Assembly: GCF_022201045.2 (NCBI RefSeq)
Contig: NC_068561.1
Span: 24,620,501 to 24,684,500, forward strand
Reading direction: 5' to 3'
Length of the DNA stretch: 64,000 nucleotides
From: Citrus sinensis
Lineage: Eukaryota; Streptophyta; Magnoliopsida; Sapindales; Rutaceae
A program made the position numbers and the translations under genes. A model generated the notes under the pieces. It worked only from the letters and a program-made list of their open reading frames with translations, did no database searches and was not told the DNA's origin. Shown piece after piece: positions 1 to 64,000 of this stretch (position 1 is its first letter; every line of letters begins with the position of its first letter).

Positions 1-3000
1 ATGCATCCTTACTTAAATCATCTCGGTTCAGATCTCTGTCGGGGAATCTTGGAGTTTGCTGAGGGACGCACTCTTGGGAAGTCTGGTTTACACTGGTTGA
101 AAATACACCTGGCAAATCTGTATGCTGGTGGTGTGGACAAATTATCTCATGAAGGTCGATTGGCTTTCACTGAGAACCATTTGGATGATATATTTGATTC
201 CGCAGATAAGCCACTTGAAGGTAGACGGTGGTGGTTAAAGGCGGAAGATCCATTCCAGTGCCTGGCTGTGTGCATTAATCTTACTGAAGCTTTGAGAAGC
301 TCCTCTCCAGAGACATTTATATCACATATTCCTGTTCATCAGGTACCCACTTTGTTATTTCATATTATCCTGCCCATGTCATATCTTTGTATTAAACTCA
401 TTTGCCTTGATTGAATCCTTATTATTCTCTGAGCAAAGGATAATAAGTTTAAGTTGCGGATATCTCATGGCTATGTTTTCTTTGATGGACATATTCTTTA
501 CTGCATCAAGAAAAGCTGTAATGAGAAATAGGTAGATTATGTGTTTGTGCCAAAAGCTCCCACAACTCTTTTTCTAGCATTGCTTTTGTGTGTGTTACTT
601 TTTCTTTGGGTTGTAATAGCTAAACTTGATTGGATTTGTTTCTTATGTCTTATTTTTCGGTAGAAACAATCTAAAAGCTAAAGTTACTTGTATATGTTGA
701 CAACTGCTTAGGTACTGGAATTGTTCTTTTGGTTATAATATCATAAGACTGCTCCATATTCTGATGGGAGACTATCAAATTATAATCTCTTAAATTTCTT
801 TTCCTATATGATACAAGTACCTGAGCTTGTTCGTATCTTTCTAACACATTCTAGTAGGTACAATGTATCTTAAGGTTCTTCATTCTAGTGCTGAATGGTT
901 TCTCTCCTCTTGTTTTTCTCTAGGATGGTTCCTGCAATGGACTACAACACTATGCTGCACTTGGAAGAGACACGGTAGGGGCCTCGTTTTCTTTCAGCAG
1001 TTGGAGATAAGCTGCTTTTCCATTTTTTTATTTTCTCACAGAAATTTTTTTGGCAGTTGGGAGCAGCTGCTGTCAATTTGGTTGCACGAGAGAAGCCTGC
1101 AGATGTTTACTCAGGAATAGCTGCTAGGTAAGTTCATTTGTCTCTTTGTGAAATTAGGATCTTTTCAGGTCACAATTTTCGTTATTTTCGATTAAAATGG
1201 TAAGATTCAAGAAGGTATTTTAATTTCTTATACTTGTTTCTGGTACTCTGTTTCCCCTAGTCATGAAGGAAGAAAAGAGGTAGTTTATTGTAGGATAAAT
1301 GTGTTTATTGAGCAAAGCACCCGTTGTGATCAGTTCTATCAAAACTCAAAAGTTTTATTATATTTTAGTAACATAAATAATTTTCTGTTTAAAAAAAATT
1401 TCCTGAGCTCTAACTTTTCATCTGATATGATATGAGAAAAATGAAGTTTTTGTTTTCTAGATTTATTCATGGATGTATGTATGGTAGGATGATGCATGCA
1501 AATTTCTTTACATGTGCTTGCATAAGGACACGTGCAAGTATTGTCAGACAAAGTAGTCCTGTAAAGCTTAATGGGTGGTGGGGAAAGGCTTTCAGAAACC
1601 CAATTTGACATTAGAATTTCTGTTCTTAATGAGCTGGCTATTGCAGTTGGTGCTAAAATATTGGTTATGCAATACCTGAAAATTAGAAAGAGGCACAATT
1701 TACTGTGTGTTCTTTTATTTTTTGATTTTATATTCTTAAACATGAGTCATTTATATGAATATTTCTTCATGAGGTCGGTTTGAGGGAAGCAATATGGTGA
1801 TAAGGGGTCATATTTTCTTTTCAGAGTTCTTGTCATCATTCAGAGAGATGCGCAGAGGGATCCTGCAGTATTTCCAGATGCTTTGCGTGCAAAGTTGTTG
1901 CTGAGTCAGGTTTTTGCCCAAACGTTTCACATTTTGATTATGGGAAATTAGAAATTAGACTAGTTATCCCATTATGTTATTCAGAAGGTATGATTAAGGC
2001 ATATATAAGGGATCCTTGTGAATTCAACTGACACTTAGTTATCAGGGGAATATAGATTGTCATTAACCCTGGTGGGTTTGTGCTTGTATCTTGTAATATG
2101 ATAGTTGATTCTGATATGTGGGCATCATCTAGGTGGATAGGAAACTGGTAAAGCAAACAGTCATGACATCAGTTTATGGTGTTACCTATATTGGTGCTCG
2201 TGATCAAATCAAGAGGAGGCTGAAGGAACGTGGTGCACCCATGGAGGAGGCAGAACTTTTTGGTGCGTCTTGTTATGCTGCAAAGGTAAGAAAGGATTCA
2301 TTTTAAGCTATGATCGCTTAATCCAGTGATACAAGACCATATGTCTATAAAAGAATCTATTTTATTGGAAAGATGACATTTTTTTGGTTGAATAGGTAAC
2401 TTTAACTGCCTTAGGAGAAATGTTTCAGGCTGCTCGTGGTATCATGAGCTGGCTCGGTGAGTGTGCAAAGGTGTGTTTCTTTTCTTTATTTCGCTTTTGG
2501 CACACTTGTTTAAACTATCTTCAATAATAATTGGATTAATTTTGACTGTAAACGCTTACAATTTACAGATCATTGCATCTGAAAATCAGCCAGTAAGATG
2601 GACAACTCCACTTGGACTTCCTGTTGTGCAACCTTATCGGAAATTAGGGAGGCATACTGTAAGTGGTGTATTCTTAATAACTTGATGGAAACTTGAATGC
2701 CTATCAAGTCAATTTCATTTGTTTTGATCGATCGAATTTCAGGTCAAAACTTCCCTTCAGATTTTAACTTTACAGCGTGAAACAGAAAAGGTACTCTGCC
2801 TTCTGTTGACCTTATTTTTTACCTCCTAACAATGGAACAAATTTGTTTTGCGATTTTTTTTCTTCCCCATATTGCTTTTGTTGTTCAGAAGTGGGCCTTT
2901 CCCATGCCAGGCTTATTCGAAAGTGAGGTTCTGTGATAACCTTCTTTTGTTAGTACAAGGTTTGTTCTAGGATTATATCATCTTACTGCAAAGAATGGTC

Positions 3001-3918
3001 AATAGGTCTAATCAGTATCCATATTTTTTCATGAGATCATTGTTAAATTCATTTTTTCATAACTTTCTGGCCAAAACTTAAATGTTATGGTCTTCCTTTC
3101 TTTATAGGTCATGGTAAAAAGGCAAAGGACGGCTTTCCCACCAAATTTTGTTCACTCCCTTGACGGTTCTCATATGATGATGACAGCAGTTGCTTGCAGA
3201 AAGGCAGGTTTAACGTTTGCAGGTGCTTTGTTTTTTCTTTCTTTCTTTTTCCTTTTATTTCTACTTATTCCTTTACTTCAACTTCCTGTTACTGTATTTA
3301 TTTGTGTATGATAACAGGCGTTCATGATTCATATTGGACACATGCATGTGACGTGGATGAAATGAACAGAATTCTTAGAGAAAAGTTCGTTGAGCTTTAT
3401 GAAATGCCAATACTTGAGAATGTAAGTAATCTTCACACCCAAATACCTCATTTCGAATTAGATAAATAAAATACTGTTTTTGCATATCATCGTACTTGTT
3501 TCTTGTTTTGGTAACAATTCGGAATTATTGTTATAAATTGCCTCCAAACTCTGTATTTCAATTTTGTCAACTACTTGGTAAAACACTATCTTCAACTTCT
3601 TAAAGTTCATTTTTGGATCACAATTTTCAAAGCAGGTAGAGGATAGTACAAGATATGATAATTGTGTCAGTGAAGAAAATATGGAATAGAAATTTATATT
3701 AAATACCATTTTGAAATTGAAGATGAATATGCCACCTAGGAACTTCTTATCTACATTCCTGTGTAGTGTAGAGGTGTTTGTCTAAGAACATTGTTTGTTT
3801 TTTGCAGTTATTGGACAGCTTTCAAAAGTCTTTCCCTAAATTGGTATTCCCCCCTCTACCTGAGAGGGGTGATTTTGATCTAAGAGAGGTGTTAGGGTCG
3901 CCATATTTCTTCAACTAA
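1..3918 (+). CDS. RPOT: Phage-type (T7-like) organellar RNA polymerase RPOT, 3' part
   Basis: Single-subunit RNA polymerase that transcribes mitochondrial and/or plastid genes. The window opens inside the gene; exons seen are 1-342, 924-974, 1057-1127, 1825-1909, 2133-2285, 2396-2470, 2569-2658, 2743-2790, 3108-3222, 3318-3421 and 3808-3918, giving 414 codons plus stop. All junctions are GT-AG and keep the frame. The catalytic motifs of the T7 family are intact: motif [18 protein letters not shown] with its metal-binding Asp, motif B with [10 protein letters not shown] (Lys and Tyr of the fingers helix), and motif [10 protein letters not shown] with the second catalytic Asp. The protein ends in SPYFFN, as usual in this family. 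The N-terminus and transit peptide lie outside, so RPOTm, RPOTp and RPOTmp cannot be told apart here. A possible extra 39-nt exon at 2889-2927 is treated under findings. Confidence 0.95.
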
Positions 3919-4979
3919 TTGATGCAAGGGCCTTTCTGCCTGATACTGGGACAAATCCATGCTGCAGTAGATATCAGTTCCTATCTCTGGCAGTTTTAGC
4001 AATAATGCAGGCATTGGTATGCAAAAGCTGGCTCTATTAGCAAATTTTTTGGTGGGGCCTTGCTGCTCAATGCTTGTATATATCTGGGAAAAGCAGCAAG
4101 GTCTCTCCCACTTGGCTTTTTAAGCCTTTGTATAGTCAATGTAGATACAAGTTCTCGAGCATGTATGTAGCGCTCATAGAGAAACTTTCGAGGAGCTGAT
4201 ATGGTGCTATACTTCTGACTGATAGCTGAGAAGTCAAAATTCTACAGATTTAAAGCTGCGTATCTTCCATTGACATCATCGTTTCACGAGAAGGATGATG
4301 ACAATAGTGGTGAGTGGGAACAAGGTGAATGTGAACAAGAGCATGATGTTTGATATGCAAAGCGATGAAAGCAGCAGACTTCATTCCTACTTGCTGATGT
4401 AATACAAATTCAGTGCCAATCCATCCATTAGATATATGGATTTGCTATGTATCGTGCCATACGGAAAGTGAAAAGAGAGAAAAATAATGTGTAGAGATAA
4501 TATATTGCCAAATACATGAGTTTATTTGTTAAATGTTTAGAATCATGTGAATTCTCATGAGTACATTTCTCTCAATCCTGCAGTCTAAATGCGCAGTAAA
4601 ATGTGTGGAAAATGAACTTTGACAGTTAACTGAACTCTAATGTACACTCTGTCTGATCCCTTAAAGCACATGCCCTTCCTCAAATGGTAGACAAAATCAG
4701 AAGAAACTGTTATTAAGAACTTCCTCATCTCTATACATAATTGATAATCTTACAGAAAAACTTCAACCGGTCAATTTTGCATCTCAAATAAAGAAGTGCA
4801 TTTAGCATTTTTCCTCCTATTGATGCACAATCTTTTCAAATTGATTGATGACGGCATACAGCAGCACAAGTATTATTGTGTTCCTCCAGTGAAGCACCAA
4901 GGAAGGCATCTCTGTTTTGGTAATTCAGAGTGCAACGTTTTAAGGTTGCAAACCTGAAATCATGACTCAGCATCCTAAT
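3919..4979. other. Convergent 3' region between RPOT and kanadaptin
   Basis: About 1.06 kb between two genes whose 3' ends face each other. It must hold the 3' UTRs of both. Short open stretches around 4225-4352 have no recognisable product. I see no further gene, RNA gene or mobile element here. Confidence 0.6.
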
Positions 4980-7900
4980 TTAATACCCAAAACGCTTGTT
5001 AAGTGCAGTTTGTCCATCGCCCGATTGTCCTACACGATGAAACATGAAAAACAATAATAAAATCATGAGGAAAGAAAAACCAAATTTTAAAAAAATGCAA
5101 CCAGAATAACTCGCCAAGATAACAGGTTCTAATCCTACAGACATTAGAAAAACAGAAGGGAATTACCTTCAGGAGGTACCCATGATTCATAATCTGTATC
5201 AATATTGAGAAATGCAGGCTTCTCAGGGCCAAGCACTCTTCTTGGCCTTTTTGTATCATTTCTTGATTGGTTAGTACCAACTGATTCTTGACTTTCAGAC
5301 TTTACTTCGTCATCATCTGCATGATACCCTCTTTTATGCTTCAATAATAGTGCCACAGCATCCTCGGCCTTGAATTGGGTTCTTGCAGAGGAGGATGTTG
5401 ACTGATCAAGAGTATTATCATCAGGTTTGTCAACCTGGTTCTTTTTCCTTATAATCAGACCAGAGGCATCTTCAATCATAGAGTCCACCTTAAGAAAAGC
5501 ATCGTCAGTATTCTTCAGCATTTTCTGTCTTTCTTTGTAGCCTACAAATTGCTCAGACTCTTCCACATGTAAACCCTCATCTTCCCGTTGGATCGCCTTC
5601 ATCTCTCTATCCTCTACAGCTCCAAGCCATTGGGGCTTAGGAATAGCATATGCAGAAGTTTTCTCCTCATTTGCATCACTGACAATCTTGTCAGCTTCTG
5701 GCTTCTTATTTATTTCCACAGCAGTAACTGGAGTTGTTTCTTTCTGGACAGAGACATTTACAGGTTTTCCTGAACCACTGCTTTTCTTTGGCTCTGTGGG
5801 AGCTTTCTTCTTGATGTCAGTAGTTGACTTTTCAGATTTCTGAAAATTTTCTACCTGTACTTTCGAATCTCTCCTTTTAGTGGCTTCTCCTGTTGGATCA
5901 GCAAATTTCAACAAGTACAAGATCCTATCCAACTCAGATTGGAGAGTTGACAATTCCTTCTGATGTTGCATGGTTTTATCAAGCACTAAGAACAAACACA
6001 GATAATGACAAAATAGTTAGGTAAGATAATTCAATCATAATTCCAAAAGAGTAATAAATAAAATATGAAAAAATGAAAATGTTGTAGTTTGAAAAGATGT
6101 GCAGCATGTTGTAGAAGTAAGAGATGAGAAAATAGTACAGAATTAGTTGGTAAATATATAAGTAATATATATAATGGTTATTTGTAGAAGAAAAAGGGCA
6201 CTTATCATAATACCCCTACTGCTTTGCCAACTTATCCTAGAGCAATTGCATAAGAACAATAACAGACAGTCCTATGCAACAAGAAGGCAAGGCAAATACT
6301 TTCAGATAAAAAAAAATAATTAAAAAAAAAGAGAAAAAATCAAAGCCACTATGCATCGAGAGGTTTTCTTCATAAGCAAAAATTCCCCACCTAACTGAGA
6401 TGAAAGCCCAGACATGTAAGCATCGAGTGCATCCCCCGATTCAGTTTCTACATCAGTTTCTGATGCCATTTTGTCTTTCTCTTTCTCAAACAACTCTTTC
6501 TTGTCTTCCATTTCTTTCATGATCACATCTCTCTTGTCAAGAAGAGTATCAGCAGTTTCGATTGATTGGCTCTCATTAGCTTTCTGGATTGAAGGCTTCT
6601 TCTTTGTCCGGTCATAGAATTCATCATCATCACTGAACAATAAAAAATATTGCTGACATTAACTGTTATTCTAGTTTATGTTATTATGATCTTTTTTAAT
6701 AAGGAAATGCACAATAGAATATGTTTTGGAAGTTATTTGGAATATTTACTGAAACCAAATAAAGAATCATGTCAATGATTTTGCATTAAGGTCCCAAATT
6801 TTGGCAAGGAAATGGAATCATTTATTCATTTCCATTTACCCATTTTAAAATCATCAAAAAGTTCCCATTTCAAAAGCAACTTTGAGATAACCAATTACCT
6901 CAAGAAGTCTTCTTCATCTTCTCCCATTCCTTTTTTCTTGCCACGATATGTATTTCCAGAGCGTGCACCTAAACTTTCTCTGATACTTTCATTTAATGTC
7001 TCTTCCAAATTTTCCAGTTCTTCCATGATCTATACAAACTACAATGTCAAAACGGAAAGAAAAAGTGGAAAGAGAGACGAGAAGAATTAAGCTGGTCCTA
7101 TAAGCAACCAGACTACATATATGAAAGCGAAGCAAGAGCAGATTTACATTTCATCAGCATTGCTACCTACCTGTGCTATTCTTTGTTCATTCCGAGCAAT
7201 CTGAGTTTGTTGCCCTTGTGTCAACCCACCTTGACTAATGTCTTTAGCACGAATAAGATCTATTTCTCTCTTCATATGAGCAATCTGTAGCCAGAAAAGC
7301 ATAGATATTGTGGCAATTAAACAATTGGAATTTGGAAAAGAAGTCATCTTATAAGTGGCTGGATAAAAGATCGTGTTATAATAGAAATTTCATTGCTGTT
7401 AAATAAGTTATAAAGATGGGACCACTTGCCTTTTGAGTCCTTTTTATAACTTTCTCACGGGTTTTTTCCTGCTTCTCAGTAAGCTGTCCTTTGTAAGTTT
7501 GCCAAGTCACTGCATCATCTTCATCCTAAAAATCCAAAAGGACATATAAGTACGGAACAAAAGCAAGTAAATTATTTTCTTTTGCATAAAAAAAAAACAT
7601 TTGAATTTGTACACAATGCAATTGGAGTAAGAATTCCTAATATTCAGACTAGAATTCATAAATTAAATTTTTGATTAAAAACATGAAAATAATTATTGAG
7701 AAAGAGAAGGAAAAATTACAACGCAAATCAGGAATCTACAAACCACCCCAAAAAAAAAAAAAAAGCCCTTATATGAAGGCACTTTGAAGGACTGTGGAAA
7801 TCTAATGAGAACCAAAGTTCTTGAAGGCAATTAAAAAAATCAAATTTTCTCAATCAAATTGCTGGCAAAGAGACGGGTATAAGGATATAAGTATACATTG

Positions 7901-10599
7901 GATTATTCTACTCATGCACAATAATTTGAATATCTCCTTATCAAAGTATCAAATAAGTACGTAATAATGGAAAAAAAAAAAAGAAAAAAGAATCCCTGCA
8001 TTTTCAAACCTAGGGGAAAAAAATGAATGAGAAGAAGCCCGTAAAACAACAAAAAAGCATACATGCAGCCTTCCAAATATGTTGCGCAAACCCCTTGAAA
8101 ACTAAAATGTATATTCTACAAAAAACTGTGTACCAACATTTCCATCCAATGTCAATTAAAATTTCAAAGCCACACAAACCTCAGCTTCTTCAATAGCATC
8201 TTCTCCCATGCCCCATGAGATACCATCAGCACAAGAAGCGTCTAGTCTTGCTCGTCGAAGTGAATCCTCTTGATCTAATATCTCTTGTTGAATCTTAGAT
8301 TCTCTAATGAGGTTCAAGTCTTTTTCCTGTGAAAAAAAAAAAAAAAAACACTATAGCAATCCAAACAAATATGCAAACTACGCATGATACATTGATTATG
8401 GGAATAAACTTGTTACATCAGAAAAATAACTATATTTATGCTATAAATGCTTTAATTCACCCCCTCCCACTCCTGCTCCCACCAAAAATTTAAAAATTTA
8501 GGTTATTAAAAAGGGAACAGCGCTAATAAACAGAGATACGAAATTTCCCTGTATCTATCTTAATCTATTAAAAATGGAAAGGAAAGATGGAATAAAAGAG
8601 CAGCATCCTAGAAAATAAAGAAAACAGAAACAATTCCAAAAAAACTACTTTCTAACTTAATCTAATAAAAATGGGAATATCATATCTCATATTGAACTGA
8701 TCAATATATATCAAACAAAAATTACTATATTTGTATAAGACTTACCGGTGGCATCAAGTCAGGTGGTCCTTGGAAAATGTACAGTCGAGATGATCTGTGA
8801 AGGAATAACAGAAACATATAGAGAAATTAATCAGATAAGTTAAGAATCACAAAGTCCCAGTAATAGTCTCATATAATCAAAAAAAAAAAAAAAGAACCAC
8901 AAAGTCAAATGTAGTAAAGATAAAGAATTAATAAAAGTGACACCATGACCCAAACTAAACTAGGAATATAGATGAGCTTGTAAGCAAAAATTGACACATG
9001 AAATAACATAGCAAAAATTGACACATGAAATAACATAGCAAAAATTGACACATGAAATAACATGACATTGTCAATACAATCACATATTATTTCACTTACT
9101 GGCCAAAACGAATGACATCACCAACGTGTAAGTCCACATAAACCCTTTTCTCTACCTGTTGAATTGGAAAACAATTAAAGGAGGTCAGGAACATGATACT
9201 ACAAATTGACCAATAATCATATAGAATCAAGAAAGGAAAAAGGGAGAGTGAGAGTGAGAGTGAGAGTTTTACAGAAAAGATTATCAGAAAGAATAAGTTA
9301 GTATCAAACAAGAAACTTTTATTTGGTCATATAAGAAAGCTAACAAATTCTAATGTCTAAATGCCATAAACACTGAATTTGATGATTTCAATCTAAAAAG
9401 GCTACAAGTTTTTCTCATATAGTCACCATGATTTTGAAAATGCAAATCACTAACCATAACAAAATGACAAAGTAAAAATTGAAAATTTTTTATAATGTAT
9501 AGCAGGTCTTTCATTGACAGTCTAAATGGAACTAACACAGCAACCCAATGAAAAATCAAATCTGAAACTTCCAGCAAGAAGTTCAAAGAGGAATCTCCGT
9601 TTAAGAACCTGATACTAATGAAAAATGCAGTGCACTTAGATATATTTAAAAATACATTAACTAAAGAGCAGTTTGAACTTTGATACCTGGTTCTTGTTAA
9701 TAAAAGTACCATGAGTACTGCCCACATCATAAAGATATGCATCTCCACTTCTTTTAAATTGAATCACTGGCAATGAGAAACATTAGTATAAGTTACAACA
9801 ACGTGACTAGCATCATCAACGCACATGAAAAAAGAAAGAAAATTTCTAGTAAATCTGTGCCAATGAAACTCTACTTATAGGTGGGTGGATGATTGGTAAA
9901 CATAAGCTGCCAAGTGAAATTAAGTGTTTGCTAAAATCGTTGGCTTTTAAACTCTTTAAATCAAGCAGAAGTACAACAGTTACAAATACAATCTCAAAGG
10001 TCAAAAAAATCAACTTAACAGCAAGAAGAGCAGGTCAAAAGCAGTGAAGAGAGCAAGAATTAAATTGCATACCAGCATGAAACCGAGAAATTGTAGAGTG
10101 CTCGAGTACAAAATCGCAGAGGTCAACCCGTCCAAACATATACGCGCCCTTATTGCACCTGCACAACAACCATGGCATTTCACATTAACAATCAAAAGGT
10201 TACGTATTTGGCTCAATGGAAGATATTATAGTTGAAAGGAAGTAACGTAACTTACACGTCATATTGATCAACAATGGATCCATCTTTCAGCACTTCAAGG
10301 TAGAATTTATGGCAGGGTGACCCACTCCATTCAGGAATCTTGTAAGGCACGGAGCTCGGCTGTTTCTGCACTGGAGCTGCAAGTGAATTAGGTTGCTCTT
10401 CTTGATGTGGTGTATCGTTTGAGGAATTTTCGGTGTTAGGGTTTGGGTTTTTGGCAGGAGGTGGACCCATTGGGGCTACTGTCGTTGTCGCTGTTGAACA
10501 GGAGGCTGGGGCCTCTTCTGCTGGTGCTGGGAGTTTTGGCGGCGGAGGTGGCACGTCCGTGACGGTGGAGGCGTCGGGGTCGGCGTCGGTGGTTGTCAT
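4980..10599 (-). CDS. Kanadaptin-like FHA-domain protein (SLC4A1AP homologue)
   Basis: Complete gene of 737 aa in 12 exons, listed 5' to 3' on the minus strand: 10599-10256, 10158-10073, 9766-9687, 9155-9100, 8794-8746, 8326-8180, 7525-7430, 7284-7171, 7029-6899, 6632-6391, 5985-5167, 5029-4980. The start is the first Met before a Pro/Ala-rich low-complexity N-terminus (residues about 1-85). An FHA phosphopeptide-binding domain follows (about 90-205), with GRVDLCDFVLEHSTISRFHA and VGSTHGTFIN carrying the conserved Gly-Arg, Ser-Arg-His and Gly-Ser-His-Gly positions. A charged helical middle comes next (KMEDKKELFEKEKDKMASE type), then the conserved tail with RRVLGPEKPAFL and a C-terminus LNKRFGY. 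Animal kanadaptin is a mostly nuclear FHA protein of uncertain function; plant homologues are little studied. Exon 7 ends in a GC donor. Introns carry a 27-nt minisatellite and a possible MITE copy. Confidence 0.93.
8984..9064. repeat. Minisatellite, 27-nt unit x 3
   Basis: Three head-to-tail copies of a 27-nt unit beginning GCAAAAATTGACACATGAAA, at 8984-9010, 9011-9037 and 9038-9064. The copies are identical except for the last base. It lies in a kanadaptin intron, close downstream (in gene sense) of the 56-nt exon 9155-9100. Near-identity suggests a recent duplication. Confidence 0.93.
9245..9266. repeat. Purine microsatellite (GAGAGT)n
   Basis: A run of GAGAGT/GAGTGA repeats inside a kanadaptin intron. 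On the gene strand it is a CT-rich tract upstream of the acceptor for exon 9155-9100, so it may contribute to the polypyrimidine region. Confidence 0.7.
9868..9990. repeat. Dispersed intronic repeat, possible MITE fragment (copy 1)
   Basis: This stretch shares ordered blocks with 52945-53065 in an AP-4 epsilon intron: a GTGGGTGGATGAT-like block, AAACATAAGCTGCCAA, then CAAGCAGAAGTACAACAGTT followed by ACAAA. Two diverged copies in unrelated introns point to a dispersed repeat. I could not define terminal repeats or a target duplication. Confidence 0.4.
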
Positions 10600-11130
10600 G
10601 TTGTCTGAAGGAATAAGTTTTGCTCAAGGAACGGTTTTCACCGTTTTAGCGGATCGAGAGGAAGAGGCGGCGGTTTGGCGGGTCGGGTCTAATATTTATC
10701 TTATTTCTTAAATGGCTTTTCCTGTCAGGTGGATGTTTTATAATTTTGAAGTGCTTCCTTCCTCAGCAATTTATGGTTCTTTTTGTATGTTTTCTGATTC
10801 TTTTTGTATGTTTTCTGATAAATGATATATTAAAAATCTATTTGTATGTCTTATAGATGATTTAGAAGATTGATATCAAATCTCGATATTTTTTATTTTA
10901 ATATTATATTATTACAAATTTACTGATATTATATAGTTAATAAAAAATCAACTCAAAACCATTGGATACTACCGAAATACTCTCTTTGAATTAGTGAGTT
11001 TGTAATAATACACCATAACTAAAAACATCAAATCATAATTATAAGTTATATAACAATCTCATTATAATATCATTGTTTTAATAAAAACATGCATCAAAAT
11101 ACACACAATTTATTATTATTATTTTTTTTA
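10600..11130. promoter_or_regulatory. Upstream region of kanadaptin gene
   Basis: About 530 bp upstream of the kanadaptin start codon, ending at the LINE relic. The first 100 bp are GC-richer and probably 5' UTR; beyond about 10720 it is strongly AT-rich. It should contain the kanadaptin promoter, but I could not place a convincing TATA box. Confidence 0.4.
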
Positions 11131-11640
11131 GGCTAACCCATCTGCAACCTTATTACAGGTTCGTGATATACTACCGTCGAGGCTCACTGCATCACTTGCT
11201 ACACATCTGCAATAAGCCAATAAAGCTCAGCACGGACTGCTACATTTACTCAACACCAATTGAGTCACATGAAAGGAATCCAATTCGACGACCAATGGCG
11301 AACTGGAGATCCTCAACTTCAGCAAAGTCAAAGTTATACACCAAACTAGCTTGATTAACCCCTGCAACCATAACCCGTCTCCATGCTCCAAAGCCAACCA
11401 AGCCTCTATCGCCATCAACAGCCGCATCCACATTTAGTTTAAACCAGCCATCCGGTGGTGGTTCCCAACACCCCACCAAAAAACTAAGCCACAACTCTGC
11501 CTCCCAAAGCTTATCATACTGTAATTTTCGAAAAGAGTCTAAAATAGTCGCTGCACAATCAAATACATGCTGAGGACGCAGCTCAGTATCCCTCATATAA
11601 ATATTAGACACAACAGAATGCAATATGTGAAAGACTGAAA
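11131..11640 (-). pseudogene. Decayed LINE-type RNase H (RVT_3) relic
   Basis: Read on the minus strand, this encodes a broken RNase H-like domain as found at the 3' end of plant non-LTR retrotransposon ORFs. One frame (11623-11246) gives WEPPPDGWFKLNVDAAVD and then VGFGAWRRV, the usual start of that domain with its first catalytic Asp. The frame then breaks: a neighbouring frame carries VELDSFHVTQLVLSK (second acidic segment), and near 11152-11131 a third frame gives NKVADGLA, the family's usual end. An A-rich TAA-repeat tail follows at 11133-11106, as expected for a LINE 3' end. At least two frame breaks and several stops make it non-functional. It could instead derive from a stand-alone RVT_3 gene. 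Confidence 0.75.
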
Positions 11641-11680
11641 GTAATTTCAGTAAAGCAATAAATGGAAAAGCTTTATCTAT

Positions 11681-12145
11681 TCAAGAAGTTGGATGATGTT
11701 GATACAGAGACTGCATTTTAGATTCCAAAACGGCAACGTATTTATCGAGCATTGAAATTACAGCTTCAAATTGCGTCACTTGCTGCTCAATCGAATCAAT
11801 CTGCTGCACATACTCATCAAAGCTCCCGCTTTTCTTCTTCAACTGCTCCACAAAAACCCTGAGCCCCGCCGCCACGTCACCAAAGCCTTTGTACTCCTCC
11901 GCCACTCTCAGATTCATCTTCTCCAAGAGCTCCAGCGTATTATTCGTCCCCTAATTTTTAATTTCTCTTTTTATTTGGTCTCGGGAAAAAAAAAAGTCCA
12001 GAAAGTTAAAATTAATTTCGTAAGTTAGTGATCTGACCTGGAGCTCGGATTTTACCATAGCGGAGACGCTGGTAAAGAGATCGTTGAGTGACTCAGCGAG
12101 TTCATCGCGCGCCTCTGTCTTAGGTTCTTCCTCTTTCCCTGCCAT
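11681..12145 (-). CDS. BLOS2: BLOC-1 subunit 2 (BLOS2)
   Basis: Small coiled-coil subunit of the BLOC-1 complex, which acts in endosome-to-vacuole/lysosome trafficking. Two exons on the minus strand, 12145-12038 and 11950-11681, join in frame to give 125 aa, the usual size for plant BLOS2. The start is the Met of MAGKEEEPKTEARDELAESL. The body is one long helix with heptad character, including NLRVAEEYKGF and YVQQIDSIEQQVTQFEAVI. The single intron has GT-AG ends. The gene is head to head with the Furry-family gene (start codons 910 bp apart), so the two may share a promoter region. Its 3' UTR probably runs into the LINE relic just downstream. Confidence 0.88.
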
Positions 12146-12225
12146 GCCTCTGCAATAGCGATTGTTTCGACTGAGGCCCAAAAGCAATGATCAGAACTCA
12201 AAAAGAATTGGAAGTTATTGTTAAA

Positions 12226-12248
12226 ACGACAACATTTTGTTGTCGTTC
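12226..12248. repeat. Perfect inverted repeat, 10-bp arms
   Basis: Arms AACGACAACA and TGTTGTCGTT are separated by TTT, so the site can form a hairpin or bind a symmetric factor. It lies about 80 bp upstream of the BLOS2 start codon and next to the GGCCCA-type elements. Confidence 0.8.
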
Positions 12249-12861
12249 GGAATTAATAACTTTTGGGCCCGTTTCCTTTGGCCCATTTTCTAATGAAAGG
12301 ATTATAAAGTGTATCAGACCAATAATCTATCTCCTTTAAGGAAAAAAACGTTAATAATCTACAAAAATAATTTATTAAACCGAATTTTTTAAAACGAGAA
12401 AATTTCTCAAAATCTTTTTATTAATGTCGCTACAAATTCTTTTTGAAGAAAAATGGATGATTGATGACAGCTGTCATGTTGAATTTAGCCAAATACGCAT
12501 GTAATAATGAAAGTGGACAAGGAATTATTATTTTACTAAATTGAAATTGGCATGATTCGTGATTGCTTTTAAGAATAATGAAAATAGTCCAAACTATTTT
12601 ATTGACTAATTTATCCGAAAATAATCAACTGATAAAAAATCATTTTACTTTTTGAATATTTTTTGGTAGAAAAATAACATTTTTATGTGTGTATACATTG
12701 TACAATTGTACTGATTAAAATAAGTCGATGTAAACATATAAATGGAAATTAATTAATTGATTGTGCTTATTTTCCAGGCTATCGAATATCGATCTGTTTA
12801 GTAAAGCTAAGAGAAAAGAAACGAATAGACCGGTAGCGTCGGGTGTGTTAAATCCTCGGAA

Positions 12862-12900
12862 ATGGCACAAAACTCAACGGCGATTTCGCCACGTTCTTAA
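12862..12900 (+). other. Possible uORF in Furry-gene leader (12 codons)
   Basis: An ATG opens a 12-codon reading frame ending in TAA, about 155 bp upstream of the main start codon. It matters only if the transcript starts upstream of it, which the sequence does not show. The stop is soon followed by CAG-GTTTTT, a possible leader-intron donor. Confidence 0.3.
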
Positions 12901-13054
12901 TTTCAGGTTTTTTTTTTAAATCATTGCATTAATTTTCCTACCGAAAAAATCCTAAACTTCTAGATTTTTAGATTTTTGCTACTAAATTTCTCACCTTGTT
13001 TTTTTGTTTTTTCAAATGGACTAAAGTGTGGAGTGTGGAAGTGAAATTAAGCAA

Positions 13055-16000
13055 ATGAAGGCGGGAAGTGCTGCGAAATTGATTGTAGATGCGCTGCTCC
13101 AGCGGTTTCTCCCGCTTGCACGACGCCGTATTGAAACGGCGCAGGCTCAGGTTACATTTTGTTTATTTAGTCCATACATGTTCGCTTTTCTAAAATAACT
13201 CATTGCTGAATTGAAATTTTGAAGATTTTGGGTTCAGTGAAACTGCTTTATTAGTTTAAAGCTGAATGTAGCTTATTTAAATGCAAATTATATAAGTTTA
13301 ATTAGGGAATGTAAATTATATGATTTGTTGGTTCTCAGGTGGTGGGTTTTTTAGTTTCTGCAGGAGAACCTTTGAGGTGCTGATTTTTTTTTTTTTTTCC
13401 TATCTGAATGGGGTTAGTGCTGCTAGAATAAATTCTACTTAGGTCTGGGAGTTGGGAGTTTCTTCACTCAATAAAAAAAAAAAAAAAGAAATCTTTCATC
13501 ATGGCAATTTGAGGCTTTAATCAATAAAGGGTAGAAGTTTCAAAGGATGATTCTTGGTATCCCTTTCTGGCTCTTCTTGTAAGAGAGTGAAAATTGAGCA
13601 CTTTAAAGGGATTTGGGTCACATTGGTGGTTGAGAGGGTAGATTAAGTGGTGAGTTACGATTATTTCTTATGTTAGGTAATTGAGAAGTTTCTTATCATG
13701 TGCTCTTGTTGGTTGATAGGACTTTTCTGGACTTCTTATGACTAACCATACTCACTCGAGCCTTTGATAGTTTCATGAAATTTTGATTCTTGTCTTTATG
13801 ATTTGTTGATTATACGGTCAAGAAAATCCTGTTCTTCATAGCTATGGATTCATGTGTAAATCGTTCCAGCTTACTATCACCAACACATCTCTTGGAACAT
13901 TTTACATGCACAATTGGTTGTTTGCTAACTATTATGTGGTCATATTTTAATTTAGGTTGATGCTCATCCCATGTTTTTTAATCTTCTTTATATGGTTAAT
14001 TTGCAGGATGGACAGTACCTTCGACCATCAGACCCTGCTTATGAGCAAGTATTAGATTCCCTTGCCATGGTTGCACGACATACACCCGTCCCTCTTTTGG
14101 AAGCTCTTCTTAGATGGAGAGAAAGGTGGGCGATTCCCCACCTGGCCTGCTGAATTTGTTCTCCTATTTTTGTCGTGATTTAGATTGATATACTTTTACG
14201 AAATCAAACCCCTTCCTACCTGTATCACTTGTGTACATGTTATTTGGTGAATGCTTTTTGTTGGATACCCTTAATACGGACTGAAAATAGTAAACTTCCA
14301 GATAATGTGCTACGCTATATTGCTTTTTGATCACTGTTGAGATATATAAATATATTGTGGATTTGTTCTTCTGAATCAATCAATTTGCAACTTCAATGCA
14401 TGTCCAGTGGTTTGCGGTCGCAGTTGTACTACGCCTTCTGTACGTGTTATGAATGTAGTAGATAAAGATAATGACTAACTAATATCAAAGCACTGCTCTT
14501 TTTTTTTTATGGGGTTATTGTTGGTTATATTTTCTATAACCTTTTTCTTTTTGTGATGTTTTTAGCAGTGAATCTCCAAAAGGCGCAAATGACGCATCTA
14601 CATTCCAAAGAAAGGTTCACTTTATGATTTCTTCTTTTTCTTTTCTTTTTTTCTTTTTTTCTTTTTTCCCAGAGTGCAGTATGGCTGCTTTTGGTTGCTT
14701 TGTGGGTTCTGTTCCACTATGTAATTCTTATATTCTCTGGAAACTTATTTTTCTTTATCAGGACTACTCTGCCTATGTTTGGTTGAATGAAATGGTAGGA
14801 GAGGAGAGGAATGGAAAGGAAAGAGAGGGAGAAAAAATGAGTAAAAAGGGTGGGGGGTCAATCTTATTTTCATTGTTTGGTTGGACACGAAATTCATCTT
14901 TCTCCATCTTGTTTCTTTCCCCTCTCCTCATTGCCTCTCCTCTCCTCTCCTTTTATTTCTTCAAACCTAACATGCCAAATAGAAAAATATCGCACTTGTA
15001 AACCATTTTTTTTTTAATGCAAAAAGTTATAGTCTTGTCAAAGAAATGCCTAACCAATTGTGTCTTTAATAATATGTTTATATGGGCTTCAGCTTGCTGT
15101 GGAGTGCATATTTTGCTCTGCATGTATTCGCTTTGTGGAATGCTGTCCTCAGGAGGGGCTTACAGGTTTCTTTATTACATGTTATGCAGCATTTTGTCTG
15201 AATCTGTGGTTATTGCAGTAAAATGAAATGGCTTGTTGTCATTGCAGAGAAGCTTTGGTCTGGGCTTGAAAGTTTTGTTTTTGATTGGCTGATCAATGCC
15301 GACCGGTAAGACTGCAATATTATGACATTCAAATGCATTTTTTTTTAACTCTGGTTTTGTGCTATTCTTGACCTTAGTTTTTTATATATGAAATAAGCAA
15401 AACTTGTGTCGTACTATATTTCTGATTTAGCTTACTACTGTCAATTTTTGTAGTTTCAATTGATTGTTAAGACCAGTCCTCTTTTTCCCCTTGGGGTTAT
15501 GAAATTTAGCTTGCAAATTCTGGCCTTCGTATTTCTGGGCCTCTGTTTGTTTGAACCTCAGCATAACATTCAACATGGGAGACTGATGATTTTCTTGGGA
15601 TAAATGTTGGGATGAATTTAATATATTTTTGATGCAGGGTTGTCAGCCAGGTTGAATATCCGTCATTGGTTGATTTGCGGGGCCTCCTCTTGGACTTAGT
15701 TGCTCAGCTATTAGGTGCCTTATCTCGAATCAGGTACTTGAAAAGTATCTTTCCTTATGAAATTATACATTTTTGTGATTTGTGTTGGTGTCTCAAATTT
15801 CTACTTTTCTGACTAGGGTTTGTGATTTGTGTTGGTGTCTCAAATTTCTACTTTTCTGACTAGGGTTTGTGATTTGTGTTGGTGTCTTAGATTTCTACTT
15901 TTCTGACTAGGGTTCGATATCTTGTCTCAGTTTGTTGTATTTTTTAGTGGAATATGTGTTGCTATTTCTTGTTGTATTTTTTAGTGGAATATGTGTTGCT

Positions 16001-19000
16001 ATTTCAACAGTCAAATTCAGCTTATAAATAATGCAGTTTACTGGTTAGAGGAAGTATTTTCTGTAATTGTGATCTCTTTTATGCATTTAACTGGATAACG
16101 GTTCTAAGTTATGGCTAGAAATAAATACAGGAATTGGAATTTATTTTTTGTGCTGTGCTTCTGGAACAAACTATTTAATGTTTTGCACTTTCCCTTTTCT
16201 TCTGCAGGTTTAGTTCTGTAACTGAGCGTTTTTTTATGGAACTCAATACTCGTCGGATTGATACTAGTGTTGCCCGAAGTGAAACTCTTAGTATCATTAA
16301 TGGCATGCGCTACCTGAAACTCGGGGTAAGCATTTAATTATGTCCTTCCAGAAAATATTAGTGAAAATACAAGAATATAACGATATATTAATTACCAGGT
16401 TAAGACTGAGGGTGGACTGAATGCATCAGCCTCCTTTGTGGCAAAAGCAAACCCTCTTAACCGTACCGCACATAAACGCAAAAGTGAGCTTCACCATGCA
16501 CTATGCAATATGCTGTCAAACATCCTAGCGCCACTTGCTGACGGTGGTAAAAGCCAGTGGCCTCCTGTAGGTGTAGAGCCTGCACTTACTCTATGGTATG
16601 AAGCTGTTGGCCGAATAAGAGTGCAGCTCATGCATTGGATGGACAAACAGAGCAAACATATAGCAGTAAGTGGATCTCTGATGATCTTTCTTTTTCTTCC
16701 GTGATCAATTTCGTGGTTGTTCTGTTTTCTGAGAAATAAAGTTTCTTTTATTCTAATATTCAAACTATGCAAATGGTACTTTTATGCTTTATCTTGAATT
16801 TTTTGCAAGCAGAGATTTCTGTTTATTTGAAACCTTTTCCTCATTACCTTGTATTTCCATTGTGTGGCTCTTAATTTGGATCCCTAAACTTCCTACTGAA
16901 CCTGTATAACTTAGATCTTAAGGTGTTGATGTTGGGACTTTTCACTGAATTTTTAGTTGGGAACAACTCTTCTGGTGCAACTTGTAGCCAAATCATATCA
17001 TAAACGTAATAGTTTAATTAATCATTTTCACACCTTAGGATTAATATTTTTCTTTTTAATTAATAGGAAACTTACTCATCTTAGGAGTACTAATACTTCT
17101 GAACTTTATGATTGTTCTGAGAAGTGTGTGGTCATACATTGTGTGTTTTTTGTATCTTGTGTAGATGCACTAATTCACTGAGGAAACATCTCTTCATGCT
17201 TAAGCATGATCTCTAAAATGATTGGACTTGAACTTTTCCTTGTCAATAATTAATAATTGTTTTTAAGTTTACACGCTTCGTTTATAGTTTTTATTTTTGC
17301 TAGATAAGAATGAATTGGAGATTATTCATTGGATATTTACCCATCGCTTGGTCTGTGTAGCCACAACCTAGCCTTTGCGTATGTTTTTATTTATCCTCTC
17401 ATTGTCAGTTTTTTGTGCTAGGTTGGCTACCCGTTGGTCACTCTTCTTTTATGTCTTGGTGATCCTCAAGTATTCCACAACAACTTAAGTCCTCACATGG
17501 AGCAACTCTACAAGCTTTTAAGAGTGAGTTTCATTTTATTTAATGCTTAGACTTGGCAGTGGGAAAGCACATTGTTCATTGAGGGGACAGAGACATATCT
17601 AGGTGCTATTTTCCAAGTGGTTTATGACTGCATTTGGTTTGTTGTGCAGGAAAAAAACCATCGTTTTATGGCCCTCGACTGCCTTCATCGAGTTTTGAGG
17701 TTTTACTTGAGTGTTCATGCAGCAAATCAGGCTCCAAATCGTATATGGGACTACCTAGACAGTGTGACCTCTCAACTTTTAACAGTTTTGAGAAAAGGAA
17801 TGCTTACTCAGGATGTGCAACATGATAAACTAGTTGAATTCTGTGTGACTATAGCAGAACATAACCTTGATTTTGCCATGAACCATATGATACTAGAATT
17901 GCTGAAGCAAGATAGTTCAAGTGAAGCGAAGGTTATTGGTCTCCGTGCTTTACTTGCTATTGTTATGTCACCTACAAGCCAGCATGTTGGTTTGGAAATA
18001 TTTACAGGTAACTGTCAGTGGTCATATAGTCTGAATTGTTGATATGTGGTTATCTTTTTATAACCATACATCATTGATTTTGATGCTTAAGCAGGTCATG
18101 ATATCGGCCACTACATACCGAAAGTTAAGGCTGCAATTGAGTCAATTTTAAGATCTTGTCACAGGACCTATAGTCAGGCTCTTTTAACATCTTCAAGGAC
18201 CACCATAGGTAATTTCCTCTTTAAAATTTTGTGAATTGTTGAATTAGTATATGAAAGAAGCTTAATATTTGGTATTTTTATTTTCTTTTTCAAAATTTCC
18301 AAGTAATAACCCTGGTAGCTGGGTACGCGAAGTCACAAAAATAAAGCAAGCCTTGTTTTCTCCAATTTATTGTCAAATTCTCTTGTTATTTGATTGAAGA
18401 CAATGTTTTAATGGATAAGTAAAAACATGAATGTGAATGTTTATAACTGTTTTCCATAACTGTATGAAGTAATCCATTTATCTGGTGACTTATCATAATT
18501 TATTTGTTTCATTGGTTATGTGTGTATAACTCAAAATTGAACCAATGACAGTTGTCGATGAACCAAACTTGAACCTTAACTGAAGTAGGTTAGCTTTTTA
18601 GCTTTAGCAAGCAAAAACATGCTGGTAACTAATAAATTAATGATTACATTAGATAACACTTTTCTGTTAGTGAAGTTATATTTACCGTAGTATTTGGAGT
18701 CCCATTTTAATATATTGCAGTGTCAAAAACTTGAATATTAAGTAAGTAAAGGAATCTAATTACAGAGTTGAAAATTTATTCAGGAAGTCTTAATTTCTGT
18801 ATTAATTGGATTGTCTTTGCTAAAATTGCATGAAATTTACGCTTTTGTTCTGTACCATTATATACCATATTGTTTAAATTCATTTATTGATTTTTTCTTC
18901 TTTAGATGCTGTAACCAAGGAAAAGTCTCAAGGATATCTCTTCCGGTCGGTGCTGAAATGCATACCCTACCTGATAGAAGAAGTTGGCCGAAGTGATAAA

Positions 19001-22000
19001 ATTACTGAAATAATACCCCAACATGGCATAAGTATTGATCCTGGTGTTCGTGAGGAAGCAGTGCAGGTACTGAACCGGATTGTAAGATACCTTCCCTATC
19101 GTCGCTTTGCAGTTATGAGGGGGATGGCCAGCTTCATCCTACGGCTTCCTGATGAATATCCTCTTCTCATTCAAACATCATTGGGACGCTTGTTGGAACT
19201 CATGCGTTTTTGGAGAGCTTGTCTAATTGATGATAAGCTAGAAACTAATGCTGCAGATGATAAGCGTGCTGGGCAGAAAAATGAGGGATTTAAGAAGCCT
19301 TCTTTCCATCCAGAACAAGTAATTGAATTCCGCGCTTCAGAGATTGATGCAGTTGGTCTCATATTCCTTAGCTCTGTGGACAGTCAGATTCGGCATACAG
19401 CATTGGAGCTTCTGCGCTGTGTACGAGCCTTGAGGAATGATATACGAGACCTTACAATTCGTGACCAGTCTGATCACAATATAAGAACTGAAGCTGAACC
19501 TATATATATAATCGATGTTCTAGAAGAGCATGGGGTGGGATATATTAACTGTATAATTTAGGACTTATTTTCCTTCTTGTGTTATTTTATCTTTTAAGCA
19601 ATCTCATGATTCTTGATTTGCTGCCATGTGTCCTTAAATCTTTAAAATTTTCAGGATGACATTGTTCAAAGCTGCTACTGGGATTCCGGACGCCTATTTG
19701 ATTTGAGACGAGAAACCGATGCTATTCCTCCTGAAGTGACTCTTCAGTCTATAATATTTGAGAGTCCTGATAAGAATAGGTGGGCTCGATGCCTTAGCGA
19801 TCTTGTCAAATATGCTGCTGAACTGTGCCCAAGATCTGTACAGGAAGCAAAGTAAGTAATTTTTTTCCCTTTATTCTATGATTTTATTGTCTTCCTGGTT
19901 TTTGTGCTCAAATATTATTGCGGGTTCTTCTGTAAGACAATTAAGTAATGTAGCTTGCTAGATATTGGACTCGTTGCTTCTTATTCATCTTTTTTTTTTT
20001 TTAATTTAAAGCTAACAAGTTCACTAACAATTTAGCGTGTAACAGAGATCTATTTTAGAAATCACCAGTTGATAAATTACCACAAACTTATTATTGTTCT
20101 GCCTCTAGCAATATTTTTGAAGTTTATGATTAAATTTTCATTATAATAAATTTCATAAACGATTAAGTTCCTAGATCTCAATTTGATTGAAGATTAATTG
20201 CAGGTTAGAGGTTGTGCATCGACTTGCTCATATCACACCTGTTGAGTTAGGTGGAAAGGCTCCTACTTCTCAAGATGCAGACAACAAACTGGACCAGTGG
20301 CTCTTGTATGCAATGTTTGTGTGTTCATGTCCTCCGGATACTAGAGATGCTGGAAGCATAGCAGCAACCAAAGATCTTTACCATTTTATTTTCCCCTCTC
20401 TTAAATCTGGTTCTGAAGCACATATTGTAAGTACATGTTAAAATTAGTCTTTCTGGTTCATTAAATTAAATAATTGTTAATTCAACTTCCTAATATAATG
20501 TGACAACCTCTTATGTCTATTCATTTTTGTATATACTTCCACATGTAATCCTGATTGGAAGCACTATTGGAATGTATATAGTCATCCATGATTTCATATG
20601 GTTGTAGGATGTTGGTATCAATCTGAGTTGAAAATCATCTTTCTAATTTGAGTCTATTTCTGTTCATGCTACTGTATTGCTTCTCCTCGAACATGTAAAA
20701 TATTTTCCCATTAATTGCTTATCTATTTGAATTAATGTGTTGGTTGGGCAAACTGTGGTAACCCCATTTTAATCTATTTTCTTCATCATTTCTTTGTCAG
20801 TGGTGTTAATTAGGTATATAGATGACAAAGTTGAGTTTTACTGCAATTTCAGCTGCTTCAAAATCATTGCGATCTTTTCTTGCAAAGATTGCATGCATTT
20901 CTTACTTGGAGTCAACTGTAATTAAAGAATTTATTTTTAACTTTTTCTGTGACCCATCTAGATCTGTTGTAGTGCATTAATTGCTCTTACCCCTGTGATT
21001 TAGCATGCAGCCACTATGGCTCTTGGCCACTCACATCTTGAAGCGTGCGAAATAATGTTTAGCGAGCTGACATCTTTCATTGATGAGGTTTCTTCAGAGA
21101 CTGAGTTCAAACCAAAGTGGAAGGTATGTTGTATAATCATTTGGTTGATCTCTTCTGTTTTTATTATTTTCATTTGCAGTTTCAGGAAGCTTAAAGTAAT
21201 CAAACTAGAGGTGCATTAGTAATTTCAAAGACAATTTTTTTGATGAAATACAAAAAATACAGCCAGGTGAATCGCAGTCTACCATAAAGACATGAAACCC
21301 CGCAGGTGTAACAGGTCAAAAAAAGCTATAAGAAAATAGCATCCTATTTTCTTTTCATATCTTTATAGCCGTAGCCCATAAAGAAGTTAATAAATTTCCT
21401 CTTGTGACAGGCTGAAAGAATGGACTTCATGCTGCTGACCCAAAATAATTGCTAGTAAACACTGCTAAAATAGTACAAAACAAATGTTCCTGTAAATTAC
21501 TCATGGTGACACATTGGAATATTAAGCAATAAAGTGCTAAAGGGCATCGGATGTTATATGTAAACAATATAGTGGACTGTCAATCACTTGCGTGGTTGAG
21601 TGACATTCTATGGATCACAGCTGACAATTTTTGGTCAATTATGGGATTTCTTATGCACAGTTGTGTAATGCCCCACGTCACACATATTTTATCCACATTA
21701 TGTGTCTGAACTTCTCATAACCATCTATTCGCAACCCTTATTTCTTTCCCAAGTGCTGGTTCAGTCTCATTTCTTTCGCGACTGGTGTTCATTTAATTAG
21801 CTCATTCACATACAATCTTAATTATTGCTTGGTCTCATAGTGGGTGGAAGCTTCTGACTTTTTATGACACCAACAATTTGCTGGATTATGTAATATGTTA
21901 AAACTAGTTCTCCTGCTAACCAAACATCTAAGCTTACATTGAAAGTAATTTAATAAAAGACTAAATTGTTCTGTTCTTTCTTTTTTCTCCCATAGATTCT

Positions 22001-25000
22001 TACTTTATATCTCACTCCTGTAGATGCAGAGTCAAAAACTTCGTCGTGAGGAACTTCGTGTGCACATTGCAAATATTTATCGCACTGTTGCTGAAAATAT
22101 ATGGCCTGGCTTGTTGAGCCGTAAACCGGTATTCCGTCTCCATTATCTGAAGTTCATTGATGATACAACCAGACATATCTTGACAGCATCTGCTGAGAGC
22201 TTCCATGAAACACAGCCTCTTCGCTATGCACTTGCTTCTGTTTTAAGATCTCTAGCTCCTGAATTTGTTGATTCCAAATCAGAGAAATTTGACATCAGAA
22301 CTAGAAAGAAATTGTTTGATCTTCTTCTTTCCTGGAGTGATGATACAGGCAGCACATGGGGACAGGATGGTGTTAATGATTATCGACGTGAAGTTGAACG
22401 TTATAAGGCTTCACAGCACACCCGATCTAAAGATTCTGTAGACAAAATTTCATTTGACAAAGAATTGAGTGAGCAAGTTGAGGCAATCCAGTGGGCTTCT
22501 ATGAATGCTATGGCTTCTCTTTTATATGGACCTTGCTTTGATGACAATGCGAGAAAAATGAGTGGCCGGGTAATATCTTGGATAAATAGTTTGTTCATTG
22601 AGCCTGCACCTAGGGCTCCATTTGGTTACTCGCCAGCCGATCCAAGAACTCCATCTTATTCCAAACATGCAGGAGAAGGTGGACGTGGAGCTGCTAGTCG
22701 AGATAGGCATAGGGGTGGCCATCATCGTGTTGCTCTAGCAAAGTTGGCTTTGAAGAATCTTCTTCTTACAAACTTGGACCTGTTTCCTGCTTGCATTGAT
22801 CAGGTAATATTAATATCCAGTGGTATGCACCAAAACCCACGAGGTAAAAATATAAGAGAGTGATGGCATATGAAGTTGATGAGTGATGAATGGATATATC
22901 ATATTCCCATGATCTTGAATTAAAACAATAATCATCGAAGCCTCCCGTTGGAGGTTATAAATAATTGTTTAAGTACATAAAGCTCTTTGCAACACCTCAA
23001 ACAAAATGAGTGCTACCTTTTGATGCTTAAATGCATTTTCTGTTTATGCTAGTCTGCTTCTCTGACAAATTAAACCTCTCTGAGATTGACTCAAATTGAT
23101 CACCGCTCTCGTAACTGCCTCTTGTTTCATGATTTTCAGTGCTGCCTTCTCTCCTTGTTCTTTTGTGAATTAAGTTTATATAGATCATAATTCCAAGATG
23201 ATCACCGCTCCCCTAACCACCTTTGGTTTCATGATTTTAGTGCTGCCTTCTTTCCTTTTTATAATTGTTGCCTTCTTTCCTTTTTATAATTAATGATATC
23301 ATCCATAAGTGGGACTAATTAACAGTTTTTATCAGTGCTACTACTCTGATGCCGCCATAGCTGATGGTTACTTCAGTGTGCTGGCTGAAGTCTACATGCG
23401 CCAAGAGATACCAAAATGTGAAATCCAAAGGCTCCTTAGCCTGATTCTCTACAAAGTGGTTGACCCATCTAGACAAATACGAGATGATGCCCTTCAGATG
23501 CTTGAGACACTTTCTGTCCGTGAGTGGGCTGAGGATGGCATTGAGGGCCCAGGAAGTTATCGAGCTGCAGTTGTTGGCAATCTCCCTGATTCTTACCAAC
23601 AATTCCAATACAAGCTCTCATGCAAACTTGCTAAAGATCATCCTGAATTGAGCCAGCTTCTATGCGAGGAGATCATGCAGAGGCAACTAGATGCTGTTGA
23701 CATAATTGCTCAGCATCAGGTCTTGACCTGCATGGCTCCATGGATTGAGAACCTCAATTTTTGGAAACTCAAGGACTCGGGTTGGAGTGAAAGATTATTG
23801 AAAAGCCTTTACTATGTGACATGGCGTCATGGAGATCAGTTCCCTGATGAAATAGAGAAACTTTGGAGCACAATTGCTAGCAAGCCCAGGAATATTAGCC
23901 CGGTTGTTGATTTTTTGATAACAAAAGGGATAGAAGATTGTGATTCAAATGCATCTGCTGAAATAAGTGGTGCATTTGCTACATATTTCTCAGTTGCAAA
24001 GCGGGTGAGTTTATATCTAGCTCGGATTTGTCCACAGCGCACAATTGATCATCTGGTTTACCAACTGGCTCAGCGGATGCTAGAAGATAGTGTTGAACCA
24101 CTCAGGCCGACTGCAACCAAGGCAGATGCCAAAGGAAATTTTGTGTTGGAATTCTCTCAGGGACCTGCAGCGGCTCAAATTGCATCAGTTGTGGACAGCC
24201 AGCCTCATATGTCTCCATTACTTGTCAGGGGTTCCCTTGATGGTCCACTTAGGAATACTAGTGGAAGTCTGAGCTGGCGAACAGCAGGTGTGACAGGACG
24301 AAGTGTCTCAGGTCCACTTAGCCCAATGCCTCCTGAGTTGAATGTTGTCCCAGTAACTGCAGGCAGGTCAGGCCAACTGCTTCCAGCATTAGTAAACATG
24401 TCAGGGCCTTTAATGGGGGTCAGAAGCTCAACAGGAAGCTTGCGTAGCCGTCACGTTTCTCGGGACAGTGGAGACTATCTAATTGACACTCCAAATTCTG
24501 GTGAAGAGGGGCTGCATTCTGGGGTTGGTATGCATGGAATTAATGCTAAAGAGCTTCAGTCAGCCTTGCAGGGGCATCAGCAGCATTCCCTCACTCATGC
24601 AGACATAGCATTGATTCTACTTGCCGAGATTGCATATGAGAATGATGAAGATTTCCGTGAGCATTTGCCTCTACTCTTTCATGTAACTTTTGTTTCAATG
24701 GATAGTTCAGAAGATATCGTGCTAGAGCACTGCCAGCATTTGCTTGTTAATCTGTTGTACTCACTCGCTGGACGGCACTTGGAACTATATGAGGTGGAAA
24801 ATAGTGATGGTGAAAATAAGCAGCAGGTTGTCAGCCTGATCAAATATGTCCAATCAAAGCGAGGAAGCATGATGTGGGAGAATGAGGATCCGACTGTTGT
24901 GAGAACTGAGCTTCCCAGTGCAGCACTCCTGTCAGCTCTCGTCCAGAGTATGGTGGATGCTATCTTTTTCCAAGGAGATCTTCGTGAGACTTGGGGAGCT

Positions 25001-26392
25001 GAGGCACTCAAATGGGCTATGGAATGTACGTCTAGACATCTTGCCTGTCGCTCGCACCAGATATATCGTGCATTGAGGCCTAGTGTCACAAGTGACACGT
25101 GTGTTTTGCTCCTCCGTTGCCTTCATAGATGCCTTGGAAATCCAATACCTCCAGTTTTGGGGTTCATTATGGAAATATTGATGACATTGCAAGTAATGGT
25201 AGAGAATATGGAGCCAGAAAAGGTGATACTCTATCCCCAACTTTTTTGGGGATGCGTAGCCATGATGCATACAGATTTCGTTCATGTCTACTGCCAGGTC
25301 CTTGAGCTCTTCTCACGTGTGATTGACCGTTTATCATTCCGGGACAGGACCACAGAAAATGTGCTGCTTTCAAGCATGCCTCGAGATGAGCTTGATACAG
25401 ATGGTGATACTGGTGACTTTCAGCGGACTGAATCTAGGGGCTATGAATTGCCACCAACCAGTGGTACTCTTCCTAAATTTGAAGGAGTGCAGCCTCTTGT
25501 GCTTAAAGGACTAATGTCAACTGTTAGTCATGGTGTGTCTATTGAGGTCCTCTCACAGATTACAGTGCACTCATGTGACTCTATTTTTGGGGATGCAGAG
25601 ACCAGACTCCTTATGCACATCACAGGATTACTTCCCTGGCTTTGCTTGCAGCTGGGCAAGGATGCTGTAGTAGGGCCTGCTTCACCTCTCCAACAGCAGT
25701 ATCAAAAAGCTTGCTCTGTGGCATCGAACATTGCATTATGGTGTCGAGCAAAATCATTGGATGAATTAGGTACCGTATTTGTAGCTTATTCTCGAGGTGA
25801 GATCAAAAGCATTGATAATCTGCTTGCTTGTGTCTCACCACTCTTATGCAATGAATGGTTCCCGAAGCATTCTGCTCTGGCTTTTGGGCACTTGCTACGG
25901 CTTCTGGAGAAAGGACCAGTGGAGTATCAACGCGTGATTTTGCTCATGCTTAAGGCATTGCTGCAACATACCCCCATGGATGCTTCCCAAAGTCCACACA
26001 TGTACGCAATTGTGTCGCAGCTGGTGGAGAGCACATTGTGCTGGGAGGCACTGAGTGTCTTGGAAGCCCTTCTACAGAGCTGTAGTTCATTGACAGGTTC
26101 ACACCCACATGAGCAAGGGTTTGAGAACGGAACCGATGAGAAGATGCTGGCTCCTCAAACCTCATTTAAGGCTCGAAGTGGGCCATTGCAGTATGCAATG
26201 GGATCTGGGTTTGGAGCAGTTTCAACCCCAACGGTTCAAGGGAACTTAACTGAATCAGGGTTGTCGCCCAGGGATGTGGCTTTGCAGAACACAAGACTGA
26301 TGCTTGGGCGGGTACTTGACAACTGTGCTTTAGGAAAGAGAAGGGATTATAGAAGGTTAGTGCCTTTTGTAAGCACCATTGGTCACCTATAA
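13055..26392 (+). CDS. Furry-family protein (cell morphogenesis protein, PAG1/Tao3-like)
   Basis: Very large HEAT/ARM-repeat scaffold of 2150 aa. The family (Furry in animals, Tao3/Pag1 and Mor2 in yeasts) activates NDR/LATS-type kinases and supports polarised growth. Exons: 13055-13150, 14007-14125, 14569-14614, 15093-15165, 15248-15305, 15638-15733, 16208-16325, 16399-16665, 17422-17523, 17650-18007, 18095-18208, 18906-19534, 19655-19851, 20204-20426, 21004-21123, 22024-22803, 23336-26392. Every junction is GT-AG and the frame stays open. The start is the Met of [15 protein letters not shown], and the length fits the plant family. The N-terminal Furry homology region spans roughly residues 1-800 (e.g. 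[11 protein letters not shown]). A Ser/Gly-rich disordered stretch near 1400-1500 ([10 protein letters not shown]) lies inside the 3.06-kb last exon, ahead of the C-terminal conserved region. Introns 6 and 16 carry internal duplications. Confidence 0.95.
15772..15912. repeat. Minisatellite, 47-nt unit x 3
   Basis: Three tandem copies of a 47-nt unit beginning TTTGTGATTTGTGTTGGTGT, at 15772-15818, 15819-15865 and 15866-15912. The first two are identical; the third differs at a few bases. It lies in intron 6 of the Furry-family gene. Confidence 0.95.
15932..16005. repeat. Minisatellite, 37-nt unit x 2
   Basis: Two identical tandem copies (15932-15968 and 15969-16005) of a 37-nt unit beginning TTGTTGTATTTTTTAGTGGA. 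It starts 19 bp after the 47-nt repeat in the same intron but has an unrelated sequence. Confidence 0.95.
23098..23292. repeat. Imperfect intronic duplications in last intron of Furry gene
   Basis: A segment starting GATCACCGCTC recurs after about 100 bp (near 23098 and near 23200). Both copies run on through TTTCATGATTTT and GTGCTGCCTTC. Within the second copy the phrase TGCCTTCTTTCCTTTTTATA is itself doubled (near 23245 and 23268). All lie in the intron before the last exon; no coding effect is expected. Confidence 0.75.
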
Positions 26393-27304
26393 GTTGCAGG
26401 CAGTCATTGAAATCACATGTAATTTGACTGAATACCCGAGTAGTTAAGGGGGCTGATTTTGTAAATAGGATCTTGGAAATAGTCCTAAAATAGTGTATCA
26501 TGTAGTTTCAGCATTTTTTACCCTCAATCAAGTAAATCTTTGATGTTTCACATTTTGTAAATTAGCTTTAATTCTGTTTACTTACAATTTTAATTAAAAT
26601 TATTCTCAATGTGATTCTGTTTCCGTTGGCAGTTGCAGATAAAATCGGGCTCACTGAGTAGTCACTCTCAATATAAATTGTGTAACAATGCGCGTTCTTG
26701 TTTCATAATGTGAATTTTGTGTCACAAGTTCAATTCAACCAAAATTAAAAAGACAATCCACGAACCAACAGGTGGATACAAAACTTAATCTGACGTGGGC
26801 AATGTAGTCTTTGTCAATTAACGCTCGTGTTACAACAAAAAGCTACACATGATTTGTGAAGGTGATGCTCAACTCAGATAACGCTTATTAAAACACACTA
26901 AATAATTGATTAATTAAGTGAAAACTAGTGCTTCCAGTTCAATGCAAGCTTATATCGCTAGAAAGCATATAATCTCATGTCAAAAGGCTAAATGTCAAAC
27001 AAAACTAAAGAAAGGGTATTGTACATTTGTATTTCTACAACTTCATTCCAATCAGACTACAAGATTGAAAATCAAGCATCAAGCAAAACAGTTCAGAATC
27101 GGAGGATACACAGACCTCCATATACACTCTTTCAACAAACTTTATACATCAAGCAAAGTTCTTATTTAATTCAATTGAAGAGACCTCCATAGAAAACCCG
27201 AATTTTCTAATTGGGTTCTAGATGATTCTACCAATGTTGACTTCCCTTGGAAAATATGACCATACCTCTCGGTCAATTTTGTGAATGAGGATTCACATGG
27301 TAGA
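26393..27304. other. Convergent 3' region between Furry-family gene and AVT6
   Basis: 912 bp between two tail-to-tail genes. It holds their 3' UTRs and AT-rich sequence. I see no other gene or element in it. Confidence 0.6.
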
Positions 27305-30112
27305 TCATTCACTTGGAGAAGCATTCTTTTTGAACAACGCAAAAGCATCACTATATATGGCCACAACATTTGAGAACACAGCAAGCACGATCATGAAAAT
27401 ACACAAGATCTTGTCTTTCTTTGTTGCTATGTTGTGACGATCCCTGAAATGCCATGGAAGAAAAACAGAAAGTTCAGTATACAGCGTTTAATGAAGATTT
27501 CAAGTGAGTTAAAAAGATGGCTCAGCTCAAAAGCCAAATGAAGCTTCATGCTGTATAAAAATTCCCCAAATTTCACAAGGGCATAAGAAACTTCTCCAAC
27601 ATAGGTAAGAGGATTTCAGCTGCCAAAACTAATGCAAAACTCACAATATAAATAGAGGTTCTAAACAAGAAACACAGCTACAAAACATAATCATGCAGGT
27701 TCCAAGGTATTTAGTAGCAAACAGCACCAGATGAGTTTTGATGCTTTAGTACAAAAAGGATTGTTCTCCACAAAGGCAAAATCAGAAGAGTGCCTCTACA
27801 ATTAGTCACAACATCACCAACTGGCATGGAAGAACATTTTTGTCCCTTAAAAGGATAGTCAAATTTTCCACATTTTATAATTTAGAACAATTTCTTTCCT
27901 TTACCACAGTAATCATTGTAATTTATAATAATTAACCACAAAAAAAATGCTAAATCCAGATCTAGTATGCAAGGTTTGATGTTAATTTTCAATCATTCAT
28001 GTAAAAACATTCTAAACTTTGGAGTCAAAAACTCACCGAAGAGTGATAGCTGCAGGAAAAATGAAACCAAGGCAAACCGCAGCGGTTGCTCCAGTGAATT
28101 GGAAAGCATCCCATATGCTAGGGATGAAATTTGCACCCAAGAAGATAATAATGAGAAGCCCAGAGCTGATAAACGCAAACCTAGTATTAGATGAACCCAG
28201 AGGCCTTGCTGAGGGAAAGAGGAGACCATCCAAGTTGAGCCTCAGTGGGTAGAAGATAACGGGAAATACAAGCATGAGGTGAGCAGCATAGCTAACACGA
28301 ACCACGTCACTAAGCACAGAGCCAAAAGGAATGCCAAGGTCAGCGTCAAAGTTGGCTAGAACGTCATCAAGAGTAGCATCACCGAAGAGGAGGAACCCAA
28401 AAATGCTTGTCATTATGTACACAGTTGAGCACAAAGCAAGTGAGGTTCGCACAACCCCTTTAATGTGTGTGGAGTCCTCAAGTTCATTATCTATGCTGTG
28501 AACTGCAAAAGAAGTGCTCAAAATGTCAATACTAGTAACGCAGAAAATACCGTATAAGACAAAAAATAAAAAATAAAATAAATCACTGCAAGGTTGAGAG
28601 TCAAATCACTGACAGAAGTTTAGTCTAAAGCCACAACATTGAAGATTAAGCCCCAGGAAAATGTCTCAACTCTATTTCAACCATAAAAAACTTGAAAGGA
28701 TTCGGCTTGCTTACCATTATAGTGGCAGATGAATGCTGTGACCAGAACAGGGACTACAGTGAAGAGGTTAATCAGAGATGTAAAATCAGTTACGTCGGGC
28801 AGTATTCTTGGCATTCCTAATCCTCCACTTATTAACTTCACAATTGAAATCCCGACAGTGATCACAACAAATGCAACAGCCAGGGCAACTGATAAGGCAG
28901 ATGTGAAACTTAAAGAATCTGCAACCATAAAAAGGCAAAAATGTCACCACTTGAAATGTCCAAGCACCACTAAGGCTAAAGAATAATACAAGTATAACCC
29001 AACATGACTTTTTAATAATTGATAAAAGGTCCCCATACAAAGTAAACAATGGAAAAGGAAAAACCATGCTCACTCCTAAAGGTACATCCATGCTTTCTAA
29101 AATGGATTAAAATGTTAACAATGTTTCACACAATACTAAAGAATATTTACAAGGAAGAATCCTAGATTGAGGTTGGTAGGCTCTTTTTCAATATTGCTAG
29201 AAAGCAATAGCAGCAGACCAATTTAAGGACAATAAACTACAAGTTAGTATCCAAGATTGCAAGGATTCTACTGATGCTTACAAGAGTTGATATATTAAGT
29301 AAAAGTGCAATCTTATGCGTGTAAGACGATAATATACCAACTAATATGTTAATCCTTTACAGTCCAGGAGTTTACCAATTCGCTTAAAGCATGCCAATGG
29401 AGAGAAAATTCCAAGTGTTGTGACAAGAAGAACAAAAGTACGGCCATTCCACCAATGGTCTCCAAACCACCCTTCAAGGACGCCGGCATGGTGAACTCCA
29501 CTTGATGATGTTCCAGAAAGCACATCACCTTCAATAGAGAATCAATAATTACACATATTTAGAGACTTCCATGTAAGTAGAAAAGAAACATTTTAGATCC
29601 AAGTCAACAACGACAGGAAAAAAAGAAAAAAATGAATATCAAACAACAAATAATAAATGATACAAACAATAAAATGAAGTCATACCAATAATAATCATAT
29701 ATACAATGAGTACACCAACATTGTTGATTAAAACACTAAGTTGCAGCAAAACCTTCCCCCACTTTCCAAATGCTTCTCCCATTAGACCTCCATAAGAAAC
29801 CGATTTGCCTGCCCTACTGAACCTCAGCAACAACTCGATAGAAGCATCAGTCAAGAAAGCCATGAAAATGATCAAAGCAATGCCAAGAACGAGACCAAGC
29901 ACTTTCATAGTGGCAGGCAAGGCCATGATTCCAGCTCCAACAATTGTAGTTGATAAATTAAAGACTGCCCCAGTAAAGGAAGCTCCATTAACCTCACCAC
30001 CATAACCAGCATCTCCCTCTCGCCTAGTAGGCAGCAAAGGAGAATTCTCATCAACAACTTTTTTGCCCCTACTTGAATGCTTATCCTTCGGGGTGATGCT
30101 TCCAATTGTCAT
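27305..30112 (-). CDS. Vacuolar amino acid transporter of AVT6 type (AAAP/SLC38 family)
   Basis: Polytopic amino acid transporter of 462 aa, related to yeast AVT6/AVT5 and animal SLC38 carriers; the plant clade is thought to export neutral or acidic amino acids from the vacuole. Exons on the minus strand: 30112-29686, 29528-29376, 28918-28715, 28502-28037, 27443-27305, all GT-AG and in frame. The start is the Met of MTIGSITPKDKHSSRGKK. A hydrophilic N-terminus with the acidic/dileucine-like ENSPLLP is followed by GASFTGAVFNLSTTIVGAGI, the conserved first transmembrane segment of the family. About eleven hydrophobic segments follow, ending with IFMIVLAVFSNVVAIYSDA near the C-terminus. A leader intron lies upstream of the ATG. 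Which AVT6 paralogue it is cannot be settled here. Confidence 0.92.
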
Positions 30113-31298
30113 CTTTCAGTAACTAAGATTCTCCAAATAAGCAATTGAAGTTCAAGCAAGATCTATAAAGCGGCTCTAACTTCTAGTTTATAATCTCGGA
30201 GTATCTGTGTGAAAAAAAAAAAAAAAAAAAAAAACACAAAATTAGACTCCAAATAATAAACTTTTTTAGCTTTAAAGATGAAATTGAAGTTGTGCAATTT
30301 TAATGGTCCTTACCTGTGGTATTTGCGAGTCTTGGAATTGAAACAAAATACAATGACTCCACAAATTGGTTTTAGGGGATTAAACGAAGATAATTCACAA
30401 ACTCACTGCCACAAAAGCTGAGAACTTGAGGGATCCAATTCTTTATATGACCATAAAATAAATCAAATACAACAATTTTGGATAAAAACTAAGAGAACCC
30501 ACAAAGAAACTTGATACCCAGGTATAAAGTTTCAAAATTTATCTAATACAGACAATTGATAACGAGTATCTACAATTGAAAGATGAGAGTTTTATATAAA
30601 AACAGAAGAAAATAATCAAACCCGAGTCCCCAAATCCAGAAACTCAAAGAACACAGATGAAATTTTCGCTCAATTTGACCAAAAACAAGGGCCAAATACC
30701 AAATCAATCAATCAACAGAGAGCCAAATCAAAGTTTTTGGGGAAAAAGAAAAAGTGATGAATAACAAGTTTTCCACTTCCGGCTTTCAGCTCTAATTTAT
30801 ACAGAGAAGAATCAGTAGAAGAGAAGGAGAGAAAGAGCTACACGCAACAAACTTTCGTACGGTGATGGTAATACAAACATTGATGAATATAATAATAATA
30901 ATGACATGGGCAAGCTGGTTCGTGAATCATGGTTCCTTTTTCTTTTTTTATTTTTTTATAATTTTAACGTTCAAGAAAAGACAAGAAGTAAATGTAAGAC
31001 ATCAAAATGTGATTTGTCTATTTGCAATCAGTGACTGATGAGAAAATTAGGTAAAAAAATAAAAAATAAAATGAAGTTGTGCAAATGCCTTTTTGATTTG
31101 AAATTAATTATGGCAAAAGATTGAAGATGGGTTAAATTAAAATGGCAAGCGAGGGATGAAATGGTTTGAACAAAGTAAGTAAAATTACAGGGTGCTAGAT
31201 GTATTATTGTAGTCGACTAATCAACTACTAGTAATTGGTGTTACAAATATGACGTTTTAGCCCCCCCCTAGTGTTTTCTTTTTTTTTTTTTTTTTTTG
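30113..31298 (-). promoter_or_regulatory. AVT6 leader with probable 5'-UTR intron, and promoter region
   Basis: On the minus strand, CACAG then GTAAGG at 30313 makes a good donor. A T-rich tract (the A run around 30211-30232) ending in TTCACACAG makes a strong acceptor, with the leader resuming at 30204. The inferred 5'-UTR intron is 30205-30313, and the upstream leader probably reaches about 30850. The remainder up to the SINE is AT-rich promoter sequence without a clear landmark. Confidence 0.55.
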
Positions 31299-31462
31299 GT
31301 GCTAACCAACCGGTATCCGAACCCAGCGGGCCGACTAATCCGGTTTCGGAGCGCGTCCCGGGGTTAAGGTTTTAAACTCCTCCCAACGTGCGTGCAGGGG
31401 ATCGAACCGTAGTTCGCCCTACCAAGCCTAGCCCCTGGCACCACTAGACCACGACCTCGTTG
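31299..31462 (-). mobile_element. tRNA-derived SINE
   Basis: On the minus strand a GC-rich body of about 165 bp has an A box TGGTCTAGTGG (31451-31441) and a B box GGTTCGATCCC (31408-31398), spaced as in a tRNA-type RNA polymerase III promoter. The body ends in GGTTGGTTAGCACC followed by a poly(A) tail (the T run at about 31279-31298). The flanks GTTTTCTTT (left of the tail) and ATTTTCTTT (right of the head) look like a target-site duplication. It does not fold as a tRNA and has no anticodon stem, so it is a retroposon and not a tRNA gene. I do not name the family. Confidence 0.85.
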
Positions 31463-33843
31463 GTATTTTCTTTCATTCTCTCATTTGATCATATGATGAT
31501 GTACATTTTTCTCATCCACTCTTAGAATTGCAATGAAGTTTCAAACATTTTTAAAATTTAAGGGTGTTTGACGTGAATTTCCAAACTATTTAAATTTAGA
31601 AATATCTATTAGGGGCAGACATGTTTGAATTAATAGAGCAATTAATAAATTAAGCAAATTCAGGATAATATTTGACCATTAACATTCACGGGGTATTTTG
31701 TTGAAGGAAAATTGGTTAAATCCTTGGACGGTGTTCAAAGAGAAAATCAATCAACTGAAAAGTATTTGGATTTTTATATGAATCGATAAAGCAAGACCAA
31801 TCGTATAATTTATTAATTAATTTGTTATTTTTTTATTTTTTCAAGAAACACGTCAATCCTGAGATGATTGAGATAAAGACATAAAGTTATAAAAAGTAAG
31901 GTCGTGTCGTGTGTGTGGTGGGCTACGTGACTTTGGAAAAAAAAAAATCACCAAATTAAACGGGTGACGTGGCATCTCCATCCATTTATTTCTATCCGCG
32001 TGGAAGCTTTTAACAGACTGGACCAATTGAAGTGCTTCTTTGGATTTTTTTTTTCTTTCTTTCTTTGTTTATTAATTTTTACTTGAGATTATTCTATTGG
32101 GTCTTGGATGTCTCAAGTAGACGCCGGCCAAGTGGGCGGAAGTGCTTAATCTTGTTGATTTTTTTAACATAAAAATATATTTAATTTGATTATTCAACTT
32201 TAATTTTGAAAACAAATTTCTTACTATATTCACTAGCTAGCGTTCTTTATTTTATTGTACACATTAAAAATCACCAACACCAACACCAATCGTGTAAATA
32301 ACTCTAAACCCCAAAGAGATAACAAAGTAAACTTCTAAGAAATTTCACATATCATAACAAGGAATATAAAAGTCGTTTTAAATTAAATCTTTGCTTTTGA
32401 AAAATTACTATTCTATAATCCATATAAAAAAACTCTTTTTTGAAGTAACTCGATAACGAGATTATACACCTAAACGTTTGGAGAGCCAAACAGTGTGGCA
32501 TAACATTTTGTTAAATTTTTCCGGCGTGGTGTTGTCAGCGTGGAAATTGACAACTCTGACAACGCCTATAATTATGATTAGTCATTATTACACAACATAT
32601 GTGGTAACCCAATTACAAACTTGAATTAAATCGAGGAGACATCTAATGTGAGGCTAATGTTGATTGCTGAATCTTAATCATAATAATTAGGCATCAATTG
32701 TTGTGGACAATAATGCAAGATTGAGCATATTATTATATATTAAACATGAGGCTAATGTGGCACCGAATGTAAAGCCGATGATGAGGTATGGTAATGACAC
32801 AATAGACAAGGAACCCAATAAGGTAATACCATTGTGACCGAGTTGTCAGTTGTCACTAATAATTTTCTTTGAACACCTAGCCATGCCGTGTGACAAATGA
32901 GAAGCTCCAAGATTAATCATAGTTTAATACTAATGCTAAATTCCAAGAATGAGACCGTTTTAATAAAATTGGTGAAAATTAATGGGCCCAACCTTGAACT
33001 GTTGAACAACGCGTGAGTTGTCTCGGAAGATCCAAAACGGAAGGGCCAAGGAGCCATAGAGCCCATGAGAAGTCGCTTGTGTAAAAGGAATTTATAAACT
33101 CATATTCGCAACATGAAATTTATCTTGAACAATCACGAATATAAATAAATAAATTTTGATTTTTTTTTCTTTTGCAGAGCATCATGAATTCAATATATAG
33201 CAAAATTCTTGAATAAATACTGAGTAGAATAATCAAATAATAATTTTATTTTAACTACATGCATGTTTCAATACAATTTTATACTAACATTTTTTAATTG
33301 CCTATTTGCTTCCACTGCACATTAATATTGAGACTTACACTTTAAAAACTATAGATTTATAGAGTAATCAACTTCAATCATGTTAAAATACCCAATAATT
33401 TAACAATATAACAATAAATTAAATCAACAGCAAAAGAAACAAATCAAAAGTTCAAAGTTTTAACACTAAACCAAATCAATCTAAGTTCAAAAGTTTGAGC
33501 AAAAATTGGAAATTAACAAAAAAAAAAATCGAAAAGTTGACTTCAATAGAATAATTTTGAAATTATAATATTAATAAGATATCTAGGACGAGACGATATT
33601 TTGTTATTGATCCTCCTTTCATCACATAAATAAAGATATGACTTTTTTTTTTGTCCTTATCTCATCTCACTTTAATTTAAGATGTAAAATATATTTCAAT
33701 CCTATTTCAAACGAGACAGAATTCCGTAGAATCTCATCCCAACGGAAAAAAATTCTCATCCTAATGAAAAAAATTACTATCTTTGCCTCCAATATCTTAT
33801 AGATAATTAAAAAAATATATATTGTTTCATTATATATACATAC

Positions 33844-33861
33844 GTGTGTGTGTGTGTGTGT
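33844..33861. repeat. (GT)9 microsatellite
   Basis: Uninterrupted GT dinucleotide run in intergenic DNA. Confidence 0.9.
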
Positions 33862-34054
33862 AAAAAATAAATGAAACTTTGAATACACACAATCACAATG
33901 ATACAAAGACATTATACCGAAAAGTATCATTATAATTTATCATTCATTAGTTGTCATGAAGTACTTATTTTCACACACCAAGTTCGTATGTGAAAATGTG
34001 AATCAACCTGAACCCGGCTTAAACCGACCCCAAACTTGGAAGGAATTAAGTTGA

Positions 34055-34093
34055 CACGTGTTTGAGCTCCCAGCACCTTGACATGACCACGTG
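34055..34093. promoter_or_regulatory. Paired G-box/ABRE elements upstream of WIT
   Basis: CACGTG occurs at 34055-34060 (context GACACGTGTT) and at 34088-34093 (context ACCACGTGTCGC), 33 bp apart and about 150 bp upstream of the WIT leader donor. G-boxes of this kind bind bZIP/bHLH factors in plants. The position fits a proximal promoter, but function is inferred. Confidence 0.55.
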
Positions 34094-34244
34094 TCGCCTA
34101 AATCTCTTATTAATTAAAAAAAAATATTAACTGATCTAATTCATCGAATTAACCTCCATTTTTAAGGGGAAAAAATTACGTTCTTTAATTGTCGTCGCTG
34201 TCACCGTTCGGTTTATTCTGCTCACGGACTCTGTCAAACCCAAG

Positions 34245-34681
34245 GTAAAAGATTTTCGTTATTGTTTTCTTTTGACCTTATTATTTGTTTTCCCCAAGAT
34301 TTTCTTGAGAAAACAGGAAATGATGCGGGCTGGTATAGTTTTATTCTTAATATTTATTTGGATATCTTTCGGTTTAATGAGATTGGTATTTTCGATTTTT
34401 GGTTTAATGAGGATGGTGACTCGATGTATATGATTCTTGTGTATTTTTTAGTGTTTTCAATTGGCTTATGTATTGGTATTTGTGGATTAATTACTCATGT
34501 TCGTTAGCTCAAATGATAGCAGATGTACCGAGAGGCAGTTTTTAGCTTTTCCTCTTACAGTGTTAAGTTTGGTTTACTATTTATTAGGAATGAAAGTAAA
34601 GAATAATCGGAGAAGTTGAAAAAGACCTTCTGTTGTCTGAATAATAATGTGCTTGCTTTGCCTTTCATTGTTAATTTTCAG
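34245..34681 (+). other. 5'-UTR intron of WIT
   Basis: Donor CAAG-GTAAAA at 34245 and acceptor TTTTCAG at 34681, 34 nt before the start codon, define an intron in the leader. The intron carries T-rich sequence and no ATG-initiated continuation of the protein. Confidence 0.6.
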
Positions 34682-34715
34682 GTTCTGAGGCCAGTATAAC
34701 GAGAGGACTACTGAA

Positions 34716-37133
34716 ATGGATACTGATGCTGATCAGGGAACTAGCGCTTCTGTTGTTGTTAATGTTGGTGATTCAGAGACAGAATCGAATAAAGTTTACT
34801 CACTTGAAGGCATTTCGGCTAATGGGGATGTGATTGAAGAGCTAAGAAGTGCCGGCGAGGTTTTCAGTCAATTGGAATTACACATAGCATGTTCTTCAGA
34901 GAAGTTAGTTAACTTAAATATTCTTACGATGCATGTAGCAACCAGGGAAAGTGAATTTGAAGCCTTTGCTAAAAAGAGAGAGCATATCTTGGATGATGAT
35001 TCTGTAGAGACAGCTCTGGCATTTGATCTCTTGTCTGGATTATTGGATTCAGAGTTGAGAGAACTGGAAAATTTCATAACTACTGTTGAAGCTGATTTTG
35101 TTAAAGCTCGTGAGCTGATATCTTCTTATAGAGAGTTGGGGAAAGCATCCATAGAAATGGAAGAAAAGTTACTAGATTCTGAAGATTCATTGCAGCAGTC
35201 ACGGGATCAAATCTTAGAAATTAAAAAGCAATCTGCTAAGTTCCAGAGGACCTTGTCAGCTCTAGATAGAGAAGGAAATTGTAAGCTACATACTGAACTA
35301 AGTATGCTTTGTTCTATTCTTATTTATTGAGCATAAATTGTTGCTTGAGAAACTTATAAAATAACATGCATTCTCTGAAACCTCAGACCACTAAAATCAT
35401 TATGAACTTTGATTTTGAATAGCTGCGAGATATTTTTTTTTTCCCCCCATTCCATCTGTTCATTCTACTTCTGATTCCAAACAATAGTTCAGCCTTGGGC
35501 ATTGGCTGTAAAAGGAAAATAAATCAGGGGTTATAGTTACTGGCTTACAGTTACAACACATATTTATATTTGACTGGTTAAATTCTACCACTTCTTGATA
35601 AAGACATCTGAGAAATAAAGAAATATTTTTTTTGTACTTGTTGGAAGAAAAAAGAAGAAACAATGTTTTATGATTGTTTCCTCTTTGATATTAGGAAAAG
35701 ATGTCCAGTGCTTGAGCTAGTGAAGTTGTTATCTTTTTCTCGCTTTTTAACAAATACATGACAGGGATCAGTGACAAGGATACAGGCAGTTTGGAAGATG
35801 ACCAATTTTTGAATGAGAATGCAAAAATAAAATTGCAAACAGCTGAACAGCAAAGACATTTTCTGAGGATGCTAGAAAAATCTTTGGCGAGAGAGATGGA
35901 TCTTGAAAAGAAGTTAACTGAATCAAGACAAGTTGAAGAAGCGCTGAAATTCAGACTAGGCTCGTTTGAACAAGAATTACTCTACACGGAGGAAGAAGCT
36001 ATGGATGCTTGTGAAAGGCTTTTTGAGGCAGAGAATTCTGCCGAGGTCCTGAAGGGAATTTCTAAAGAATTACTTGGTCGACTTCAGATTGTTCTGTTCA
36101 ATATGAATGGTTCAGTTCAGCGAGAAGCTGGGCTGAGATCAAAGCTTGATAGTCTCGTGAAACAGGTGGAAGTCAAAGAAAGTGTTATTGCGAGTTTGAG
36201 AGAAAATTTATCTGAAGCCCAAGCTAGGGCAGATGGTGCGGAAGTCAGGTGCAAGTCATTAGCTGAGATGAATATAGAACTTAATGAGGATCTTAAAGGT
36301 AGCAGAGCTACCTCTGAGAAGGTGGAATCTCTTGAGAGGCAGCTGAGGGAAAGTGATATTCAGCTACAGCATGCTGTTGTATATGCAGAAGCTAGCCTGG
36401 AGAAGCAAAATATGTTGTATTCTACGGTCAAAGATATGGAAAATTTAATTGAGGATCTCAAGTTGAAAGTTTCAAAAGCTGATAGTCGGGCGGATAGTGC
36501 AGAGGAGAAGTTAATCATATTATCCGAAGCAAATGCAGGACTAACTGAGGAAATAAGCTTTTTGAGGGACAGACTTGAATGCTTGGAGGCATCTTTGCAT
36601 CAAGCTGAGGAAACAAAATTGGCAACTGCAAAGGACATTGGTATTCGAACAAAAGTAATAACAAATCTGGTAATGCAGATGGCTGTTGAGAGAGAGCGTC
36701 TTCGTCAGCAGGTGTGGACTTTCTCCCTAACATATTTTCTTTTCACCCTAAAAGTTGTTTTAGCACTGGCATATCCTTTTAATAGTCTTTTCCCCAACTC
36801 AGTGCCTGGGAGGGTTTTATTATGCAAAACAGGTCAGCAAAGAATTATGCCAACAATGGATAACCTGACATGAACCTGCAGATCATAACCTCACCTCACA
36901 TCATCTTAATATAGCATACAAATGCCTCATATTCTTCTGATTGAAAGTTGCTTTAAATCTTATGTGCAGATATCTTCTTTAGCAATGGAGAATAAAGTTA
37001 TGGTAGTCAAATTGCAGCAAACTAAGAAAGATCCCTCTATTGTTAGGCATGATTCGACGACTGCTTCTTTTGAAAGAGAAAGTAAAGAAGTAACTGAGTT
37101 GTCGGCTGCTGTTTCTGAGGTAACTGTTTGCTT

Positions 37134-37164
<31 letters not shown>

Positions 37165-37725
37165 TTTGCTTAACATGTTGATCTGCACATTCAATGATTA
37201 GATAGGGAGGAGCGGCTTTTCTTTTCCCTTAATAAAATGGGAATTGAATACCCATGAAATGGAATTTTAATGAAGAGGGAAAACTGTTCAATTAAGTGAG
37301 AGGGTTTAAAATAGTAATATTGTTTATACTCTCATCCCTATTTCGACAAAATGAATAATGTAAAATTATAAGGTTAATATGATTACAAATTAGAAGTGTT
37401 AGAACTTTGTTTTAAAGGACCAAAAGGCTCCAAAATTTCTTGTTTTCATTTCCTTTCCTTTCACCTTTGTGTGAGTGATATGCTTTACCGAAAGCATTAT
37501 AGAGAGGAACTGTGATATTTTTTATGTTTCCAGGAGGACAAGAGACAGAAAAATGTATCTGCTGGTGAGACTGAGGTGGCATCTGTAGATTTGAAATCTG
37601 AGGTTGGAACTCTGAGGAGAATAGATGCGGGGCTGCTTACCTCCAAGCACTTTTTCATTGCAGTGCTTATTGTACTGATTTCTGCTGCAGCTTACTATTT
37701 TCAGAAACAGAATTACCCATTTTGA
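34716..37725 (+). CDS. WIT: WPP domain-interacting tail-anchored protein (WIT)
   Basis: Coiled-coil protein of 617 aa that anchors WPP-domain proteins such as RanGAP to the plant nuclear envelope and, with WIP proteins, links the nucleus to myosin. Exons 34716-35280, 35765-36711, 36970-37119 and 37534-37725 are GT-AG and in frame. The start is the Met of MDTDADQGTSASVVVNVGD. The family's N-terminal block (VFSQLELHIACSSEKLVNLN) is present. Long heptad-rich coiled coil runs through most of the middle, and a single transmembrane helix of about residues 593-610 (HFFIAVLIVLISAAAYYF) is followed by only seven residues, the layout of a tail-anchored protein. The length is nearer to Arabidopsis WIT2 than WIT1. 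A leader intron (34245-34681) precedes the ATG. Confidence 0.92.
37132..37165. repeat. Poly-T/poly-G tract in WIT intron 3
   Basis: A run of about twelve T is followed by about twenty-two G a few bases after the donor of WIT intron 3. Such a G run can form G-quadruplex structure and is also a common place for sequencing-length error. Confidence 0.85.
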
Positions 37726-38210
37726 TGCCGGGGCTGGAGTTTCTCATTACCTGATTGAACGAAATTCTGTCTTTCGTTCTTGGGAACTTGCATGCAGCGT
37801 CTGAATGTACAATTTTGAGGTTGATACATGACGAGTTGGAAAATTTTATTTTTTGAACAAAATGAAAGAAAAACAGGTTTGTTTGTGGTACAAGTTTCTT
37901 CATAGAACTCTTGAAGCTACTTTGTTCAGAAGCACAGGAATTACCAGGAAATTTTGGTTTCTATCTTTTGTGCATGCACTAGAAATTTTGATGGGAGGTT
38001 TGTAGTATATGCGAGGTAGGATGGTCAGATACTAAAAGCAGTTCGGTAAATCTAAGTAACTGTAACCATTGCCGGTTTCAGGGGAGGCAACTTCGCTAAT
38101 TTGGTTTACTATTGAGGTGCCGACAAGACAGAGCCTGCTTTCGCAGTATTATGTTTTGAATGGGGAGTCTTGCTTTTGTATTTTCTTCCCACAAATTTAC
38201 CAAGTTTACC
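37726..38210. other. WIT 3' UTR and flank
   Basis: Downstream sequence of WIT up to the left arm of the inverted-repeat element. It is mixed-composition DNA with no reading frame of note, consistent with 3' UTR. Confidence 0.5.
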
Positions 38211-40018
38211 CTTGGAGATATTCTACAGTGTATAGGAGGATTTAGGGATGGCAATGGGGAGGGGAGGGGACCGATCTCCCCGTACCCATCCCCGATATTT
38301 TGCGTATGTCCCCGTCCCCTCCCCGTCCCCGTCCTCGTCAGAATTACTTGAGATTGAGAGAATCTTCATCCCCTCCCCGAATAATAACAAGGGATCCCCG
38401 ATCTCCGAATAACTAATATATTTTTTTTTCAATTTTGAGTTAATCATATTAAAATAAAAAATTCAAATAAAAGTAAAGTTCGAAATATATCTTACATTAA
38501 TATCTATTACAAAAGTCACATACATTAAATTAGTAAGTAACGCAACATGTAAGGGATATAAACTTCTTTTACAAACTATCATGAACAAATTAATAGTCTA
38601 ATACAAAATTGTTACAAATAAAATCGAATTTAGATTCAAAATTAACTTTTTCAATGGTGGCGTGGGCACTTTATAAATGTGGACTATTTCCTTTACAACA
38701 CAATAGTTAAATCGGAGCAAATCAAAAGTAAATATTAGATTAGATTAGATTAGATATTAAAATTGTGATTCGTTGTGGGTAATTATAACATCTAAAAATA
38801 AATAAAAAATAGATTTAAGTTTAAAATATTTAAAGAATATTAAAATTAAAAAAAATATTTGGCTATTAGAATCTACTCGATCTTTTTAATGTCCTAAATA
38901 AAAATTTAGGACTTTAATTAGTTAATTAGGCCTAAAAGTTTAATAATATAAATATTTTGATTTTTTTTTTATTTTTACCAATATTTATAATTTTATTATT
39001 TATTTACTAGTAATTTTAAAAAATTAAAATGGGAAATGGGTAGGGGATGGGGATTTCACCTCATCCCCGTCCCCTCTCCGAATAAGAAATTGGGTAAAAA
39101 ATTTTCCCGTCCCTTCCCCGAATAAGAAATTGGGTATGAAATTATCCCCATACCCTCCCCGAATGGGGAAAATCCCCGAGGCTACCCGTCCCCGTGGAAA
39201 TTTTTGCCATCTCTAGGAGGATTCACATAAAAAAATTTTAAAGTGCATTGGAGGATCCACATAAAAATTTTGATGGAAAACTATATGCTAATAGAATTAT
39301 GCCATGTGGTCTCGTAAATTTAAACCCTAAAATTTAAATGTTATTTTCAATTTTTCTGACCCTTAGGGTTTATGCGGTTGTGTTCTCTGTTTAACGTTCT
39401 AACTTAATTCTAAACTCTCTTCAACACATATTCTCATCATTGTTATAGCTGAACCAATATAATCTCTTTCGTCTACCGTCGTCATCACAATGTTGCCATT
39501 CACCCATCTTAAATTATTTGGCATGTTAGGTGATTTTTAATTTCTTTGCTAAGATATTAACTGTTAATACAAATCAAACCCAATAAAAGAAAAATAAAAA
39601 GGTAGTAGACTAATATAGCATGAAATTTTATAGAAATTAGATCTCTTTTCAAAGATGCCTAACTTGTCGGGCATCATTGGATGTAATCACAAGAACATTA
39701 AACAAACTAGTGGTACACATTGTCAATAGTAGGAGAAATGTTATAAGATTCTAAGCATCATAAGCATAATCTGATGTCAAATATAAAATAGAGATCATTA
39801 GGCAGCCATCCTAATATACTGAGGGAGAAAGGGAAGAGGAAGGAGAGAAGAGAAATTGGCTTTCAAGATTTGGGGAAAGAGGGAAGCTTTGAAAACTTAA
39901 AAAAAGTAATTGAATTTTAGGGTTTAAATTAATGAGGCCAAGTGGCATAATCTTATTAGTCGATGATTCCACATTAAATTTTTATGTGGAACTTCCGTTG
40001 CATTCTAGAATTCCTTCA
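38211..40018. mobile_element. Older inverted-repeat transposon carrying a nested hAT element
   Basis: The segment 39241-39335 and the reverse complement of 39911-40005 match imperfectly over about 95 bp. Shared blocks are TCCACATAAAAATTT, ATTATGCCA and TTTAAACCCTAAAATT. Outside these, left GATATTCTACAGTG (near 38217) matches the right end read in reverse, GGAATTCTAGAATG. The left arm is therefore split by the hAT insertion at 38243-39215. Without that insertion the element would be about 0.8 kb with no coding capacity. The exact ends and the target duplication are unclear, so its superfamily is open. Confidence 0.6.
38243..39215. mobile_element. Non-autonomous hAT-type DNA transposon, 973 bp
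   Basis: Terminal inverted repeats TAGGGATGGCAA (38243-38254) and TTGCCATCTCTA (39204-39215), with one mismatch, are flanked by a perfect 8-bp target duplication GGAGGATT (38235-38242 and 39216-39223). Eight bp is the hAT superfamily signature. The subterminal parts are GC-rich with repeated CCCCGTCCCC and CCCCGAATAAGAAATTGGGT modules in opposite orientations at the two ends. The core (about 38420-39030) is AT-rich and contains (ATTAG)4. No transposase frame is present, so movement would need help in trans. Confidence 0.85.
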
Positions 40019-41144
40019 TCATTTGAGCTATGAAATGTAGTGCTTATTTGATATGGTTTATGGTTATAAGTGTTTATTTAATTCCATAAACTCTTTTTAT
40101 ATATTTTTTTGTTGTTTAGTTATTTTTCATTAGAACTTTTGAACATTAAATAAATTATTTTACCTCTATTAGCAAAAATTTAAATTTTGTACTTTTGAGA
40201 GTAGATGTTGAAGAGATTTTTAGATTGTTAAAGTGTCTAATTTTTTTTTTCTTATTTGACAATGTTATTTCATTCATTTCATAACATAATTTTTAAATAA
40301 ACTCATGTTTTAAAATAGTTTTATAATTTTTAATAAAGTTTTTCATTTGCAACTAAACAACTAACTTTTTTTGATAAAAACTATATTTGTAAAAATTTTA
40401 CTAATTTTTTTTTAAATGACCTCATTTGAAAAGTTATATTAAATGGAACCGTAAGTTTATTGGAAAAGCCTCGTCTTCTATCTGTTTATACTGGGATCTT
40501 GTTACTCACCCTTGTTATTTGCTGGCATTTTGTGATGGCAAAGAATGGCTCACTTTTTGTTTCACAATTTTATGTTTTCTTTGCCCATAACTTCTTCTCT
40601 AGCTTCAATATGGCTGTACTTGTAACAATTGTATTAGGGCGTTAATTTGATTATCTTTCAGACAAAGCTAAAGCAACGCTTAAGCTACTTATTCTGTATA
40701 GTGTACGGGTATCATAATGCATTTGATGGTCAAAACCGATGTGTTTACATTTCCAACTTTCTGGTAAATCTTGGCTGTACCTGTACCCAGTTGAATCCTA
40801 AGACTGAAAAGTGAAAAAATTAAACAGAGATTTACAGCTGCTCTGCCAATTTCTTAAGAAAACAATCTAGAGTTTCAGATTCTAAACTATTGGCTCATTT
40901 ACGGTCTCTGCACTTATTTGCAGCGTAAATTTTGCAGTTTTCCTCATGTAAGTTGCCACAGAAAATCTCCAAATGTTCCGTGCAATTAATCCAATACTGA
41001 TTCAGCCATCACATTCCTTCATGCTTCAGTATTTCTTCTTATCCAATTGTCTGCCCAGGAGATCCATGGCTCCTGTGGTAGGTAGTCATACTTCACGAGC
41101 CTTGTTCTCAGGGAGGAGCTGATATGCAACAAATATTTCCAAAA
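40019..41144. other. Intergenic region and PPR 3' flank
   Basis: AT-rich in its left half; the right half probably includes the PPR gene 3' UTR. A 61-codon frame at 40460-40645 has no family features and I do not call it a gene. Confidence 0.5.
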
Positions 41145-43823
41145 TCATCCACAACAAGGGGGTTGTAGAACTAGGGATTGCATATGCAGCTGCTGGAACT
41201 GTTCTTCTACTTTCTCATAATTTACATCAGATGCACATCCACGCCACTTCATTTCGCCAATTAGCAAACCAAGTTTCTCATAAATCTCTTCACATTTTGG
41301 ATGATCCTTATCCCGAACGAGAAATGTATGTACCTTATCATTTACCTCAATCCAGCTGCAACCTGGCTCTTTTCTCACCTTATTCTGCCTCATCAACCTC
41401 CTCGTATACGAAAGCTTGTCCCACATTCCCGCATCAGCATAAATATTTGATAAAAGAATATAAGTGGAAGAGTCTTGTGGGTCCAGTTGCAAAAGAGAAC
41501 TGGCTGCTTCTTCTGCAACCTCAACATTCCCATGGATTTTGCAAATGCTAAGCAGAGTTCTCCAAATAACATCATCAGCTTCAAAAGGCATCTCTTGGAT
41601 AAGCTTCAAAGCCTTGTTAAGTTGGCCCGACCTTCCTAATATATCCACCATACATGAATAATGCTCCAACTGAGGGTGTAAACTATAATCACTAAGCATT
41701 ACATTGAAGTAATGCAACCCTTTTTCAACAAGCCCGATGTGCGCACAAGCTCGGAGCACTGAGATAAAAGTTGCATGATTAGGCTTCACATTCTCAAGTT
41801 CCATGTTCTCAAAAACTTTTAGGGCCTCTTCTCCGAGACCATGATGGGCATAGCCACAAATCATGGCGTTCCATGTAACAAAATCCCTCTTTGGCGATTT
41901 CTCAAACATTATCCGGGAATCTTGCACGTTTCCACACTTTGAGTACATGTCAACAAGAGTACTGGAGATATATACATCTGATTGCATTTCTTGCTTAATT
42001 ATTTGTGCATGTAATTGCATTCCAAGTCCGACGGTAGCCAGGTTACCGCAAGTATCAAGAAGTGTTGCATAAGTGAAGTCATCTGGTTTTACACCCATTT
42101 TCAACATATAAGAAAAAAATTTATGTGCATCCTCACTTCTTTTTGCGCCCGAGAACCCAGAAATAATTGCATTCCATGACACTACATCTCGTTCTTCTGT
42201 TCTTTTAAGAATCTTCTTCGCCTCCTCCACCATTCCACACTTGCAGTACATATCAATAAGAGCACTTCCAACAAACAAGTTCGATCCCATTCCAGATTTA
42301 ATAATTCTGCTATGGATCTGCATGCCATAATTCAAAGCTTGCTGACCTGCACATGCTTTTAAGACACTGCCATAAGTAAACTCATCAGGCTCAATTATCG
42401 CATGGAGCATTGAGATAAAATAGAATAATGTTTCTTCTTCATTCCCATTCTGCGCTTGAACAGCAATAATTGCATTCCAAGACACAGCATCTCTTCTTTC
42501 CATTTCATCAAAGACGTGACAGGCTTCAATCACATCTTGGCATTTACCATACATGTCGAGAATGGAGTTTGCTACACAAATATTTGACCAAAGATTACTC
42601 TTAATTGCTAACCCATGCACCTGAAGCCCCTCCAAATACCCCGCAATCACTGCACATGCACTAAAAGCCCCAGATAAAGTTATTTCATTGAAACCAAGAC
42701 CAGATTTCTGCAAGAGCCGAAATAACTGCAAAGCTTCAACACCCTGACCATTTTGTGCATAACCAACGATAATTGCATTGTAAGATTGCAAGCCACAATT
42801 AGGCAATGAGTTAAATACCTTTTGAGCATCTGACATATTGTTACATTTTGCATACATATCCAATGTGGCAGTTCCAACAATGACATCCATTTCAAAGTCA
42901 GTCTTTAAAGCATGTGCATGCAACTGAGTACCTAACTTTAAATTAGATAATGCCGCACAAGATCTGAGGATGCTAGCATAAGTAGATTGACTAATGCCAA
43001 CTCCTATCTTTTGCATTATCTTGAACAATTTAAGAGCCTCGATAAATTTATAATTTTGAACACAACCAGCAATCACAGTGTTCCAAGAAACCCAATTCCT
43101 TTCAGACATTCTATTAAAAAGTGAAACTGAATCATCCAATTTTTTGCACTTGGCATACATGTCTACCAAAGCACTCCCAGTGACGACATCCTTATCAAAA
43201 CCCATTTTCATAGCAAAGCAATGAAGCTGAACCCCAAAATCACCGTCCTCCAAAATTGAACACGCTTTCAAGGCAACTGCAAAACTCCTATTATCAACCA
43301 TCCCACTCAATCTCCCCATCTCCACAAAAACATCAATTGCCTTTGAAAAATCCCCTACGAGCAGATACCCTGATAGCAATGAATTCCACGAGATCACATC
43401 TCTTTCAGGCATAGCCTCAAACAAAGTCCTCGCAATACCCATCTCTCCACGAACTGCGTACCCGAAAATCAAAGCATTCCAAGAAACAACATCCCTTTGA
43501 GGCATTTTGTCAAACACCTTAAGCGCTGACTTCAAATTGGAGCATTTAATGTACAATTGGATCAAGCAATTGGAGACAAAAATTGTTGGCTTGAACCCAG
43601 ATACTATCAAGCGAGCATGGGCTTGTTTCCCCGGGTTTTGCGCCCGGTGATGCGTCAATTCTTGGAAAATGCGAGAGAAAGTAATAGTTTTTGGCTTCGT
43701 TGTGATTGCTGGTGCTGTTGTTTTTCCTTCTTTTAGCGTAGTGAATGTAGAGAATGAAGCAATGAGAAATGTTTTGCATTGAGGCTTCGATAGGAATCTG
43801 ATCAGCCATAGGTAATAGGCCAT
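41145..43823 (-). CDS. PLS-class pentatricopeptide repeat protein with E domain
   Basis: Intronless gene of 892 aa. PLS-class PPR proteins bind organellar RNA in a sequence-specific way and usually specify C-to-U editing sites. The start is the Met of MAYYLWLIRFLSKPQ; upstream in this frame there are stops. The basic, Ser/Thr-rich N-terminus (LIASFSTFTTLKEGK) looks like an organellar, probably mitochondrial, targeting peptide. Tandem P, L and S motifs of 31-36 residues fill about residues 70-770, with recurrent DVVSWNALI and LIDMYCKCG signatures. The E and partial E+ motifs follow (DVIWRTLLSICKIHGNVEVA; GCSWIEVNDKVHTF), and the protein ends without a DYW deaminase domain. It resembles Arabidopsis At3g02330 (MEF13) in length and architecture. 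Lacking DYW, it would need a partner deaminase in trans. Confidence 0.92.
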   Translation of the reverse strand: MAYYLWLIRFLSKPQCKTFLIASFSTFTTLKEGKTTAPAITTKPKTITFSRIFQELTHHRAQNPGKQAHARLIVSGFKPTIFVSNCLIQLYIKCSNLKSALKVFDKMPQRDVVSWNALIFGYAVRGEMGIARTLFEAMPERDVISWNSLLSGYLLVGDFSKAIDVFVEMGRLSGMVDNRSFAVALKACSILEDGDFGVQLHCFAMKMGFDKDVVTGSALVDMYAKCKKLDDSVSLFNRMSERNWVSWNTVIAGCVQNYKFIEALKLFKIMQKIGVGISQSTYASILRSCAALSNLKLGTQLHAHALKTDFEMDVIVGTATLDMYAKCNNMSDAQKVFNSLPNCGLQSYNAIIVGYAQNGQGVEALQLFRLLQKSGLGFNEITLSGAFSACAVIAGYLEGLQVHGLAIKSNLWSNICVANSILDMYGKCQDVIEACHVFDEMERRDAVSWNAIIAVQAQNGNEEETLFYFISMLHAIIEPDEFTYGSVLKACAGQQALNYGMQIHSRIIKSGMGSNLFVGSALIDMYCKCGMVEEAKKILKRTEERDVVSWNAIISGFSGAKRSEDAHKFFSYMLKMGVKPDDFTYATLLDTCGNLATVGLGMQLHAQIIKQEMQSDVYISSTLVDMYSKCGNVQDSRIMFEKSPKRDFVTWNAMICGYAHHGLGEEALKVFENMELENVKPNHATFISVLRACAHIGLVEKGLHYFNVMLSDYSLHPQLEHYSCMVDILGRSGQLNKALKLIQEMPFEADDVIWRTLLSICKIHGNVEVAEEAASSLLQLDPQDSSTYILLSNIYADAGMWDKLSYTRRLMRQNKVRKEPGCSWIEVNDKVHTFLVRDKDHPKCEEIYEKLGLLIGEMKWRGCASDVNYEKVEEQFQQLHMQSLVLQPPCCG

Positions 43824-44189
43824 CAAATTTCAGACTCATGCTTTGGCGGGATTCTGAGTTTTTTACCGTTGCTACGCTCGCCGGTTTATTTATTTATTTG
43901 TCTTTTATATTTGAATCACCGCTTGGATTATAGAATCCATTCATTCGACCCAAAGAGTTGGACGGTCCAAGCTCCGTAAGAGGGGGAGAAGGTTCAACTT
44001 GGAACTCTAAAATGTCTTGTGCTATTGGCACCCCTCAAAAATCTTCATAAACCCCCATCGATTTAGCTACAGTGCGGCCTAATCCGTACTCAAAATTATA
44101 AAAAAGGACAATAAAAACAGAAGATTAAATAAAAGGAAAATCACTTTATTTGTCATATTAACTCTCAAGTTCGGCGGATTATCATTCCC
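43824..44189. other. PPR 5' flank
   Basis: About 365 bp holding the PPR gene leader and promoter. Nothing else is recognisable. Confidence 0.45.
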
Positions 44190-44912
44190 TTTTAAGGGTC
44201 GCCATCGTTCGCACTAGATTCCCCAAGGTGTTGCATCTCCGGAAGGAAAATTCTGAAGCCAACAACGTTTTCACCGATTTGGAAATTCTAGAAATATCAG
44301 AATGTTGTAAGTTGCAGAAATTAATACCGTCCTCGCGGTATTTCAAGAAACTGAGGACTCTGGAAGTATCCAAGTGTGACGGGTTGAAACATTTGGCGAC
44401 ACCCTCTACATCACAGGGTCTGGTGAATCTTGCAAGAATGAATATGACTGATTGCAAAATGATAGAAGAAGTCATACAATTACAGGTTGGAGAAGAAGCT
44501 ATGAACGATTGTATCATTTTCAGGCAACTGGAGTACTTGGGACTAAATTGTTTGCCAAGCCTGACAGGCTTTTATTCGGGTAATTGCACTCTTGAATTCC
44601 CGTCCTTGGAACAAGTACTTGTGAGGCAGTGCCCAAAGATGATGATTTTCTCTCCAGGAGTCTTAGGCACACTGAAGCTAAACAAAGTGCAACTCACTGA
44701 AGCAGATGATCAAGGATGCTGGGAAGGCAACCTCAATGACACCGTACAGAAATTGTTCAGTGAAATGGTGGGTATTAATTAAATATTCTCTGCTTCGTGG
44801 AGTTTCGTTTTTTTTATTGATTCTTAAATTTGTTACGCTGTGCATGCTCTCACACAAGTAATTACAAATGGTGCAGGGTTCTGAGGACGAAGATAGAGAC
44901 CTTCGTTCATGA
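44190..44912 (+). pseudogene. C-terminal LRR remnant of a CC-NBS-LRR disease-resistance gene
   Basis: The frame running into 44228 and on to 44767 joins by GT-AG to a last exon 44877-44912. It encodes the end of an NLR of the RPS2/At4g27190 type, with leucine-rich repeats such as LEILEISECCKLQKLIPSS, LRTLEVSKCDGLKHL and LEYLGLNCLPSLTGFY. The family tail follows (LEQVLVRQCPKMMIFSPGV, then CWEGNLNDTVQKLF). No ATG opens the frame near 44228. The P-loop, NB-ARC and most LRRs are missing: upstream lies the PPR promoter, not more NLR. The remaining frame is uninterrupted, so truncation was recent or the piece is short enough to have escaped damage. It is most likely a gene fragment. Confidence 0.8.
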
Positions 44913-46727
44913 GTCATGTACAACGAAGATGTTGTCTGGAATCAGACTAGTCTTTTATACGTGATGATCCACACAGCTCATTTTCCTTACAATCTGGAAT
45001 CAGGGCTGTCCGCTATGCATGATTCAACTCGGCTGATTTTCTTTCAATTGAATAATTTGTCCTGGATTCATTTGATGCATTCTCTGCTCAAGGACTGTAT
45101 ATGTTGATGCAAAATACAATCTATACATACATTACCATCTACAAGTAGATGCTGAGTTTGAACCTCTGTATTATTTGTTCAATTGGTACCGTAAGCATTT
45201 GATTTCTAGTCTGTTTTGATTATGGATCAGTATTTAAAGAAAATAGTACAATACATATTGTTCATACTACTTGTGTGGCATCGTTAGATATGAGTAAAAA
45301 AATATTTTTTTACGAGTAAGATTAAAAACTATGCTGATGATGGTTAAAAAGCATTAATCAGTGAAGTGAAGCCAAAGGTCCAATCCAAATATCACTCGTA
45401 AATAGTTGAAAGTAGTTGCGAGAGAGTGTTTTCAGGGAGTCTCACACACGCCAAGTTACAGAGATTACAATAAAGACAAGATGATGCTCAAGAATTTGTC
45501 CTGTTTCTATTAAAGATCAGAACGTGCAGATTTCTAAAGAAGGTTGAGCTGCTCAATTGATGAAGGCTTTTTATTATTGTTTTCTTGGGAATAATTTATT
45601 TCTCCAGTTTCAGTTTTTCGATTTGTTTATTGCATTATCTGCTCAAGGACAAGTTTGCTTGCAAAATACAATTTATTTATAAATTATTTAGAATTAAATG
45701 GTGTCTTTAAATTCATGCAACCGTTCAATTTTTGTATTTCTGGTCTGTTTTAATTGAAGATCTTAAGACTAAATACGATTAAACAATGAATCGCGATCGA
45801 ATGTCTCTCTCTCTATTAGGGCTTCTCTAATGTTGCAGCAGTTGCACTTTCTGTAATTTTTTAAATACTATACGGAGAGGATGAACTTGAGATCCTAACT
45901 TCGTACTCTATTAGCTTAAGATGATCAATAAAAATCTAACAATATTAAAGACAAGGTTTTTTTTTTTTTTTTGGTGAAAATTAAAGAACGACAAGTTTCT
46001 TATTGTCATTTAATGACAATAATAAGTATTATTATACCTTTTACAATACATTTTATTTCAGGATATTTCAGTTATTTTAACACACTATCAGGGGCTATGT
46101 CCCAAAATCACATCTCAGTAATCTATCATTGCACTTGTGAAACAAACAATATTAATAACAGAAAAAACGAAACGCCTGAAATTTGGAGCAATTACACAAT
46201 AATCAAAAGTGACGTTCAACTTCAGCCTTGAAAGCTCACTAAAAATATGAGGCTCTCTCGGTTCTCATGCTCCCAAGAAAATATTAATTTGCAAATATGA
46301 AGACACGTTTTGAGTTTGAAAAGAAAAATTCCAATAAAAAGGAACGGAAGAATCCCAAAAGAATCTCACCGATTCAGCATTTACAACAACATTACGCAGT
46401 GCAAAAGATAACAATATTGCACAGCACAAGTCCTTAGCTGTAACAGAGGTTTGCTGATATTTGCTCAACGGAAATACCCCAAGTAAACCCACCTGTGGTC
46501 CTAAATTCCTACAAAAGCCTATATTGTGCACTCATAAATACAGAACTCTCTACCACCCAGAAGCAACAGCGAAGGAGGTCGGTCCCTCCGTTCTCCGAGC
46601 ATAGCACGCTCCTTTTAACCCATTTCACTTCAACCCGAAACAATGCCCAGCAGTTCGGAAATTTCCATCCGGAATGCAAGGCCCTTTTACCTTGCAAGTA
46701 AGATTTTAACCTTCCTGTCTTTGCAAT
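44913..46727. other. Intergenic region and AP-4 epsilon 3' UTR
   Basis: The left 1.3 kb is AT-rich and featureless apart from a T run near 45958. The right 0.4 kb probably holds the AP-4 epsilon 3' UTR. I see no gene here. Confidence 0.5.
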
Positions 46728-49700
46728 TTAGCCCAGCAAATCTTTGAACAAGTTGGGGTTCGGACTGGTTGGGGTCACACCCATCTGCCTTACAAGAGAA
46801 TCCTTCTCCAAAGAATCTTTAGTATTTGGACCTTTACTAACTTGGGTTGAGTGTGCAGTTGGCGTACCTCCAAGAGCATTATTGGTAGTTGAATTTGACA
46901 ACCCAGATAAAAGATCGAGATCATTCTTATTGGTGGGCACAGGATTCACAATACCAGAACTCGGTCCACTACCAGCTGTCTCTGCATGTAGTCCCATAAT
47001 ATCAGAATCTTTATTAGCACCAGCTGCACCATGGTTCGAATTTGAAGGAACTTGTGGCGAGTCAAGAAGCCCTTCTAATTGCTTGAAAGGATCAATAGAT
47101 GGCGATCTACTAAGAACGGCTGGTTCACCCAAATCAAGCAAGTCTGGTGGTGGCTGAACAATTGTCTTCTCTGCCACAGTTTTATCTGATGCTTTTGATG
47201 CCTGAGGCTTCTCTATCACATGGCTGCTTGCCTTTCCAGCCCTGTGGCTAGTTGTAGATGCCCTCCTCTCAGTTTTTGATGAACCACCAAATAATGATGC
47301 TGCAAGCTTCTGCTTCTCTAGAGGAATTTCAGCATCCGGCTTCCTTGAATCATAAGCGGTGTCACGCACTTTCGAGTATATGGTGTCACGTGCTGCATCT
47401 ACTTTTGTGACCCCATTCACTGTTTTCTCGGATGTTGAAGTTGAGGTAGATGTTTCAGAGGGGGTGTATGTTGGCCTACCCCACTTCTTTTGAACCCCAT
47501 CAAGTCGTAGCCTAAGGTCTGATGGATCAGCACTAGACACAGACGGCACAGATGCTACATTCTGGGTCACCCTAGGATAGGATGGCTCGGGCACCGGAGC
47601 AAGTTCAGTAGCTGATGCAAGCGAAACTGGCGGCCTGGATGGCACAGAAGGTTTTGGAAGCTCATATGCCTCGAACCTAAGACCATGTATTGAAGCTTCA
47701 TGCTGGTCCTGGCTCCTAAAATTGCTAACACTAAGCATCCCAGAACGTTCATTCTCCGGAATATAGGGTTGAGCCCCTTTCTCCAAAGCCTGCTCAACAT
47801 AACCGTTGAGGAATGAAAGATTTTTATCAATCTGCAAAAAGAAATTACAATATCATTACCCAAAGAAATGATATGGCTCAATCACATACGAAAGAAGACC
47901 ACAAGTCTAGAAAAAGCAGAGTACAAAGCTGAACAAGTTTGTATTCTCTCCAACCATTGAAAATACATGCTGTTCCAACGGTAGAAGATTCAATTACAGA
48001 GGCATTTCCAAGACAAACTAGAGAAGCAACAACACAGGCCTTAAAGCCTTTTTTTTTTGGGTGTAAATTACCAGATATTGATCCATCATAATAACATAGA
48101 AAAACACCCAAAATTTAATAAAGCGAAGGCAAGACACATGAAGCAAGAACAATAGCCTAGTCAAACCAAGCAGAATTACAATTAGAACTGAGGCTGATAA
48201 TCACGCTGCAGAGGACTCATGTAGCAACATCTATCCATGGTTCAGGAAGTTTGACCGACTGTGTAGCTCAGAAAGTTCAGATCAAAGCCATAATGGATGC
48301 TAACAAATCGGAAAACCTCATATATGTAATTAATACTTCCAAGAGAACTTAAAACTTTTGGAAAATATCCGATACTTTTTTTTTTTCAATTTGTAAGATG
48401 GGGGGTGGTCAAAGCCAAAATTCGCAATTTTGCAAAGCAGTCTACTTTATCAAGAACAGACATTGAAAAAACCCATATTCAAGTATAATATCATGACTGA
48501 AGATGTTCAGTCCATTTCACCTAATGACAATCGTCTTCATAAGAAGAAGATAACAATGATGATCACAATCGCAACCACTACGATGATAAGAGGGGAGAAA
48601 GGAAATACAGAAATAACACATCTATCAAGACTAGCAAATACAAAATATTTAAAACACAAAGGTCCCAAGAACACTACTAAAAGAAATAAATAAAGTTCTG
48701 CACTTATCGATGACCTCAATGTCTTCGCAACTCGCATCTGCAGGCATAATAATCTCAACAGCATAAGCATCTAAGCCAGTGACAGCTTCAAGTTCATATG
48801 CACGTTGCTGCAAGTCTGTAGAGTGGGAAGCTGATAATTCCTCAATCAAAGACTGACACTGCACCAAGCAAGGAATAATATTCAGATTCTACAATTAAAA
48901 TTCTGGCAATACTGACATTAATACACATACATCAAAAGCCAGGAAGCATATGATCTAGAGAGATAATATCATGAGCAGCCAAGCTACAATAACTGTAAAT
49001 ATGCTAAAAATGAGATAGATACAAGCAACCGCGGATATTGCTTGGGTAGGACAAAGAAGACAGATATTTTGTCATTTCTTTAAGTTTCATGAAATATCAA
49101 CACCTGATAGAAGACATGTAAGGAACTTAAGCTGAAGTTGATTTGTATTATATTTTTTCTATCATGTTTCGAGGGAATGTTGATAGATCTTCATTTCAGG
49201 CCAAAGCACTCACGCAGTAGTTCTTCCTTCATGCCGTGAGCTTAAAAAAAAAAGACAGTTATTGTGGGACAACGCAGTAGTGTTTTACCATTCAGCTAAA
49301 TTCCAATGTGATGCAAAATACCCCAAAACATAAGGTTGGACCACAATTTGCATTGCCATAGGTATCATTAAAATAGTTGAGAGGAGAAAACCTACCTCAG
49401 GCAACATATCCACTTTCCTCCCAGCAGCTATTTCAAATGCATATATTTTCATGAGTGCGGTAATTGCATATGCCTTCAAGATAAGCAAAGGGTTATGTCA
49501 AATACAGGACTTCAAGATAAAAAGGCACACACATGATAAATTCATCTCAGTAGCTTATATTTCCTTACCACGAGCTATCACCAACAAACAGTTAATAGGA
49601 AATCAGCTAAGTTTTATCATTTATTTATTTATTGTATTATATGTGATACAAAAAACAGCAAAGTATAATAGCCTGATTCCATCTTAAGTGCATAAGAGTG

Positions 49701-52700
49701 ATTTATGTTTTAGCAGAGTAAAACCAGGTAAACTTTTAAACGATCACCCAAATGAGTTCTTTGACCCCCATCACAAACAATCAGTTTTAGCAAACAATTC
49801 AAAAACAGACATAAACAAACAACAGAGATGCTTATCAACTTCGTAAGGAATTACAGCTGTAGCTGATGGGTACATGTATGAGAAATGAAATAAGTAGAAA
49901 AACATTTCAACTGTGAGAAATAGCTAAATTTAAAGCACACCATAATTGCTATCATATATGAAGCTCTGAATGGTAAAGCCTTAGCTATAAAAATGAAATA
50001 CACACCAAAGATTTAAAAGGATCCAGCCAGCATGAATGAATTGTAGCCACTACAGAATAAGCTTTCTTAAAGATTACTGATACCTTAATGGTTTCATCAT
50101 TTGAATATGCCTCTGCCACATCACAGAGTTTTCCCGTAATATAGGAAGCAGAAACCTTTCCATCAGCAGTGCCGTACTCCCCTAAGACCCAGCATATAAC
50201 CTGTAACATAGTAAACAGAAGGATTGCCTTTTGCTTCTTTTTCAAAGATCAAAGAAAAGGTAAAGTATGTAGGACAGGACGTACTTGAAGAAATACAGAG
50301 GGAAGCTTGGGTTCTCCAATGATACGCAAATATGATTCCACCTACCCAAAAAAATTAATTGCCATTCAATAAACAGAAACAAGAATCAGAAAAAGATAAA
50401 GACTAGATAATATATGCTATCGATCCATTCTAACAAGTGACTCCATAATCCAAAGATCCATGTCTGCTTCTAAGGAGTATAAATAATTTAAGGAAGCAAA
50501 GAATGTATGTATAAATGTAAGTACATGTGTATAACCAAGCAAAACTACAAAAGAAACATACAGCAGATGATCTCAGCTGACTATCTGCATTATCATCATC
50601 CTCCCCGAACCCTTCGGCTATCAACCGCATCAAGTTATGAGCCACCTTGATGTTGACCAGGTCTCCCGCATGCTCAAACACCTTATTCATGGTCTGTGGA
50701 ATAAAAACATCAGGCCTGGCTAACTCTGAACGAACACTCAAATGATTAAGTACTAATGTCATAGAATAAGTAATCTAAAAAAAGCCAACATTAAAATTAC
50801 CTGGATAAACCAGTGATTACTTGGAGCGAACTGTTCTGCAAGCTCCACACACCGAGATGCTATTTCAGTTTTGTAATGATTATCATTAATGCTAATCATG
50901 TAATCAATCATTCGGTCAACAATCACTTCTACATTGGAGGACTTGGTCATTTTATAAAGTAATTCAAAGGTTTTTCGCTTTAGAGTATCATCTGGGTCCT
51001 GTGACATGCAAAAGAAAGTTAAAAAGAAGCACATCTAAATATGAAAGGAAAAGTTGCACAATTCGTTCAGGAGTTTCATTCCCTTTCCACTCTCTAATAT
51101 GACAAAATTTCATAGCCGAACAAGAAGTTGCAATACATCTCCCAACCCCATCAGGCAATATACATACAAATTCAACTGCTGCCAAAATGAATATACACTC
51201 AAATATATATACATCAATTCAATCAATGAGAAAAATCCATGAATGATCTCTCCAAAACTCCCTTCCCAAGTAAATACACATTAATGAATAGGCCAGACGA
51301 TCTCTTATTTTCTCCTCCACCCTTTCTCTCCACAGTTCTAAATTTCTTTCTCAAGGAAACAGCCTATATCCTAGATGCCACAAGGTCAAGAGACATCACA
51401 TAATTGATTTATTTTTTTGGAAGAGGGCAAGCTTACCCCCCTGACTTAAGCGAATGAAAAGAAGGAAGAGGACCATTAACAATTCCAACATGTAAATCTT
51501 TTTTTTTTTTTTTGAAATAGATTGCTGAACAACATGTAAATCTATTTTATTTATTTATTTATTTTGGAAGAGGACTATATGTAAATCTACATTCCCATCA
51601 GCTGAATGAAAAGAAGGAAGAAAACAGGACCAAACTGACATGGACCATTATAGTGACATAAACGAAACTGACTTAAGCAAAAGAGAAGGAAGAAAACAGG
51701 AAAAGAAACATGGACCATTAACAACTCCAACAGTTTTACAACCCAAACAACAGTAATCTCATGAGCATTTGAAAGAATAATCTCCCTCACCTCTAAGCAA
51801 TCAATAACCGCCAACTGGTGTTGTTCAGCAATCTCCGGACTTGTCTTTATCAGTCGACCAAGAGCATCAATACCCATATATTTTAGATTATGACTATCAC
51901 TCTGCCAACAAGTTTGCAATATTACAAATGCAAGTCATTCCAAAAGTAGCTAAATTAGATTGAAGAATCATCATGCACAAAGTTCTACGAGCAAACCTTC
52001 AAAAATCTGGCAATTACATCAGCTGCAGATTCTATTAACTTAGGATTTGCATATATTGAGGAAACACAGCATATGCACTCATATAGAACAGCGTTTCCTA
52101 TATTACTCGAGGAATCACACTTCCTGAATATGTCACCTACAACAGTATACATGTTCTCACTCGCTTGCTTGTCCCCACTTCCCAGCAATGCCAAAATTTT
52201 CAACAACCTGATCTGCATAATTGAACTATGAATTGAATTAACCAGCAAAAAAGAATATAGTAAATTGATAAATACTGGTGAATGCAAAAATAGAACTATT
52301 GGTGATATATATTCTTTTCCATAGCTGAAATTTTCTTTCGCTAAAAATGTTTTTTAATATCGTCCAAAATTAAATAGCCATCCATATATCTTCATTTTAA
52401 AAAAAAAAAAAAAAATTCGTGTATGCTAAGAAGGGAAGTGAACATCTATTAATAAGAATGTTATCTGAATAGAATTTTCCAGTAGAAAGCCATTATACCG
52501 ACAGCCCAAAAGATAGGTACCATTTAAATTCAATGTTATAAACAATATACATTGTTTTCCAAGAAGAATCAAAACCAAGCAAAAGTGGGAAAGAATAAGA
52601 TCAAATATGCAACATACCTGAATGAACGGAGCTGGCATCTGATGATAATCATAACTCTTAGGCAATCTACGTTCCGCTACTTGCTTAAGAATGCTCACAA

Positions 52701-53731
52701 AGCTGATTACTAAATCCTTATAAGAATTAACATCTACCGTTATCAGATCAAAAAGAGGGCACAGTGTTGCACCCATCACCCCAGGGTCATTATCACAAAG
52801 CCTCTGCAACAAATGAAACCACACTTACAAATTACATAGAGTTTCAGATACCCCACGAGCAGAAAAGCTATCATGTACTAACAGGTTAAAAACAGCTAAA
52901 ATCATACACTATGTAAAAGTTCGGGATTGGAGTGCTGTAGATTTTTAACGATAAGTGAGTGGGTGATCAGAAAACATTAGCTGCCAAATAAAAGTGGTGG
53001 TTACTGCTTATCAAGTTTTTCTTTGAAAATTAAGCAGAGGCAGAACAATTACAAAAAAGTTCTAAATCAGGATTAACTCATTGTCATCATTAAGAACATC
53101 CACATTTGAATACTGTACTTAAAATAATAAGTATGTCGTTCACAAAAAGGTCACGGGCACCCACCTTTCGAAAATTGGAAACGAGATGCTGAACTGAAGA
53201 AGGAGACTTCTGATAAAACCTATGAAGGGCCATGATAGCTTTCCTCCTGACAGCCTCTTTGGAATGACCCAAAAGCTCAACAACCTGCGGCAAAACCGCA
53301 GGGATGGTCTCTTCATTAATCAACTTACAAACAGCATTAAGCGCGGCGCAAACGATCAAATAGTTATCGGATTTGAGGTCCTTCTGAATGGTATTAACAA
53401 TCAAGATGATCAAATCATGATCCTCGTTCAAGAACAGAGTGACGGCCAAATACCCAGTTCGTTTAAGGACCAAATTGTCATCGTGGGTCATCTTGACGGC
53501 GTGGATGTAGCCAAAGGAGGCGTCGTGGCCGAGCATCTCGACGTAGACGAGACGAATGATATACTCTTTCATCTTGCGCTTGGGGATGTCCGGTTCGGAG
53601 ATGCGGCGCTTGAGAGTCTCGATCTCGTTGAGGACAATTCGGTCTTCTTCGGCTTTGGATCGGGCTTCGCCGATTGATTTGACGAGGTCGAGGAACTCCT
53701 TTGATTGACCGAACCCGCCTTGGGAGCCCAT
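46728..53731 (-). CDS. AP4E: AP-4 complex subunit epsilon
   Basis: Large adaptin of the AP-4 coat, which sorts cargo at the trans-Golgi network (in plants, vacuolar storage proteins). It has 969 codons in 11 exons on the minus strand: 53731-53165, 52803-52618, 52212-51997, 51901-51791, 50998-50801, 50693-50562, 50341-50285, 50200-50084, 49473-49396, 48858-48715, 47831-46728. All are GT-AG and in frame. The adaptin N-terminal alpha-solenoid spans about residues 1-600 (RKMKEYIIRLVYVEMLGHDA; NIKVAHNLMRLIAEGFGEDD). The last exon encodes a Pro/Ser-rich hinge with PPPDLLDLGEPA and a C-terminal MGVTPTSPNPNLFKDLLG. ATG 53731-53729 (MGSQGGFGQ) is the first in-frame Met. Upstream codons continue the family N-terminus but have CTG where Met is expected; see findings. 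There is a TGA seven codons before that CTG. Confidence 0.94.
52945..53065. repeat. Dispersed intronic repeat, possible MITE fragment (copy 2)
   Basis: In intron 1 of AP-4 epsilon, the blocks GTGAGTGGGTGATCAG, AAACATTAGCTGCCAA and TTAAGCAGAGGCAGAACAAT occur in the same order and orientation as in the kanadaptin intron at 9868-9990. Confidence 0.4.
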
Positions 53732-54119
53732 TGCGAGCTCCCTTCCTATTGTCTTCAATTGCTCCAGCTTTGCCTGTTGCTTTGATCAATTATTTTTCCA
53801 GCTTCAAAATTAGTAATAGTACTCAAAGTTAGTTGCTCTTGTGGGAGTGAATTGTGTAATGACTAATGAGGGTTTTCTTTTGATTGTGCTGATGTCGAGC
53901 TGAGTGTACGTGGAAGAAGAATTTAGATCTGAAATATTTGTGTGATTGTGGAGAGAGGTTTCTGTTTTTGCACGTTGTTTTGTTAAACAAGAAAATGAGA
54001 CAACAGTAAGTTGGTTTTGTTGGTGGGTTCTATGATGCCACTCATTTTCTTGTTTGTTAACGAAGTTTTTTTTTTTTTTTTGCCCCCAAGAGTTTTTGAA
54101 ATAAGAGATTTTAATATTC
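53732..54119. promoter_or_regulatory. AP-4 epsilon leader and promoter region
   Basis: 388 bp between the AP-4 epsilon start codon and the transposon nest. The first 100 bp read as 5' UTR. No TATA box is obvious, and a T run of about 18 lies near 54065. The transposon nest begins so close that it may supply distal promoter sequence. Confidence 0.45.
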
Positions 54120-55394
54120 GGGTGTGTTTAGTATACTGTATTATATTATATTATTTTAATATACATATATGGTATTATATTGAATTATATTAACATTAAA
54201 TTATAATGACGTTGTACAACGTTCAATGTAATACTGTATTATATTAATTTTTAATTATATTGTGTTTCATACTGTAATGTATTAATTTCTTTTTTATTAA
54301 TTTAAATGATATACATTTAGAAAACAATAGTTATTAACATTTTTTATTTATTAAAAAATATATTATTTATTTATTTACTTTTTTTTTAATTTCCTCTTTC
54401 TTTTTTTTTCTTTTCTTTAGATACTGCTTCCTCTTTTCACTCCCTCCATCTTCTCCATGTATTTTTCTTCTTCATTCAATTTTGTTCTCTTTTTCTCTTT
54501 CTTCATCTTCATTTCATTTTCTTTTTTTCCTCCTTTTCTTCTATTTTCTTTGTCTTCTTCAATTTGTTTTCCTTTTTTCTTTTCCTCTTTTTCTCCTTCT
54601 TTCTTCCTCTTCTATGGGCTTTTATCTTCTCCACAGTGAAGACATCTTTTATGGAGAGTGGCTATGGTGTCGCACGACATTGTAAAAGCGTCAGTAATGG
54701 CATCGAGCGATGATTGTCAAGTTGATTTGGTGGTGCTGGATTGGAGTTAATTGCGTCCGGTACACCTCCATACTTCAAAAATTATCTCAATACCCTAAAA
54801 TATGTTTTTGCCAAAATTTTCATCAATACCCTTTAAAAACTGATAGGAAATTACTAAGCTATCCTCATTTTAAAATATTTTAACTCAACGGACAGCACCT
54901 CTCCCCCCTCTACTGAAGCAAACAAACACTCATCTGCTGCAATTCCCTCCATTATCAAACTCAAACAAACAAACACTGCAATTCCCTCACCGGCATCACC
55001 TCTGCAATTCCCTCACCGGCATCACCTCTACCGAAACAAATATTCATTCTCCATACATGGTAAATCGAACTTCAACACGAGCAAACTAAGTTTGAGAAGG
55101 GGAAGCTGCCACAACTGAGAAAGAGAAGCCTAGTTCATCGCTACATAATCGTCGGCGAGAGCTGATCCTTTACTGTAAAATGGTCATAATTTAACTAGTT
55201 GAGATAAGTAATTCTCTATAAATAGTTTTCTTGTTGATATTCAGGGAAAAAAAAACAAAAAGTTAGGGTTTATATAGAAAAAATAGATTAATTAGTTGCG
55301 GGTCTCTCATTACATGTTCAAAAATAAATTTCTAGTTGTTTTGCTGTATGCAAATTGTGAAAAATTGATGGATTGTGCTGATTATAATTTTGTC

Positions 55395-55500
55395 ATGTAA
55401 CACACGATTTGGTCGTGTAAGGTTATGTAGGATTCAAGGTCGTGTATTACACGGCTTTCATGTATTGCACTTACACGACCTTCATGTATTACACGACTTT
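55395..55500. repeat. TACACGAC motif cluster 1
   Basis: Several copies of TTACACGAC-like words and their complement GTCGTGTAA occur irregularly within about 105 bp, for example GGTCGTGTAAGG, TTACACGACC and TTACACGACT. It lies inside the Mutator-like element, left of the Ulp1 relic. Confidence 0.7.
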
Positions 55501-55586
55501 TTTCACTATTGTTAATTCATTATAATAACTTAGTTGTTTGTGCACTGAAAACTTGCAAAATTCATTGTTTTTTCAGCAAAAGCTTT

Positions 55587-55740
55587 TGTTGAAGTATGAG
55601 ATTGTGGTGTGTTTGTTTTGCGTTACCTGGACACACTTGCATGTGGTGAAGATATTCAAACAAATTGTACGCAAGCACATGTCTTTTCTTATCGCAAGCA
55701 ACTAGCTGAAAGACTTTTCTATGACCAGTCATTACTTTAA
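55587..55740 (+). pseudogene. Ulp1-type cysteine protease C-terminal fragment
   Basis: The frame reads DCGVFVLRYLDTLACGED and continues as IQTNCTQ to SYRKQLAERLFYDQSLL and a stop. DCGVF with its Cys is the nucleophile motif of SUMO/NEDD8 proteases of the Ulp1 (C48) family. The His and Asp part of the triad would lie upstream, where no continuous frame remains. It is therefore a remnant of the ULP gene carried by the surrounding Mutator-like element. Confidence 0.7.
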
Positions 55741-55910
55741 GAGAACAACTAACATGTGAGTATTGTTTTTTAAAATAAAGTCATTGCTGGTGGAAATAGT
55801 TTGGTTTCTCAATATGAAATTTTATAAGCGATCACTGTCAGTGGTCCTGGGCTGTTAATAGGAAGAATTAACTAAAGTGTTTTTTTTCAACCAGCATTTG
55901 ATTAAGAGTT

Positions 55911-56354
55911 GATGTGATGACTCTCTTCCCATGAAGGACGAGGTGAAGGTTGTCTATCCACCGGAACTGTCAAAATTGATCTACGTTCAAAAGTAATGCA
56001 GAGCGAGTTTCTAAACTCCATTCCACTAGCTACTTCCTCTAAGAAAAATTCCACATCATCATGGGTTTGAATTGTAACTGGTGGCATATGATCAGATGTC
56101 TTAAGTTTGAACTTCATTGTGATTTCAAATTCCGAAGTATCTATATCAATAACTTCAGCTATCTTCTCCACCAATTCGGCATATGTTGTTGATCGTGGTA
56201 TCATTATCCCTTTAGCCTTGAAACATTTGAACTTATACTCGTCATTTTGCTCAATCCATTCACTATTGAAGAGAATAAGCACACGTACCAAAACCATATT
56301 TGATGATACAATAAAAACAATAATATCAAATTTCATATACAAGTAAGTACACAA
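55911..56354 (-). pseudogene. Mutator-like transposase N-terminal (PB1-like) fragment
   Basis: A frame of about 150 codons reads RVLILFNSEWIEQNDEYKFK, then GIMIPRSTTYAELVEKIAEV, EITMKFKLKT and HDDVEFFLEEV. This is the PB1-like N-terminal region found in many plant Mutator-like transposases. It stops at 55911, and the zinc-finger, DDE transposase core and SWIM domains that should follow are missing. The frame itself is intact, and its translation product would have no catalytic domain. Confidence 0.7.
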
Positions 56355-56460
56355 CCTACGCGACTATAATACTTACACGACTTACACGACTATATTTCTT
56401 ACATGACCTACACGACTTACACGACCTACATGACTAACTATATGACGTACATGGTATCAA
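56346..56460. repeat. TACACGAC motif cluster 2
   Basis: About eight CTTACACGAC/CCTACACGAC-like words in nearly head-to-tail order, some mutated to TACATGAC or TACGCGAC. It begins just upstream of the transposase-fragment frame on the minus strand. Confidence 0.75.
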
Positions 56461-57211
56461 AAGAATGCACGACGCGAAACATTTTCGCCATAAATTAGTT
56501 ATATTGCTGAAAAAAATAATTAAACAACCTACATTGCATATATTTCTACATATAAGAAAAAATGGTGAAAATAAAACATTGTAATGCGAGGAAAATTTCT
56601 AAATTTTCTTAAAAATTAAAAAATTTAAAACCCAACAACATTAACATACCTTATTGGGTTGTTTAATAAGCAATGCATCTTTAAAGAAAGAGTGGGTGTT
56701 AAAGAAATGAATACATAATTGTATTTGTGTAAGAAGTTATGAGATATTTTGAGAGATTCTAAGAGATTTTGAAAGAATCGACAGCAAAAATGGAGTTGGG
56801 TGAAAGAAATGAGGAAAGGAATATGAAGACAATTCATTGAGTGAATTTGATGCATTCATTAAGGGTATTTCCGATTTTACTCACATTTGTTAGGGTATCC
56901 ATGAAAACCAAAAAGGAAGGAGTTATTTAAATAATTTTAAAACTATTAAAGGGTATTTAATTAAAAAACCCCACTGGATTGGGTGATATGAATTTCATCG
57001 TGAACATGCTACAAAATTTTATCAATTTTTATTTTCTTGATTTGCTCTAATATGTCCCCCCTCGAATTTGGTTTATGCAGATTTGACCGCATTAGTTTAC
57101 TAAGTTAATACAATATCACACCAGTTAAATTTAACGCTAAACATGAGTTAGTGTTAAGTTAATAGAAAACAATATTTTAATCTTATGCTGTGCGGGATAC
57201 CAAACACGCCC

Positions 57212-57686
57212 TTAGGTTATAACAATATTGCTTGTAGAAAAACCATCTCGTCCTTCAATAGAATTCAAAAGCAAAAAGAGCGACAAGTTTTTGTAGCAAT
57301 TTATTAATTTGTCCAAAAGGAAAAATAAAAAATGATGTACGGAAAGGCTTAAATCCCATTGGATTCTTAATGAGCCTAAAAATGATACCGGACCAAGCCC
57401 AAGCAAGAACACGGGTCCAGGCTAAAACAAGATCGGGCCCAATCATCACACTATATATGAGAAGTAATTAATTTGTTCAGACATTTTAAAGCAACAAATT
57501 AAAAACACAGAACACGAAATTTTTTATACCAAACAAACACAAAAGAGCGGTTATTAGAATTTTCTTAGAAAATTAAAAATTAAAAAATAAACGAAACAAT
57601 TTCCTTTATAACTTTCCCTCGCTTTCCTTCACTTTCTCGCCATTATTTTCTTGTTCTTCTTCTCGAACTTTTACACAAGAGAGAAG
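57212..57686 (+). promoter_or_regulatory. DCP5 promoter and leader
   Basis: 475 bp between the transposon nest and the DCP5 start codon. The last 80 bp are pyrimidine-rich (CTTTCCCTCGCTTTCC), typical of a plant 5' leader. Confidence 0.45.
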
Positions 57687-60600
57687 ATGACGAGTCCGAA
57701 TACGAAAAATGCACCGGAATCGTATATAGGAAGCTTCATTAGTTTAATTTCTAAGTACGAGATTCGTTACGAAGGCGTCCTTTATCACCTAAACGTCGGT
57801 GATTCCACCATTGGCCTAAAAAATGGTGCGTTTTGCTCTCTCCTTCCGTTCTCTATCTATTACGTTCGTATGTGAAGACTATAATTACTTCAAATGTGTA
57901 TTATCGATTTGACTAGGGTTTGATAACTCTTGTCGTGCGTTTTGTGATTTTTAAGCTGCGCAGTTTTTTATATTTTAATTTTTAGTGAATAAAATGACAG
58001 GTTGTTGACAGATATGAAGCCTTTGCCCTAGGTTAGTGATGTTATGTATGCTAATGTTTAAAGTGCTTTTGAGTAAAATTACTTTATGCAGAAGCACTTA
58101 TAAGTGCTTTTTGGAAAAGCACTACTCAATTTTTCGCCTGTAAGAACTTCAATTAAGTTATTGAAATTCTTAGAAACCACCTCTCATTTGCTTGTGCAAA
58201 AGCATTGTAATGATTTGGTAGAAGATGATTTCTCGGGAGGTCTGACGGACATTCTTTTTGATCTTTTATCTTTTGAATGTTGTTGCAGTAAAGTCTTTTG
58301 GAACAGAGGGACGAAAGAAAGATGGTCCACAAGTACTGCCATCTGAAAGGGTTTATGAATACATTCTTTTCCGGGGAAGCGACATTAAGGTAAATGCAAT
58401 TGTGATTGTTTGTTGTTGCATCCATCTGTTTCTTTCTTTTTGTTATTGGGCCAGCTTTTTAGGGTACATGTGCTATGGAGAAGCAGGATGCTGTAATGCG
58501 ATGTTGTGTTGCTTAGTTCTTGCTTGGGGATGTACATTTTTCTTTTCCTTCATTTTGCTATATTTTCTTGTGTATTCATTGTAGTTCCAGGTAATCGCTG
58601 CATGATGATTATTTCACCTTGAGTATGTATGCTGTCATTTTTATGATATAGATATTCATGTTAATGCCATAAAATAAAAAATAAAATAAAAAACTTATGA
58701 TCAGAGAAGATAAGCACATATAAGTAACTTGGTGGTGTGTACTAATACATTGGTTGTGAAGTATATGTATTAACCCTCATCAATTGTTCTCATTTCAGGA
58801 TTTGGAAGTCAAGTCCTCTCCACCTCCACAAAAGGAGGAGCAGATTTACCAAGATCCCGCTATCATCCAGGTATAGACATGTAGAAATATCTAAGTAGAT
58901 GGTTATTACTCCAGGTTGAAGAGTGAAATTTACTTGTTTTTCCCTTTTCCTATTTTGCAGTCACAGTATGCTGGGATATCTACGAATTCTCCATTATTGT
59001 CGTCGGTTGCGGGCAAAACTTTGACAGAATCAAGTTCATGGCAGGATACTCCTACTTTGACTAGCAAAGCCAGTGCAGGCTCATTGCTTTCACATCAGCC
59101 AGGAACCCAAGTTAGTCAATTTAGTCATCCCCAGGCTGCCCAGAATGCTGCTTCACCATCATTTCCCCTGCCAATTTATTGGCAAGGATACAATGGACCA
59201 TCAAACAATATATCTCCGACTCCTTTTCAATCTTCATCCACTGTATCTTCGCCTTTGACGAGGCCGAACAGAATCTGGACTTCTGAAACTGACTGTTATC
59301 CAGCCTTGGGATCAGTTACTGCATCTGAATCTGCTGCTCATCGGTCGCCATCAATTGCTCCCAGTCATTTAAATCCCAATTTTTCATCTTCTCCTATTCC
59401 AGTACAATGTTCTCCAGCTCCTCTTACGCCTTTCCCCGCATCCTTTAAGGGACCTTTTTCATCTACTGCTGCATACATGACAGATAATAATCCAAATACG
59501 TCTTCGGTTCCCTCTTCTTGCCCAGACACAAAAGCCACTGAAGCTCAAATTTCAGGCAGAGCTGTCCCTGGTCCGGCTCATTCTGCCCAGACCATGAATT
59601 ATCCTGCATCATCTTTTCTAGGTTCCGCTTCTGGTCCCTTGCTATCACCATCTCCATCATTGCTAACTCCTGGTCAGTTAGTTACATCTAGACCGCCTGT
59701 GCTTTCTTCCACACAGGCAATGTATCCTGATAAGAAGGATATGGCTGCTATGCTGCCATCATCATTTAATTCTCCAGCTGCCATATCTCCTCCAGTAACT
59801 CAACTACCATTGTTGCCTTTGCCGACTCCTAATCTACAGGTTGGGATTCTTTTTAGCTGAATTTTTAAATAACTCTGCTCTTGTGACTTGTTCTTATTTG
59901 CTCCACATTCATGTGTAATGCCATTCTTCTAAACAGTTGTGCATTTAGCAATTCTATGGTGCTTTTCTGTTTTTTTTAGGCTCTGCAGAAATATGAAATT
60001 AGCCATCAAGCTTGGATCTTGTTTAGCCAGTATGCAAATATCTATATCATTTATCTTAATTTTGTATTTCCTAAACTTAAGATAAGTTTACTTGAATCCT
60101 TTAATGAAGTGATGATTGTTTGGTAGAGAATCCTTGGAAGTTGAATTTATGAGTGGATGAATATGATAGAGAAGTAAAAAGAAACAGCAATTGTTGGCTT
60201 ATGGGAGAATTAAATATAAGAACTTCTACCATCCTGTGCAAGCCAAAACCCACCTGAGGCTAAATTTGTCATAGGATGATGAAATTAACTTTGATTATTT
60301 TCTATATCTGTATTAGTACTTCTGAGTAATTTTATTTCCTGGCATTTTCTCTTCTCATATGTACGGATGGTTGTAGGGAGAAGTGCTTAAGATTTGCATA
60401 TTTGACTGAAATTTCTAATTGAAGCTTTTTTCAGTCTCAGTCTCAATACTCTACAACAAAGTTCACTGAAGAATTTGATTTTGAAGCCATGAATGAGAAG
60501 TTCAAAAAGGATGAAGTATGGGGTTATCTTGGTAAGGCAAAACAAAGTGGTAAACCAGAGACCATTGAGGATAATACAGCCGATCAGAACTCGAGAGGAA

Positions 60601-61172
60601 AAGAGGCCGATGGCCTAGTAAAAAATGGTGATCCTAAGGTAGGTTTTGAATTGACCTATAATTGATTGATTTTCTATTTTTTGCAAAGTTCTTTTGGCAA
60701 TAGATTGTATTGCTGAGGCTATTCTCTACGTAGTTTTAAATGAAGTTAGATGTTTACTTCAAAATAGACTTAGATGTCTGATTTTGTTGCTTTACTATGC
60801 AGCCTGCGTATAGAAAGGATGATTTCTTTGACACAATTTCCTGCAATTCACTCAACCGTGGAACAAGGGAGGGACAGAACCATTTCTCGGAGCGAATGAG
60901 GCTGGACACTGAGGTTTGCTTATTTTAATATTCTTTTCACATATGAGAAGTGAATACCAAATTGAGCTAAGGCTATTATCTACTCAGATCTTTCATGATT
61001 TTCTTCTTATTTCTTTATTCTTTTACAGACTTTTGGCAATTTCCAACAGAGAGCAAATCAAGGTTATGGTGGCTATGTTGCTGGATGGGGAGCAAATTAC
61101 AGGGGCAGATACGGCAGGGGAAGGAGATATGGTTATGGTGGGAGGGGACATGGCGGTAACATGCATATGTAG
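57687..61172 (+). CDS. DCP5: DECAPPING 5 / LSM14-family translational repressor
   Basis: P-body protein of 549 aa that represses translation and promotes mRNA decapping with DCP1/DCP2. Exons 57687-57825, 58289-58389, 58799-58870, 58961-59839, 60435-60638, 60803-60913 and 61029-61172 are GT-AG and in frame. The start is the Met of [20 protein letters not shown]. The LSM14 domain covers about residues 10-84, followed by a Ser/Pro-rich disordered linker (about 85-400). The DFDF box lies near residue 411 ([20 protein letters not shown]), the FFD box at about 468-480 ([18 protein letters not shown]) and the TFG box at about 490-507 ([18 protein letters not shown]). A C-terminal RGG/GYGG tract ends the protein. 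Box order matches the family. It is shorter than Arabidopsis DCP5 (about 610 aa) and near its DCP5-like paralogue. Confidence 0.93.
58062..58123. repeat. Inverted repeats in DCP5 intron 1
   Basis: AGTGCTTTT (58062-58070) and AAAAGCACT (58115-58123) face each other around a near-perfect palindrome AAGCACTTATAAGTGCTT (58092-58109). The wording resembles ends of small hAT-type MITEs, but the unit is too short to be sure. Confidence 0.5.
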
Positions 61173-62283
61173 TGCCTTGTCCATAAGAATTCTACCTTGC
61201 ATCTCTGTTTACCTTCTTTTCAACATGGCTTCATGCAGAACTGGTCACAAGGTAAATGACTCAAGTCCTCTTGGGATTTTCCATTGAGATGTTTGGTAAG
61301 AAGAATTGGAATGGCCTGTCATGGCTAGTTCATGAATTTTTTTGCCCATGAGCTGGCTTTTCATATTTCCTAATTGAAGGGAACCAAATGAAAGGGGGAA
61401 AAAAAAGATAATAATAATCTAATTAGTTTGCTTAGATCAGAGTGTGAATTGTGATGCTAGATTCTCTGTTAATAGGCATCTTAATCCCTACTTCTTGGGT
61501 TATGTTCCTTTTTGTGTGTTCATATTGTAACCGTATTAGAAAAATGGTATTAGGCTGCCTTAAGTTGGTCATGATGTACTTTTCGTGCAACTTGATATGA
61601 ACTTGCATTAACATAGAGTTGCTATTGTGTATTTAGAGAACAATTTGTATTGCATTTCCCATTCGACATTAAAACTGAATGATTCCAAATTTCCAACATC
61701 CCGTAGCTTCCCTTTTCAGTATATTAGATTTCGACGGGCCGGCTTTAAAATATAAAAAGAGGAGACCTATTTCAATCGAAGTTAGGTGGTGATAACTCGT
61801 AAGCCATTTTATAGAATGATTGGAATTAGAAAGCAGGCATTTAAATAAAAACGTGGATGACAAAAATTATACAAAAGGAAAAGGCTCACTTGATTGAATT
61901 ACGTGAAGCAATATCCAAATCTTAACTTCTTCTCAGTGGTTTCTACAGTGATAGGAATATGTAACATCAACCTACCAACTCTAGTGGAAAATTATACAAA
62001 TGAATGTCTTATTTTGTTGAACATTTATCATTTCCACAGAAAACTCATTGTCATTTGCCTACTTTCAAATCCAAAAAGCAACAATAATACCAATAATAAT
62101 GTACGGCTTTTGAAAGGCCTCGTGTATCATTAGCTAGTGCAGCTGTTTCTTGGTGGAGTTGCTTGCTTTTTCCTCTCTGATCCAACCCATCAGCTACGTA
62201 GTTGACAATTATCCACTTATCTATCTGTCTTGTTTACAAAATAAACAAATCAATTCCTCTTTTTCCGCCGCTTATTTCTGAAG
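61173..62283. other. Convergent 3' region between DCP5 and DUF1218 gene
   Basis: 1.1 kb of 3' UTRs and intergenic DNA between two tail-to-tail genes. I see no additional gene. Confidence 0.55.
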
Positions 62284-63336
62284 TTAAATCTGTGCATGGA
62301 CTTTTCGACGTTGTTCGACTTGGGTTTTTATTTGGCTACTCACAATGGCTGCAGCCACAATCGAACCGGAGCTTACCAAAACCAAACCTCCTGAGCCAAC
62401 GAACACGCCATCTTTGACCAAATAGCACTCTCGGTCCAACCAGCCTTTGCCATATGGCTGCTTCCTGCTCATACTCGTGGCAGCGCCTAACAAAATAACA
62501 GCAACGCCAAAGCTGATCCTGCTTCATTAATGACCAACTCATAACATTTCTTTATTTTTTCAAATCCCACACCATTTTTCTAACTTTGTGCTATTATTAA
62601 TTATATTATGCTTTCCATGCGTTGAATCTCAGGTCAGATTAAGAATCTGAGACAGCCCCAGCTGTCCATGTTCTAATGTCGTTCTCTTTGATAACTTGGG
62701 CTCCAACAAAACAATTCAAAGATTAATGCCAAAAGAAAAAGAAAAAACAATAAAATTAAATTTAAAAAAAAAAATCACATTTCGTGGCATGCAGGAGTTT
62801 TCAGAATCAATCACAAAGCATGAAATAGATGGAACATGACATTTTGGTTTTGTGGGTCCAACGAAAAGTTCTAGCGAGGTGTAATTTCAATGTCAAGAAA
62901 ATGAACATTTTACTTACCAGGAGAGAACTAGGAGAGCTGTTGCAATTCTGAGTTTTTGAGTTTTGCAATTGTTTCTTTTGTCCCTTGTACAAAAAATTCT
63001 GCAGATTAACAAGTTTCCAATAACCTGAGCAACACCTAGACATATCAAAGCTGCAATTCCAAGTTCATGTGCATGGCTTTCTGGTAAATAACACAGCTTC
63101 CCATCAAGCTTTAGATCTTTCCTCTGCACAGAAACACAATCAAAGGGGGAAAAACAAATTGGTAACACTACATAACAGAACAGACAATGCGACGATGAAA
63201 AGAAAAAGAAACAATATTCATTCACCTTTGCTTTCTTGGCCTCAGCAATAAGACATGAGATGAATGAGACAAGGTCAAGGGAGATGATTATGCAGAGGAC
63301 GAACACAAAACCATACCGATGATGTTTTTTCTCCAT
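62284..63336 (-). CDS. DUF1218 membrane protein (VCC/DEAL family)
   Basis: Four-pass membrane protein of 183 aa. Family members (VASCULATURE COMPLEXITY AND CONNECTIVITY/DESIGUAL in Arabidopsis) influence vein patterning and leaf symmetry; the molecular role is unknown. Exons on the minus strand 63336-63226, 63123-62918 and 62518-62284 are GT-AG and in frame. The start is the Met of MEKKHHRYGFVFVLCIIISL, which leads directly into transmembrane segment 1 (about 8-32). Further hydrophobic segments lie at about 58-80, 95-118 and 148-168. Conserved Cys residues appear in GKLCYLPES, NLLICRIFCT and LDRECYLVKDG. The extended basic C-terminal tail (QIKTQVEQRRKVHAQI) would be cytosolic. Paralogue identity (VCC/DEAL1, DEAL2 or DEAL3) is not resolved. 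Confidence 0.9.
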
Positions 63337-63556
63337 GGAAGGCCTTCGTGTTGGTACCTATGTGGGGTGAAACTGTGGAATTAGGAGAGAAAAAGAAGAA
63401 GTCTTGGGACTCACTCAAGGGATTTGGATTGAAGAGGAAAGAAAAGGTGGCGGTCACTTCATATTGGTGCTGGTCATTCTCTTGTTTCGGCTCCTTGCTC
63501 TTTGTTGGTGATGGTGTTGGTTGACGTTGAGTGAGTCTTCTAAATAAGTCTTTCAT
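63275..63556 (-). other. Possible uORF overlapping the DUF1218 start codon
   Basis: An ATG at 63556-63554 opens a 93-codon frame that runs past the main start codon (63336) in a different frame and stops at 63275, inside intron 1. It counts only if the leader begins upstream of 63556. A TATACA word near 63600 on the minus strand would allow that. Its product has no recognisable domain. Confidence 0.35.
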
Positions 63557-64000
63557 TGCTTTGAAGGAGAGATACCATTCCTATTCCTAACTGAATGTAT
63601 AGGGTTTTGGAATATAGTTAGTTGAAACTTGTTTTCTCTTTTAAGTCGCTTAAATTCTTGTTGGTCAACTGGGCTAATGGAGTTGGGTTTAGAGGATAAG
63701 CTTGATAGAGAGACAACGAGAAAATGATGGCTTTGGAGTTTTTTATTTGCATTTCAGTCCCTTTTTGATGTCAAATCCACTGGCTGGGTTTATTTTATTT
63801 TAAGCGTCGGCCTTTTCTGGGGGGAGATTTATTCTACGTTGTGGAACAAGTTGCCACTATGAAAATTAGGGCACATCTTAATTGAACTCAATGTGCTAGA
63901 ACTTGATTCTTTTTAATTAATTGTAAGATTAAAGCATAATCTGTGCCATTGATCGGTGCTTCCTCTGCTTTTGTTGATGCTTTATCGTTACTTCTTTGAA
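63337..64000 (-). promoter_or_regulatory. Leader and promoter region of DUF1218 gene
   Basis: 664 bp upstream of the DUF1218 start codon to the window edge. Apart from the overlapping uORF and the TATA-like word near 63600, I see nothing specific in it. Confidence 0.4.

Follow-up and report, generated by a model that had tools for sequence, protein, structure and literature searches.

VANC proteins contain DUF1985, and Sasaki et al. (2022) reportedly dealt with anti-silencing in eudicots. VANC proteins bind short motifs that are tandemly repeated in the noncoding parts of VANDAL elements, and they cause loss of methylation (PMC5735166); the Arabidopsis motifs are YAGTATTAY for VANC21 and AGTTGTCC/AGTTGTAC for VANC6 (PMC5735166, PMC10398659). 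Those VANC genes that also carry Ulp1 are, according to a review, the KIUs of Kaonashi elements (PMC13317346). The window analyzed here is a 64,000-nucleotide stretch of sweet orange DNA (C6:24620501-24684500), in which a nest of two transposons (54120-57211; all positions are those of the window) lies between a divergent gene pair. What our analysis adds to a first-pass annotation of the same DNA is a system of short-motif arrays in the family of the inner transposon, a Mutator-like element (MULE), and its comparison over six groups of related loci.

The outer element and its locus

The nest is bordered on one side by the N-terminal coding part of an AP-4 epsilon-like adaptin gene (53090-53785, minus strand; Adaptin_N 1e-34, AP-4 epsilon E 9e-54), and on the other by that of an LSM14/DCP5-like gene (57612-57875, plus strand; LSM14 E 6e-11). 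It makes up 3.1 of the ~4.0 kb separating their likely start codons (~53731 and ~57687). In itself it is an ordinary, well-ordered case of a transposon within a transposon, occupying most of the intergenic space of the two genes.

The outer element, a nonautonomous DNA transposon split in two (54120-57211), measures ~0.86 kb without its insert. Its terminal inverted repeats (TIRs), GGGTGTGTTTAGTAT at 54120-54134 on the plus strand and its partner at 57197-57211 on the minus strand, pair at 13 of 15 bases, in agreement with the inverted ends described in the first-pass annotation; the flanking 3 bp are TTC on the left (54117-54119) and TTA on the right (57212-57214). Searching the genome (299.7 Mb in 11 contigs) for relatives gave ten places where a match to the outer element reaches the insertion site, and seven of these were aligned, with the window's two flanks joined at a single copy of the 9-mer CTGGATTGG as the reference. 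All seven paralogues were colinear through the site, uninterrupted and with one target copy, in which CTGGATTGG was found once and exact in two cases and once with one base changed in the other five. The two-level nest that had been proposed is thereby borne out, as is the expectation that empty outer elements would be found, with the qualification that the single 9-mer is exact in only those two. The K2P distances of the window's outer copy to the seven paralogues were 0.19-0.30.

Short GGGTGTGTTTGG-type inverted ends are typical of PIF/Harbinger (Tourist-like) elements. The target duplications of grapevine PIF elements are TAA/TTA (PMC2528002). The outer element likewise combines short ends of the GGGTGTGTTTGG type with TTA duplications: the flanks were TTA/TTA in three of the seven aligned paralogues and TTT/TTT in one, the ends being lost or decayed in the remaining three. 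Because of the short inverted ends and the TTA on both sides in those three, the evidence points to an old PIF/Harbinger-like nonautonomous transposon, which refines the earlier description of a MITE-like host.

The insert and its family

The insert is 2,229 bp long and lies between perfect 9-bp direct repeats, CTGGATTGG at 54736-54744 and 56974-56982. The first-pass annotation had accordingly set its limits at 54745 and 56973. Comparison with the family supports these ends, since other genomic copies end at the same bases, and shifts the exact register one base earlier, to 54744-56972. The left and right duplications together cover 54735-54744 and 56973-56982, and in the family register they read GCTGGATTG (54735-54743) and ACTGGATTG (56973-56981), matching at 8 of 9 bases; the mismatch, at the first base of the right copy, would have arisen by a later G-to-A change.

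A genome search with the insert gave at least 117 matches (40 of 150 candidates scored), from which we sampled 38 genome stretches holding about 39 other copies. Copies of the family share the ends G(A/T)GCCAATTGCG…TTAATTAAAAACCCC and lack a long inverted repeat. The window insert itself was correctly described as having no long TIRs: such repeats were rejected as its terminal bases match at 9 of 20, and its weak subterminal inverted similarity was equalled by 1 of 200 shuffles. Target duplications were scored in 33 copies, window included, leaving out two for which only the 3' part matched (L013, L039), two nested pairs (L015, L029) and L040, whose 5' end is truncated. The readings were made manually at shifts -1 and 0, the window having one extra A before CCCC. 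A perfect duplication was found in 27 of the 33 copies (26 of 9 bp, and one of 10 bp in L010/L011), an 8/9 match in the window, L012 and L046, a 7/9 match in L017 and L032, and none in L014; the remaining seven shifts gave no 9/9 match and one 8/9 match. Reading the window's perfect 9-bp repeat as a Mutator signature was thus sound. Common flanks are shared by L022 and L031, which may represent one insertion event.

A lone 9-bp match could occur by chance in 64 kb, and the repeat might on that account be a coincidence with no nested insertion at all. We regard this as having practically no chance of being true because the repeat falls, to within one base, at ends defined by a family in which most copies have perfect duplications, and because the seven aligned insert-free paralogues are colinear across the site.

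On the strength of duplications of the 9-11-bp class at family-defined ends, together with a MULE-type transposase in the fuller copies, the family can be classed as a MULE family. It is a member of an already known kind of element, and none of the titles listed for citrus and sweet orange papers on Mutator-like elements and transposons names it. Three short copies (L018, L020 and L042) are K2P 0-0.005 apart and occupy different target sites with different duplications; they were recently mobile.

The insert is younger than the outer element because it sits inside it, and the K2P distances of the outer element are ~5-7 times those of the insert to its nearest relatives, namely L009 on the 5' side and L040 on the 3' side (0.039 in each case). 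Of the datable order of events that the first-pass annotation had seen in the nest, the order stands, with the insert within an older element, whereas an absolute date would depend on a rate that has to be assumed. At mutation rates of 4-5e-9, doubled for LTRs (PMC7145672), a K2P of 0.039 translates to ~2-5 million years to the common ancestor of two copies, a figure that is not the date of insertion and that we do not rely on.

Genes of fuller relatives and deletions of the window copy

In the fuller relatives a DUF1985–Ulp1 gene on the plus strand converges on a PB1–MuDR–MULE–SWIM transposase gene on the minus strand (L009 and other minus-strand copies are read here in element orientation). 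The DUF1985 frame scored E 3e-20 in L009 and 1e-24 in L010 (Pfam), and L010 has a plus-strand Peptidase_C48 exon (5e-11). The minus-strand transposase domains above cut-off were MULE, Transposase_mut and SWIM (9e-10) in L009, and PB1 (6e-6), DBD_Tnp_Mut (1.5e-11) and MULE in L011, with an E-value of 6e-21 for MULE. The Ulp1 catalytic stretch is missing from L009, as is ~0.45 kb of its transposase, and L010 contains a 3.8-kb nested insert. The same gene order recurs: for 78 of the 97 transposase matches, set against 145 of the 150 DUF1985 matches, a DUF1985 match within 12 kb was convergent in 60 cases, divergent in one, on the same strand in one and absent in 16.

No intact transposase partner of the family was seen among the 87 of 1,175 candidates scored, because those matches of at least 80% identity that cover more than 155 residues carry stops, with the exception of L009 and the C-terminal piece of L010/L011, which are incomplete or interrupted. 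The L009 frame has no stop in 490 residues and is short by the stretch just mentioned; the N-terminal piece of L010/L011 has one TAA, and the C-terminal piece is without stops.

The window copy (54744-56972), recognized by its genome relatives, its shared ends and duplications and its Pfam matches, retains relics of both genes. On the plus strand is a C-terminal Ulp1 (Peptidase_C48) relic with DCGVF (55600-55740; Pfam E 2.1e-4), which at 21.6 bits is just over the Pfam cut-off of 20.7 and agrees with the first-pass reading. For the PB1-like transposase N-terminus reported on the minus strand (55902-56363), the PB1 match (E 1e-3) is under the Pfam cut-off, as is that of L009, but the match of L011 is over it; the relic is 89% identical to the L009 transposase frame over residues 2-153. 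The two relics had been described as facing each other, and they do lie on opposite strands in the window, as befits genes that are convergent in L009 and in L010 with L011.

The blocks of the window insert match those of fuller relatives in the same order, interrupted by three deletion junctions. At the first (55537-55539), where matches stop at query base 50, ~6.2 kb is missing relative to L010/L011, a figure that counts their 3.8-kb nested insert; at the second (55598-55605, query bases 109-116) ~0.5 kb is missing; and at the third (55911-55917, query bases 422-428) the end of the Ulp1 region is joined to the transposase N-terminus, with ~2.6 kb missing. The proposal of a deletion derivative is upheld: the window copy is dead and internally deleted, most of both genes are lost, and neither protein can be made from it. 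A clean microhomology at junction 2 was rejected: the overlap of the aligned blocks there reaches 8 bases but includes positions at which the relative differs, and we draw no conclusion from it.

No other genome match crosses any of the three junctions (all 31 first-look candidates scored), so the window insert does not represent the common 2.3-kb derivative; nor does it have its deletion pattern in common with those derivatives or with L040, whose junctions are different. This privacy of the junctions is what would be seen if the insert had arrived as a fuller element and been deleted in place, never moving as a deletion derivative. However, a derivative that had moved once, or whose source had been lost, would look identical, and another derivative, L040, has different internal deletions; we give deletion in place an even chance.

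Motif arrays

Among 8-mers containing three or more G or C, GTCGTGTA is the most frequent in the insert; it is found there eight times, in arrays that are absent from the first-pass description of the insert. The 5' array (55412-55497) has GTCGTGTA at 55412 and 55439 and the complement TACACGAC at 55472 and 55490; the 3' array (56374-56425) has TACACGAC at 56374, 56383, 56409 and 56418. The L009 counterpart of the 5' array lies directly upstream of the DUF1985 open frame, and that of the 3' array adjoins the transposase open frame on its 5' side. Over 32 relatives GTCGTGTA occurs 408 times (6 to 18 each), with no occurrence in 19.4 kb of their flanks. The 7-mer core is present 18 times in L009, against 0.4 expected from Markov shuffles, and one of these 18 copies falls within the 3,530 of 5,735 bp counted as coding, such stretches being taken from open frames, not transcripts. 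The family carries its GTCGTGTA arrays mainly in noncoding parts.

All 29 sampled copies of 2.3-2.4 kb have GTCGTGTA on both sides, 2-7 times on the 5' side and 3-13 times on the 3' side. On the 5' side L040 has a single motif, and L041, a copy of 1.0 kb, no longer has the region of the 5' array. The arrays are about 0.5-0.9 kb from both element ends, and the motif orientation on the two sides is mostly the same, not inverted (358 vs. 23 in 31 copies). In L010 and L011 a third motif cluster lies between the genes, with none in the nested insert. A 26-mer from the array had at least 159 genome matches within two mismatches, its reversed control none, and all three of the further 26-mer-bearing stretches that we examined hold family copies, one of them continuing L013.

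Five further loci, picked from the transposase matches (L066, L067, L069, L070 and L071), all have DUF1985, Peptidase_C48 above cut-off, a MULE transposase and motif arrays, so that in all six groups examined, window family included, there are arrays of GTC-core 8-mers. The motifs of the five are related to GTCGTGTA and mostly different from it. L066, with a transposase frame of 823 aa, has GTCGAGTA 40 times (41 with the extension) and GTCGTGTA not at all; its arrays lie ahead of the transposase and in the interval between the two genes, apart from a lone motif on the DUF1985 side. In L067, GTCGCACC occurs 13 times, next to each of the two genes, and GTCGAGTA once; L069 has TGTCTCAC and CTGTCGCA motifs plus GTCGCACC seven times; L070 has GTCGCACA 29 times and GTCGCACC three times. 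L071, which has arrays between its two genes, carries GTCGTGTA 21 times and GTCGAGTA ten times. The window family and L066 thus do not overlap in motif (GTCGTGTA vs. GTCGAGTA), and one strictly private motif per family is rejected by L071, which has both, and by GTCGCACC, which is common to L067, L069 and L070.

Possible escape from silencing

The explanation that we consider best, and as a whole very probable, combines the nest, the deleted MULE and the array-bearing family with a VANC-type function. An older PIF/Harbinger-like nonautonomous element was entered by a non-TIR MULE making 9-bp target duplications, and three internal deletions removed most of both genes from the window copy of this MULE. 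The DUF1985-Ulp1 protein of fuller copies would be a VANC-type factor that binds the GTCGTGTA arrays and, once bound, lifts DNA methylation; derivatives that keep the arrays could then escape silencing and be moved in trans by a fuller element. Toward this silencing-escape part taken separately we lean only guardedly. We infer a VANC-type function because the gene kinds, their opposite-strand order and the kind of array are the same as in the known system, and because derivatives keep the arrays and have recently been mobile. Several observations sit against such a function: some motifs are shared between groups (L071, L067, L069, L070); in L066 the array occupies the transposase side and the space between the genes, and the DUF1985 side has just one isolated motif; the 5' array is missing from L041 and reduced to a single motif in L040; and no intact family partner was seen in the scored candidates (87 of 1,175).

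Among the rivals to the silencing-escape part, the main one is that the transposase itself binds the GTCGTGTA arrays, which would serve as subterminal repeats in place of long inverted ends. Non-TIR elements still require some recognition sequence, and both the position of the arrays, about half a kilobase or more from the ends, and their retention in all 29 copies of 2.3-2.4 kb would suit such sites. Yet arrays also lie between the genes, far from the ends, in L010/L011, L066 and L071, those of L009 and L067 are near the 5' side of both genes, and the motif keeps mostly one orientation on both sides; we consider transposase binding unlikely, without dismissing it. The end blocks as such could also have been kept because they are needed in cis for transposition. 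A neutral origin, with the arrays as selectively neutral slippage products hitch-hiking in repeat-rich promoters, would draw on the rapid shifts in copy number of tandem repeats and on the differing motif numbers among copies, but it fits poorly with the recurrence of GTC-core 8-mer arrays in all six DUF1985-Ulp1/MULE groups and with the same motif standing beside both genes in the window family, L067 and L070, and appears improbable to us.

Returning to silencing escape, the GTC-core motifs of the DUF1985-Ulp1 MULE families (GTCGTGTA, GTCGAGTA, GTCGCACC, TGTCTCAC and GTCGCACA) may have diverged together with their proteins, the window family's protein de-silencing short derivatives in trans via GTCGTGTA and L071 representing an intermediate in a switch of motif. 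We offer this only tentatively, at somewhat less than even chances. If the silencing-escape part is true, it would explain the same end blocks in all 2.3-kb derivatives, one genome would offer several related families with diverged recognition arrays, one of them mixed, and the co-evolution of an anti-silencing protein with its target would become testable outside Arabidopsis.

Comparison with known systems

CitMule of clementine is described as belonging, like the window family, to the non-TIR MULEs, with 9-bp duplications (at three of four copies) and a length of ~6.9 kb; it differs in its FAR1 DNA-binding domain, and the text on it has no mention of 'ulp' (PMC4334395). Grapevine, melon and rice likewise have MULEs with an Ulp1 region, which are partly TIR-less and show 9-nt duplications where these were found; motif arrays go unmentioned in passages of that report that concern them (PMC2528002).

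With the Arabidopsis Kaonashi (KI) elements the family shares the lack of long TIRs, a KIU/Ulp1 gene opposite in strand to the transposase and a high copy number (PMC2528002, PMC13317346); the differences are that it belongs to another genome and that the window copy itself is dead. The first-pass label of Kaonashi-like is consistent with the lack of long TIRs and with Ulp1 opposite the transposase, and it is an assignment by architecture alone. By the same architecture we would place the insert as a non-TIR MULE of the Kaonashi/VANDAL type.

The likeness to VANDAL elements and their VANC proteins lies in a MULE with a second gene (DUF1985) and in tandem short motifs in noncoding parts. The motif is GTCGTGTA here, as opposed to YAGTATTAY for VANC21 and AGTTGTCC/AGTTGTAC for VANC6, and the second gene, known here from sequence alone, also has Ulp1. 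Among VANDAL elements the motifs differ between related families (PMC5735166, PMC10398659); among the sweet orange groups the window family and L066 have no motif in common, but L071 combines those of both and GTCGCACC recurs in three.

Copies of the window family and their surroundings

At two places, in L015 and L029 (fetched genome stretches holding other copies of the non-TIR MULE family to which the window insert belongs), one such copy apparently sits within a second, oppositely oriented one. A fuller member of the family is interrupted, its Ulp1 gene containing a 3.8-kb nested insert (L010:1524–5283) in which no array motifs were found. Two further stretches with family copies, L022 and L031, have the duplication GAGATTTTC and their near flanks in common; they are probably a segmental duplication that carried the element along. 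In the window itself, the interval between the divergent AP-4 epsilon-like and LSM14/DCP5-like genes (53732–57686) is mostly occupied by the nest, which may affect a promoter shared by this gene pair.

Other DUF1985/MULE loci

On the opposite strand of the joined stretches L066 and L068, near 10345–10353, we found GGGCGAATTGCG, which is similar to the 5' terminus of the window insert's family and may be an end of the array-bearing L066 element; the second end of that element was not found. At C4:19391872–19401900 (G000) there are seven DUF1985 matches, all on the same strand and spaced by exactly 1,607 bp, each with one TAA, and a MULE transposase match lies close to this series (C4:19407098). 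The series would be either the candidate anti-silencing gene amplified in tandem or an artefact of the assembly. Among the matches listed, dozens of MULE transposases are 48–52% identical to the query, at the array-carrying loci L067, L069 and L070 and at similar loci; their frames are open (~880–917 aa) and mostly stop-free, and many are paired with a convergent DUF1985 match. These loci possibly form a set that includes autonomous members.
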